Shown here: piece by piece, positions 1 to 64,000 of the stretch | Position numbering within the stretch: position 1 is the stretch's first letter | How the letters are laid out: each line of letters opens with the position of its first letter | Origin: Alternaria dauci | Taxonomy: Eukaryota; Ascomycota; Dothideomycetes; Pleosporales; Pleosporaceae | Assembly: GCF_042100115.1 (NCBI RefSeq) | Contig: NC_091279.1 | Span: forward strand, 1,736,001 to 1,800,000 | DNA length: 64,000 nucleotides | Direction: 5' to 3' | Made by a program: the position numbers and the translations under genes | Notes under the pieces: model-generated | Told to the model about the DNA's origin: nothing | Database searches by the model: none | What the model saw: the letters and a program-made list of their open reading frames with translations, nothing else

Positions 1-1136
1 CCATCTTCGCACATCTGAGTTCTGTCATTAATTATACGAAGCTGTGGGGTGTGAAGCGCAAAATCTACATCAGCGTGTTGAGCAGCTTCAATGAGAAGTT
101 CTACTCAGGTGGCATTCTCTTTCAATGTCTGTTCGATACAAAGCAGAAAGAGGTGCTTGCTGCAGGCGGACGGTACGACAAGTTGATTGAAGAATACCGT
201 CTGAAGGCCTCCAGTCACGCGCAACCAGCAGCTGCGTCCCATGCTGTAGGTGTGAACCTAGGATGGGACCGGCTCGTCAACTCCATGAGTCGATACATCA
301 AGAAGCCTGAGAAGTCGAATTTCTTACGGAAACATGCCGAAGAAGATACTCCATCTATCTCTTGGATGCCACGACGCTGCGACTGTCTCGTCGCTAGTTT
401 CGACCCCAATGTCCTCCGCTCTACCGGCATAAAGATGGTAGCAGACCTCATTGCTCATGGTTACACCGCCGAACTCGCTGTCGATGCGCACTCCATCGAA
501 GATATTCTGCGTCACTATCGTGACGACAGGCACAGCTGGGTCATCGTGATCAAGCACGGCGTCGCGCCCGATAAGCCTGAGTTGAAGGTCAAGTCCATCG
601 CAAAGAAGGAAGACACAGATCTGCGCAGCGCGGATCTTTTGAACTACCTCCGAAATGAGCTCCGAGACCGTGAAGAGCGCGAAGGAAGCGCAGCCCGCCT
701 CATCAAAGCCGCACCGCCAAGCTCAAGCAACACGACCAACGTACCAAAATCGAATGTTGACGTCCTCATAGCCCAGCACCGGTCAAAGAAGAGCAATAAG
801 TGGTCCATTGTCGAGGCTGCACAATCGCGCTCCTCAGACCTGCTCTCCGCTTTCCAATCTGCACCCATCGCTGCCATCGAAACAAAGGAAGAGGTGATGA
901 ACCTTCTCAAGGAGACACGTCTCAGTGACCCAGACTCATGGCGTTTCTTTATTCAAAAGATGCCGCTCGCCGAAAGAAAGTATCTGCAAGAGCTGCATGA
1001 CCTGCTGCTGGGTTATAAGGCGAGGTGGGTTGAAAGCAAAGGGGAAGGGGGAGCAAACGGGGAGGGACCTGTGGGAAAGGCCTTTGTGTACAATTTCAGG
1101 ACTGGAGGATGTCTACTCTATGATTTGGAGAGTTGA
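1..1136 (+). CDS. GCN2: eIF2-alpha kinase Gcn2, C-terminal part (5' end outside window)
   Basis: The frame is open to the left edge (first full codon at base 3) and stops at 1134-1136, so only about 377 C-terminal residues are present. They match the histidyl-tRNA-synthetase-like half of Gcn2, which senses uncharged tRNA and activates the kinase that phosphorylates eIF2alpha. Visible signs are the HisRS-like block with AAGGRYDKLIEEY around 160-195, the GVNLGWDRLV helix around 250-280, and an anticodon-binding-like domain starting near CDCLVASFDP (380). The kinase and RWD domains must lie upstream. No intron is needed here. The call rests on the characteristic degenerate HisRS sequence and is firm. 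The family is known to act in the cytosol on ribosomes in general amino-acid control. Confidence 0.9.
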   Translation, partial: IFAHLSSVINYTKLWGVKRKIYISVLSSFNEKFYSGGILFQCLFDTKQKEVLAAGGRYDKLIEEYRLKASSHAQPAAASHAVGVNLGWDRLVNSMSRYIKKPEKSNFLRKHAEEDTPSISWMPRRCDCLVASFDPNVLRSTGIKMVADLIAHGYTAELAVDAHSIEDILRHYRDDRHSWVIVIKHGVAPDKPELKVKSIAKKEDTDLRSADLLNYLRNELRDREEREGSAARLIKAAPPSSSNTTNVPKSNVDVLIAQHRSKKSNKWSIVEAAQSRSSDLLSAFQSAPIAAIETKEEVMNLLKETRLSDPDSWRFFIQKMPLAERKYLQELHDLLLGYKARWVESKGEGGANGEGPVGKAFVYNFRTGGCLLYDLES

Positions 1137-1570
1137 AAGGTGCAAATTATGAGCATCAAGCGAAGTATGAACATTATGAATCACGAATGATAATCAGCCT
1201 CATCCCAATACCGACATCATGATAATAAGTCAGACTCTAGGCCCCGCTCGTATCTCAGCGTTAGGGTCCTGAGGTCGTGCACATTCGCCAACTCACGTAT
1301 CGCATCACTGATACTCACATGCTGCAGAGCTAATACCATGCCATAACAACCGTACATACCCAGATCCATATGCATCTAAGTGTATTACAGTGGAAATGTT
1401 GGCTTCTAGGCAATTTGATCGTTCAGGCACGTCTTGCGTCTAGTCCTAATCCGGCCTAGACCCAGCACTCCTTTCCAAGACTCACAGACGATGCATATAA
1501 CAGTCCTTCTGGTCTTCCCTACAGCGCCACCATCGTCGCCCGTGTTCCTCCAGCCGCAGCCTGTCATATC
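1137..1570. other. Convergent 3' intergenic stretch
   Basis: This 434-bp stretch lies between the stop of the Gcn2 gene (plus strand) and the stop of the MFS gene (minus strand). It should hold both 3' UTRs. Short open frames here have no codon or motif support. I see no RNA gene or repeat. Confidence 0.6.
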
Positions 1571-3826
1571 TCAAACAGCAAACTTCGATCGTGCTCTCAG
1601 TCTTGCGCCGTACACCCAGATCAGATACATGCCAACCTTGCTCAAGTCAGCGCACTGCCAGGTTCTGCAATCATTTCCAACTTACGATACCCATCACGCT
1701 CAACCCACCCAACAGGCTGATACCTTTCCCTATGCCCAGATTGATGTACATTGGACGGGAGAAGAGCACGGACCCGAAAGCGAAGCCCGAGCGACAGAAG
1801 TCATTGCCTGCAAAGAGGGAGGCGGCATAGGTTGGGTAGGACATGGGAACATATGCTATACAAGGGTCAGCAAAGTGAACAGGAAATAGGAAGCCCAAAG
1901 AACAACTTACAAAAGACTGCCTGGAAGATGATGAATACACTTGTCGAATATATGGTGATACCGATGGCTGTAGCGATCCAGTGTACGGAGTGGCGAGCCG
2001 TCCAGCCTACAGGTATCAGAATTAATGTCCACTTTAGCTCTTTAGACCGCGGTCTGAAACTCACCAAATAGGAACAGTCCAATCGGTACGCCAAAACTTG
2101 CGAATATGGCCGGCACAAGTCTATGTTCCTGCGGTCTCAAACCTCTCTCCAGGATATCCGGTGTGAGATAGAATCTCAGGTATAGAAAGTATATCGTGAT
2201 CGAAATGAAGCACCCGATGATTATCGCCAAGAAGACTATCGACATCTCGCCAACGGTAAACCCATATATCTCAAGATACACGAGAGGGAAGACTTCGAAG
2301 AAGGAGTAGTAGATGCCATACGTCAAAGCGGAGTATACGTTGATGAAGAAGAGAGCAGGGTCTTTTACGCAAATCTCCAAGGGTTTGATGATAGCATCTA
2401 GGAGTGTGGCAGAGAACTTGATGCCTTTGCGGTCGATCTCGGTCTGCGTGTGAATGTTTGGGTTGCCTGTCAATGCGCGAAGACGGGCAGAGCGGTGCAG
2501 CAAGATGGTAGTAGGTTGTGTTTCCGGCATGAAGAAGAAGAATAGGAGGAATACTGGGGCGGACATCCACAAGAGTTCCCATTGTGACCTGCAGATGCGT
2601 GATCAGTATGAGACGACACGAAGTGGATATAACCACCTGCTCAAGGAAGGAGACATACCAACGCCAGTTTTCGGCATACACGGAATATCCAGACAAGAGA
2701 GGGCCAACTGCTGGTCCTGCAAAGGCTGCTGCCGTCCAGAAAGCAAGGCCATATGGTAACTCCAGTAGAGCATATAGATCTTGCATACTCGCTCCGCCGT
2801 TGGCTAAACAAGGGCTTCCAAAGAAGCCTAGCAAGAAACGGAGGAAAAGAAGACCACCGAGGTTATCTACTAGTGCTGCTGGTAGAGTGAGGATGGTGAA
2901 AAGTGCAAAAGTAGTAATGTAAGGTATGTTCCTCCCGAGTTGCGGTACTAGACGAGTGGTCAGTAAATGTCATGTTCGTGATGGCCACGACTGACTTGGA
3001 AAGGAATGAATGAAGACGCGTAGGATATACTCTTACCTTCACTCAGTGGCGCGAACAGCAACGGTCCGATTCCATAACCTAAACATGTATCGTCAGCCCA
3101 ACTATATCGCAAAGAATGGCAACAGATACGAACACACAAGCACCTACCCAAAACATACAATGCCAATCCCAAACTCGCCTTAAAAGCACCCACCCCAAAC
3201 CTCTCCATAACCAACAGTGTACTACTAACATAAATCGAACTCCCCGCATACACAATAAACGTATACAGACAGACCAAAAACGCCGTCCAAGCCTTCTTCC
3301 CCCAGGACCAGTTGTGAGGGTTCGCTGAGTCGGTAGTGGTATACCATTCCGCCAATACGAGACCGTCGGCCGTCTTTGTGGGCGCAATAGCATGAGGCGC
3401 TGAGCGCGTGCCATGGAGTGCGAGAGTGGCTTCGAGACGTTCGGCTTCGAGGCGCTCGGGGCTGAAGGGAAGAGTGTGCGAAGCGATGGTCGCTGCTGGG
3501 ACACCGGGGTCTTCGTGGCCTGTTGAGGTTGAGTTGCGTGACTGCGGTTTCTCGATATCTGCTGTTCGGGAGGGGAGCTTCTCTAGGTCGACTGTAGGGG
3601 GGGAGGTAGTGGTCTGATCTGGGTTTGGCGGGCTGATGGTGGTTGTGGAGTGATTGGAGTGCGCTTGGGTGGTCGAGCCTGAGGCTCCAGTGTTCTTCTC
3701 AGTGTATGCAGCTGGAATCTCAAACCCGGGTAACTCTTCTGGATACTTGAAGATGCGGTTACGTGTTGCGTAGCGAACGAGCTGACCAAAAGGTGCATCG
3801 CGCACTATTTCCCTAAGAGTCTCCAT
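1571..3826 (-). CDS. MFS drug/H+ antiporter, DHA1 (Flr1/Mdr1-like)
   Basis: Seven exons on the minus strand (3826-3148, 3078-3037, 2947-2659, 2588-2065, 2006-1911, 1855-1686, 1636-1571) join in phase to 1866 nt, or 621 residues. The N-terminus is a long hydrophilic tail (first about 170 residues) beginning METLREIV, typical of the fluconazole/benomyl-resistance DHA1 transporters. Twelve membrane segments follow, starting after the PHNWSWGKK motif. The TM4-5 region has LRFLLGFFGSPCLANGG, TM5 has GPAVGPLLSGY, and the protein ends GARLRARSKFAV, as in this family. It probably exports drugs or small toxic compounds at the plasma membrane using the proton gradient; the substrate cannot be read from sequence. 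It sits 919 bp downstream of an ABC exporter on the same strand. Confidence 0.9.
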
Positions 3827-4745
3827 ACTGTCTGAATGCTAGCAGGTGCGTTTCTAATGGAAAAAGTGAATACTGGGAAGATTATTGAAAACTCTCGGCG
3901 CAACAATGCTATTATATTTCCAGGCGCTCCTTTCCAGCCTGATTACCAAGGGCGCCTGCAAGGGGTGGATCCCTTGCTCTCAGTAAATGCACATGAAGCA
4001 CTCCTCCAAACCCTCCTTCCAACGACAAATCAACCCTCAGTTGTCAGCAAAAGCCATCCACCATCAATGGACAGGTTTCTTGATTTCAAAGGATGTCAGA
4101 TAAGGAAAGTGTAAGAAGACACCGGAAAGGGCATGTCAGATTCGAAAGAAGCTTACTTTCAGCCACGTGATTGGTACATTCGATGTAGCCACGCAACCAC
4201 CAAAGTATCCTTCGCCTCTCATTGACCGATCGAAGCCAGATGTTGAATCGTGGTAGGCTGGCCAGACAGACCGGACTTTGCAGCCTCTGGCTTCGTTTTG
4301 TAATCCGTGGCCACTAATGTATTATGCACCTGGTCCGCTTCAAGCATCCGCCAAGATCCGATACCACATCTTCTGTGGCTGACATACACCTGCTGACAGA
4401 CATTGCTGACTGGAACTTGTCACCTCTGCGCATGTTTGGGCAAATCACGACCCACAGATCTCAAGCACGCCAACGTGTCGATTATGCAGCACCAAAAAAG
4501 TCGATTAGACTTAACTATGTATACATTAAGAGCAGGCAACCACCCATAAGCCCTGGTATACGCCGGGACGATAAACCAAAAGAAAACACGCTTGCGCGAT
4601 TAAGAGAAGCGGATCTTGATCGCTTACTTTTTTCTTTCCAACCCCCGTCTAAATTTCATACCTCTCGCTTGCCCATCCTGTTCATCCTCTGAGCTTTATG
4701 TACAAGGAATATAAGCGCGCGATCATACGTTCGAAGCAGCGATCT
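3827..4745. other. Upstream region of the MFS gene
   Basis: 919 bp between the ABC transporter stop (4746) and the MFS start (3826), both on the minus strand. It must hold the ABC 3' UTR and the MFS promoter. A plus-strand frame of 122 codons at 4324-4692 has no recognisable content. No clear TATA box or binding site could be assigned. Confidence 0.6.
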
Positions 4746-7700
4746 CTATTCGGCAGCTGATTTTGGCTTTGCTTCGTACGCCGTCTTCGCGGTGCTGGTC
4801 AAGGTCTCTAACTCTCCGCTTGTTTCGCACATGGACCGGAAAGAACCACCCTCTTTCCGAACAAGATCGTATGGGTGGCCATATTCAATGACTTCACCCT
4901 TATCCAAGACAAGAACCTTGTCGTAGTCGATGATCGTTTGGAGACGATGAGCAATCGTGATTGTGGTGTTCTTGATCTGGCGAATAGTCTCTTGAATCTT
5001 TGCATCAGTGGCGTAATCAATGGAAGCTGTGGCTTCGTCCATCAACAACACCTTTGGTGCCTTGAGTAGCGCCCGGGCAAGACAGAGAAGTTGTCTTTGA
5101 CCTTGCGACAGATTAGAACCGGACTCTGATACCGGCGAGTTCAGATTTTTGAAAGGGTTCTTGTTCTCGGTCTCCATCGCAGCTTGTGCCGCAACCTCAT
5201 CTTGGTCCGCAGGGCGCCCGTCAGGCATCACCAAGACGGTGTCTTCTTGCGTCTCGCCACGCTCCCAGTCGCGATTTGCAAGAATGGAGCCAGGGTTGGT
5301 GGTAGCGGCTGAGTAGCTGGCATTGACGTCCGCAGTCACCGCGCCCGTTGTGGGGATAGGGATTTGAACAGCGCGTGGTGGGGAAGCGGCACCGGTAGGT
5401 GTCACATTGCCTGATGCCGGACGTGATAGCGTTGAAATAAGGTTGACTTCCCGTAGTGCAGTGTAGATCTCCTCATCAGTAAAGATCGAGAAGGGGTCAA
5501 GATTGCTTCGGATTGTGCCTGTGAATAATGTCGGATCTGTTGGATGTTATTACTTGCTGAACCATGATAGAACCTAGATGTACTTACCTTGCGGTACCAT
5601 GACGACATTCTCCCGCAGATCATGCAGGCCAATTGAGCCAATATCGATGTCATCGATTAGAATCTTGCCCTTCTCGGCCTCCAAGGCTCGAAACAAGGCC
5701 AGAGCCATCGAACTTTTGCCGGCACCTGTCCTGCCTACTACACCGACCTTCTCTCCTGGGAGAATCTTGAAGGTCAGGTCCTTGAGGACAAGGTCGAAGT
5801 CGGCTCTGTATCGTGTACTGTAGTTGATGAACTCTACAGATCCCTTGCTTGGCCAGTTGGAAGGTGGACGTGTCTCTGGGATGACAGAGGGAGCTTCCTG
5901 GTCGACATCGAGGTACTCCTTGACACGCTCGACTGAGTTCATGTTCTGCTCGTTGGCGGAATACAGACGAACAAACCACAAGACGTTCTCAGTGAAGGTC
6001 ACAGCATAGGTGAGTGCGAGACCAGCAGCACCTGCATCGATGCGCCCAACGCTGAGCACGACAAAGGCTCCGGAGAAAAAGGCTACCATAGCACCAACGA
6101 CATCCACCCGGAACGCGAGCCATCTGTTAGCTGCCCAGAGATAGATGAAAGGTCGATGTTGAGTGTTAATCTTGTTCAAGTTCTCGCGAATGAAGCGGCG
6201 CTCATCACCGTAAGCTCTGATGGTCGTCATGCCAGATAGAGTTTCACCAAACTGCTGATACAGCGGGCTCCGATGCACCGACTCCAATCGTTTCAGGTCG
6301 CGGGATGAGTTGATGTAGAAACGACCAATGAGGAAGTAGAGTATTGAAATGAAGAAAGCCGCGATCAGGAAAGCGGGTGTGATGATCGAGATAAGGATGA
6401 CGATAGTGACAATAGAAGCGAAGCAATGGACAACGCCAATAGCGACAGGCGCCACTTCTTGGTCGACTGATTCAATATCCTTGGAGAATCTGTTCATGAG
6501 CTGACCGAGCGGAGTCTGATCGAAGAAGCGGAACTTGGCGTGCGTAACTTTTTGAATAAGGCGTTCGTGGATGCGTTTGGATGCGGCGAGAGAACCACCG
6601 AACAGGAAGCCTTCTCGCAAGAATGTGATAAACATGAAGATGAGCCCAAGGATGGCATAGACACCCAAGAAGTACGCGGAATTGACGTCTGGGTTCGGAG
6701 CGCTGAAGGTGGTTTGCATGGTGTTGTAGGCATACGACTGCTGCTCCGGTTTGGCAGCAAAGAAAGGAATGTTCCAGCTGCAGGTACCGCTGTTCATGCA
6801 TGTGCCCATACCGCTCAGAGTCGGCGCATGTGTTACTGGAGTCTGATGATGTGTACCCATGACAGCGTAACCCTTGTCTGCATATGCGTTTGCCCATGTG
6901 CGGATCCAGAGATTAGTAGAAACCGAGGAGATTTGTGCAGCCACGAAAGCAATAGTAGCACCAAGCCAATAGTACCATGGACCCATAGCCCGCAGGTACA
7001 TCGTGATAATGCTGAGCTTGACACCACCCTCGGCCTTCTTCTCCTCCTGGCTGTTGCTGGCTGGTGTCTTCTTGGCGTCAGGCTTGCCGTTCAAGGTGAC
7101 ATTGGCGGATCCATTGGCGTGGTTAGCATCACCATTCGCCTCTTCGCCTGCATCCGAGGACGGCTCTTGGGAAGGAGGCTTGGAAGCACCTCGTGAAGCG
7201 GGCCGTGATTTTGTGAGATCTTCCGTGAGCTTTCCAGAACTGATGACTTCGTCTGCTGTTCCTTGTGCAACCACTCGGCCATTCTCGAGTGCAACAGCGA
7301 ATTCTGCATGTGGCAGGCAGAGACTGACGTTGTGTGTGACCAGGATACAGGTTCGGTTGGCCATGAGCGGTCCATGAAGTGCGTAGTGGAAGATCCATTT
7401 GGCAGTATGGGCATCGACAGCGCTCAAGACATCATCGAGAAGAACATGACGGGCCTTGCTGTATAGTGCACGAGCCAGTGAGATACGTTGCTTTTGACCT
7501 CCGGATAGCGTGACACCTTTCTCTCCTACTATTGTCTCGTCGCCACCATCAAGAATCTCGAGATCTCGCTTCAGAGAGCATGCCTCAATGACATCTTGGT
7601 AGCGCTTTTGGTCGAACTGGCTAGCGAATACGATGTTGTCCTTGACTGTACCATTTACAAGCCAAGCTTGCTGAGCGCAGTAAGCGATGCTGTCCGTGAG

Positions 7701-10134
7701 TCCTGTATCGGGATCGGGAGTCATGTCTTCTCGGCTGAGTCCGCCTGGTAAGTAGACATTACCCTTGAGCTTCGTCATCTCACCAAGCAAGCCCATCAGC
7801 AAGGAGGTCTTTCCAGACCCAGTGGGTCCAACTACAACGTTCAGTTTGCCCACACGGAAGGTCAAATTGAGGTCCATAAGCTTGAAGGCATCAGCTGAAG
7901 CCTGGTCCGCCATGTCCGTTCCACCCCAGCTGAATGTACCATTCTCGAATCCAATGATGGCTTGACCATCTTCGTCTTTCTTCTGGGTGATAAGCTGCGC
8001 GTACTTGTCGGTCTCAGGCTCGGAAAGATACTCCTCAATACGGTCGACTGAGACCTTGGACTCTTGAACATGAGCAACCATGTCTGCGAGTTGGTCCAGC
8101 GGAATCCTGAGAATCTGAAACAACGAGAGAGCAGTGAAAGCGACAGACGGAATGAGCGCTTTATGTTCGACGTTCGTGTAAACTAAGAAAGACAGGAATG
8201 TGATTAGGACTGGCGAGCCCGACCATATCGTAGCTGCTACCGCCCACAGGATGTAGCGCCGTCGCAGATGCTTGAGTTCAGTGTATCGCTTCTCGTTGAC
8301 TAGCCCGATGAAACGCTGTTCCCATGCAAAGAACTTGATGATTCGGATATTGGTAAGAACCTCGTTGGTGGTGTGGATACGAGCGTCGGTAGCCGCAAGA
8401 ATGAGCTTCTGAATCTTGGAGAACTGTCGCGCGACATACATGTTGATGGGAAGCAGGAAAATCATCATGCCAATACCGGCAATCGAGCTGTAGCCCAGGA
8501 TGCGGTAGAGTAGGAAGACAGCCACGACGACTTGCACCGGAGTGTTTGCCCAAAGGAAATGGAGATAGGCGCAGATCTCGCTGACCTTGAAGGCGTCGAC
8601 AGCCATGAGATTGATGATGGCGCCGGTCGTGACCTGAGCGTCGGACACGGGCTTTGAGGCGTCTTCTTCTTTGGCGGCTCCATTCGCCTTCTTCTTGTTC
8701 TTGCCAAAAGTGAACATGCGCTTCAATCCCTTGGGCTCTTCGTCCTGCTCCTGCTTCTTCTTTTCCTCGCCCAAGGCCTTCTCAGTAGTAGCAGCTGCTC
8801 GACGCTTGAGTGCCTTGGCGTAAATCTCTCCAATGATGACGGCGCGTAGACGGATGCAAATCTTTCGACCGAGCCAGAGCGCTTGACCATCTGCAAGTGC
8901 GGACAGACTGCCAGAGACGAAAAGCAAGATGACATAGAACCATGCGGCATTGGCGGGTGTCAAGTCGGGCTTCTCAACGTATTCCAAAATGACCTTTAGA
9001 AGCAGTGTCGGGGCGAAAGTCAGGAAACCGGAAATGGCAGCCCAACCCGCCTGGATGAGTAGACCTCGTTTGAAGTGTTTTAGAAGATGGTAGGCCAAAC
9101 CTGAGGTTTTCTTGACCTGGCGGTAGTTTGCAATGACCGCTGCGGCCTTGTCCTTGGAGGGCAGATTCCACACATCAGCAAGCTCGTACGTCTTCTTGTA
9201 TCCCGTCCAAACAATTGGGTCCACCCAGCTGAAAGTAGCAAGTGAGAAAACACTGGCGACAGGTTCCCGGGCAGGTGCGATGTCACCCTCGTACTCCAAT
9301 TCTACTGCCTTGTTGCCTTTCCTAGAGCACAAAGAAATGAGGAACAAGAGCGAAACGAGGACGAAATCGCCAATCATAAGCTTCTGGTGTAGAGGCGATC
9401 GCGGGTGGATAATAGCCGATCGAAACAGGAGGACGCTGAAGAGCCATTGGAAGCCGTAAATGAAGGCAGTGTGGTACCAGAGATGGGGGAATGAGAACCT
9501 GCTCGTGCTAGAGAGGAGCAGGCGCAGTGAGGCTAGAGTGGCGATGTAGGCCCAGACAGCGACATTGGCAACGGCTGCGAGTTTGCCGTGCTTGCCCCAT
9601 ACGTTGGTCAGCAGCACAGCGATATGAAGCGCAAGCTGTGCCAGTACCGCCAGCTCTTCGAGTATAACGACTGTGAGTTCTCCGCGGGGTTTGTCTACGG
9701 CAATGGCGGATACCGTGTTGACCGCATGGAGGGCAAGGTCTTCGTTCCGCTCCAGCTCGTCATCGGCCTCGCTGTCGGCGTCGTCGCCGTTGTAGTGGCG
9801 GGTTCGGTAGGACCACACATTGCCGGGATCTTCGAGGATGCTGTAGGCGTGGTAGTATTTGGACGCGGTGGCGGCGAAGTAGAGTTGGACCAGCAGGTAA
9901 GCGACGGATACTCCGCATACGACGAGAGGGAACAATGTTTGAAGATAGCTGTGACGTGTTAGCCGTCGGGGTCGTTTGTGGTGGCGCGTCGCTAATCGGA
10001 TGGCTGTAGTGGCACATCTGAGACCAGGCGGCGTGGGATAGATGGCGCAAGCCAAACAGAAGCACCTACTCTCGCTCGAAACACGTGGAAAAGTCGTCTC
10101 TGCCCCAGAGCGGGCCTCGGCAGTGGGCGAACAT
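4746..10134 (-). CDS. ABC transporter, ABCC/MRP family (Ybt1/Vmr1-like)
   Basis: Three exons (10134-10070, 9948-5588, 5518-4746) join in phase to 5199 nt, or 1732 residues. The continuous large frame begins at TTG 10220 and has no ATG. The better start is ATG 10134 in another frame: a 65-nt exon encodes a peptide with PLWGRDDFSTCFER, the usual ABCC N-terminus, and splices over a 121-nt intron to YLQTLFP. Order: N-terminal membrane domain (TMD0-like), TMD1, NBD1 (Walker A GPTGSGKTS near 728, LSGGQ near 835), TMD2, NBD2 (Walker A GRTGAGKSS near 1423, LSQGQ near 1611). NBD1 has Asp in place of the Walker B glutamate and NBD2 keeps MDEATASID, the normal asymmetry of this family. NBD2 carries a roughly 90-residue polar insertion between Walker A and signature. 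Likely a vacuolar or plasma-membrane exporter of organic anions or conjugates; the substrate is unknown. Confidence 0.92.
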
Positions 10135-12744
10135 GCTGTCAGCCGCTGCGAGTTGTACGAGACGTGTTGTGACGTGTGGTGGTGTTCAATTCCTCCAGCA
10201 CTCGCACTCGCTATTGACAATGGGTGGTGAGGCGCATTGGGACCTTGAAGAGGGGCCGGGGAGTGTATTCGCGCCTTCTGCGTGATTGCGCCAAAGTAAA
10301 TAAAGGCGGACCGGGGGCTTCCAGGCAGATGCGTCCAGGATACGGTGGTTTGCGAGGACAGAAGCTGCTTCTTCGGTTTGCGCTTCTAGCTGCCGCAAAG
10401 AGCCTTTCCAGATGCGCACTGACGTTCGCACGCGCGTGCGCGAATCGACGGATGATGTAATTCGCGATTTGGCCCGATGTGCAACCGAGGCCGGTGAGAT
10501 CTGATTAGATAGCCGTGGGATCGGATAACGGCTGCAACCAAGCACACTTCCACCAGGCGCAATCTCCCCTATCGAAAACGTTACTGTGGCTGCTTTGGCG
10601 GATTCAAAGGTACTCTGGAGCAGAGAGCTAGATCGTCACGACATATAGTCTGACAGGGTTCCTCTCCGCTTGACTCAAGGCGACATGGTTGTGCAGCACA
10701 CGCATCCGCTGCGCATGTGTCACGGAGCAAGCAATGCATCACTCTTAGGCCTTTTTCGCGCTCTGCCGCCCTGCAGCTTCACACTACACAGTCACAGCAG
10801 CGTCCTGACCGCCTCGTCGTCAGAGAGCCCAAGTGACATGTTATTGAATCAGAATGAGTCGATGATGCCCGCGAGTGCAAAAGGGCGCAGGCTGGAGCGA
10901 GCTGTAAATCTCCCGCTTCCCATATCGAGGCATGCCCATGGTTCATGTCGCCTGTGCAACTAGGCCTTGTGCACGCTGGGCAATGCCCACATGCCAACGG
11001 CGCCCTAGTTGGCGCAACGTCTGGCCTGATGCTTCTCTTCACAACGCCATGGTTACCCGTGCCGGCTGTTGAGGCCACATGCTAAAGAGCCTCATATCGG
11101 CGCTAGAGATCGATAAGCATCAACAAACTCCATCTGTACCTCGTATCTGGCACCAGAGAGTCACCTTTGACCTTCCTATAACACGACAGCTCTATCGCGG
11201 CGGCCGGACTTGGGAAAGTCCGGGGTACTGAGGTGGCTGCAAGCTGCCTGCAACCAGCTCCGCGGGCGGTGGGTAGTGGGACCACGCCTTAGCTCCCCCA
11301 CAGCTTACCAAGCTGCATCTGCCGTGCATGGCGACCTGTAACGCTGCTTACATTGCCAATAGGCCCTTTGCTAGCCGCTTCCTACAAGTCGGTGAAGCCC
11401 TCGCACACATGTCACCCCGACATGCCTGCTGGCGCCATCTGAGCACTGCCGGCTCCCTCCCAAGCGCGCTCAACGCTTTGGCCAAGGAACACAGCGTTCA
11501 ACGACGCGCTGCTGTCGAGTCCCGCGACATGTGAACATGTTTCCATACCGTTCTACTTGCTGCCGTCATACTAGACATGTCTTTGCAACGTTCGCACCAC
11601 GACACAAGAAATTCGGCACCGCCACTAAGCCTTTGCTCGCAATTCCACCGTACCTAGGTGCACCCAGCTCGCACGCGTGGAGAAGCATTCGTGGACAAAT
11701 CTCCTTCTCAAAATTGAAATGAGAGGACGCACCGACGAACGCGACATGATCCAAAGATTGCGTTGCCGATAATATGGGTAGTCCATACCACAGACATGGC
11801 CTCCTTGGAAGCCTGCCTGTGCAGATCCACTGCGCACGTGATAGAGGAGCTGTACAAACTCAGATAAACAGCAGCTACACTGGTTCAGTCACGGCAAAGT
11901 TCGCGCCTATCTGTCTTCCTAGCGTTCCACACAGATCCAGAGTTGTCACAGGAAGCTTCAAGCTGCCAGGGCCGTACAGGCTATGGCCGACGGGCCGCAG
12001 GAATCCCGTCGAGACTGTTCGCCGCATACAGACGAGGCACTAACTGCACACGCGCCGCTTTCCTACATTCACATCGCCCACCTAAGCTATTGTCGCGCTC
12101 CTTAATAGTCATTGACCTGCATATACAATGCTATCGTTGCTACTGAGGACCCTTCTTCCTGTAGCCATGAGAACAACACGACCGCTACATGAACGCTTCA
12201 CTTACCTACGAGCGCCATCAAACATCAACACATTGACCGCTCAGATTGTTTCGGTCAGCGTCTTTCGTTTCCGAGACACATGTCGAATCGCCGGACATGG
12301 CAAATGTACGTCTTATACAAAATTCACCCTTGCCAAGCAAACGTCAGTGGACGCCATAGACTACGCCGCAATCCTTTCCCAACCACTCAGCAATAGTCTG
12401 ACTCCACACAACTATTTCAAAGTAAGCAAGATGAGTTGGAAGACGGTTGTGGTATGTCGTGCCAACACACGTAGGGTTCTCGATGCTGAGTCGCCTTTCG
12501 ACTTGCCGCCCCTATGTAAGGGTTTCAGGTGGCATGCTCCTGAGGCTTTGGGGCGCTACAACCGCGCTCTTCTATTGGAAACTAAAGTGTTGAAAAGAGC
12601 TACTGTGTGCTTTGGCACAGGAAGGAACACTGGATGCAATGTCATGGGCGCAGGATGGACCCTAAGGGGCGTAGCCATGCATCCGCACGTTCGCGATGCG
12701 ACCCAGATCTGTCAATCTGGATGTCATCGATGTCGAAAGCACGA
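10135..12744. other. 2.6-kb gene-free stretch
   Basis: Lies between the divergent ABC transporter (start 10134, minus) and the amine-oxidase-like gene (start 12810, plus). Several open frames occur (the longest, 207 codons at 12128-12751) but none shows domains, splice-linked partners or good codon use. It probably holds the two promoters and 5' leaders. I see no transposon, tRNA or tandem repeat. Confidence 0.5.
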
Positions 12745-12751
12745 TATATAA
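12745..12751 (+). promoter_or_regulatory. TATA box of the FAD oxidase gene
   Basis: TATATAA lies 59 bp before ATG 12810. The position fits a short 5' leader and argues against the in-frame upstream ATG at 12696, which precedes the box. Confidence 0.5.
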
Positions 12752-12809
12752 GCCTAGAAGAACCTCCAGTTGTTCCAGTGTCGCGGAAGAAGCTGCTGCA
12801 CTCTGGACA

Positions 12810-14243
12810 ATGCATTCTTCGCTCCCCTCAACGGCCCTCGTAGCCTCCCTCTTTGTATCCACTGCCTTCTCAATCCCCTCCAAATACTCGTCTTCAACCT
12901 TCGACCCCAGTAACATCATCACCCGCGATGTAGCAATAATCGGTGGAGGCTCCTCCGGCACCCACGCCGCCATAAGCCTCAAGGACGCCGGCAAAAGCCT
13001 GATAGTCATCGAGATCAAGGGTCGTCTAGGAGGACACACGGAAACCTACACCGATCCTGTAAGCGGCCGAGCACAAGACTACGGCGTTCTAGTCTACCAC
13101 AACGAGAGCACCGTCCTAGACTACTTTGCCCGCTTCGACATACCCCTCGCTATCCCAGAATTCGCCACGAACTGCGCAAACTACGACCTCAGCACCGGCC
13201 TCGAGGTCAACATCAGTGCTCCGTCGCCCGAGGAGCTCGGCGCTGGACTCGAGAAATACGGTGCTTTCCTTGCCCAATACCCAGAGCTCAACAACGGACT
13301 GTTCTTGCCGGACCCTGTTCCAGAGGATCTGACCATGCCATTTGGTGACTTTGCTATCAAATACGGTATCGAAGCTATCGTGCAAACCATGTTCAGCACG
13401 AATCAGGGTACTGGGGATATCCTCAGCATGCCAGTGTTGGAGCAGGCGCGTGTCAACGGGTTGGGTCTGATAGCGCAACTCGCTGCCAACAGTCTCATCT
13501 CCACAGCTCGACGCAATAACAGCGAGCTGTATGGCAAAGCACAGGCTGAGCTCCTTGACGCCGATAGTCTGTTGTTATCTTCTCAAGTGGTGCATTCAGA
13601 ACGCCATGAGAATGGCGTAGAACTCGTCGTCGAAACACCCGACGGCACCAAGTTGGTTCGTGCGAAAAAACTTCTCATTACCATCCCGCCCAAGTTGGAT
13701 CTCCTTGCGTGTTTTGATCTGCGCGAGCAAGAACGCAACGTCTTTGCGAGACTGATCAACGCTGGTTACTACTCCGCGCTGGTCAAGAACACGGGCCTGC
13801 CGGAAGATTTGTTCGTATACAACTACGCGCCAGACACGCCATACAATCTACCCGCAATTCCAGGCATCTACCTCATGCAACCAACCGCCATCCCCGGCGT
13901 CAAAGCAATCTACTACGGCGCTGGCGCGTCAAACGCAACATACCCTTTCTCTGACGATTTTGTCAAGGGAGAGCTCGTTGCCGGCATCAAGAGACTGCAG
14001 ACTGCAAACCCGGATAAGTTCAATGTTACAGAGCCGGAATTCGTCGTATACACGTCACATGCGCCATTCTACGTCCAGGCTACATCTGAGGATATACAGG
14101 CTGGGATTTATGACGAGATGAATGCGCTACAGGGGTTGGAAAGCACGTATTGGAGTGGAGCTGCGTTTAGGGCGCACGATAGCAGTGCGCTGTGGCAGTT
14201 TAACAAGGAGATAGTTTTGCTAATGCTGATGGAAGGGCTCTGA
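12810..14243 (+). CDS. Secreted FAD-dependent amine-oxidase-like oxidoreductase
   Basis: Single exon, 477 residues. The open frame begins upstream at 12696, but ATG 12810 gives a clean signal peptide (MHSSLPSTALVASLFVSTAFS) and follows a TATA box. A Rossmann FAD site follows: DVAIIGGGSSGTHAAISL around residues 36-53, an acidic strand end (VIEIKGRLGGHTETY), then the C-terminal FAD-contact region near YWSGAAFRAHDSSALW. From memory this layout resembles fungal flavin amine oxidoreductases of the beta-cyclopiazonate dehydrogenase type. The substrate is not known, and the signal peptide suggests it acts in the secretory path or outside the cell. It is not in an obvious biosynthetic cluster: no PKS, NRPS or P450 gene is near, although two exporters lie upstream. 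Confidence 0.8.
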   Translation: MHSSLPSTALVASLFVSTAFSIPSKYSSSTFDPSNIITRDVAIIGGGSSGTHAAISLKDAGKSLIVIEIKGRLGGHTETYTDPVSGRAQDYGVLVYHNESTVLDYFARFDIPLAIPEFATNCANYDLSTGLEVNISAPSPEELGAGLEKYGAFLAQYPELNNGLFLPDPVPEDLTMPFGDFAIKYGIEAIVQTMFSTNQGTGDILSMPVLEQARVNGLGLIAQLAANSLISTARRNNSELYGKAQAELLDADSLLLSSQVVHSERHENGVELVVETPDGTKLVRAKKLLITIPPKLDLLACFDLREQERNVFARLINAGYYSALVKNTGLPEDLFVYNYAPDTPYNLPAIPGIYLMQPTAIPGVKAIYYGAGASNATYPFSDDFVKGELVAGIKRLQTANPDKFNVTEPEFVVYTSHAPFYVQATSEDIQAGIYDEMNALQGLESTYWSGAAFRAHDSSALWQFNKEIVLLMLMEGL

Positions 14244-14330
14244 ATTTAGACATCTGGAAGGATTGACAGCATGTGGAACATCCATTTCTTCTCTTGGTAT
14301 ATACAATGCTTAACATAGGAGATGGATCGT

Positions 14331-15067
14331 TTAGTTTCGGGGCTTGGCGACCGGTGTCCATGGAGAGTACTTGGGCTTGACGCTGTCTGCCATTAGCATA
14401 CCATTGCTCCAAATCGAGTTCTGCAACGCACGTGCTGTAAGGCTTGTATCCTGAACGGCTCCATGTGAGAGTTGGCCTGTGTTCCTTTGGCTCCCAGACG
14501 CGGACCTCACGCTGCAGAAGCTTGTCTGTGGCTGGTGACTTGTCGACCATGTATGACATCCAGGCGTGCCATCCGGGCTCGATCTGGGAACTGCCACAAC
14601 GTCAGCTCTGCTCTGCGCCCCGTTGCTCAATATAACGTACGGATCGAATTCCTTGTCCTTGTAGTCGACCCAGCGGGTTCGGACTGTACCGGTCAGACGC
14701 AAGCCTTGATCTCCGAGATTCCTGATTCTTACGGGGAAGTTCCTCCTCCAAGTTCTCAAAGTACTTGTTGCCGTACTTGTCCTGGCCGATTAGGGTTCCG
14801 GCTTTGGTATCACCTGTGCCATATTAACTTCTCCCGTATCCTGCCTGCATATTCGTATCCGAGCGTACCGATGTTCTACACGTGCGGGCGACTCGATCAG
14901 CCTATCTGCGATTCAAGGTGAGGGCGCGGGGATGTGAGCGTACCGCCATTTGGTGGGCAAAGTCCTGCGGACGCGTTAGCATTGCAAGGCCAATTCACAC
15001 AGCAACTGAAGTGTACCTTGAGGCCGATTCGGCGCAGGTTGCGGAACGTTCTCATAAGCGTAGACAT
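14331..15067 (-). CDS. NDUFA12: NADH:ubiquinone oxidoreductase subunit NDUFA12 (B17.2-like), with a 7-nt microexon
   Basis: Accessory subunit of mitochondrial complex I, on the matrix side. Seven exons join to 414 nt (137 residues): 15067-15017, 14964-14944, 14875-14869, 14813-14733, 14683-14641, 14590-14432 and 14382-14331. The protein runs from MSTLMRTFRNLRRIGLK through GDTKAGTLIGQDKYGNKYF, the family signature RTRWVDYKDKEFDPSQI and WHAWMSYM, to KYSPWTPVAKPRN. Exon 3 is only AACATCG, flanked by TAG and GTACGC. Without it the 21-nt exon 2 (phase 0) cannot join exon 4 (needs one extra base); with it the junction reads NIGDTKAG, close to the expected YIGDTKAG. All introns are 49-68 nt. The neighbour PGS1 shares the 204-bp promoter. 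Confidence 0.9.
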
Positions 15068-15271
15068 GGCGGCGGTTGGTCTGTTCAGCGTCCGTGGTGC
15101 TCGTCGGATGTTGCTGCTTCGCGATTGACGGTGCCAAGCCCCGCTTTCACGCTTTACCCAAACGCGCTAGCTTGAAAGCCATCCTTGTCGCCCAACCCCC
15201 AAAGTGCATCAAAACTTCAGGAGTCGAAGCACATACCAGCAGTCGGCGTCATATCAAATCAAAGGACCAAT
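15068..15271. promoter_or_regulatory. Bidirectional promoter of NDUFA12 and PGS1
   Basis: Only 204 bp separate the two divergent start codons (15067 minus, 15272 plus). Both products are mitochondrial, so this space must hold both promoters. I could not assign a specific factor site with confidence. Confidence 0.7.
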
Positions 15272-17198
15272 ATGATAATACGGAGCTTATTACGTGCCCA
15301 GGCTCCAAAAATCGCGGGGAAGAGAACTTTCCGCATCCCCACTCGGACATTCAGAACAACGAGAAGATATTCGACTTCGAGTGCTGAGATGGCGTCACCA
15401 ATTCCTCAGAGTCAAGCGTCTATGCTTGCGACGATAACAACAGATCTGGATAAGATAGCGCCGCGATTCGAAATCCAGCCAGATCAGATTGAGATTATCC
15501 AGACGCCCGCTGAGTTCTATCAAACATTAAAGGTAGGTCGGTCTTCATTGTTGTGCCCTTTCTAGTATCCGTAACAGATGAACCACTTTCTGTTTTTATT
15601 ATGCCGTCTCTGGGGAAAGAGACGCTCATAGTTGCTCTTCATCTCCGTTCGTCACAGGCACCGCTGTGGTAGCATCACTCCATCCTGTGATGTGTTCTGC
15701 TTTTGTATCTGAATCTGCTCTTTGCCCTTCTGTACTTTGTTTGGGAACAGCGAGTCGATGCATCATCGTCATTGGACGACTCATCCTCCAGGCCATTTAG
15801 GCAAGCGCACTCACAGCGACCACATCTTATCCTAACATACACCAGGACAAAATCTCAAAAGCTCAACACCGCATCTATCTATCAACCCTCTACATCGGCA
15901 AAACCGAACACGAACTAATCTCCACAATCCGTGATGCTCTCAAACGCAATCCAGACCTCAAGGTTTCTTTTCTCACGGACGCTCTCCGTGGAACCAGAGA
16001 GACACCAAGCCCTTCAACCGCCTCTCTCATGACACCTCTCATCTCAGAATTTGGGCCAGACCGTGTAGAAGTCCGCATGTACCATACGCCCAACCTAACC
16101 GGTCTTCGAAAGAAGTACATCCCTAAACGCATCAACGAAGGCTGGGGTTTACAACACATGAAGTTATACGGTGTCGATGACGAGATCATCATGTCTGGAG
16201 CCAATCTGAGTGAAGACTACTTTACGAATCGACAGGATCGGTATCACCTATTCCGATCGAAAGATCTCACAGACTACTTCAAAAGGATACACGATGGTGT
16301 TGCGAAATTGAGTTTCGACATCCAGCCCAGCACCCAAGAAGGAAGCGGAGGCTACAACATGTCGTGGCCAACAACAAACGCCGCACCCTCACCCCTGGAC
16401 TCACCATCAAACTTCAAATCCGCCGCAGAGAAACACCTTGCCCACCTGCTCGTCCCATCAAACTCTCCCGCCGCCCTCCCTTCATCATCCCCCTCAAAAA
16501 CAGCAATCTACCCCATCCTCTCCCTTGTGCCCCTCCTCCCGTCCTCGACCGAACTGCCCGCCCTCACCAAAATCCTAACGCACCTCACTGCCCCTCCCCT
16601 CCAAAACTCCTCCTGGACCTTTACAGCCGGCTACTTCAACATGACCCCCTCATTCCGCCGCCTCCTCCTCTCGACCCGTCCCTCCTCTGGCACCGTACTC
16701 ACCGCGCACCCCCACGCCAACGGCTTCTACGGCTCAAAAGGTGTAAGCGGCATGTTGCCAGACGCATACACACATCTTGCCAAATCATTCCTTCGAAAAG
16801 TCAAACACGAGGGTTTAGCCGACAGTATCGTGCTTAAAGAGTGGAAGAAAGGTATGGTGGGGCAGGAAGGCGGGTGGACGTATCACGCCAAGGGGTTGTG
16901 GGTCACTTTCCCTTCTTCTTCCTCGTCTTCTTCTGAGGCGGAGAAGGAAGATCCTAGTTTGACGGTTATTGGAAGCAGTAACTATACGAAACGCTCTTAT
17001 GAGCTTGACTTGGAGGCCAATGTTGTTATTGCGACGTCTGATCCCGGGTTGAGGAGGAGGCTGGGCGAGGAAGTCAAGTGGTTGGGTGAACATGCGAAGC
17101 AAGTCGATGAGCAAGAGTTTGAGAAGCCGGAGAGGAAGGTTGGGATGAATGTTCGGATGGCCATGTGGGCTGTTAGGGTGTTGGGTGGAGCGTTGTGA
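15272..17198 (+). CDS. PGS1: CDP-diacylglycerol-glycerol-3-phosphate 3-phosphatidyltransferase
   Basis: Makes phosphatidylglycerol phosphate, the committed step of cardiolipin synthesis, in the mitochondrial inner membrane. Two exons (15272-15532, 15846-17198) join in phase to 537 residues. The open frame extends upstream to a TTG; ATG 15272 is the first ATG and starts a basic, Ser/Thr-rich mitochondrial presequence (MIIRSLLRAQ...RRYSTSS). Family features are STLYIGKTEHELI after the splice, a first HKD motif near residue 191 (HMKLYGVDDEIIMSGANLS) and a second near 433 (HAKGLWVTF, then GSSNYTKRSYELDLE). The intron is 313 nt, long for this window. A serine run and a proline/serine-rich linker interrupt the second half. 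Confidence 0.93.
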
Positions 17199-17499
17199 GA
17201 GAGGGATTTGGGTTTGTGCAGATAGAAGGGCATAGACTGCGGTGTAATATATGTATCAACAACCATCAAGAACGTACCACTAAATCTGTATCCATCACGG
17301 TGCAAGGAAAGAGCACTTGTGTAACATTGTACCTTTTGTTCGATTCTACATTAGGAAATACTACGTAAAAGTGTGTTGGGTATATATGCAGAAGAAAGTA
17401 AGGGGAAAACAAATCGAGTGTTTAGCTTGCGCTGCCGGATCTCTTGTATCTTTGACTCCAAGAAATCGAACTACCAAGGATTTTTTCTAATGTATCTCT
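17199..17499. other. Convergent 3' region of PGS1 and SMP3
   Basis: 301 bp between the stop codons of PGS1 (plus) and SMP3 (minus). It should hold both 3' UTRs. Nothing else is visible. Confidence 0.6.
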
Positions 17500-19236
17500 C
17501 TACTCAGAGACTGGTCCATCTTGTTCAAGTGTAGACCAACAATTCCGAGTCGCTCGCCAGATCACCAGTCCACGATCGCCGACAACGCGGCTGATGGTAT
17601 TCCAAACGCCATCGTCGGCGAAATCCATATCGTCAAGGTTGAGATGCTGGCGGTAGTTCCAGACTTCCTGTAAAGAGACTTCTTTTGATGTGTTGGGGCT
17701 CTGATATGGTATCAAAGCATGTGCTGATCGTGGTGCTACCACGTAAACGGCGCTACGATCGACCTTTGGTGGTTTCCGTGTCCGGCAAAGTGGTAGTGCT
17801 TCTTTGACCTTCTCGATCATTGTTTCGGCTGGACAGCCCATCAGGTCTACAGTCTGCAGTTCCTCGTTTTTGCCGTTCAGCAACCAAGTCGGAGGGCTGT
17901 AGGTCTTCCACCAGAACGCATGAGAAACTGGCTCGTTCGTTTTGGCAATGTTCATTTGGACTGGGACGATACCACCTTGGTGGTACACGCCCATCAAGAT
18001 ACCGAAAGCAACGTTAAAAACGACCCAAATAACAATCCAACTTTTCCTGATCCGCGGAGTAGGTATGCGTATCGAGGATAGTATTAGTGGCACCGCGGGC
18101 AGTAAAAATCGTGCTTCCTGGTGCGGGAAGATGCTGAGAAGGGCAACACCGGAAATAGCGGAGACGAGAATCATAGAGATATGCGCCCTGCGCAGGAAGA
18201 ACAGAAATGGCGTCGCCGGTCCGAGGAGTTGAGGAAGATTGACGAGGAAATGCTGGTATCGTGGGTGTATGCCATGCTGGGCAAGGTTTGCGGAATCGGA
18301 GTTGTAGCGGAAGTTGTTGAAGGGCGTAATAACAGGCGCTTTGAAGGCTTTTGAAAAGGCAAACTCGCCAGGGGTATAAAACGCCGTATCCACGCAGATA
18401 GCAAGCAAAGCTGTGAAGAGAGCGAATGTAGCCAGAAAGATTAAAGAAAATGGTCTGTCGATGTCAGTGTAAGTCGAGAAGACGACAATGACCGAGTTTG
18501 ACTTACTTGCGCTGGAAGTGAGGTAGCAAGGTTGTCGCAGGAAGAAGCAAGAATGCCGGAAAGGTAATGCGATTGAAGATGCCCACGATAACCATGAAGC
18601 CGAGAATGGACGAAGCCAGGATGCCGGAGCGCTTCTGCACCTTGCGTTAGCCGCATGTCCTAGATCGGCAAGTAGACCGAATTAGACCTACCTTATCGTC
18701 TGTTATTCTCTGGATCAACACCAGGCTCCAGAGCACCAGCAGCGTTTCGAGGCTGTTGGAGAAGGTATGTGTCTGGAACGTCCAAGTCACATAAGAAGAC
18801 GCAACGAGCATGACGGCAACGCGACGTGCGCGCGGCGAAGCGACCAGCTCATGGATGGCCCAGTCCTCCATGACGACGCTCAGCAACAGCATGAGTACGC
18901 GCAGTGTCCAGTATACGACCGACGGCGAGACATCATAGCCGAAACCCTCCGACAGCCAGCGCAAGATGTACATGGGCCAGCCATATGCCAGCCATAGCGG
19001 GAAAGTACTGCGGATGGGGTTCTCAGAGGTGAATTCCCAGGTTTTGTGGACAGGGTAGGAGAAGACGCGTCCTGGGAACAAGTTAGTCGTGGTGGCGGAA
19101 AGACAGGCAGACAGAGTCGCGACATACCGGCGATGACCTCGGGGCCCTGGAAGTTCTCGTCTGGGTGCAGGTAGCTCGGCGACAGGGCAAAGTAGATGCG
19201 CACAAGGATTAGAAAGAAGTAGACTCTCCGCCACAT
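17500..19236 (-). CDS. SMP3: GPI mannosyltransferase 4 (Smp3/PIG-Z family)
   Basis: Adds the fourth mannose, alpha-1,2-linked, to the GPI precursor in the ER lumen. Four exons (19236-19128, about 19071-18692, 18634-18507, 18454-17500) join in phase to 523 residues. The start is [16 protein letters not shown], a membrane anchor. [20 protein letters not shown] carries the HPDE motif of the GT22 mannosyltransferases in the first lumenal loop. Multiple hydrophobic helices follow, with [26 protein letters not shown] and [17 protein letters not shown], both characteristic of the family. The boundary at 19071 was set from codon phase and may be off by one base. Another GPI enzyme, LAS21, lies 11 kb away. 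Confidence 0.93.
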
Positions 19237-20467
19237 GATGGTGAAAGTTGAGGTGCGCGGTTGGAGAGAATGGCGGGGTTGCGCGGGCGCATATCTGTTT
19301 TTTGTTGTTGGTGTTGTGTGTTTGTTTGCACAAAGTGAGGCCAGCGAGCGTTTTAGTGCTGGCCTACGTCAAACATTGAGTTGCACGCGGATAGGGGGGC
19401 CGATTATCAATAGCGAATGGTGGGTAGAGTTTCGCGACTCGTGCACGGCGATGATCTGCGAACTACATCTGGCGGAAGCCCATGGTTGATATATCGGCCG
19501 TTTATCATGCGGCCTGATCAGATGCGATGTGGCAGCAACCGATCATGTCTCGGGCTCGCCCACGCCAGGGCTGTCTGGGCTCTAGGCTGCCGCTGCGGAT
19601 CCGCTATGGAGGCTGAAAGGTCACGTGGCGGAACATCACTCGAGTACGTACCTGTCTGGAGATGTGCGTGGGGACTGTGTCTCGAGTCCACGGCATACAG
19701 GCACATCTGTCATTTCAGGGCTGGCACATGATGAATCAGAGTATTCTGCTACTTCACAACGCTTCCATCTCTACTCGTCGCTGGCATACTCGGGTCGTGC
19801 ATAGGAACTTGGTTGCCATATGTTACTCACTTACAGCCAACGAGTACCAATACCAACGACAGATACTCGGTGCGCGCAATTAGCCTTAGGCATCGACTCG
19901 AGTGACTGCAAGTCCATGTCGCATTCTGGGACCTTCTGCCGGCCCAAGTGCGGCGTACAGTCATCCTCGTGCTACTCGCCCGCGGGGGTCCGCCATAGTT
20001 CGTTCTTGTTGCGCAAACATGGTACAGTCTGCTGGTCCACAAACGACCGCGCGAATTCACAGCGCCTTTCATCGCCCGCTTAGTAGCAAAGCGCGTATGC
20101 CTAACAAAGCCGTCTGCGACTGTAGACAAACCGTGGTTCTCGCGTGCATTCGCGGCTCTCTTTGACGATTGTAGCCTTGCGCCTTGCCCAATTGGTTGTT
20201 GCGCTTGGCACGCCCGAGCTTAGCTTCATTGTTGGTGTGTAGCGGAGCTGCTCGCCCGCGGTTGCCTTTCTCACCCACCAGCGCGCAAACGTGAAAGCAC
20301 AACGCCTGTGCATATATAACTCCTCACTTCCCGGGCCCGCACACTCTCCCCCAACACACCTTTTGTATCTTCATCTGCGCCTGCCGATCCAGTCCATCCG
20401 CTCGACTCCATCGACAGCTTACCCCACTTCTACAACCACCTTAATACCACATACACTAGCTACCGCA
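19237..20467. other. Divergent upstream region of SMP3 and SKP1
   Basis: 1.2 kb between divergent start codons. The SKP1-proximal 150 bp holds a TATA box (20313-20319) and a pyrimidine-rich leader (20340-20420), typical of strongly expressed fungal genes. The rest shows only short frames without support. Confidence 0.55.
20313..20319 (+). promoter_or_regulatory. TATA box of SKP1
   Basis: TATATAA lies about 150 bp before ATG 20468 and is followed by a CT-rich leader. Position and context fit a core promoter; the transcription start itself cannot be seen. Confidence 0.5.
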
Positions 20468-21027
20468 ATGGCTACCACTACTCCCGAGGGCGTCAAGCTC
20501 ATCAGCATCACCACCTCCGATGGTGTCGAGATGAAGGTCGAGCGCCCCGTCGCTGAGCGCTCCATCCTCATCAAGAACTTGCTCGAGGACCTCGGTGGTG
20601 AATCCGAGGAGTCCATTCCCATCCCTAACGTATGTCCTCCCCGCGGGATCCTTTGAGAACGCTTACTAACAAGTCGCAGGTCAACGAGGCAGTCATGAAG
20701 AAGGTTGTCGAGTGGTGCGGCCACCACAAGAACGACCCTCCCGCCACCCAGGACGACGATTCCGACTCGCGCAAGAAGTCCACCGACATCGACGAGTGGG
20801 ACCAGAAGTTTATGCAGGTCGACCAGGAGATGCTCTTCGAGATCATCCTCGCAGCCAACTACCTGGACATCAAGGCTCTTCTTGACGTAGGGTGCAAGAC
20901 TGTCGCGAACATGATCAAGGGCAAGTCCCCCGACGAGATCCGCAAGACCTTCAACATCCAGAACGACTTCACCCCCGAGGAGGAGGAGCAGATCCGCCGC
21001 GAGAACGAGTGGGCCGAGGACCGCTAA
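20468..21027 (+). CDS. SKP1: Skp1, core subunit of SCF ubiquitin ligases
   Basis: Links F-box proteins to cullin-1 in SCF E3 ligases (sconC/scon-3 in other moulds). Two exons (20468-20629, 20680-21027) join in phase to 169 residues. The 50-nt intron has the perfect branch site TACTAAC at 20664-20670. Family features are the BTB-like N-terminus ([21 protein letters not shown]), the acidic loop [51 protein letters not shown], and the C-terminal F-box-contact region ending NEWAEDR. The upstream in-frame ATG at 20291 precedes the TATA box and is not used. Confidence 0.96.
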
Positions 21028-21593
21028 AGACATGCGCCTTCTCTCGCTCGACCTCTCTCTGTACGTTTATATCGCACAGGTTTATGGACTGCGGATATTT
21101 TGATGGGTTTTGTCTCCGGCGCAGCGGAGTTCATGGGTGTGATATTTTGGCAAACGCATGATGCTGCAGCTGTCCCTGGTACAGGACTAGTGGACGCCAG
21201 CAGGTTACGAGCATCACGGTGGCTTAACTGTACGGTGCAATCAATACGTCTGTTTGCAACCTATTGCAGGTATCCCAATCAAAATATGAAATTCGCTGTC
21301 CGCTTCCTAACTGTCGTGACTGTGCATGTTGCACCGGCTCCACCAATGACGTGATTTGCGACACTGTGAATTTGCGTGTCGCATTACAGCGAATATTCAG
21401 CTCTGTTCTGGTCACAACGATTGATGATCACACAACGGAAGCTGGGTAGAATGGCATGTTGAACTGATCATCATTTCGAGTTGAGCTTATTCTTCTATAC
21501 ATTTTCGTAGCCTACGCTCGAGCTACATTTCCCAAACGCCAAATAGTAATCATGGCTGCCTCCAAAAGACGCCTCTGAAATGATCTTCATGCT
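21028..21593. other. Convergent 3' region of SKP1 and PDX1
   Basis: 566 bp between the SKP1 stop (plus) and the PDX1 stop (minus). It is expected to hold 3' UTRs. Nothing else is recognisable. Confidence 0.6.
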
Positions 21594-22698
21594 CTACCAC
21601 CCCCTCTTGGCAAGCTTCTCCTCCTCGCCCATTGTACCACAGTTGATACCAACCATGGCCTCACCCAAATCCATGCTGACTTCCATCAGCACCTTGGGGT
21701 CCTTGTAATGCGTAACAGCCTGGACAATGGCCTTTGCCCTCTTGGCCGCATCTCCAGACTTGAAGATACCGCTACCGACAAAGACACCATCGCAACCCAA
21801 CTGCATCATCAACGCAGCATCAGCAGGCGTCGCAACACCACCCGCAGCAAAGTTGACCACAGGCAGACGACCCAGCTTAGCCGTCTCCTTGAGCAGCGCA
21901 TAGTCGACCTGGAGTTCCTTTGCGTAGACGCGGAGCTCCTCCTCAGACATGCTCTTTGCGCGAGCAATCTCGCTGTTCACGGTACGCATGTGGCGGACGG
22001 CCTCGATGACGTCTCCCGTTCCGGCTTCGCCCTTTGTGCGGATCATGGCTGCGCCTTCGGAGATGCGGCGGAGGGCTTCGCCGAGGCCCCGGCAGCCGCA
22101 GACAAAGGGGATGCGGAAGGGGTGCTTGGAGACGTGGTGGACGGCGTCGGCTGGGGTCAGGACTTCGGATTCGTCAATGTAGTCGACGCCTAGGGCTTCG
22201 AGGATCTGTCCATGAGATGAGGCGTTAGCGAACGGTTCCTCGAATACTCAAAGTGCGGATCCGCCGCCTCGAGACATGGAAGAGTTGGAAAGTTGGAAAG
22301 ACGTACCTGGCATTCGACAAAGTGTCCGATTCGCGCCTTGGCCATGACGGGGATGGTGACTGTGTCCATGATCTCCTTGATCATCTTGGGGTCGCTCATA
22401 CGCGCGACGCCACCCTGGGATCGAATGTCTGCGGGCACGCGCTCGAGGGCCATGACAGCTGAAGCACCAGCTTCTTCTGCTATCCGCGCCTGTAGGAGAG
22501 GACATTGGTTAGCAATTGGTCTTGTTGCTCGAATCGAATTACTTAGGTGCCAGCATTCGAGAGACTCACTTGCTCGGCGTTGACAACGTCCATGATGACT
22601 CCGCCCTTCAACATGCGTGCCAGACCGGCCTTGACGGCAAAGTTGTTCTCGCCATCCTGTGCACCGTGGCCGTTCGTGGTGGGGAGTTCAGTTGCCAT
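21594..22698 (-). CDS. PDX1: Pyridoxal 5'-phosphate synthase, PdxS/Snz subunit
   Basis: Builds PLP from ribose 5-phosphate, glyceraldehyde 3-phosphate and ammonia supplied by the Sno/PdxT glutaminase (not in this window). Three exons (22698-22570, 22489-22307, 22205-21594) join in phase to 307 residues, the usual length. Visible are [19 protein letters not shown], then [23 protein letters not shown], the catalytic-lysine region [12 protein letters not shown], the phosphate loop [16 protein letters not shown] and the second site [30 protein letters not shown] complete, normal-looking enzyme of the cytosol. Confidence 0.97.
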
Positions 22699-23320
22699 TG
22701 TGACGTGTTGTGTTGTAAATGAAGTGATGTGGAAATAATGTGAGGTAGGGTCAGTCAATTAGTAGTAACGTAGAGTAGAGTGGTATCACAGACGATGAAG
22801 AATTAAAGTCAAAGTAAGAGAACACGAGGTGAGATCGTGAGTCAAAGTCAAACGCGATGTATTACCTGTACATGTACCCGCGGCATCGTAATATTTTTTT
22901 GCCTGTCTAAGGTCCCTACATCCCGCCCTTCGCAGCTCGGAGGTTGCCCCGCCATGGTCCGCGGCGGCGCGACAACGTCTAGACCCCGCTGCGCGCCTTT
23001 TGACACATGCGATGCCTGTACGCCAATCAGCCGTCGGGAAAGTGCGTACTAGGGCCGTGAATTGCCGTCGCTTAGTCAGATGATTTGTATGGTTTCATTT
23101 GGTCTGCAGTGGCCGTTGCTGAGATAGGTACAAGTTGAACCGTCATCTGATGTTATTTCGGGCCGAGTGGGGGCAATGGCTCATCCTGGACCCTGAGAGA
23201 ACACTGGAGACGCTGGTAACGCCAGGCTCCATGCATGCTGCTGTATACACTACTAACGCTGTAAGTATGCCAATGCCGTGCCAATCCCGAAGACTCCCTT
23301 GATGCTGGCACCCTAATTCT
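22699..23320. other. Upstream region of PDX1
   Basis: 622 bp between the aminopeptidase P stop (23321) and the PDX1 start (22698), both on the minus strand. It should hold the PDX1 promoter and the 3' UTR of its neighbour. No distinct element assigned. Confidence 0.55.
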
Positions 23321-25431
23321 CTAGTATGGCGCCGTCTCGCGCTTCAACCACTCCAGTGTCAAAGAGTCATTCTCGAAGAACTTGCTCGTCTTCTCGTAGA
23401 CCTCCTTGTGGTATTCGTTGATGAAAGTCTTCTCGTCTTCTGTAAGCAGGCTCATGTCGACGAGGTTCCTGCAGTGTGGAGTCATTGTTACATGCTCAAA
23501 ACCCAGATATGGCTTATCGCCAAACTTGTGCTTCGTCTCAACTTCGCGGACCATGACCATATTCTCGATGCGGATACCAAACTTGCCGTCTTCATAGTAA
23601 CCAGGCTCATCAGAAACCACATTTCCTACGGCTAACGAGACCTCAGAGTACTGGACCCTGGTGCCGATGCCGATTGGGCCTTCGTGTACGTTGAGGAAGG
23701 ATCCTACACCGTGTCCGGTGCCGTGACGATAGTCGAGACCCTCTGCCCACAGGAACTGGCGAGCCAATGCGTCTAACGCGAAACCAGTTGTGCCCTTGGG
23801 GAACTTGACACGCTCAAGAGCCATGTTACCCTTCAGAACGAGCGTGTACGCTTTACGCTCCATCTCGGTCGGCTCAGTGAAGTGCAGGGTCCGTGTCGTG
23901 TCAGTGGTGCCGTCCCGGTATTGCGCGCCAGAATCGCACAGGTAGATAGCTTTAGGGTCGATGACGGCGCACTCACCCTTTTCCGGCTTGTAGTGGATGA
24001 CAGCTGCGTTCGGGCCGGTGGACGAAATGGTGTCAAAAGAGAGACCCATGAACATATCGTGCTTCTTGCGAATCTCCTCCAGCTTATCAGCACCGTCAAC
24101 CTCGTCCAGTGTGGCCTTCTTGTTGATGAGCTGATCCTCCAGCCAAGCAAAGTACTCGCTCAATGCAGCTCCGTCGCGGATATGACATTGTCGCATGCCT
24201 TCTAGTTCGACCTCATTCTTGACCGCCTTTGCATCTCCGACCGGGCTGCGGGTTTCTTCGACCTTTTCGTCACCACCAAGAGCCTTGTTGAGAGCCCACG
24301 ATGCTCGGTTTGAAGTCAAGAACTTCTTTTGTGCGTCCACCTTGTCGCTTGCCGCGAACAGCTCCTGGCTCAGCGCTGTAACGTCTCCAAAGATGGCCTC
24401 GTATGGTCGGATCGTGACCTTGTCGCCCAAGTGCTTCTTAACATCTTCGGGTAACTTGCTTTCGTCGACGTAAAGGGTGGCTGCGGTGGACGTGACAACG
24501 GCGTAGGAGAAGAAGACGGGGTTGTACGGGATGCTGGATCTTGTCAGTAGTGTATCCTGATATGGGGACAGAGTCCATACTCGCTGCCGCGGAGGTTGAA
24601 GAGCCAGGCGACTTCGTCCAGCATGGATACGACGAAGCCTAGACTCTTCTTCTTCTCCAGCTCCTTGCGCAGATCCTCAATCTTGTCTTCGAAGCTCTTA
24701 CCAGAGTACTTCTCGGGCTGAGTGATGACCTTCTCGCTCGGCCGCGCTGGCCTTTGGTCCCCCCACACCAAGTCTACCAGGTTGTCGTCGATGGCCTTGT
24801 ACTCGCCGCCCTTCTTCTTGATCTTCTCCGCGAGCTTGCGGGCATCTGCTGCAGTGACCACGCTTGGGTCGACACCGACGACCTTGCCCCCTTCGGCCTG
24901 GTCTGCGGTCCACTCTTGGATAGTAGGTACATCCTGTATGCCTTGCTTCAGGAGCTCCCAATTGCTGTCGAGCTGCTTCTCGGCCTGGTTGAAGTAGCGT
25001 CCGTCGGTGGAGAGGGCGGCCTTGTCGTGTGTAATGACTGCATATCCAGCAGAGCCGGTAAAGCCACTGATGTATGCTAGGTGGTGTCAACGGGTGCGAT
25101 GCGATAGGTAGCGGGGGCCTGACCTCGTCGTGCGTCACATGGGGCGATGTACTCGCTCTGGTGGCTGTCCTCGGACGGTACCACTACCACGTGTTAGCCG
25201 CCTGTCTGCAAATGTCCAATCGTGGGCGCGCTTACTGTAAATGTCGACATTGCGCTCCTTCATGAGCTTGCGGAGGTCCGCCAGCCGCTGGGTCGTGTCT
25301 ACTTTGGCCATGTCGATGGCACGCAGGGCAGCAGAGGCGTGGAAAGGTCTGACGGGAAATGAAGGCGTCTTTTTAGCTACATATGCTGCAGCTGTCGCGT
25401 GGGAGCGCCCTAGGAAACGCGGGAGGAGCAT
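23321..25431 (-). CDS. AMPP: Xaa-Pro aminopeptidase P, probably with mitochondrial and cytosolic forms
   Basis: Metallopeptidase of family M24B that removes an N-terminal residue before proline. Four exons (25431-25236, 25183-25124, 25076-24581, 24539-23321) join in phase to 656 residues. The upstream open frame starts at GTG 25443; ATG 25431 opens a basic presequence ([21 protein letters not shown]...) and ATG 25311 ([10 protein letters not shown]) would give a 616-residue cytosolic form. Metal ligands are visible: Asp in [19 protein letters not shown], His in [16 protein letters not shown], Glu in DEPGYYEDG and Glu in FGIRIENM. Introns are 41-52 nt; the second uses the unusual donor GTCAGG. 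Confidence 0.93.
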
Positions 25432-26021
25432 AAGGTATAGCACTGCTTCGCGCCTACGATCGGTAAATGCACTACACCCCGCCTACACGTCTCCAGCGCC
25501 GCACCCATTCCCGCACTAAGCGCAATCGCCCAGGGCTCCAATCAAGCCTTGCCAAGCGCAAGAACTCTCACGCTCAGGCACCAAGGGGTGGCAGATGTGT
25601 ATTTAGGCTAGCATCAAGTCCCTCCAGGTCTGACAGCTCATAGCATGGGCTCACATGGTCGTGGGTTGCTATTAGTTTTGCCCCACCCTACGTGAACGGT
25701 AGAGGCGACTTCGCGCGGGCTCACCCCAAGCCCTGGTCCTGCACCTCTACATTTCTGCGCCGCCTAGAGCAGCCTGTCTTCTCAACCTCAGAACAACAGC
25801 GAGTCATGTCGCCTGCGTAGAGGACACAGCGCCGTCGTAGCAGGCAATCACCAAACACGTCCGCAGTCGCCTTTGTGCGTCCGTTTTTCGCGCCTTGCAC
25901 CTCTCTGGTCGCACCTTCCCACTTTCGGTAATGCTCGACCCGGGTTCTGGGTACCCTACCATCTGACAATATCACTAACAACACCTCGTAGTATAGCGCC
26001 TTTATACCAGCTAGTCTCAGC
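25432..26021. promoter_or_regulatory. Divergent promoter region of AMPP and KAP122
   Basis: 590 bp between divergent start codons (25431 minus, 26022 plus). No canonical TATA box or factor site stands out. A pyrimidine-rich segment precedes the KAP122 start. Confidence 0.5.
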
Positions 26022-29000
26022 ATGGCGAGCAACGGCACTTTTCCTCTGCCCTACGAGGAGATCGAGCGCCTAGTAAAGTCCATATATGAGCCTGGCCAAG
26101 CAAAGAAGATTGCCGAGACGGAGGCCACCCTTCGTGTTCTCCAGCGCTCACCTCAAGGTTGGGAGATTGCAGATGCTCTCTTGAAAAGCGACAACGAGCA
26201 AGTCCGCTTCTTCGGTGCCCTGACTCTCACCGTCAAGCTCAACGCCGATTCGGCTGAGCTGAGCGAAGAGGAATCTCAACAACTGCTCTCAACGCTTATC
26301 CACCATCTTGTCTCACGCCCAAGCTCATCTATCGCCACCCGGAAAGTCAGCTCGACTCTGGCACAGTACTTCACCAAGCCCATCTCCGTGTGGACCCATT
26401 GTATTAGGGGTCTGGCTGCATCGTTTGCTGTCCAACGTCCAGTTCTGGATGATACCTTAGATGAGCATCCTTCGACATGGGATCTCCTACCTCAATTCTC
26501 CGATGAGCAGCTTCTGATCATGCTTGACTTTGCCATGAGTTTAGCTGACGAAGCCAAGAAGCCATCCAATCTCCCAGACCAGAAATCAGCAAAGCGAATG
26601 GTAGCTAACGTAGAGAGTGTCGAGATCCTCCTCCATGTAGCGTTCGGCCGTGGTATCAAGTGGTTGTCGGTGTCCATTGACGATCCCAACTACGCAGAAT
26701 CGGTGCAGCAAGGGGAGAAGATTTGTGTGGCCGCTCTGAAGTGCTTCACAGGATGGATCTTCTATGCCCAATCCGAGTTCAAGGACGACCTCGAAAAGCT
26801 CCAACACCTCCGCTCGGTAAACGAGCTCGCTCTGACATGTCTGGAGTATCATGTCGAAGATGCCATGGAGCTGGTGGCTGAAATCCTCGAAAATTATCCT
26901 ACCTTTTTCGAAGCAAAACATCAGGAAATGTTGTGGTCAGCAATCTCGGGTCCATGGGGTCTAGAGATACTTAAGAACTCTGATGCCGAGACTATTTCCC
27001 TCGCCCGGATTATCGTCGCATATGGGCAGATTCTGCTTGACACCAAAGCCATTTACAGTCAGCCAGGAAGTACGCATCATCAGCAGGTCATGTCCTTCTT
27101 GCATGATCTTCTCAAGTACCCCGAGCCAGTAGGCGCCGAAGATGAAGTTGCTCCGGTAGTACTTGACTTCTGGAGTAATTATGTCAGCGCCATCGCCGAG
27201 GAGACCTTCTTGTATGCTGCAGGAGAGCAACAACCAGACTGGATGGACACTGCAAAAGCCAACGTGCTTCAAGCCGTCTCTGAGCTTGTGCAGAAGATCA
27301 TCTACCCACCTGCTGACGTCACTGAATCGTGGGACTCTGACGCGAGAAAGACATTCAAAGTCTTCCGCATCGATGTCCGAGACATCATCATGGAGGCATA
27401 TGAGCCCTTGCGCGACGTGCTCACTGACCAATTCGTCGACTTTGCTCTGCGTGGACTGAGTGCTGGTAACTGGTTGGAGCTCGAGACTGGACTCTTTGGT
27501 CTGATCGCCATCGCCGACGCTCTAACTCGAAATTCTGACGACCGTCTGATCAGATTGTTTGAGCAACCAGTTTTCTCAACCATTTCTGATACCCCCGGTG
27601 TTCCTGCGATCACTCGAAGGACGGCCGTCGAGCTTGTCGCAGCTCTGAACCATTTCTTCCTTCGTAACCCTCAGTTCCTCCCTCAAGTTCTACCCTTTCT
27701 GCTCACCGCTCTTGCTCAGCCAGCTATCGCTCACGGAGCTGCGAAGTCGTTTGCTTCTCTCTGCTCAGAGTGCCGGAAGTCCTTGATTGGAGAATTGCCT
27801 TCGTTCTTCCAGATGTACGAGCAATTCCTGACCTATCCGACGGCCGAGGAGTTCACTAAGAGTATGGTCCTGAAAGGTATCGCCGCCATAGTACAAGCTC
27901 AACCCACAGAAGAGAAGCAATTTGAAGGCGTACGACAGCTCTTTCAGTACATTACACGCGATGCCATGCAATCACTAAACATCACCAAAGAAGGAGGAGA
28001 TGCAGAAGTAGGCCAAGTACTTGCTTTGACCACTTTGAAGTGTCTTGCGAGCGTCGGAAAGTCAATGCAAGCCTCGGACGAAGAAGTGGTGGACCTGGAA
28101 TCCGACAAGGAGCCTTCCGTGTTCTGGCAGCAAGGGCCTGGCAAAGAGATCCAGAATCAGGTCATCAACCTCATCAACTACATGACTTCAATGTTTCCTA
28201 GCAATGACGAAATGATCGAAGCGGCGTGTGGTGTTCTTCGCACAGGGTTCAAGGAAACCGTCTCCGGTCCCTTTGTACTACCACACTCTGCCGCTATCGA
28301 CTTCATCACCAAGACCACAGTGCAGACGCCGCGATTGCCATTCGTCTTGGAGACAGCTTGCTGCTGGATCTCGTCACACAAGCATCATAAACCGGAAGGC
28401 TTTCAAATTCAGGCTCAGCGATTGCTTCAACATGATTTGAGAATCATGCAAGCACTGGAGCATCCACGCAATGACCCTGAAATCGCCGTCGGCTGCATAG
28501 AACTTGTTCAGAATTTCATCAACACCGATCCAACAATCATGACACAAGAGTCACCAGAGAATCTATCAGGCATGTTCGGCTTCACGGTTGAGTCTATCAA
28601 GTCACCAGAAGTGCTACCAAAACGCGCGGCCGCCAAGCTGTGGAAGGATATTTTCGAATTGGCGGGCAATACTCACAGCCCTCATCAGGCCACGACGCAG
28701 GAGATCGTAGCTCACTTTGGTCCAGCAGTGACGCTTGCTCTCATGGCTAACATATGCGGAGAGGTAGACTTCACAAGTCTGGAGCATATCATCGCACCCC
28801 TTCGTGCTCTAATAAGAGCCGATAAGAATTCAAGGACATATATCACAAACTCATTGGCAGAGCAGCCGCTTTTGCAGCGCCTTCAGCAAGACCAAGGCGT
28901 TCAGGACATGGTGCGCAAGCTCATTGAGAGCATGACCAGGTAAGACTTACTCATGATCGCGAACTGTGGATTTGATGCTGACATACGTACAGAAATGCAA

Positions 29001-29137
29001 GAAGCGCGACAGCTTTTAAGGAAACCGTCAAAGCTTTCTGGCAGACTTGCAAGCAACTGCAAATGCAACTGCAACCCCAAGCAATGAACCCTGCACATCG
29101 TTTCGTCCAAGGCTACCACCAGCCAAATGCATATTGA
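26022..29137 (+). CDS. KAP122: Importin-beta family karyopherin (Kap122/importin-13 type)
   Basis: Nuclear transport receptor that binds Ran-GTP and carries cargo through nuclear pores. Two exons (26022-28939, 28993-29137) join in phase to 1020 residues, the size expected for a HEAT-repeat karyopherin. The N-terminus (IERLVKSIYEPGQAKKIAETEATLRVLQRSPQGWEIADALL...VRFFGALTL) matches the importin-13/Kap122 pattern of residues that bind Ran. The rest is a succession of helical repeats with an acidic segment near DEEVVDLESDKE. The C-terminal exon adds NARSATAFKETVKAFWQTCKQL after a 53-nt intron, moving the stop to 29137. Only 23 bp separate it from the convergent FUN14 stop. Confidence 0.88.
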
Positions 29138-29160
29138 GCAAAGACACCAAAACCGACATC

Positions 29161-29780
29161 TTAGAACTCAGCAAACGCTGCCATGGCGAAAGTCAGACCG
29201 AAGGACAACTTGAAGGCTACATTGTCGCGCACTAGCGACCGGACGTTCATCGACTTTACCCGGCGCTCCAGGAATGAATACGGTATAACGTGAATACCCC
29301 GCGACTCGATGAACTGCCATATGTCAACTTCATTCTCTCGAAAGTTTAAAGCATGGTAAAGGGCGAAGTGTCTTGCATATACCATATAGACCTCCCAGTC
29401 CCGCACCCTAGATCTCAGTCGAACTTTCACAAATGGAATGATAAACGTACCTGCAGAGCAAAGATTCCCAATCCAATTAGCACAGCCAGAGGTTTACTGA
29501 AGATACTGACTCCCAGCCCTCCAATCACACCCAGAATGCTTCCCATGCTGATTTGACGGGCCGCTTTTGGATTCATGGCACCTGATTGAGTGATGACTGG
29601 TGTTCTGGCTTCGGTCGTGTAGTTGCTTCCGAGGTCTTTTGTGATTTTGGTGATGGGATCCGGGCCATCGCATCGTATGGGCTGTGCATTTCGGAACTGA
29701 TATGCGAGCAAAGGTGTCGACAAGATGAGTGGCGTGCTGAGCATCAAGCCTCTACGAAGACCGGGAAGGATGAAGGACAT
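29161..29780 (-). CDS. FUN14-family mitochondrial outer-membrane protein
   Basis: Two exons (29780-29451, 29313-29161) with a 137-nt intron join in phase to 160 residues. Family features are the glycine-rich membrane helix ARQISMGSILGVIGGLGVSIFSKPLAVLIGLGIFALQ, then the region ending in LERRVKSMNVRSLVRDNVAFKLSFGLTFAMAAFAEF. FUN14 (FUNDC1-like) proteins sit in mitochondrial membranes and in animals act in mitophagy; the fungal role is unsettled. I start at MSFILPGLRRGL. The same frame stays open upstream with an ATG at 30062, giving a 94-residue basic extension that could be a presequence or just leader. The upstream neighbour LAS21 diverges from it. Confidence 0.82.
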
Positions 29781-30251
29781 GTTGGATGCTCGAGTTGATG
29801 ATCTAGGAGTGTGTGAAACGTGTTGCTGTTGGAGGTACGCGAGGAGTTGCTTTTCGAGAGCCCGGCCGGAGTTCGGGAAGCGGCTGGCGGAGCGAACAGA
29901 ACGGATCGGTAGGTAGATTTGCGGAGCCGGGATGCGGACAGACAAGCTCGATCTCGTTAACCCAGCAAGTCCCAATGGCGTTGGATACATGAATGCTTGC
30001 TCTGAGCAGATGCTGACATTTGGGAAGCTCGCTTTCCGAGGTAGTGATGTCATTGGCTCCATGGCGTTCTTCACTAGACCTTTTCGGGACTAGAGCTTAG
30101 ACCCTGGGTTTCCCAAGCCGCAAACGTAACGTCGCGTCTCTGGACACCATGTTGGACGCGTGAACTTTCCCCTCCGGCATTGGAATTGCTCGTCATGCTA
30201 TGAACGCGCTCTGAACTCTTCACAAACTAATCCAGAGGTACACAGGTCACA
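29781..30251. promoter_or_regulatory. Divergent promoter region of the FUN14 gene and LAS21
   Basis: 471 bp between divergent starts. Part of it (29781-30062) is open in the FUN14 frame, so it may be coding if the longer form is real. No TATA box stands out. Confidence 0.45.
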
Positions 30252-33200
30252 ATGGCGCTTCGAACGGTCCTCCTCACGGTTGCGAACCTCCTCATCCCCG
30301 TCGCGATACTGGTCTTCGCGACTGGCTTCTTCCCGTACAAACCCTTCATGCCCGGACTAGCCGAGTATGAAGAGCTTGCATGGTCTGAGAAGATGGGTGA
30401 GGACTGGCAGAAGCCACCAGAGGCACCTTTTGACAAGGTCGTCTTCATGGTCGTCGATGCGCTGAGAAGCGACTTTGTGTATGGAGAGGAAAGCGGCATG
30501 ACTTTTGTGCAGAGGTACGTCTCTTCTCTCGAATCTCGCGCAGAATACCACGACTGATAATTGCTTAGCCTCATACGAGATGGCACTGCGCTTCCGTTCA
30601 CAGCTCACGCTACCTCTCCCACCATCACCATGCCCCGCGTCAAAGCCATCACCACAGGCTCCATACCCTCCTTCGTAGACGTAATTCTAAACTTCGCCGA
30701 ATCGGACACCACATCCACACTCGCGACGCAAGACACATGGCTTGCGCAAATAAAGGCAAAGGACTATGACAACGGGAAAGGGAAGCTGATCATGTACGGC
30801 GACGACACCTGGTTGAAGCTCTTCCCAAACGTGTTTGAGCGCGCCGATGGAACAAGCAGCTTCTTCGTCTCGGTTAGTCATAAGCGTCCCACTGCTGTAC
30901 ATAGGAGCAATAGAATGTTGATTTTTAAATTCGCAGGATTTCACAGAGGTTGACAACAACGTGACGAGACATGTTCCTAATGAGCTGCTGAATAGTGACT
31001 GGAATGCCATGGTTATGCATTACCTGGGGTTAGATCACATTGGGCATAAGGCTGGTCCTAAGAGGTGCATAATCCCAGCAAGCAACTCAAATCGATGCAA
31101 GGTACTGATCTATGTCTAGTCCAAATATGGTTCCTAAACAAATCGAGATGGACGGCATCGTTCGCGACATCTACTCGGCCATCGAGAACGAAGACCACCT
31201 CTCCAATACCCTGTTTGTACTTTGCGGCGATCACGGCATGAACGATGGCGGTAATCACGGTGGCTCATCGCCGGGCGAAACCTCTCCGGCACTCGTCTTC
31301 ATGAGCCCGAAGCTCACTAAGGTCACCGAATCTGCTGACAAGCGGAGTCCGATCAAACCGAAGAATGAAGGGGAGTTTGAGTATTACCGGTTGGTTGAAC
31401 AGAGCGATATTGCTCCGACACTGGCAGGGCTGCTCGGATTCCCCGTTCCGCAGAATAACCTGGGTGTCTTTCTGAAGGAATTCTTGGGTTTCTGGGATAG
31501 TCCAGCGGACCGCATGCAACTTCTCTACCGTAATGCTAAGCAGATGAAGAAGATTGTCGAAGCCAAGTATACCAGTCTACGATTCGACGAACAGCCACTG
31601 ACGAAGGCCGAATTGGGGTTTTCGTGCTTTGAGTCTGGGGAAAGCCGATCGCATCTGTCAGACGGGCAGTTGCTCGCATGTCTCTGGCAAGCAGCTGTTG
31701 GCGCGATCAGTAGTGGTACTGATTTTCAAGGCCGGGTTTACGAGTTCATGCACGAAGCCCAGGAGATGATGTCTAGCACAGCTTCAAACTACAACGTCGC
31801 TCGCCTCCTGTTGGGAACCGGATCAGCTTTCCTTGTCTGCGCCCTGAGTTATTTCACGCTTCCTGCTTTTCGACCTGCCACGCCGGCTGGCCTTTACTAT
31901 GGCTTGTCCCTCGTGCTGTACGCGGCACTCATGTTCGCATCCTCGTACGTCGAAGAGGAACAAAACTTCTGGTACTGGGCCACGTCTGGTTGGTTCTTAT
32001 GTCTTTTCTTGAACAACATGCGGAAGGAGTGGTACAGCAACTGGATTTTCCACCCTGCCATCATGGCACTAGCTATACATAGGATCGTCAGACGATGGAA
32101 TCAGACCGGGCAGAAGTACGCTGGAGCCGATGACATTGTCAACAGTGGGATCTTCCACGGAAACTCCTCCGTCATCCTCTGGATTTTGATCAGCGCTACG
32201 TACATGGACATCACAATCCGGTTAGCCAGACATGTTGCGCGTTCTATTGCGACGTTCGACACAGAACAGAACCACCGCAGTGTGGAGCTTGAATCCACAG
32301 ATCAACATCGCATGTTTGGAACGATTGCCGTACTGCCGCTATGCGGTACGGCATTGATATTCAAACTTGCCTTTACTGTCAAAGACGCGCCAGAGCTGAC
32401 CTACGGCCTCAGCGCAGGCTTGGTGGAGAAGGTCGAGATGCTGGAGCTCGTTGGCCTTGCTCGCATGGTATTTGGAGGGTTGCTTCTGAGTGGGACCTGG
32501 ATCGCTTTCGCCGAGTGGACAAGGTCGCAGCAGAGAAAGAGACGCGGGAAACAGGGCAATGGTCGTATGTTTACAGCCTCTTATATGGGTGTCATCACAT
32601 TACTAACAGCATCGCAGAACTCGCCGTAGCCTTCTTCGACCTAATGACACTTTTCCTCCTCACGCAAACAAAGGCGCAGAACATACCCCTCTACTTCCTC
32701 TTCCGGCTACAATACTTCTTCCTCAGTAGGTCATCACATTCCATACCTAGACCGTATTCCTCCCTTGCTTTCCGATCTCTAGAAGCTAACCCTCACCTCG
32801 CAGCCCTCCTCGACCTCACCCCCACAGCCGTAACCATAACAACGCTCCTCCTAACCCAAACATCCTTCTTTGCCCTCGGGAACAGCAATTCAATCTCCTC
32901 CATCGACCTCTCAAACTCTTACAACGGCATCTCCGGCTACAACGTCGTAGCTGTTGGTCTTTTAGTTTTCTTATCAAACTGGGCTGGACCCGTGTACTGG
33001 TCTCTAGCTGGAATCCTTCTCCTAGGCTCTCACGGTCGCACCGAGCGCTACATTAATACTAACGAACTTCATGTCGCGGACTGGGTAGCTAGGGAACGCG
33101 AGTGGTTGAATGAGCTTGCAAGGAAAGAAGAGAAGGGAAGAGAGATAAGGAAGGAGAGGAAGGAGTGGGTGGGACATGTTGCTTTGTTGACGTTCTGGAC

Positions 33201-33372
33201 TGGGGCTATGCTGGGTGCTGTTATGCTGGCTTGCACGGTTTTAAGGCAACATCTTTTTATTTGGACGGTATTCAGTCCGAAGTTTCTGTTTGCCATGGCC
33301 TGGGGTTTGGCATGGCATGGTGGGATCACGTTGGGGGTTGGAGGATTGGTTTGGTGGCTGGGTAGCTGGTAG
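30252..33372 (+). CDS. LAS21: GPI ethanolamine phosphate transferase 2 (Gpi7/Las21)
   Basis: Transfers phosphoethanolamine to the second mannose of the GPI precursor in the ER. Six exons (30252-30514, 30569-30872, 30937-31064, 31120-32564, 32618-32725, 32804-33372) join in phase to 938 residues. The lumenal alkaline-phosphatase-like domain follows one N-terminal membrane helix. Its metal/nucleophile signatures are visible: FMVVDALRSDF, ATSPTITMPRVKAITTGSIPSF, HYLGLDHIGHKAGP and CGDHGMNDGGNHGG. The C-terminal half is a chain of membrane helices. Intron 4 carries the branch site ACTAAC. Exon 4 could also end three bases earlier (GTCGTA donor), changing one residue; I chose the canonical GTATGT donor. 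Confidence 0.93.
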
Positions 33373-33690
33373 AATGGCTGATGATGTAACGATAGTCGGC
33401 CCTAGAACGTATCGCTATATCCATCTGAGAGCATCTCAATCATCCCCGCAAGTCACTCATTCGCTTTCGTCTTCCCACTCATCGTCATCATTCCCTGCAT
33501 CATTTCCTTCACCCTGCTCTTCTCCTGTGTTCGTGTTCTCTTCTCTCTCCGCAACAACTGCTTCTTCCTCTTCGTTCCCTGCATCCACCCTCCGCCTGAA
33601 CGCTGCTCTACGTGCTGCTCCAGCCCTAGCCCTCGGTCTCAACGCCCGTCTCAAAACCTGTCCGATCGTCTCGGATTGATGTACGTTACC
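33373..33690. other. Convergent stretch after LAS21, with a possible extra exon on the minus strand
   Basis: 318 bp between the LAS21 stop and the simplest stop of the zinc protein. On the minus strand 33654-33457 is open and encodes an Arg/Ala-rich then strongly acidic peptide (EEEEAVVAEREEN..., DDDEWEDE) with a stop at 33457. It could be a sixth exon of the zinc protein through a weak 42-nt intron, or simply 3' UTR. Confidence 0.4.
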
Positions 33691-34744
33691 CTATAACACA
33701 CCATCCTCGCACGGTTCACGAACGTCGTATGTCGTATTGTTGGCAGGAAGTCTCTCTTTGCAGTACTCGCATTCTGTGTAAGACAGGCTGGACGATGAAG
33801 GCAGTTGGGCACAGAATGGGTTTGTCGGTCTAGAAAAGTGTTAGAAAGACAGTCGACCCCAGAAGATATACGTACGCTCGCGATGGCCCAGCAGCACCGA
33901 TCCTCGTGTCCTCAGTATGACGTATCACTGCTGCCATCTCGGTAGTGGTTGGATCCGGTTTTGTAGTTGTCTCGGTCCCTGTACCATTCAGTCGGCCGCA
34001 GTACTCGCATCTCCACCTATCCTGCGCCTTGATGGCTTCTGCAGTGGTGATCTTCTGACCACTCATGTCTCTCTTCATGTACGCATCCTCGCGCCATGTA
34101 TCTGCCACTGGATTGCGAACGGCGCCCTTTCCACGTTTCTGCGTCGGCGAACCAGGGTCGTGGTAATCTGGTAAGGAGGACTGTAGATGTGGAGATGCGA
34201 AGTCAGTGTATAGATTACATGCGTTTCGTACAGGCGCAACTAACCTTCGGAGAGCGGTTTCGATCGTGATCGGGCGTGTGTTCGATTTGATTAGGCAAGG
34301 TGGAACTATGCGGTGGGGATGGAGGAGCAGGTTGGCGTGGTTGAGCAGAAGCGAGTTCAGAGGGCGACATGGCTGCGATGCCTGACGATATGGACGAGGT
34401 GCGTCTATATGGGTTCGCGCTGTCGAGATGTCAGTTGAACCATCAAAGTTTAGGTGCGTGAGGTCGCAGAAATCTCGCAAAGTCCGTTGTCAGGGATTCG
34501 ATACGTACGCAGCCTCCTGTACTTCTTCCACGCTCCTTCGTGGAAACTGTCGCCCATCTTGCGGAACTGAACCAGGATCCACGGCAACATTGAGGTTTTC
34601 TTGTCTACTACAGTGGGATGCGTCAGTGATCATGGAGCCTCCAAACAGCGCGAGGTACATCATATCTTACCTTGTACTAGTCTCGTCCGCTTCTTGTGAC
34701 TCGCCGGATGAGTCAACCCAGTCGTCGGAGCTGGTATTACTCAT
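33691..34744 (-). CDS. Orphan protein with two CxxC zinc knuckles
   Basis: I do not recognise this gene. Five exons (34744-34671, 34607-34509, 34419-34245, 34180-33876, 33829-33691) join in phase to 263 residues. The N-terminal half is disordered and rich in Ser, Pro and acidic residues (MSNTSSDDWVDSSGESQEADE...). A conserved-looking core, NPVADTWREDAYMKRDMSGQ, precedes the knuckle WRCEYCGRLNG. A second knuckle, CEYCKERLP, lies about 60 residues on, across the last intron. Two CEYC pairs suggest one zinc-ribbon or treble-clef site. All splice sites have good donors (GTAAGA, GTACGT, GTTAGT, GTACGT). An alternative last exon could extend it to 33457. Confidence 0.7.
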
Positions 34745-35310
34745 GATATAGTCTTAGTCCAGACAGGTCATAGTCCTATGTAGCGATATGTGGTTGCGGC
34801 AGCGGGTGAGGAGGAAGAGAAAACAGACTGTCATTCGTGGAGAAGTCATGTCTACGGATGGGGTGCGACTCCTGCCATTCTTTGTTCACACCTGGGAAAG
34901 CGCGTCACGGTGTTTCCAGAGTCTATCCCGAAGGGACCTACTGCACTACTTGTTGCAAAACTTGCAGGGTTTCTTGAGAGAACGTTTTCGTAGCACCCTT
35001 GCCGGCACGGCGGTGGTTACCATCCATTTCAACCTATCATTTTAAGATCATTCATAACTGATAACGAGCCATTACAACTCCCTCCACACATGTTATACCC
35101 AACTCATAAGCACCTTCTCGCTACATGTACACTAAAAGCAAGACTAGGAAGGTACCAAATGCTCGCAGACGAACGTTTTGACACTGTATGGAGGCTAGTA
35201 TTGCTCAATACCACTCTTGTTTCGCTCTGCAACTGATTGCAATACCTAAAGTTCGCTGGGATGTAAGCCGGACAAATTTCAGGAAGGCGAAAAGGACCAT
35301 AATTAGGTGA
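34745..35310. other. Upstream region of the zinc protein and 3' flank of the RBR gene
   Basis: 566 bp between two minus-strand genes. It should hold the zinc-protein promoter and the RBR 3' UTR. I see no other element. Confidence 0.55.
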
Positions 35311-36527
35311 TCAACCCTCATCCTCGCTGCTGTCATCGTCACTCCTTCCATCCAAGTCCAGAAATCCGCCGAAGATGTTTGGTAGTACTGGCGCTGGTGG
35401 CGGTAGGGGAAGGGGCATAGGAGCAGCCGCAGGAGCGACAGCGGGATTATCAAGACGAGCGCCTGCTTGCGCAATCAAGTTGTTAAGCTGCGCGTTGGTC
35501 AAGTTGTTCTGAGCCCAGTTGCCAGGCTGGTTAGCAATGCGAACTCGCGCATGAGGACAGTCGTCAAGGTGCTGGATGTCGTTGGTGTATTTAACGAGAC
35601 ACACCCAGCAGAAGTGATGGCCGCATTTTGCGCCTAGAAATATTTGTTAGCATCCAGTTTCGCGGCTTGTACATGAGCTCTGTTGACACTTACACTTCAC
35701 ATGGTCGCATCCTCCCTTCTTCTGGAGATTCAAGCCGCAGCTTGGGCATGGCTTGGCTCCCATCTCCTTGACAACACTCATACACAACTCTTCCTCTTCC
35801 TTCTTCGCCTGGTCACAGCTGCCTTTTCCGTGCGACTTCCCCGGCCTATTACACTCGAGACAGATCTCATAGTCGCAGTAGGGACATGCAACTAGCTGCA
35901 TGCCACTCTTCTTGTTCTTGCAATCATCTGCTGAGAAGTACAATCCGCAGTCTGGGGAAAGACAGGCCACGTACGACTCTCCCATAGAGAGAGCATGCTT
36001 TGTGACGGCTGTGTCATAGCTATAGCGGGTTAGCATATGGACCAGTCGCATCATGGAGAAATGACTTACTCTTCGAAAGCAGCTGTGCTGACAATGACTG
36101 TGAGAGCTGGATAGTCTAGCAGATGGCCGCATTTGGGGAAGGGGCAGCTCAGCTCAGCCTCCCCAAGCTGGCGCTCAGCGACTTTCGTTTTGAGCATCTT
36201 TGCAACGCACATGTTGCAGATAGACCGAAGATGTTCACAGGCGTCATCAGGCGCTTTGAACGAACGGGTCGGGACTTTTTCCGTCGCGCAGATCGAACAC
36301 TCTCGCTTTGCCGGCCGCTCCTTCTTCTTGCGTGCCGGTGCCTTCTCGCGCACCTTTGGTCCTGATTTTGGCTTGACGACCGCGCCAGCCTTGACACGAG
36401 CGACGCGTCTAGGGGCAGTTGTGGGAGAGGCATCCGGAGACTCAGCTGAGGCGTGTATGCCATTCGCGCGAGCAGCATAGTTGATGCGGCGCTCCGGCAT
36501 GGATCGTAGTCGGGTTGATGGGACCAT
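35311..36527 (-). CDS. RBR-type (RING-IBR-RING) E3 ubiquitin ligase
   Basis: Three exons (36527-36070, 36019-35694, 35633-35311) join in phase to 368 residues. A basic N-terminal region (KKKERPAKR) is followed by RING1 (CSICATEK ... SICNMC ... CPFPKCG), IBR (CLSPDCG ... CPYCDYEICLEC) and RING2 (CPSCGLNLQKKGGCDHVKCAKCGHHFCWVC, with the last part completed across the splice at 35694/35633). The Cys of GGCDH is in the place of the active-site Cys that forms the ubiquitin thioester in RBR ligases, so catalysis is plausible. A Pro/Ala-rich tail ends in an acidic patch (DGRSDDDSSEDEG). Substrates are unknown; many fungal RBR proteins are uncharacterised. Confidence 0.9.
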
Positions 36528-38190
36528 TTTCGTTGTTCTAGCAGTCAGTTGTGGTGAGTATGAGATGTAGTAGACGCGGTATGGGGGATGCAGACAGATA
36601 TATCTGCTCTACTTTTGGCTATTGTGGCGTGAAAAGTAGTAGAATCGTTTGTTCGACCAGAAGCTCCTATGATGCGACCAGAGACCCAGACTCTTACCCC
36701 GCCTGAATGAAATTGAGGCTCTTCGCACGTTTCATTTGACCGTGGCACAGATCTAGATCAACGACAAACGGATAGTGAAGGAATGCTGATAGCGGTAAGT
36801 AGGCGATGTGCAGAGCTGCACTGAAGAAATCGAAAGTCTATGCTCAGTATTACATCAAATAGGCAACGGCAGAAGTGAAGGAAAGGATATAGACAAATCA
36901 GTCGTGGCACTTTTGTGGAAAGGTTGCTGCTCTGTCTAACCGATCTACTCAACCATGGTTTGGCGATGACCCATGACCGACGAGCCACTCGCAACATCCA
37001 AACCCCATATGTTCCATATGTAAAAGAGGCTCTCACAAAGAGACGACCACACATGAAAGAATTTGGTGTGTCCAACCGCCTGAGCACGGTTGTGAAACCA
37101 GCTTATCAATGCGAAAGAGAGTATCCCGCAATGCTCAACATATATATGTAGGAAAGTCTGGTTGGCCTCCTAAAAGCCAGTCTTTGGACAAAAACCCAGT
37201 ATTGCTCTCTGATGAGCTAACATATAAGCAAAGCGTTGTGAAGGGCCTGTGACGTGTTGCCATTTAGCGCTTGAAGCTGGATCAGAGCCGTCGCTCGGTG
37301 TCTGGTCCTACATATACGTACTGCTGAATCGTTTCAGTAGCTTCGTGTAAGATCAATTTGACGCTACATGAGGGGTTACAAGTAATGAAAGGGGATCAGA
37401 TTAGTATGTGACGTCATGCGCTCGGCACATCCCGTGGCACCTGCACGGTACCGGAAACAGCGCGTCGCGCGTAGAGAGGATTCTGCTTCGACCACCACGT
37501 CCGCGCCTGCTCGGGCTTCATCCAGCAGCCTCTTGGTTTGACGGAACAGCCTACCTAGTGCATGCAGCTGCCTTATCGCAACGTGACCCGCATCGCGGTC
37601 ATGGCGGTCACTTGGCTCCCGAAATTTGCATATCGCAGTCCGAAGTCCCACCGCTGAATCGCTTACACGCATCGATACTTGACACCAAGCTCGATGAGTA
37701 CATTCTGGCGACATAGCCATGTCCGTACATCTCCTTCACACTAAGAACTGCAGTGCAACTATCTTACCGCACTGGATAACCGCAATCGACGGTCGGCTTG
37801 CTCCACCGCATGGAGAGTCCATCAATCTTGCAGAAGTGACAAAGATCTCGATACCAATATGCACTTGACTATGTATCTCATTCTAGCAAATCAAGATCGA
37901 AGAAAAAGCACAAAGTCAAGAAGCGAACATGATCTGATGATGATCTCGAAGCCGTCTAACGACTACACCTTAGTACCCTGATATAAGCCTGTGAAAATGA
38001 AAGAATACCGAATAGAACGCCCAAAACCCAGAGCCTTCAAACTCCTGCCCCATACATAGCCAATCCTTGTCCCAATACACCATGTCTCGTTCTTATAATG
38101 CCCGCAACCAGAAACTCCCCGATTTCCATCTCCAAGATATAAGTCCCCTACATATCTTTGAGCGAGAGGTAGAAGCTGCCCTTGAAGGAA
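36528..38190. other. 1.66-kb stretch without a supported gene
   Basis: Between the RBR gene start (36527, minus) and the stop of the MATH/USP-like gene (38191, minus). It should hold the RBR promoter and a 3' UTR. Frames of up to 114 codons near 37.4-37.7 kb occur on both strands at once and lack motifs, so I do not call them. No repeat or RNA gene seen. Confidence 0.5.
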
Positions 38191-41100
38191 CTACGCCACG
38201 TAGTAGAGCTTCATAGAGCTCAACACACGCTTTCTGCATACAGGGCAATTCTGCACCTCTCGTGCGCACGTCAAGCAAGCTACCACATGGCCGCAATCGT
38301 AGAAAGCCGCTTCTGCATCCCCATCCCAGCAGATTCTACACAATCGCTCGGATTCCTGGGCATTCTTCCAGTGCGTAACACCCTCGCCAAATTTCTTGTC
38401 GTTTTGCCATCCGCCGACGTATGTATTGCCATTTGCGGCTTCGACGTAGGTGCCGGTGCCGTGTTGTTGGTTGTCGACCCAGTCGCCGTCATATGTATCG
38501 CCGTTCTGGAAAGTGTACAGGCCATGGCCGTAACGCTGGCCCAGGCGGAAAGAGCCATTGTAAGTGGCGCCGGAGTGGTAAATCTTGGTACCGTGCCCAT
38601 GCGCGAAGCCATTAACAATCTCGCCCTTGTAATATTCGCTTGAGAAGTAGTTGTAGGTAAAGTGACCTTGCAACTTGTGAGGGAAGTTGCGTGCGAAAGC
38701 GCGGAACTGGAGGTAGCTCTGAGGATCTGCAAAGGCAGCGCGGGCTGCGAGTGCGTTACGCTTCTCAGCCGAGAGCGGTAACGCGACAATGATGATACAC
38801 GCGTTGTGTAGATCTACTTGCGCAAAGTTGCGGCGGTGCTTTAGAGACCGTGTGTTAGTCAGCTCATCCTCCTCGTACATCTCCATCTTCTTCTTGTCTT
38901 CCAGGCCGAGTAGTGCCACAACCGTCTCGTCTACCCTAGCAGACTTGAGTGCAATATGCGATCCTCGTCCCTCTAAGGTTTGCTTTTCAGGGTTCCAGAA
39001 TTTTAGGAAGAAGTAGATCTCGTCTGGAGGTGGCTCAGGTGTGCGGCTGCGCATTGGTGGGGGTGGTTGCAGATGCTGTACAGGCGTTTCGACTGGTGGA
39101 GGTGGGGGTGGAAATATATCTTCTTGCGTACCGCCCATCTCGGTGTCACCGGGACCGGCGCTTGGAATCAATACATCAACGGCTGGTGGGTCAATGGCGG
39201 GAGTTTGTTCCACTTCCAACATAGCCATGTCATTGCTTCCAGTATTGATTGCGGATGGCGGTGGCGGTGGCGCATCAACTTCCGATGCGTGAGGCTGTAG
39301 CTGCTCTGATTGCGCAGCAGCTGGCTCGTCAGAATCGCGCATAGGTGTATCCTCCAATGGTTGAGGGGTCTGTGGTGGTGGCGTACTCGAAGAGGGCTCG
39401 ACAGCACTCTCAACCACTTGGATCGCATCCAGTTCAGCGCCAACTCCCTGTAGAGATGAAGAAGATGTACTCTGGTGGGACACCTCTGGGACCTTCTCCT
39501 CTCCTTTTGGAAGCTCAGGAAGCTTTTCGAAGTCGGTGATATGCACCCAGATCGTCCGACAGGCAGACGGTGGCACCTCCAAAGTCCATCCATTGGTTTC
39601 CGTATATCTGTTGTAGCTACCAGCGGAAAACTCGATGATTCCAGTGCTGAGAAAGTTTGGTCGATCGAATGCTCCACGTGTTGGATCAAGGAACCAGAAC
39701 TTTATTTGGCGCGGATCCTTGACATCGGTCAAAACACCGGCCACCTTCTCCCGAATGTCTTTGCACCCGTCTCTGCTTGAAAGCGACAAAGTATGAATGT
39801 GCTTTGAGTTGTCCGCTTCCCACTGCGCATCAAAGGCGTCGAAGACACCCGGGCCTTCATGTTCCAGGTATGCTCGCGATTCGATGACACGGAAATCAAG
39901 CGACTTTGATGGTTCTGCAATTACTTCTTTTCGCTCTTCTTGGTCGAGAGCAGAGTTTGGCCCACCGATCGGTGGTAGCGGCATCGGAGGAAGAGAATTC
40001 GGATTCTTCTTGGATTCTACCTCCAACTTGAGCCACTCTGGGACATTCCACCGCTCCGACTCACCGTCCGAGACAAATGCCGAGCGAGCTACATCATCTC
40101 GAACATACATGGCAATGTATGCCACAGGGTCATTTCCAATGATCTGGGTGCTGCCAACTTTGCCTTCATGCGCGTCCACTGCTTCGCGTTTGGCAAGGCA
40201 TCTGACATGGTTCTCATCCTTACTGTCAGAATAGCTGTACCAGCGTGATTTGGGTCCTTCGGGTCGGAGTATCGGTTGGTATACGTAGGACTGAAGTGTT
40301 TGCTTGTGAACCACAAACCCGTATAGTATGTACGGAGTGTCGGCGACTACTATTCGATTGTCTAAGGTCACCTTGTTCAGAACCTTGACATGTGAACGCG
40401 TCTTCACACTGTCGAATTTATGCCGATCCAGCTCAATGGTCAATAGTTCTGGCAGAGGCTGTCCTGGAATGATGAGATCAGGTGACTGGTTAACAGCATC
40501 CTGCATGCTGTCCACACCTTCTACAGGCACGCGGTAGCTTGGCCTACCGGTCGAATAGTCGCGTTTCGGTCCACAGATAGCTTCGAGTCGGGCAGCGTAA
40601 GGTGTGCCTTGGAGCTCTTCCTCGAGCTTGAGGCGCAGGACTTCCCATGTCTCTATCACATCCAACTTATCGAGACCCTCGTGTATGCGATACCACTCTA
40701 ATGCGTCGATGATATCATCGAGAGCAACGGGACCAGCCCCAGGCTCGACTTGAGTTCGTAGCATGTACAGAACTTGCTGCAGAGCACTGGTGAGTGGCTT
40801 AGGCCGAATGAAAGGTTCATCGTTAGGGTCTGGCACGTTGATGCTGTACAAGAGATCCCGGAAAGGCTTGAATAGTATCCACGAAGAGATTGCAGAGATC
40901 ATGTTGCCGCCAGGCGCACTAGCGTTTTCTCCGAGCATGAGACCTTGTAGTCCTGTCATCGCGAAGCTATCCCACGGGTTCTCCCTGATCGGATGCTCCC
41001 ACAGGCAGTCGGTTTGGTCTTCCACAACCCGGATGTAAGCAGTGAAGGCAAGTTTGTCGTCACGAAGGAGTGCCATGCGCTGGCCGGGTATCCGGCGAGA

Positions 41101-42480
41101 GATATCGTAGTGCGGCCCATGGAAACGCGTCCAACCCCAGTCAGGAGAGCCGTTGCAGAAACGATGCAAAGCAGTCCGCGAGTAGTTTACCCGGGGTTCT
41201 GTCGGATTGTAAAGAACGACCGATATCTGCGCGGCAACACTATTCCGCTTAGGCATCTTCTTCGACCCGAGAAGCGGAAGAGGTGTATGCTGAGTGACCA
41301 TTGGTTTCTGAACACCGCCCGATGCTGACTTGACGCTGTCACGTCGATCTTGTGCAAGATTCTCAACCTGAGCAGATGCCTTGGTTGCTCCGTCCGCTGG
41401 GGTGTTTTCGGCTGTTACCGTGACCTCGTCTGCCTTCTTCTCCCCTTTTGGTGTAACTGCTTCGCCGCTAGGCACGTCTTTTGTGAAATCATCACCCTTG
41501 TTGTCCTTTGAATCCTGGACACTTAGGCATTCGAGATAGACGCTGAGATAATCTGAATCATTCCCCTTAGGGTAAAACTTGATTTGCCATTGGTGGCCTC
41601 CAATAGTCACGATTTCAGATTTCATGACCACCTCATGGTTTTGCTTGTCCTTTGTGCCATTGTATGCATCGATTGCCCAGTGGATGCGTCCTGTTTCGCC
41701 AGGAGTGTACTCTGGATGTTCCAGAGACTTGAACGCCTCGCCCTCCCAGTATTCGTGGTCCAGAGCACTGTGTTCTCCCCGCTCCTCGATCTCCTTCAGT
41801 TCCCCCTCGTCAGGCGACGACAAGTCTTCTGGTAGCGGGTGCCATGGTGGGAGACCATCTTCGTCGTCAGAAGACCCCGAGTCGGAGCGCGGGGGATCGA
41901 CGGGCGGAGGAGGAGGCGGAGGCTGTGTGCTGGGATCGATGGGTGAAGGTAGCGCGTGGGGGTGAACGGGTGGAGGGGGGTCTGTGGGAAAGACTGTCTC
42001 TGTCTGGGCTGTATCAGTAATGAACATGCGGGTTGAAGTGCCCCCGTAATGGTGTAGAGGCCGACTCACGGTATCGTCTGGCACAGGCGCAGGTGATGCT
42101 GGTGTAGTGGTGGTAGTCTCTTGCGCCTCAGACGAGCCATTTGGCAGTAGCAGTTCCGCCTCGATGTCCGGCGTGACATCCATGGCGTCTTCGTCTATAG
42201 CCGATATCTCCACAGCGATGGTGTTTGTGGAAGCGTCGCGACGGGCGGGCTCATCTCCATCTTGCATCTCCGCATCGCCCCGATCATGGTTCTGGCCTGT
42301 GGACGGCATCGTGTCCGTGGAAGTAGGGGCATTCATGTCTGTTTCGGCAGCCGGCGGTGGTGGTGGGGGCGGTGGATGAGGAGAAGCTGGCGTGTGCGCA
42401 TGAAGTACGTGGTCTGGTGAATGCGGCGGGCTGGACAGCTGCTGGCTAAAGTGTAGCGCTGGCTCTACGCTGACACTCAT
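38191..42480 (-). CDS. MATH / pseudo-USP7 / ubiquitin-like / MORN / RING fusion protein
   Basis: A 1429-residue protein in one frame. ATG 42480 is the only ATG of the frame near the start (upstream it opens at TTG 42702). The first 260 residues are Pro-rich and disordered. A MATH-like domain starts near 284 (GGHQWQIKFYPKG). A USP-like fold follows (about 505-790), with LTIELDRHKF, PYILYGFVVH and VAYIAMYVRDD in USP7 order. The Cys box reads GENASAPGGN (517-526) instead of the N-x-G-x-x-C-Y pattern, the His box reads LQSYVYQ (729-735) with no His, and the Asp segment reads YSYSDSKDE. The domain therefore looks catalytically dead. Two USP7-type ubiquitin-like domains follow (about 870-990, 1153-1262), then four MORN repeats (about 1280-1370) and a C3HC4 RING (1381-1419). 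A 66-nt in-frame stretch (42069-42004) has intron-like ends. Probably an E3 with a ubiquitin- or substrate-binding scaffold. Confidence 0.85.
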   Translation of the reverse strand: MSVSVEPALHFSQQLSSPPHSPDHVLHAHTPASPHPPPPPPPPAAETDMNAPTSTDTMPSTGQNHDRGDAEMQDGDEPARRDASTNTIAVEISAIDEDAMDVTPDIEAELLLPNGSSEAQETTTTTPASPAPVPDDTVSRPLHHYGGTSTRMFITDTAQTETVFPTDPPPPVHPHALPSPIDPSTQPPPPPPPVDPPRSDSGSSDDEDGLPPWHPLPEDLSSPDEGELKEIEERGEHSALDHEYWEGEAFKSLEHPEYTPGETGRIHWAIDAYNGTKDKQNHEVVMKSEIVTIGGHQWQIKFYPKGNDSDYLSVYLECLSVQDSKDNKGDDFTKDVPSGEAVTPKGEKKADEVTVTAENTPADGATKASAQVENLAQDRRDSVKSASGGVQKPMVTQHTPLPLLGSKKMPKRNSVAAQISVVLYNPTEPRVNYSRTALHRFCNGSPDWGWTRFHGPHYDISRRIPGQRMALLRDDKLAFTAYIRVVEDQTDCLWEHPIRENPWDSFAMTGLQGLMLGENASAPGGNMISAISSWILFKPFRDLLYSINVPDPNDEPFIRPKPLTSALQQVLYMLRTQVEPGAGPVALDDIIDALEWYRIHEGLDKLDVIETWEVLRLKLEEELQGTPYAARLEAICGPKRDYSTGRPSYRVPVEGVDSMQDAVNQSPDLIIPGQPLPELLTIELDRHKFDSVKTRSHVKVLNKVTLDNRIVVADTPYILYGFVVHKQTLQSYVYQPILRPEGPKSRWYSYSDSKDENHVRCLAKREAVDAHEGKVGSTQIIGNDPVAYIAMYVRDDVARSAFVSDGESERWNVPEWLKLEVESKKNPNSLPPMPLPPIGGPNSALDQEERKEVIAEPSKSLDFRVIESRAYLEHEGPGVFDAFDAQWEADNSKHIHTLSLSSRDGCKDIREKVAGVLTDVKDPRQIKFWFLDPTRGAFDRPNFLSTGIIEFSAGSYNRYTETNGWTLEVPPSACRTIWVHITDFEKLPELPKGEEKVPEVSHQSTSSSSLQGVGAELDAIQVVESAVEPSSSTPPPQTPQPLEDTPMRDSDEPAAAQSEQLQPHASEVDAPPPPPSAINTGSNDMAMLEVEQTPAIDPPAVDVLIPSAGPGDTEMGGTQEDIFPPPPPPVETPVQHLQPPPPMRSRTPEPPPDEIYFFLKFWNPEKQTLEGRGSHIALKSARVDETVVALLGLEDKKKMEMYEEDELTNTRSLKHRRNFAQVDLHNACIIIVALPLSAEKRNALAARAAFADPQSYLQFRAFARNFPHKLQGHFTYNYFSSEYYKGEIVNGFAHGHGTKIYHSGATYNGSFRLGQRYGHGLYTFQNGDTYDGDWVDNQQHGTGTYVEAANGNTYVGGWQNDKKFGEGVTHWKNAQESERLCRICWDGDAEAAFYDCGHVVACLTCAREVQNCPVCRKRVLSSMKLYYVA

Positions 42481-43278
42481 GTTTGCTGTGTAGGTGTAGG
42501 CGCATGTGAAAGTGGAGAAGGAGCGTTTGGCAATGTCAGGTAAAAGTACGGCTGGGTAAAAGCGCGAATGGACAGGTTGGTGAGAGAAGCTATGCACGAG
42601 GCTGCACGACGGTGTTGTGTTGCTTTTGATCGGTAAGTGTACCAAGCTAGTAGCGTTATCGCGTGGATGAAGTGTATGGATAGTTGCGAATACAATCAGC
42701 AAGCGATGGGTGCTGCCGCGGGGGTATGGCTGGATATTAGAAAGGTGATTTGGACAAGGGAAGATTGGACCTGGGCGTGGCTGGAGCTTAAAGATGGCTG
42801 CAGCCTACCAGCATGCGGCACGATGCCGACAGAAGGACAGAGTGAGGCGGTAAAGCTGCCTGGGAATCGGCTGGCCCACGCGCTGCGCTATCCCGCACCG
42901 CTGGAGCCTGAGCATCAGCGCCGTCGACCTGGAGGCTCTGCGCCCTTTACAGCCCCTCAGAACACCCAGGTTGCACGTTGACTCATTGCACAAGGCTGCG
43001 CGGGCATGGCGCCACCGTCATCATCATCATCATCGTCACGAAGCTCAGCTCCCCTTATCGATTAACGCTCCACAGTGACCGGCTAGGCAGTCACGCTAGA
43101 GCTTTGAGACTAGTGGGGAAGGTGGGCCCGACCGCGCCTTCCCTGCGTCAGCTCTCCGCGCCCACAACGTTGCTCCATACAGCAGCCATGGCTCTCATGC
43201 CAGCCCACTTATATCGGTCAACAGCATAGTCCTCATCGCGATGACACAAGCTGTTGGTGTGCTACCTGTTCCATTTTG
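42481..43278. other. Upstream region of the MATH/RING gene
   Basis: 798 bp between the deoxyhypusine synthase stop (43279) and ATG 42480, both genes on the minus strand. It holds a leader open in the coding frame but without ATG, and a short TCA repeat at 43018. No clear TATA box. Confidence 0.5.
43018..43038. repeat. TCA trinucleotide microsatellite
   Basis: About seven TCA units, one changed to TCG, in a non-coding stretch. Too short to imply function; could be a polymorphic marker. Confidence 0.8.
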
Positions 43279-44544
43279 TCATTGCCCTTGCGACCGCTGC
43301 ACTCGTGCGAAGGTGGCCGCAACGATGAGCGGGAACACGACCGTCGCCTCTGCGTATACTTTGACGCTATCTCCGTCTAACCTGATCTTCCCCCAGCTGA
43401 CAGCCTCGTCTGGGCGTGCTCCCGCATCGCTCCCATCGAATTCTTGCGCCGTGTTGATGTACACCGCACTGTCGGCTCCATTGCGCATCAAGTTTGCATT
43501 GGCGATGTGATGCTTCACCAGTCCGCCACCCAGGACAATCATGCCCGTCCTCTTCGCCCTTACTGCGATTGTGTTGATCTTCCTGATGTCCTCTACGATG
43601 TCGACGCGTAGCTGTTCTGGCGACGACTTGAATGTGTGAAAGTACAACATGTCGCCCAAGCTTCCATCCGTCAGTGCCGGGCAGAAGACGGGAATGTCGT
43701 TCTTCCATGCCCAGTAGTAGACGGATCGCTCGTCATCAATCTCCTTGCCCAGCCGGTGAATGATTTTGCTTGGTGTCCAGTGTAATGGCTCGTCTGTCTT
43801 CTTGCTTGCTTCCTGCTCCTCCAGCATCTTGTCCAGAATGGGCACTACCCAGTCCTCGAACGCGCAGTAGTTGCTGTTAGGAACGACAAGATTACCGATG
43901 CGGTTCATGCCCTTTGCTCGCAGCCCGGCGCCAGGCGTGGAGAAGGCGCCGAGATATGTCGGTGCAAGACATTTGATAAAGTCTTCTTCGACACCGCCTG
44001 CAGTCGTCACGATGGCGGAGACGTGTTTGTGCTGGACCAGGTACCGCAGCGTCTCGCGCAGCCCCGAGGATATCAGGTTCGACGTGTATCCAAGGAATAT
44101 CGTCGTCGACTCATTCGTCTCCGTGTCCTTCCATGCGCGCTGCTTGTCATCAGCAGGAACCCCAGGCTTCTCGATACAGTGGTGTCGCGTCACCGAATCA
44201 GGCTAAATGTTTCGTCTTTCGGAACAGCGCACGGACGGGAACTTCCCGACATACGCAAGTGCTGTCTCCGCACTTGACGCTGACACGCCGCAGCACGCGC
44301 ATTTCGGATAATCCGGGCAGAAGCAACTTACCATGTCGTTGATGATTCGCACAGCCTCTCCCACTGAAGTTGCCTGGAAGCCCATGTTGGCGTACCCGCC
44401 CACCAGCTCCTCGACTGTGATGCTGCGCGACGCATACTGGTTGAAGTCGATGCCCTGCACCTCTTGCGCACCCTCAGGCACGGGCTCGGATGGCTTCAAG
44501 ACTGCATCAGTGGCGCCGGTAGGGGCCGAAGAGCTGCTAGCCAT
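43279..44544 (-). CDS. DYS1: Deoxyhypusine synthase
   Basis: Uses spermidine and NAD to convert one lysine of eIF5A to deoxyhypusine in the cytosol. Two exons (44544-44332, 44139-43279) join in phase to 357 residues. The join reads [32 protein letters not shown], as expected for fungal enzymes. NAD/spermidine-site motifs are intact: [56 protein letters not shown] with the catalytic lysine, then [17 protein letters not shown]. The open frame extends upstream to GTG 44706 but ATG 44544 is the first ATG. The intron is 192 nt, long for this region. Confidence 0.95.
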
Positions 44545-45915
44545 TGCGATGGGCGTTTTTGTGGTGAAGCGTCGTTGGAGCAGCACTGCCGCGGTAATTT
44601 TGACCTGTGTTTGGGCTGCTCGACGTGCTTTGAACGGTTGCAGCTTTCGCAATGTGCTATTTGTGAGTCGATGCGGCGGCAGATTTTGAGAAAAAGAAGC
44701 CCCCACACCCGTGGACTGGAGCTAACGCATGGCAGTCTAATCCCTGCCACTGTGTGGCTAGTTCTCGGGTCGATCCTGCTAAGGAGAGCGCCAGCCCTTT
44801 TGCCATCAACGTCTGGAAGAGCCACGGTGTCGCGCCGTCACACAGCGCTACAGACGGCCGTGCAGTCGTGCATCGTGTCCCTCAGCTGCCACGCAGCCGT
44901 GTCTTTGCCGATGCTGGTGAAGGGCCCGGGTGGGATCGTCATCAAATCCCCTAGTGGAGCCAGGGCTGGAATCTGAAGCAAAACCAGCCGCTGCCACCCC
45001 TGCAGATAATCGAGAATGTTCAAATTCGGGCCCAATCAGCGACGGGCTGTCATGCTTGAATGGATTCCCCTCGCTAGGCCGTTGCAGGCCAGCCGGGGCG
45101 CCCATTTTGACTTGCAGGCATCCGTCATGGCTGCCCAGGTGCAGGTCAGTGCTTCGTTCTCGTGTCTGGTCTCCTCGACGTTCCCTTTCTCCTACCTTGC
45201 GACAACGACACCCGACACAACACCATGCTGCCACTGACCACCGGCGCGCTGTCTGGCTAAAGAGCTGCTCTACTTTCCATTCCCAGCACCAACGAGGTGC
45301 AGTCTCACGTGCCCGGGCCTCCCTCGCAAAGAGACCCAGCGCCACGTCAACGGGCTGCAGAACATCTTCAACACGGCTCCCGACGGCCTTTGTTGACTGC
45401 CACGCGCTTCTCAACACTCACTGCCATCCTTGGACGACTTCACCTGACCTCCAGCACCAGTTTGACGCGTTTGCAGCACGAAAAGGGCGTTTTGGGCGTA
45501 AAGGCGACAGTAGCAGATCGAATCTCAGCTCCCGGCGCCGAGAAGCTGCACCTGTTCCACCGCGGATCGGGGGTTTGGCGCCTTCCCTAATTCCCTGGTT
45601 TCGAAGCACGGGCCCTGCCGCTAGCGCCTCGTCTACCACGGCTTGCAAACACGAACTTCGATTGACGTCCTGTAGCCAGCCTCAGTCTGGGACACAGCGA
45701 TCCTCTCGACCAATTGTACTGTACCCATTGAGATCGACATACGGCACTGCACCTGGCCAATTTCTCTTCTCCGTGCGACAGCTTCCCTTTGGACGTTATT
45801 GCACGCGATCTAGACCTGCTGTCACGACGGAGATTCGTCATCTGCTTTGATATACGATCTTTACCCGTGCCCATGCCGCAGTCGCAGGTTTCTTTTACAG
45901 TAAGGAATCACAAAC
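44545..45915. promoter_or_regulatory. Divergent upstream region of DYS1 and the SNT1-like gene
   Basis: 1.37 kb between divergent starts. A 306-codon plus-strand frame (44930-45850, starting at GTG) is Arg/Ser/Thr-rich, lacks motifs and overlaps other open frames. I read it as a chance frame in a GC-rich promoter and leader of the large downstream gene. Confidence 0.5.
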
Positions 45916-48900
45916 ATGTCTGCCTCACGGTACCCGGAGAATGGCAGATATGCCCGCGACAGGTCTCCGCCCTATCGGGACCGAGATCGAAGACCATCCA
46001 ACTTTGGCGGCGGATACCCCCCAAGGGGTAACGAGACCTTTAGGCCAAACGCCGAGCCAGGCGGCTTCCAAAGAGAGATTCCCAAAGGTCCAAAATCATC
46101 AATTGCTGATCCGCCACGTGGCCCGCCTGTGGGCCCACCACCCAGTGCGTCTGCAGCGCCGCGCGATGAAAGAGGTCGAGGATTCGCTGGACGTGGAGAA
46201 GCCACGCCGCTGCGAACTGCACCTCCGCTGAGTAGTGGCCCCGGGTTCCCGCACAACTCTCAAAACTCGTGGAGAGCAGACCGCGATCGAGATCGCGACT
46301 TTGACCGGCGTGAGAGACGGCCAACTCCACCCAGGCGGTCACCTATTCGGGACTCAAGAGATTCCCGCGATCAGAGGGACTTTGGACCGCGAGATCTAGA
46401 CGTCAATCGCGCCCGACGGAACTCACGAGACGGACCCCCTTCTGCAGGCTCAACTTATTCTGATCCCCCGCCTCCTGGCGCGGCGTCATCTTATCGTGGC
46501 AGTGGGATTGGACGTGGACGCGGCGGTTTCGCGGGACGCGGCCGCACCTTTCACAACGACGACCGGGACAAACATCACGACTCACGTGATCGCATTCCAG
46601 AACGAACATATCGGCCGCGGAGTCGGACGCCCCCAAGACGCCTAGAGAGAGATGTCCGTGAAGATCGTGACTTCGACAGGAGAGACCGTGACGACCGAAG
46701 GTTTCCCAGAGAATACGATTCCTACATTGGCCCAGCAGGTGCTGCGAAGCCTGGACTACGAGCACTGGATACACATCGAGGTCCAGGTCCCTCTGATCTG
46801 CGACATCTACCTGGTACACCCACAGGCCCAACACCGCACTCTGCTCATCACGCGTCTCCGTCTGATAGGCTAGGACCACAAGGAGATTCTTACTCCAGAC
46901 GATCTTCCCTCGCTATTGATCCTCTTTCTGCCAAGGATCCTCGCCGCGAGCCAGGTAAAGACGAGGCTCTCCTAGCTAGCCGTGCAGAAGCATCTAGAGA
47001 GAGGTATGCTCCGCGTGCTTCGTCACCTCCTGCTTCCATCCCAGCCTTTGGCGGATCCAATGTTTGGAGGGCGCCTATTTCGGACAGCAAATCGAGCGCT
47101 GCCCCAGTAGCGCCATCAAAACCTGCTCCGCCTGCCCCTGTTCCTACTCACTCCTCTGCTGCCCCACTCACTCCTGCTACCCCCATTACCCCAGTGAAAG
47201 CCACCGTAGTTCCTACCGCACCAAAAGCGGCGATACCCCCAGGTCTTTCAACTTTACCACCAACTGGACCAAAAGCCGATCGGGCACCGGATCGTCCTTT
47301 GCTTGCAGATACTCCGAAACAAGAGAGTAGAATAACGCACCCAGCTCCAGCACGTATGGAACCACCTTCTATTCCAACCCACAATGTTACGCCTCAGGCC
47401 GCTGATGTACCAGCTTCAGATAACATGGCTGCCAAGATTCCAATGCCACCACAGATGCCTGCACCCCCTAAAGTTTCATCCGTTATGCCACCAGCTGGTC
47501 CTATGGCTCCTAATCCGCCATCGGGCCCGGCGAAATCCCCTCCCCAGGGTCTCGCTCCACGACCGCGTGCACCACCCACAGCTCCTCAAGCAGCGCACCG
47601 TGTCAACGTATCACCCTCGTTCTCTAGAGCAACTCTACCGCAATACGCTCCTCGAGATGCATCTCCTGGTGCAAACCCCTCAGGTTTTGGTCCACGTGGC
47701 GGTGGCGTAGGAGGCTCTGTGTTGAACACATCGCCACAAAGCTTACCAGCGAATATCCCTACAGGACCCAAAGCTGATCGAACACCGATGGCCCCTAGGC
47801 CGCTTCCATCCTATCCACAATCTGACCGTCCTGGTTTTCCTCCCGCTAGAGGTCCACTGAATGGAGGACCTAAGAGCATGCAATGGGTGCGACCTGGTTT
47901 TAATTCGAGTCGACCTTCGGTTCCCACTAAGCGCGAGTTTCCGGCGGAAGATCGGGAACGACCATCATTCGGCACTGCTCCCAAAGCCCCTCGGCTTGAC
48001 AACAGTGTCTCAGCAACACAGACTCAACGAATTTCGCAAGCAAAATCGGTGTCGCCGTCATTCTCGCGCATCTCAACTGAACCCGAGCGGCCAAGAGAAC
48101 GTGCGGTGTCTGCAGAGCGTCCTGCGGCGCCCTCACCCAAGCCTACTTCGATCGAGACTAGGCGGTACTCTGATGTAGTCATGGCAGAAGCATCACCTCG
48201 TATGGCCAAACCACCTATGTCGGCTGCGTCATCCGCTCCTGAGGCTCTGCAAGACTCTGATGATGATCTTGACCTCGACGAGGACGACTTCGCTGAATCA
48301 GAGGCGAAGTACAACCGAGAACGAGCGCGTCTGGAAGCGAAACGGGTTGATCTGAGTGCCCCACACCTCCGAGCTACGACACCTTTGCAAGAAATTGTTT
48401 TGCTGTCATGCCTAAACGTCGACCATCTCCCACAAACACAGCCCGATGTCGAGCTTGCCGAAGAGATAAGCACACCTTTGCTTCAGGATCAGGATCAGGA
48501 ACAAGAACAGGAACTAAGACAGGAACAGGAGCAGGAGTATTCACGTCCCTCACCTGCTCAAGAACTTCCTGTGAAGCCAGTCTCGGTTCAGCCGCTTCCG
48601 GAGAGCATCACGGCAGATTTACCGACTCCCAAAGCTGAGGAGTCAGAGGATGTCGAGATGGAGGACAAAGAGGAGACCGAAGAAAGATCGGCCGCGCCCG
48701 CGACCATGGCACTACGTCTGCGACGTGAGACTTCTGCCGAGGAGGAGACCCTGCCAGACCTCAGCTCGTTGCCCTATCTAGGATCAGGTCCTCCAACACC
48801 CCTCTCCGACATTGGACAGGACCGACCGAATCTCTCCGACGATGTCATGAATGCCATCCGAAGCAAATTACGCAAGAGCATCGAGCCTGAACTGAATACC

Positions 48901-51900
48901 GATCAGATACTCGAAAGATACGCAGCTGCATACAGAGAGTGGCGAGTGGCTATCCGTCCTTTGGACGAAGAGCGCGAACAAGATGATCAGGACAGGCAGC
49001 CATCAGCCGAACCCACACTGAAAGCCGTCACCCCCGATGTGCAGAACGCTGCGATGACTGGAATTCTGGATGGATCGCTAGCACCTACAGGCCGGAGAAG
49101 TCATGCAAGTCGGTGGGCTACTGAGCTTGATTTGGAAGCCGTTATTAAAGAGTCCTTGAAGACTGCCGAGGAGGAGAAGATGGGCAAGAACAACAAGGAA
49201 CCAAGGAAAGCCATGGCTGATCCAGAAAAGGAAGCTGACCTACCTCTGGAACTCACCGAGGCTGAGGCTCAGCGGAGAAGGTTTATTGACACCAATTTCC
49301 AACGCGAACCCGGCCAAGGTATCTTCGTGTTTCATTACGAGCCACCAGAGGATGACTTCACTCCCGACGAACATCGCGTTATGGTGCAGAACTACAAGGA
49401 TCAGTACGCTAAGAAATGGGGTAAGCTGGCTGAAGTCCTTTACAAAGAAGTCGGGACCGAACGTACCTACAAAGACTGTATCAATCACTACTATGCTACC
49501 AAATGGGGCAGAGAATACAAAGGCAAACTCAGGAAACCGCGAGCTTCCAGGAAACGTGGCGGAGCGGTCGGTCGTGGCCGCGGAGCTATCGCCAATATGG
49601 ACCGGCCCGAAGGACCGGGAGAGGATGGTTTGCCCTTGCCTGTTACTGAGACCGGACGACCTAGGCGCTCAGCAGCACCCAAATTTGGCCCAACAGAGAC
49701 TGAGTTCGACCCGATCACAGGAATCCCCATTCCAGGCCGTGCACGCAGGCCGACTGACGCCGACGATACACAAGAGAAGGCTATGCGGCGCGGAAAGGCT
49801 GCGAAGGATAAACTTGGCCGGAAGGCAAAGAACATGCCACTTGCAGCGGCTCCCATGGGTTCACCTGTCAAGGTTGATCGTAAGGACAAGAATATGGGAG
49901 TCAAGATGGAGGATGATCTCAGCAAACGGCCGATGGGCGATATGTCCATACCTATGCCCCTCATCCCCATGGAAGACCAGTTGATGCTGTCTGGTGATTT
50001 GCAACAGCTGTCCGGGTTGCCAAGTAGCCTCATGGATCGACCGAAGACACAGCCTGGCGCCAGACCCGGTCCGTCTAGCTACTGGTCCGTCTCTGAGTTA
50101 CAAGACTTTGACAAGAATGTTGCACACTTTGGCACCGACTGGATAGCAATCGCAAATCACATGGGCACCAAAACGCACACCATGATTAAGAACCAATATC
50201 TGCGTCTTGTCGAAAGTGGCAAGCTAGACTTGGAGCAGGTAGCAAAAGAGGCAGACGCCCGAAGAGAACGCGGTGATGATCTAGGACCACCGCCAACGCC
50301 TACTCCAGCACCCAAGAGACGGTATGAGAGTACGCAGGCGGGACCCATCCGCCCCATTGCACCTACACCTGAACATGGTTCGCCACCTCCAAATCCGCTT
50401 GCGCTCCCCAAAGCATCCCCTCCGCATTCGACTCCCTCTTCGAGGTTTTCCACTATTGCCCAAGCACCTATGCAAACCAAGCCGATGGTGCCTCCACCCG
50501 GATATCCTGCCCTACCAGAGACTAGCCTTGCTTCTGTACCCTCAATACCACCACAGCAGTCGCCGCCCGCTCCACCTCAACGTGCACAACCACAACATCA
50601 TCACCAGCACTCCCTGTCGCAGCACAAGCCTCAGCCACAAGGGCCACGAGCTGGATACTTCTCAGAAGAGCCTTCCAGGTTTGAGGCCCGACCACCCTCG
50701 CAACCATCGAACAACCAACAACCACATAGGCCACTACAGCAGCAGCAGCAGCATGCCCCACCCCAGCCTCGTGCACAAGAGCAACATCATTCACCTCTCT
50801 ATCGCGGGCTCCATTACCCAGAACGAGACAGTGTGGGTAGGTCGGAAGTTCAGCAGGAGCAGGAGCATCAACGCCGGATCCATGAACACAGACGCCAGAT
50901 ATCACAGGAGATGTCACAACATAGACCCTTTGCTCCTGGTGCGGCACCGCCAATCATGCCGCCAGTACGTTCAAACTCTGTGCTGAGGTCACCAGAACGT
51001 CGTTCGTTGCCGTTCTCACATTCGCGCCACCCATCGCAAGCGCAATCACTCAATCAAGCTGCAACGGATGTATATTCTCCGAGTCATGGCACTAGCCACG
51101 CTGCGCAACAACTGCCGCCCAGATCAAGTATTCTTACACCGCCTGTCAAGGAGGAGCCTAGAAATCCTCCTCCGGTCAGCCTTCCTCCAGCACAACCCCA
51201 AGCAATGCTGCATACACAGATGCAACATCCTCAGCGTGGTCCACCGCCTATGCAAAATACGCCCCCACCTGTAACATCAAAGCCAGCCGCGGAGCCACGC
51301 AAGTCTAACCTGATGTCGCTGCTCAATGATACCGACCCTGAGGAGCCTAGGCGTAAGAAACCTAGCGAACAAGGCCCACCATCACATTCATCTACGCCTC
51401 TGCAGTCAGCACCAGTCGCACCTCCTCCAACAACGCAAAGCTACTCATCCTCGTCAAGACGTCCACTTTACGAAGATCCAATGGCTGCTCAGCCTCCCTA
51501 TACTCGTCCATCCTCATATGCTCAGCAATCCTCGCTTCCAAATGCAGCACCAAGCAGGCCGATCGACTTAACGGATGACAAACAACCAGTGAGCAGACCG
51601 AGCCTACGTGACAGTTGGCAAGCCCAACAGCCGTTCCACCGAGGGCTGTCCCAGACCCCACAACTCACGCCACTTTCGTCAACACCGTCTGGTCTGCCTC
51701 AGCCGCCTAATGTGAACGAGAGGATTTTTAGCAACCACCGTTCTGTCTTTGCTCAGCATAATACCCCGCGCCAGAATCCGACGCCGCCACCCCTTGCCGG
51801 TTTCAACAATTCTCCGAACCCGCATTCGCGCACGTCAAGCATAAGTGGACCGCCCGGATCTATGCCTCGACACGGTATCCCAAGCACCACTGCGGCGCAG

Positions 51901-52839
51901 CATGCACAAGCAATGAGTGCATCAGCGCAGATCTTGCAGCCTAATCCATATGCCCAGGTCGATCCTCCAGGAAGCAGCGTAACGCCCTCTGGACCTATGG
52001 GCATGCGGCCCAGTCCGCATCTGTCAACAAGCCACATAGCACAGCAACGAGACGCATCTGGTCGCAGTGACCACTCCCAAGCTTCCAACACAAACCTGTC
52101 GTACTCAAATCCGCAAACGCCTAACGAGCATCCAGCGCATCCCTTCCAAGGACTGAGCAGACTGACTGAGCCATACCGTCCTCGCGATCCTCGTGATGCC
52201 CACGATTTTGACCCTCGTCACTCGGATCGCGACACCAGTCGAGAACTGTCGCAAAGGACTGAATATTTACGTGAACAACTTTCCAATCCTGCGTTGCGTG
52301 CGAACGGTCCTCCCATGCACGAAGATGTACGATTCCAGCCTCAAGATCGAGGATATCTCTCTCAACGATCACAGACCCCACTTTCTAGGTCGGAGCATGG
52401 CCAACCTCCACCTTTGCAACATCCTCCGCACTCATCGCTTGGCGTAGCAAATCAGTCGCTCTATGGTCAGCGCCCTCCTGAAGAACCACATCGTTTCATG
52501 CGCGATCCTCGTGATCGCAGCATGACAGACCGTATCCGTGAGGAGCAAGCCCAAGCTCAACATCAGGCAGCGATGAACCGAGACGAGCACATGCGAAGAG
52601 AAGCTGAGCGAGATGTGAGGGAACGGGAGATGCGCGAAAGCCATGCACGAGATGCGCATTACAGAGATAGTATCATGCGAGGAAGAGCTGAAATGAGGGG
52701 TCCGCCGCCACCACAAGCGCCGACGTCAGGACCAGGATCAATGCATGATCCACGGCCACCTGCAGGACCCATGGACTGGGTAAGCGGAGTGCGACATCCG
52801 CAGGGACATCCACAGGATCGCGGTCCATGGCAGCGATAG
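45916..52839 (+). CDS. SNT1: Snt1/NCoR-like SANT-domain corepressor (Set3 complex type)
   Basis: A 2307-residue protein in a single uninterrupted 6.9-kb exon. The N-terminus is RG/RD-rich (GRGRGGFAGRGR, DRDRD) and long Pro-rich disordered segments flank the core. SANT1 lies at about 1119-1205 (RRFIDTNFQREPGQGIFVFHYEPPEDDFTPDEH... CINHYYATKWGREYK) and a second SANT/Myb at about 1387-1430 (SYWSVSELQDFDKNVAHFGTDWIAIANHMG... MIKNQYLRL). This paired-SANT layout matches yeast Snt1 and animal NCoR/SMRT, which hold histone deacetylases in the Set3-type complex. The C-terminal 800 residues are Pro/Gln/His-rich with a short polyQ and end in an RE/RD-rich coil. Nuclear corepressor by homology; targets unknown. 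Confidence 0.85.
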   Translation: MSASRYPENGRYARDRSPPYRDRDRRPSNFGGGYPPRGNETFRPNAEPGGFQREIPKGPKSSIADPPRGPPVGPPPSASAAPRDERGRGFAGRGEATPLRTAPPLSSGPGFPHNSQNSWRADRDRDRDFDRRERRPTPPRRSPIRDSRDSRDQRDFGPRDLDVNRARRNSRDGPPSAGSTYSDPPPPGAASSYRGSGIGRGRGGFAGRGRTFHNDDRDKHHDSRDRIPERTYRPRSRTPPRRLERDVREDRDFDRRDRDDRRFPREYDSYIGPAGAAKPGLRALDTHRGPGPSDLRHLPGTPTGPTPHSAHHASPSDRLGPQGDSYSRRSSLAIDPLSAKDPRREPGKDEALLASRAEASRERYAPRASSPPASIPAFGGSNVWRAPISDSKSSAAPVAPSKPAPPAPVPTHSSAAPLTPATPITPVKATVVPTAPKAAIPPGLSTLPPTGPKADRAPDRPLLADTPKQESRITHPAPARMEPPSIPTHNVTPQAADVPASDNMAAKIPMPPQMPAPPKVSSVMPPAGPMAPNPPSGPAKSPPQGLAPRPRAPPTAPQAAHRVNVSPSFSRATLPQYAPRDASPGANPSGFGPRGGGVGGSVLNTSPQSLPANIPTGPKADRTPMAPRPLPSYPQSDRPGFPPARGPLNGGPKSMQWVRPGFNSSRPSVPTKREFPAEDRERPSFGTAPKAPRLDNSVSATQTQRISQAKSVSPSFSRISTEPERPRERAVSAERPAAPSPKPTSIETRRYSDVVMAEASPRMAKPPMSAASSAPEALQDSDDDLDLDEDDFAESEAKYNRERARLEAKRVDLSAPHLRATTPLQEIVLLSCLNVDHLPQTQPDVELAEEISTPLLQDQDQEQEQELRQEQEQEYSRPSPAQELPVKPVSVQPLPESITADLPTPKAEESEDVEMEDKEETEERSAAPATMALRLRRETSAEEETLPDLSSLPYLGSGPPTPLSDIGQDRPNLSDDVMNAIRSKLRKSIEPELNTDQILERYAAAYREWRVAIRPLDEEREQDDQDRQPSAEPTLKAVTPDVQNAAMTGILDGSLAPTGRRSHASRWATELDLEAVIKESLKTAEEEKMGKNNKEPRKAMADPEKEADLPLELTEAEAQRRRFIDTNFQREPGQGIFVFHYEPPEDDFTPDEHRVMVQNYKDQYAKKWGKLAEVLYKEVGTERTYKDCINHYYATKWGREYKGKLRKPRASRKRGGAVGRGRGAIANMDRPEGPGEDGLPLPVTETGRPRRSAAPKFGPTETEFDPITGIPIPGRARRPTDADDTQEKAMRRGKAAKDKLGRKAKNMPLAAAPMGSPVKVDRKDKNMGVKMEDDLSKRPMGDMSIPMPLIPMEDQLMLSGDLQQLSGLPSSLMDRPKTQPGARPGPSSYWSVSELQDFDKNVAHFGTDWIAIANHMGTKTHTMIKNQYLRLVESGKLDLEQVAKEADARRERGDDLGPPPTPTPAPKRRYESTQAGPIRPIAPTPEHGSPPPNPLALPKASPPHSTPSSRFSTIAQAPMQTKPMVPPPGYPALPETSLASVPSIPPQQSPPAPPQRAQPQHHHQHSLSQHKPQPQGPRAGYFSEEPSRFEARPPSQPSNNQQPHRPLQQQQQHAPPQPRAQEQHHSPLYRGLHYPERDSVGRSEVQQEQEHQRRIHEHRRQISQEMSQHRPFAPGAAPPIMPPVRSNSVLRSPERRSLPFSHSRHPSQAQSLNQAATDVYSPSHGTSHAAQQLPPRSSILTPPVKEEPRNPPPVSLPPAQPQAMLHTQMQHPQRGPPPMQNTPPPVTSKPAAEPRKSNLMSLLNDTDPEEPRRKKPSEQGPPSHSSTPLQSAPVAPPPTTQSYSSSSRRPLYEDPMAAQPPYTRPSSYAQQSSLPNAAPSRPIDLTDDKQPVSRPSLRDSWQAQQPFHRGLSQTPQLTPLSSTPSGLPQPPNVNERIFSNHRSVFAQHNTPRQNPTPPPLAGFNNSPNPHSRTSSISGPPGSMPRHGIPSTTAAQHAQAMSASAQILQPNPYAQVDPPGSSVTPSGPMGMRPSPHLSTSHIAQQRDASGRSDHSQASNTNLSYSNPQTPNEHPAHPFQGLSRLTEPYRPRDPRDAHDFDPRHSDRDTSRELSQRTEYLREQLSNPALRANGPPMHEDVRFQPQDRGYLSQRSQTPLSRSEHGQPPPLQHPPHSSLGVANQSLYGQRPPEEPHRFMRDPRDRSMTDRIREEQAQAQHQAAMNRDEHMRREAERDVREREMRESHARDAHYRDSIMRGRAEMRGPPPPQAPTSGPGSMHDPRPPAGPMDWVSGVRHPQGHPQDRGPWQR
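48484..48540 (+). repeat. In-frame CAGGAN hexamer repeat coding QD/QE
   Basis: Eight to nine degenerate CAGGAT/CAGGAA-type hexamers encode alternating Gln-Asp/Glu within the disordered part of the SNT1-like protein (residues about 857-875). Its unit keeps the reading frame whatever the copy number. Confidence 0.8.
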
Positions 52840-53776
52840 GAGAAACGCTACATACGGGGTTTTCTGACATTACATGCTCTACGCATATAATTTCTTTTGT
52901 GTGTTGATAGATATTTGAGCATCTCGGTGTCATGTTTCTAGATGCCTTGGTTTCTCATGTTTGAAGATGAAGACGATGACGATACCGTGCGGTAGTCATG
53001 CTTTGGCGTTTGGTGGTATTCGTCCTGCGCTGCCTTTTGTTGTATCCGAGCGAATGATTGGAGCGTATAAAGAGAGGGCTTTCGACCCTTTCCTGTAGAA
53101 ACTCGTAGTGTATTATACGTAAACTAGCTGTCAGGCTAATTGAGCACCGTTTGGATGAACAGTTTAATCGATTGGCTTGATACTGCTGTATTCATGTGTC
53201 TGACATACTAGCATATTGTTGTCAATAACATCGTTCATTGCGACCACTATGGGACACATCATTTTTCTGCTCATCAGCGCTATGGGTCGCAGTGCAAAAT
53301 TAGCGCAACCAGTTCGTAGCACCAAATCTTCAGATTTAGTTGTAAGGCAGAATTTTTGCACCATTATTGGAAGACTTCCATGTTGTAGCCGATCAGGCTG
53401 ACACGCTTATATGCTGACTGCGTACGCCACGTTGCTTACTTTTATTGGCAGTGGGAAGGACAGTGAATGTGACGCCCTTTCTGCAAATGCACTATGATCT
53501 TTCCATGATTAGCACGGATGAAGGTAAGGAAGAGCATACTGTGGCTGTCGTGAACTTTACTCATGGCTATTTTTGAGAATACAAGGCGCTATACGATCGT
53601 CCATGCGAAAGAGAGGCTGTAGATATGACCAAGACTCTAAAATTGGCGGACATTATAGTAAGGCACGGGGCACATCGTGTATCATAAACCTTAGGAAGCT
53701 GGTCACCCTCACTTGACACCAACAGCCTCAGGTGATAGTGGCATACAGTTTCCTTCGTCAAGACCGCTTGGAGCTC
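52840..53776. other. Convergent 3' region, 0.9 kb
   Basis: Between the stop of the SNT1-like gene (plus) and the stop of the orphan basic protein (minus). It is less GC-rich than its neighbours, as expected for 3' UTRs. No gene or repeat seen. Confidence 0.55.
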
Positions 53777-55126
53777 TCAACGTCGATAAGCCTCAGCAAC
53801 AAAGCCATCCCACTCCTCCTTCAAATCATCCTCCAAGTTCCCGCCAGCCATCCTGCTGCCCTCGAAAACCACATCGCCAACGCCCGGCACCTCGTACAGA
53901 CAGCCATCCACCATTCCATCCTTGAAGAACGTCATCGTACCAGTGCACTTACGACCAAACGTCAGCTTACCGGTTTCGAAATCACGAAGACGCCATCCCA
54001 GTGAACACGGGACACCTAAGCTGTCGGAGTCACTAGGACCAGGGTTCATCTGGATGATACCGTCCCAAGCGCCCCAGCGGAATGTCGCCCACCATAAGCC
54101 ATGAGATGGGTCACGAGAGAGCGTGAGGTCGAGGTTATGATCATTGAAAATGGAACTAGCACTCTCGCAATCGATCGAGTAGATACCGCTGAGGAGCAGT
54201 GAAGGCTCCGGCTGATAATGGTTGTGATATGGGTCGGGCGGGATGTATGTAGAACGATGCATCAGGGTTGGATCGTACTGCTCTTGCTTAAAGCGAGACC
54301 GTGAAGGGATGGATGGCGATTCTGAGATGCGGTTCTCTTTCTTGACAGTGGAGACGGATCGCGTTGTGGTGGCCTCCTTCTTGACTCTTGCTGCTTTTCG
54401 TGGAGTCGCTACCGGACTGGACACGTCGCCGTCCACGCGCTTACGCTTGGCTGGCGATTGATTCTTTGGCTTATCTTGGCTGTTCTGCTGTGTGTAAGTA
54501 TATAGGTCGTATGGTGATCCTCCGGAGGCCAAGGTTAGATTCACTATAGTGTAGCGTTAGCACTGAAGAAGATATCAGGGGTTAAAGCCTACCGGAGACA
54601 TTGACGCCGCCAGTTACGCCATAAGAACTGCCGATACTTGGACTGTGAACAATATTGGACTTGGTCGCCTTCTTGCCCTGCAGAGATGAGAACACGCAGT
54701 CAGTATGTCTCACACGTTTTCCATACAGTCACAACTCACCATACCGCCACCCTTCTTCAACTTCCTATTCTCTGACTCCCATTCGGCTTTGAGCTCGCTC
54801 TCGACCTTCAAGATCCACGCCGGTACCTCAAGCTTGAACTGGTTCATGGCATTCAGGAGTCGCACTTTCGCCGCATTCTTGTCCTTTGTGACCGGCAAAC
54901 CATAGTGGATGAGCTGGGCAGCGTAGAAATGCCACACCTGATCCTTGACCGGTGTCGCGACTTCGGACTTTTGACCCTTGCTGTATAGATTGGGCGCTTC
55001 CGGGCGGAGGAGAGCCGCAAGCTCAGCGACGCTGGCGCGCGCGTGGTGGTTCCCGCCAGGGTCTGCGTAGAGGACGGAGGAGTAAAGGAAGTCGCCGCGA
55101 CGGGCTGGAGGGGCAAAATTGGCCAT
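53777..55126 (-). CDS. Orphan protein with central basic segment
   Basis: I cannot assign a function. Three exons (55126-54740, 54677-54593, 54543-53777) join in phase to 412 residues. The frame opens at TTG 55141, and ATG 55126 (MANFAPPARRGDFLYSS) is the first ATG. The N-terminal 130 residues look folded and helical (VASLLR-like block ELAALLRPEAPNLY, then DQVWHFYAAQLIHYGLPV). The middle is basic and probably a nuclear signal (PAKRKRVDGD, PRKAARVKKE). The C-terminal part (LLSGIYSIDCES ... GLWWATFRWGAWDGIIQM ... GCLYEVPGVGDVVFEGSR) looks like a beta-rich domain. Probably a nuclear protein, by inference from the basic clusters only. Confidence 0.82.
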
Positions 55127-56874
55127 TTTTTTCTTCTCCAATGAGTGTCGAAGTAGGCTCTAGTCTGAGAAGAAGATTGTTTAGGGAGAGTGTGTTTGAG
55201 AAGGTGGGGTCATTGGTGGAGTGAATCTCGCGACCCGTCGGTACCAGTGGAGCTATGATCCGTACCTGGTAAGACTAACAGCCAGGGCTTACACCCGTAC
55301 ATTCAGGGCGTCCCTAGCGATTGTCAAACGATTGAAATACTGAACCTGTTACTCCAATTCGGCCGTTGGCCAATGTGGTTGTCCTGATTATGAACTCAGG
55401 ATCACACTGCCTTCTACCTAGGTATCTTTCGGGTTTTTGGTCACTTCCTCAGCTTCAATTCGTCTTCTATCTCCGGTTACCTCCAGATTCCCGTATTTTG
55501 TTTCATAATGGGTTACAAGGTTGAATATGTAGTGTAGAAAGTTGATGTAGAACTGCGTGTCAAATGCATGATGTCGTTGGCACTTGGTCTTGCCCTCGTT
55601 GTTCTGGCGCTCATACAAACCACAGCTGTTTTTGACATCACCACATAACCCCTCGTGTTGAGGCAGACGTTTTGGTTAGGATGATATTATCCACTGTATA
55701 TCCGCAATTCATGATGTTCACCACAGCAAGTAGGCCTATGTCGAGATTAACAATATCACGGACATACTACTTCCGGATACAAACTCAAGATGATGAGATT
55801 TCGGGAAGAGATATTCTCAAGGTTTTGTCATAGAGCCATGCCTAGCTTTAGGGATTTTGTGTCTAGTATTTAAAAGTCAACAAGTAAACTTACGATGTCT
55901 TGCCTCAACTGCAGCACATCATACACGTTTGAAAAAATCATAAAAGGCGCGGAACAAGTGATTGTAAATCTTAGGATAAAGGCTAGGGTTTTCTAGGTAA
56001 ACATATGTGAAGCCGCAAGCCAGTGAGAAGCATCAACGTATGCGTAGCGTTGTATTTTCAAGATCAGCTAAGCATGGTAATTGGTAGACATCATGGATAT
56101 CTTGATGTCTCTCTTCCTCCGCGGATTCGGTCGAGACAAGCTCTCCTGTCGTGTCGCTTGTGCGTACAGCCAGTCTCGAAAGAAGCGAAATGTTAGCTAA
56201 GCGCATTGTACTAAGATGACCTCGCTACCTCGACTCGATCGCGCATTTGTTTTCGTATAATTTCAATCTGCTAGCTCGAAGACAAGTCATACATCATCTC
56301 TACCTTGCAGCCGTACTTGGGCGACAAGATTACAGCTCGCATGTTTTGGTATACCAGGTCTGAGCTGTTTGTTACTATCATCTTCCCTGCAATGATTCTC
56401 ATGGCTATTTCCTCATGGACACACTACGGAACCCATTTAGATTCCAGATAAAACAAAATGATGCATACAGAAACTAACCAAGAAATGATCACGTAACATT
56501 CCAAATGAGTCGAGGTAACATCGTTACATTGAAATGAACAAGGATAAGCAAGTTACCCAGCCATTGACGATGGCAAGCTACGGCTGTAAAATAATCTTCC
56601 ACACGACCACTCACAGATCGTGCATTACCCTCCTGAACACATCTACAGGGTATCCCTAGAACCAACTACACAAGCTCCCAAAAGAGAAATCATACGGCAC
56701 AAGCAAGCTGCTTCCGTAAGCGTACCGCGGAGCACGCCCACCCATGGCACCAACGTTCCCGTAGAAAAGAAAACATCACAACAGACCCTAGGGGTACTTC
56801 TTCGCGCTTTCTAGCGCGGGCCTACACATGCACCCTGTCTTTTCCCTCCACTTCGCGCTATACGATCGCGAGAT

Positions 56875-57116
56875 CGAACGTTGTGAAGGCACTTGGACCG
56901 GCATTTTAGCGAGGCGTACCAGTCGGCAGACATCCGAACAGGTGCTCCTGCGATGTTTTTTTTCTTCGAGGCACCTGCGCAACTGTGAAACATAAAACCT
57001 GAAATCGGCGATTGGCGAGAAGGCAGTCCTCCGAACAGGTGCTCCTGTTGCGGCTTTTTCTCAGGGTACCTGCCTAATTGTGTATTTAGAAATTCGAATC
57101 GGCGATTAGCGAGAAA
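56875..57116. repeat. Imperfect tandem repeat, about 97-bp unit, each with a hairpin
   Basis: Two full units and one decayed unit. TCCGAACAGGTGCTCCTG occurs at 56933 and again at 57030, 97 bp apart. CGGCGATTGGCGAGAA (57006) and CGGCGATTAGCGAGAA (57100) end the units, and CGGCATTTTAGCGAGG near 56900 looks like the end of an older unit. Within unit 1, CAGGTGC (56939-56945) is complementary to GCACCTG (56971-56977). In unit 2 the right arm is GTACCTG (57066-57072), which still pairs through one G-U wobble. Function unknown. Confidence 0.7.
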
Positions 57117-57621
57117 TACCACCTGGAATGCATCCCAACCCACTGAGGAGCCTTCCCATATGCTCAACACTCCTACCACCATGTGTCCATACTCATAGCA
57201 CGCCAGATGCTATCTCACTGCAGCCAAGTAGCAAGTATGCACTAATACTGAGCACCATGAATACAGCAAAAGAATGAGATGGTGTTCGTAAGCTATAGCA
57301 TCCGTCAACCAATCTATCCACGCTCCGAGACCAACCGCGTCGGCAAAAGTCAACTCCTACACGGCGGCACACATTACCCCAAGATTACCATCAGCAGCCA
57401 CAATCCGGACAAATTCCAACGTACAATGCCGCCGCCATCCGAAAAGCCCAAGAGAGCCCGTGTGCATACCCCCATTACCCACGTGACCGCTCTCCAAAAG
57501 AACCATCTCACAGATTCCCATCCCCACTCATCCACATCACCCGCACAGACGCCGTTCACGCAAACCAACAAGCATATTATGTACATGTATGCTGTACATA
57601 CGTGTGTGTGGATGCCTCTCT

Positions 57622-57653
57622 CCACCACCACCACCACCACCACCGCCGCCGCC
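57622..57653. repeat. CAC/CGC trinucleotide microsatellite
   Basis: About seven CAC units grading into CGC units in non-coding sequence. Simple slippage product. Confidence 0.85.
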
Positions 57654-58411
57654 CCGACCTCGTCCGTCCGGCAAGCCACATGCAAGCCATCAGTCAGCCG
57701 CACGTACCCCCCCAACCTCTTCTCCGGTCCTACCTGGGTTTGCTTTGCGGCACGGCGCAGTTGCGGCAACACACAAGTACTATACATTTTGCGGCATGGC
57801 AAGTATGCGGCGCAGCACCTTTTGAAACAAGCGCGTTGGCCATACATGACGTAAACATGTGCAGGAGGTGAGGTGTTGGTTTTGAACAGGGGTGAGAGGG
57901 CAAATTGTTGGTATGGTGATTTGTGAAGTGCGTGAGGTGGGTGTTGTGTGCTGTTGATGTTGTGCTATGCTGTTCAGTGGGGCATGACAGGTTTTGACAT
58001 TTGTACTGATGGCAAGTGTGACGAGATGAAGTGTTGTTTCATCTTAAGCACTGCTTGTGAAAGCATTGATGTGATGTGACTGAGGGTGCAATGCAGGATG
58101 AAGGGTGTGTTCATGATGGCTACTGTGATCAAAGGACAGGTGAATGTCACGGCAGTAAAGACAACGTTGCAGTTATGCGTTTTGCATTGAGTTTCAATAT
58201 TATACATACGCCGCCTCTTGCAGAGGACACGCGTAAACCACCAAGCTACCGGCATATCCTCAGAGATAGAACGGCAACGACATGCATGTGCGTGCGCTTC
58301 AAATGGTATCCAAACTTCCCAGTCGACCATCAAACAACTTTTGCAATAAAGCAAGCCATGCCGCCAAGGATATATCCATCAACAAGCGCTGAGCAACAGA
58401 TCGGAGAGGGT

Positions 58412-58438
58412 AGAAAAAAAGAAAAAAAGAAAAAGAAA
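58412..58438. repeat. A-rich (GAAAA-like) low-complexity run
   Basis: Purine-only run of A tracts broken by single G bases, about 320 bp beyond the STE12 stop. Low complexity; no function inferred. Confidence 0.8.
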
Positions 58439-58755
58439 CTTGAAACGATGAGACAGAAAAAGAAGTGGTACTCATGTTCGTAGTGTTGTGTCGTCACCTA
58501 ATCCCCCAAAAGCCGATGGTATCACACCATCCCCTAGCTCCGAAGGTAGGAAAGGAAAAAGAAAAACAGATGGAGCGCAGGCACGGAAAGTGTACGCCTG
58601 TAACACAGGAACAGACATCGGTCTAAGAGGATTAAACGCGAAGTGAGACAGGAAAATGGAACAAAAAACAGCAAACTGGTATCCCTCTAGATGGCTGCGC
58701 CCTTGATTGCGCCGAAATGCTCATGTCACGTGTGTAACGTCGTGATGGGTTATGC

Positions 58756-61112
58756 TCAGTAGTGGCTGCCGGCCATGAGGCTGTGTTGTGGTGGCGCCAT
58801 GGTCATGCCGAGTCCTGGGCCGGGAATATCGTTGATGGAGTGCGACAGGCCGAGGTACTCGTTGCCAGACTCGGGCGAGAGCTCGTCTTGCAGCGAGTTG
58901 AGGTGGTCATCCTCACCGTCAAGATCTTCTTCCTCTTGGTAGTCACTCAGCGGCTCGCCGTCAGCGCGGGGCTCGTGTGTGCGACGATGTCTAAAGAATT
59001 AATTAGTATATGGTTTCTGGTTGGATGCTGACATGGGTACTTACTGGGCAAGGTTGTCTGAGCGCGAAAAGGCCTTGTTGCACAACGGACAAACGTATGG
59101 TCGTTCTTGTGTGTGGGTGCGCACGTGTCTAAGCGCCAGGGTCAGCGTCTATGCAAAACAACAAAAATAGTGGAGATTCAGGTGACATGTGTCACAAAAA
59201 TAGAATGATGGGGAAATTGTGAGCGCTTACCTCTTGAGGTGTTCTAATCTCTTGAAGAGACGACCACATGTGGGGATCGGACAGGAGTGCGACTTCTGGG
59301 GGTACGGGCCGATTTCCATCATGGTGGCACTGCGGGCGCGTCGGAAAACGGGTCCGGCACCGGCGGCACGAGCGACTGCGCTGTGCTGGAGAGGGCTCTC
59401 AAACAGCTCGCCGTTGACCAGGGTGTTGAGGTCGTCGTGGTGCAGCGAAGCTGACTGTGGCTCTGGGCTCTCTTCGACGGTGTTGAGTGGGGTACCCTGT
59501 CGGGACATGTCCATGTGGGGCTTCGCGTCAGGCATCTGAGGGTAGCTCGCACCGGTCTGGCTGTTGGGCGAATTGTGGTTCGACTCGTCGACCTCAGCGA
59601 GGGGAACGACGGAGCTTGACATTGATCGCCTCAGATCACTTGGGCGGTGGACCTGGTGAGCGCCAGCACCGGAAGCGGTGACAGCGGCGGCGATACCCGC
59701 AGAGAGGGACGAACGCCTCCTGCGTTGCTTGTAGGTCGGCGAACCTTCGATGACGGAGTAGACATTGCCAGGAGCGAATGGCCGAGAGACACCGGGGTAA
59801 CCGGATCCCATCAGATTCGATGGCGGCATGTTCATCAGAGGGTTGAATGTGTTGGGAACTGGAAGGTCTGGGATGGCGCTGTAAAGGCCGGTGTCCTCGT
59901 TCGCAATGTAGGCAGGCTCAGCACCAAGGCCGATTTGGTGTTGAGGAGGGGTCAATGGCTCAAAGGACATGCCGCGCGTGCTGTAGTCCTCGTAGTGAGA
60001 AGAGACGAAAGACGGCGCAGGCGAGTACTCCATGTACGCAGGCATGGAGCTGTGGCGCTGGTGGACTTGCGACAAGGGGATGCCATTGCGGTCGTACTGG
60101 AAAGACTGGCTGAGCTCGCGCTGCTCCCGGCTCTTGACGACTGTGTTTTGCATGGACGGAGGCATTGACATTTGCTGGTGGTACTGGGCCATTGGGTCCT
60201 CGTGGTGCATTGGTTGCTGCATCTGTTGCTGCTGCATCTGGGGCATGGGCTGCGGGACGGGAACCATTGTTGGTGGGGGCATGGACATTTCGCGCATATG
60301 GGGCGATGTGCTCTGGTACGAGGGCTGTACGTTGTTGTTGAACGACGAGGAGTTTGTTTGTTGCGCCTTGGTGAGCTGCTCAAAGAGCGACTGTGAGGAA
60401 TCGAACTCGAAAGAGAGCGCGGGCTCGCTGACTGCCATGGTGGTTGCTTCCTGGCCCATCTTCTCGCGCTTCAGGTCGCGCTCAAGGGCGTCGAGGAAAA
60501 GCCTGTCGTGTGGTACGCTGTACCAGTAGAAGACCTTTTGCTTCTTCTGTGTGCGGATGCAGTTGTTCTTGTACAAAAAGTCGAGGAATGCGCTCTTGGG
60601 CTCTTCTAGTGATGCATCTGTGCCGGATTTCAGGTTGCGCAGATCTGAGAAGATGCCTTCTTCGAACTTCTTGGAGTTCTTGACTGGGCGGCCAAAGGCC
60701 TGGAATCTGAATGACAGGCATCGTACAATGTCTGTGCCTGAGATGTGGAAAAGATTATTCCTGCAAGTAATGGTTAGAGGCGGGAAGAGAGGGTTGGGGA
60801 GCAAGAAGTGGGCGTACCATAGAACACACGAGACGTATTCGCCTGTTGGCAGCAGAAAGCGGCGGATGTACTGGTCGGGTTGCCAGTCTACGGGCGCTGA
60901 TATGAGGAAGTACTTGACTGCAGCGGGATTAGCAGGCTACACAAAGAGGTCCATGCGCGGGCCCGGCACGTACGGTTGTCGACCTGCTGCAGGGCAACGA
61001 CACTGTCCGGCGGGAGGCTTTGCTGTGCGTCCTGGTCTAATAAGAAAGTCTCGGGCGCGACAGATCGTGCCTGAGGCGGGGGCATCTGTTGGTGGTGTTG
61101 TGAGGGATACAT
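58756..61112 (-). CDS. STE12: Ste12-like homeodomain and C2H2 zinc-finger transcription factor
   Basis: Nuclear target of the pheromone/invasive-growth MAP kinase path in fungi. Five exons (61112-60974, 60917-60818, 60760-59231, 59128-59045, 58990-58756) join in phase to 695 residues. The STE DNA-binding domain spans about 45-200 ([24 protein letters not shown]..., [43 protein letters not shown]..., [22 protein letters not shown]). A long Gln/Met/Pro-rich middle follows. Two C2H2 fingers are built across exons: [23 protein letters not shown] and [21 protein letters not shown]. The tail is acidic ([13 protein letters not shown]). The finger pair is typical of filamentous ascomycetes and absent from yeast Ste12. 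The frame opens at GTG 61127; ATG 61112 is the first ATG. Confidence 0.96.
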
Positions 61113-61427
61113 GGTGCGCTGCAACACGTTCCTCTATACAAGCGTTTGAAGTGGGAACGTCAGACGCGGTGGCCCGAGGATGGGTTGGGGATGGAACACG
61201 AGGGTCTTGCTCGACGAGGACCTGCCAGGATCGAAAACGAAGGAGTGTCAGGCTATGTTTAAAAGGATACGACAATAAAACGCGACGGTGGGTGCGGATA
61301 ATAAAACGGTGAGGAACCTGCCTCTGATAGCAGTGTCAAGAATTCACCAAGAAGGTACAGGTGTGGGAGGGGGATACGAAACGCAAATCTGAGGGGGCAG
61401 CGGCGGCTTTAGGTGTGGGAAGGCGTG

Positions 61428-61434
61428 TGAAACA
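61428..61434 (+). promoter_or_regulatory. Candidate pheromone-response element (TGAAACA)
   Basis: An exact match to the known Ste12 binding consensus, 316 bp upstream of the STE12 start codon. A 7-mer is expected by chance about once per 8 kb counting both strands, so this is weak evidence for self-regulation. Confidence 0.25.
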
Positions 61435-61526
61435 GGAGACTAGTGGTCTCACATTGATCTATTTCCGCACACCAGTCAGCGGCCTGGCCAGTGCAGGTAG
61501 CGCGGCCAATTGGGGCGCCGAGGCGA

Positions 61527-61547
61527 GGGCGAGGGCGAGGGTGAGGG
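61527..61547 (+). other. Potential G-quadruplex
   Basis: Four GGG runs with 3-nt loops (GGGCGAGGGCGAGGGTGAGGG), the classical pattern. It lies about 415 bp upstream of STE12 on the strand opposite to its coding strand. Confidence 0.5.
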
Positions 61548-61701
61548 CAGAGGCCAGCTTGGTCGCGCAGGGGTGTTGGCGACTCGTGTGCCACGCCCGT
61601 GCATGCCGTGATGAGGGCGCGCCAAAGCCTGGCTAATGTGCTGGCTGGCTGGCTGCTGGCCGCTGGGACGACGTGGTGGTGGTGGAGAGCGGGCTTTTTC
61701 G

Positions 61702-61722
61702 CTCGCTCTCTCTCTTTCTCTC
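61702..61722 (+). repeat. CT-rich pyrimidine tract
   Basis: Mostly CT dinucleotides (equivalently GA on the STE12 strand), about 600 bp upstream of STE12. GA/CT tracts are frequent in fungal promoters; function not shown. Confidence 0.6.
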
Positions 61723-64000
61723 TGGCCTCTGGGATGTGCTTGCTTCGTGTGCTGGCTCCTCTGCCCGGGCGCATGTTACCGGGACGCGCATCAGCGCTGC
61801 GTGCCTGGGTCGCCCTTTCCTCGCGCGCCTTGTTCGCTCCTGCCTTCCCTGTTGTTGCTGCTGCTCTGCTGCTGCTGCTCGCCGCCCGCCGCTCGCACCT
61901 GCCCTGCGCGCTGCCCTCGGCGCAGAGGCCACTTCCGGTCTAGCCCCACCTTTTCCACGACGCGCAAAAACCTTAAGCCTCGCTTGCAGCCCACCACGAG
62001 GCCCTCGAGACACAGACGTCCAGTTTGCCCATCTTGAGTATTGATCATCGCGGTCCGATGGCTGCCGCTGCTGCTTCATGCCATGGGCAAACACGCTTCT
62101 TGCGTCAGTCTAGCTCGACGATCCGGCCAAGGAACCGCCGTCCACGTCCACCGGCCATCGTCATGTGCGCCTAGCATAGTACCACGCAGTAGAGCCATCG
62201 CCCTGCAGAGGCGCACCCTTTGGAGCCCTCTGGACGCCCGCCGTCGCTCTTTCGTCCCATGGTCGCAAACACAACATCTCGCATTCGGCACAAACGTCGT
62301 CCTGCCACCTTGTGACATTTCCTCTTCGCCGCATCCGCCCGCTGTCAAATGCACCCTCCGCTCACACCTTTCACTGCTGCTAGCTCTTTCCTGGTGCTGT
62401 CGTGAACCATGTTTGCCTCTCTGCCATCATGACGCCAGCAATCGTGTTGCGCAGAGGGGCATCCATCAAACTAGAGTGCGCTACGCATGCAGGAACATCA
62501 CACCCTGAACCACTGCTCGCTGCAGCTTCGTACGAATTCGGCCAAAGCGTCACGGCTACATGTCGTCAGTGACCACCACCCAGCCTCGTCGCTGAAGTCA
62601 TCACTTGTGGCTGGCCAAGTGTCCATGTGAGGTGCGTCTAGATGCAGGAACCAGCAGAAGCAGCACACTGGGCATCGTTTGATCTCCATCTGAAACGCGC
62701 TTTTTAGCCAGCGTGCGGGAGCGGCCTTCGTCTCTTGCAAATCTCAATCTCATCGCGGAGCTGCATTCCCATCCAATCTGTCGCCATCTGCGCGTCACCT
62801 TTTCAACTCCCGTACTTGTCGTCCAAACATTAAGAGCGCGCGCCCTCTGCCATGGACTCAAGCCTCGCTGCTCGGCGTCACGCTCCGCTCGCAAGCCAGT
62901 GAGATAGCGGAATTCGTTTCAGAACTTACTTTTGGCTAGCCGTTATCCACCCCATGTCTGCGCTCATTGGCCGGGGAATGAATCAAAACCTTCGGCGGCA
63001 TTCCCTCTCGCGTACAAGCGCTGTCCGCTTGGCATGTAATGGGGCACCATTACTTGGACATTCATGCGTTGTGAAGATTCCATGTCGCAGACACCGCGTA
63101 CATACCTGCGCTCCAAGCTTTTGCTTGCAATTCACAGGGTGGGGATATCTGCTGGTGGAGCTGCACATGAATGCTGGCTTCATAACACCCCACCATATGC
63201 ATCCAATGAGTCGCATCTCTACACTAATCAACGTTTCTCGACCACGTGCGGATGGTACGATGCTTTCGGTATATTCGCGTCGGATACGATCATCGGGCGA
63301 ACCCATATCCTAATCTTCGACACAATCATCGGCGCCGTTCATGCGGAGACTCGTGCTCGACCGTAGACGTGCAGTACCGTTGCCGAAAACTAACCATCGC
63401 GGGGATACAAGTGTACTAGTGATGACACGCTTGACGGAGCAAGCAACATTTTGGGTTGGTGGGAAAGTGTACCTGCGTTAGCGGAGGCTGGAGTCGCTCC
63501 TGAAACTCCTGGCCCTCAGGCCGACTGCCGGAACGGGACACGAGATGCCGGTCAAAAGTGGAATGCCCTTCGCTTCAACCTCGTCTGTGATTAGGACCGG
63601 CATGCAAAATCTGCGCTTGTCCTTAACATGCCATTTTATAGTACGACTAGATCAGATGCATGCGCCGCAAACTACCAACTGAATTATTGAATAACCGTTA
63701 GTGCTATTGGAAAGTCATGACTTGCGGCAACAAGATAGGAAATCCCCCCCACGAAAGGGGATGGCGGGTGTGCACTTCCGTCGATAAGGCGTCTTGAGTA
63801 ATATGTTTTGGCGACCTGGTCGAGCAGCCGACGGCAATAGAGTAAGCCTGGCAAGTTTAGCCGTTGCAACCGCATCGATACTTGATGGACCCCTTTTTAG
63901 TCTGCATCAAGCGACCTGGGCAAAATCCACAAGTCAAGAGCTTTAAGTTCGCCCATTGCGCAAGCAGACTTGCCAGGCTCATGTCGCATGCTTGAAGCTG

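Follow-up and report, generated by a model that had tools for sequence, protein, structure and literature searches.

A USP7/Ubp15-like protein of Alternaria dauci without the catalytic triad and with a C-terminal RING, a probable ubiquitin ligase

We describe a protein of 1,429 amino acids, encoded in a 64,000-nucleotide stretch of Alternaria dauci contig NC_091279.1 (hereafter the window), that appears from its sequence to be a USP7/Ubp15 paralogue devoid of the catalytic triad and equipped with MORN repeats and a RING domain. The protein is probably a RING ubiquitin ligase, in which the MATH domain would hold the substrate and the dead USP domain would act as a scaffold. No description of a MATH-USP-MORN-RING or dead-USP-RING protein was found among the open-licence PubMed Central papers listed, in agreement with the first-pass annotation of this DNA, which knew of no characterised example.

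The protein is read from a single unbroken ORF on the minus strand (38191..42480, 1,429 codons plus stop), for which an intron-free reading suffices, and a whole-genome search recovered it at the identical place, again as one open frame. All features are on the minus strand, and the protein starts, after its N-terminal region, with MATH and a degenerate USP, continues with UBL segments and four MORN repeats, and closes with a C3HC4 RING at the C-terminus. In Pfam, MATH_2 (49.7 bits), MORN (46.3 bits, four stretches in tandem), zf-C3HC4_3 (44.6 bits) and USP7_ICP0_bdg (43.9 bits) were above their cut-offs, while UCH fell just below (22.6 bits vs. 23.9). The MORN repeats (residues 1283-1374; 38359..38634; Pfam and PDB matches) and the RING with its tail (1378-1429; 38194..38349) were thus confirmed behind the USP7-like part. 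The N-terminus (1-257; 41710..42480) is largely low-complexity, Pro-rich and without a Pfam match. A variable insert (326-395; 41296..41505; mean column entropy 2.5 bits), largely without a Ubp15 counterpart in the profile alignment, separates the first half of MATH (263-325; 41506..41694; MATH_2 at 267-323) from the second (396-490; 41011..41295), and profile alignments placed the pseudo-USP body at residues 500-800 (40081..40983). Searching the whole genome with the MORN family gave no match and missed even the window's own repeats, so this result carries no information; the MORN-RING piece, searched against the genome, matched itself only.

Upstream lies part of a deoxyhypusine synthase gene (43279..44193, minus strand), identified by its match to fused gene models. 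Since 9 of the 127 relatives among the matches listed are annotated as fusions with deoxyhypusine synthase, such a fusion was also considered for the window ORF, and it was rejected on account of the separate stop and a gap of 798 bp.

The genome retains an intact USP7/Ubp15 orthologue with the motifs GATCYLNS, LNAGHYY and FDDDRV, which matches human USP7 with an E-value of 1.1e-131. Against this Ubp15, a family profile of residues 258-995 gave an E-value of 7e-28 in forced global mode and of 3.8e-21 in local mode, the latter over residues 419-802; in the local-mode controls, 12 shuffles ranged from 0.021 to 0.75 and the reversed sequence gave 0.45. The USP part of Ubp15 alone reached 5e-7 in local mode (five shuffles, 0.045 to 0.51). 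Judged by these comparisons, a chance likeness of residues 258-995 to Ubp15 is unlikely and the USP homology of the protein is clear. With a USP-only profile, the Ubp15 ORF came top (score 51.0), followed by scores of 40.8 and then of 28.2 or less, among 144 ORFs from 20 fetched USP loci plus L026, a comparison that left out C5, two exons of one further USP gene in the genome. Searched alone against the PDB, MATH found no USP7 chain and only SPOP (E 0.021), and the second UBL found no USP7 chain and only an acyl carrier protein (E 0.97).

The protein resembles USP7/Ubp15 in its MATH-USP-UBL order and in the D-W pair of its MATH pocket, with Ubp15 the closest USP among the loci compared, but has extra segments inserted into MATH and between its UBLs. 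The first UBL region (861-990; 39511..39900) was aligned by forced or extended profile only, co-linearly with Ubp15 and outside the local match, so that the two UBLs proposed in the first-pass annotation are likely, short of shown; the rest of the proposed order stands, MATH and the second UBL by Pfam and the USP by profile. Between the UBLs, the alignment of relatives shows a variable linker (995-1148; 39037..39498) with conserved islands EDTPM and DTEMGG. UBP15 is the MATH-type UBP of Saccharomyces cerevisiae, and one UBP15 each is given for Cryptococcus and Magnaporthe (excerpt of PMC9599802, on fungal deubiquitinases in review). Since fission yeast carries both Ubp5 and Ubp15 as MATH-type USPs (excerpt of PMC2935449), a doubling of the gene is known elsewhere.

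All three catalytic boxes are degenerate, as had been read from the letters, and their positions were confirmed: GENASAPGGN at 517-526 (40903..40932), LQSYVYQ at 729-735 (40276..40296) and YSYSDSKDE at 748-756 (40213..40239). Unlike USP7 and Ubp15, the protein has Gly525, Val733 and Ser751 in the aligned Cys, His and Asp columns. When the same positions were inspected in the 127 relatives among the matches listed, an intact triad was present in none: His was found in 0 of the 124 readable there and Asp in 0 of 127. These relatives share their states by descent and not as independent cases, and the two homologue searches behind them had 50 and 124 further, weaker matches beyond those listed, among which an intact triad may yet occur. 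One relative, P0108, has a Cys six residues upstream of the catalytic Cys column. We consider it very improbable that the protein is still a deubiquitinase working through an unusual set of residues. USP53 and USP54 were once labelled dead and are active (excerpt of PMC12037411), USP39 perhaps acts through non-conserved residues (excerpt of PMC10919355), and the window protein has cysteines at 318, 442, 492 and 761 that are near-invariant across relatives; nevertheless, Cys occupies the aligned column in 0 of 124 readable listed relatives, and the His and Asp positions are lost as well.

Four named relatives checked by taxonomy all belong to Pleosporomycetidae. A homologue search with a divergent seed returned mostly the same close kin among the matches listed, and one with a short profile returned a single fragment. 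Column entropies, given as means over 73 rows, were lowest in the RING (0.46 bits) and the MORN repeats (0.56), followed by the ex-His box (0.65) and the ex-Cys box (0.75); the remaining USP had 1.1 to 1.2 bits, the UBLs 1.25 and 1.59, and the three variable linkers 2.2 to 2.5. The relatives P0045, P0051, P0052 and P0064 bear the names 'ubiquitin carboxyl-terminal hydrolase' or 'ubiquitinyl hydrolase', with the catalytic residues absent.

Could the dead USP body be a reader of ubiquitin or ubiquitin chains, placing the RING on targets already ubiquitylated so that their chains are extended? This was the version of the first-pass annotation, and we regard it as unlikely. Strong conservation of the former active pocket, in which H725, L729, Y734, R739, P740, G742, W747 and Y748 are invariant in the 124 or 126 listed relatives, out of 127, that are readable there, would suit a reader. 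However, the segment that runs from the DVxE helix to the LPxLLTxEL strand, in which we presume the ubiquitin-gripping fingers of USPs to lie, has 69 residues (607-675; 40456..40662) vs. 103 in Ubp15, that is, 34 fewer, and so the normal grip on ubiquitin has likely been lost. Among the 127 listed relatives, 126 have a segment of 68 to 70 residues here, and the remaining row is empty. The claim that the protein reads ubiquitin chains is weakened by this shortening.

The proposal that it reads a substrate fared better. Matched by the DWG motif, D447-W448-G449 lies at the site of the USP7 pair D164/W165, whose role in the MATH pocket is described in the excerpt of PMC6203733. All 122 readable relatives among the matches listed retain D447/W448, a result that supports substrate reading. 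The second UBL (1149-1262; 38695..39036; USP7_ICP0_bdg), on the other hand, departs from USP7: N1226 and C1228 occupy the columns of D762 and D764, with Asp in 4 of 120 relatives at the first and in 0 of 121 readable ones at the second (among the matches listed). By this alignment, the second USP7 pocket is lost in the window protein.

The RING keeps its C3HC4 Cys and His ligands in all 121 covering rows among the matches listed, and one further row has a Leu beside a gap at one RING Cys column. The cationic linchpin after the last Cys is R1416, and among the same matches it is Arg in 120 of 121 relatives and Lys in one. In the tail, Y1426, which aligns with the XIAP tail Phe, is aromatic in 120 of 121 relatives among the matches listed, and K1424, which aligns with the cIAP1 tail Arg, is Lys or Arg in as many of them. 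The kept Ile and Pro of the RING are, we assume, E2 contacts. Among PDB entries, the best RING matches were cIAP2, cIAP1 and XIAP. As in the dimeric RING ligases cIAP1, XIAP and MDM2, the RING stands at the extreme C-terminus, and we take the tail spacing of MDM2 to be similar as well; in contrast to these ligases, the window protein is devoid of BIR, CARD and p53-binding parts and has MORN repeats before the RING.

RING domains can also be structural, which counts against the ligase reading, and the whole protein might then be a non-enzymatic MATH-MORN scaffold. Structural proteins with MORN repeats exist, radial spoke heads and junctophilins for instance, and both turn up by name among the PDB matches of the window's repeats. 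We nonetheless find this explanation improbable, because the linchpin Arg, the Ile and Pro presumed to contact the E2, and the aromatic tail have all been kept and would be superfluous in a purely structural zinc site. The role of the linchpin, where XIAP has a Tyr, is described in the excerpt of PMC12326332, and that of the aromatic tail in the excerpt of PMC6349121, in which cIAP1 has R614/F616; the window protein is like cIAP1 in its Arg linchpin and in basic and aromatic tail residues resembling that pair. The E3 module recognised in the first-pass annotation thus has the features expected of an active ligase (zinc ligands, R1416 and aromatic tail).

In MATH-type ligases such as TRAF6, TRIM37 and SPOP, the MATH domain presents the substrate to the ubiquitin ligase. 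We know of no dead USP behind the MATH domain of these proteins, and their RING or BTB arrangement is, to our knowledge, unlike that of the window protein. Dead USP domains serving as scaffolds are found in the pseudo-deubiquitinases USP39 and USP52, and deubiquitinase functions are joined in one chain with those of a ubiquitin ligase in A20 and of a SUMO ligase in USP36, but none of these four, as presented in the excerpt of PMC10919355, couples a RING with a dead USP7 module. The same excerpt presents pseudo-deubiquitinases as allosteric activators and scaffolds, and the intact paralogue exists in the genome, two points in favour of a putative regulator or scaffold of Ubp15 itself, which would pair with that enzyme by way of MATH or the UBLs and set Ubp15 levels through its RING. 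USP7_C2 speaks against such a partner, since Pfam finds it in the intact Ubp15 and a Pfam scan did not find it in the window protein, which has MORN repeats and the RING at its end instead, and we give this explanation a low probability.

Returning to the ligase reading, with the triad lost and all metal-binding residues of the RING in place, the protein likely now adds ubiquitin to its targets. The MATH domain would hold the substrate for the RING, a scaffold role is predicted for the dead USP body, and the RING may dimerise and use its aromatic tail on E2-bound ubiquitin as in cIAP1. Substrates would bear motifs resembling those that the USP7 MATH pocket reads, and therefore the two paralogues may act oppositely on overlapping substrates. 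We suggest only tentatively, as a possibility somewhat doubtful at present, that a copied deubiquitinase has been turned to the opposite role in this fungal group, with a shared MATH reader, Ubp15 stripping ubiquitin and the RING paralogue adding it, forming a toggle on shared targets. If true, the database names of relatives such as P0045, P0051, P0052 and P0064 as hydrolases would need correction. The protein would then represent a natural conversion of an eraser into a writer through the loss of three residues and an exchange of the tail, with the parent enzyme still present for comparison, and the function of pseudo-deubiquitinases would become directly testable.

The window protein is encoded by a single open frame of 1,429 residues on the minus strand (38191-42480), which is also uninterrupted in the whole assembly (34.9 Mb, 10 contigs). 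Among the matches listed, its top relative is an Alternaria alternata protein with 90% identity across residues 425-1429. Pfam recovered the MATH domain, four MORN repeats and C3HC4 RING named in the first-pass annotation, together with USP7_ICP0_bdg (the second ubiquitin-like domain, UBL2) and a sub-threshold UCH match.

Profile comparisons argue firmly that the window protein is a USP7 relative. A profile of its family (residues 258-995) aligned with the intact USP7/Ubp15 protein encoded elsewhere in the same genome (locus L026; hereafter Ubp15): forced global mode gave E 7e-28 and local mode E 3.8e-21, the latter spanning residues 419-802, with local-mode controls at 0.021 to 0.75 (12 shuffles) and 0.45 (reversed sequence). 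The USP part of Ubp15 alone matched the profile at E 5e-7 (5 shuffles, 0.045 to 0.51). Among 144 ORFs (minimum length 120 residues) taken from 20 fetched USP loci (of 24 matches) plus L026, the Ubp15 ORF ranked first (score 51.0; runner-up 40.8; others at most 28.2); the four matches outside the 20 were the window itself, Ubp15 and two exons on contig C5, which were left out of the ranking. A comparison of Ubp15 with human USP7 gave E 1.1e-131, and a five-member family profile retrieved USP47 (E 1.8e-6) and USP7 (E 2.7e-6) from the PDB over the whole sequence, single stretches being weak. We infer a USP fold from this homology. Ubp15 (locus at C2:3982500-3989500) needs two introns in the stretch that we spliced and the window paralogue none, a difference that might reflect a retrocopy-like origin or intron loss.

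In alignments with USP7 and Ubp15, the catalytic Cys, His and Asp fall on G525, V733 and S751, in agreement with the three catalytic boxes first read as degenerate, and the Cys-box Asn falls on L516. We examined the 127 relatives (P0002-P0128) listed by three homologue searches, the first contributing the best 120 of 170 matches and the second the best 120 of 244, with weaker matches lying outside the set. Position 525 is Gly in 123, Ser in one and a gap in three; position 733 carries Val, Leu, Ile or Ala in 124 and a gap in three; and position 751 carries Ser, Thr, Ala, Gly or Pro in all 127, leaving every readable listed relative without the Cys, His or Asp. In P0108 a Cys stands 6 residues N-terminal to the Gly that aligns with the catalytic Cys. 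The gene models of P0083, P0100 and P0110 leave out the region of the former His box; these gaps look like wrongly predicted introns, the gene being a single open frame in the window. In public databases the relatives are mostly named hypothetical or uncharacterised, some 'MATH and UCH domain' or 'ubiquitin carboxyl-terminal hydrolase'. The four whose taxonomy was checked (A. alternata, Lophium mytilinum, Glonium stellatum and Lepidopterella palustris) all belong to Pleosporomycetidae; states common to such relatives are inherited, not independent.

Judged from residue conservation, the former active pocket is evidently not decaying. H725, L729, Y734, R739, P740, G742, W747 and Y748 are invariant across readable relatives, and mean entropy (73 rows, 72 of them hand-picked out of 126 relatives) comes to 0.65 bits for the former His box and 0.75 for the Cys box, against 1.1 to 1.2 in the remaining USP, 1.25 and 1.59 in the ubiquitin-like domains and 2.2 to 2.5 in three variable linkers. 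The stretch from the DVxE helix to the LPxLLTxEL strand, which we take to be the location of the USP fingers gripping ubiquitin, is 69 residues long in the window protein versus 103 in Ubp15; it measures 68 to 70 residues in 126 of the 127 relatives (the remaining row is empty there), and Ubp15 aligns with USP7 over it without gaps. It is possible that the dead USP acts as a ubiquitin reader, as the first-pass annotation proposed, although the shortening of this stretch lowers the weight of that idea.

The window protein is most likely a ubiquitin ligase, combining a putative MATH substrate receptor, a dead USP and a MORN-RING part. By sequence the RING looks like that of a ligase, its top PDB matches being cIAP2, cIAP1 and XIAP. 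All eight zinc ligands are conserved in the 121 covering relatives (one further row has a Leu adjoining a gap at one Cys column), and the linchpin residue is Arg in 120 and Lys in one; a cationic linchpin is described as important for priming E2-bound ubiquitin in PMC12326332. The last RING Cys lies 14 residues from the protein end. Within this tail, Y1426 aligns with the XIAP tail Phe and K1424 with the cIAP1 tail Arg, with an aromatic residue at the former and Lys or Arg at the latter each in 120/121 relatives; cIAP1 R614 and F616 touch donor ubiquitin in trans within the dimer, according to PMC6349121.

For the MATH domain of USP7, PMC6203733 gives D164 and W165 as required for P/A/ExxS ligands. 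Their counterparts, equated via the common DWG motif, are D447/W448, a pair present in 122/122 readable relatives and carried also by Ubp15. The second USP7 pocket in the same paper, D762 and D764 of UBL2, corresponds to N1226/C1228, and Asp occurs at 1228 in 0/121 relatives and at 1226 in 4/120. Pfam found no USP7_C2 in the window protein; Ubp15 does contain it, and the MORN-RING part stands in its place at the C-terminus. The genome search found no second MORN-RING copy.

Variable parts of the protein contain repeated short motifs of the form D-x(1,2)-M (residues 56, 69, 98, 1044, 1084 and 1112). With the pattern picked post hoc, the linker 995-1148 holds 3 versus 0.64 expected (p 0.021; in 123 relatives, mean 3.09 versus 0.63, p<0.05 in 100), and residues 1-240 hold 3 versus 1.1 (p 0.1; p<0.05 in 29/89 relatives). 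The conserved islands EDTPM and DTEMGG are possibly docking motifs.

The upstream deoxyhypusine synthase gene (within 42481-44193) is a separate frame, with its stop at 43279-43281 and a 798 bp gap. Nine of the 127 relatives (P0026, P0072, P0083, P0090, P0096, P0100, P0101, P0110 and P0113) are annotated as fusions with this enzyme, which suggests that the adjacency is conserved; the fused annotations are likely gene-model errors, and read-through transcripts across both genes are possible. Past the synthase gene lies a Pro-/Gln-rich ORF of 2,307 residues (45916-52839, plus strand), presumably, by eye, resembling a SANT/Myb chromatin protein.

The separate parts of the window protein are of known kinds; targeted searches of open-licence PubMed Central papers found no description of a dead USP7 module combined with MORN repeats and a RING. 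In the predicted ligase, the MATH domain would hold a motif of the substrate, the geometry would be set by the dead USP together with the ubiquitin-like domains, and the MORN-RING part would dimerise and transfer ubiquitin. Because the genome keeps a Ubp15 with the same MATH pair, the two proteins may share substrates.
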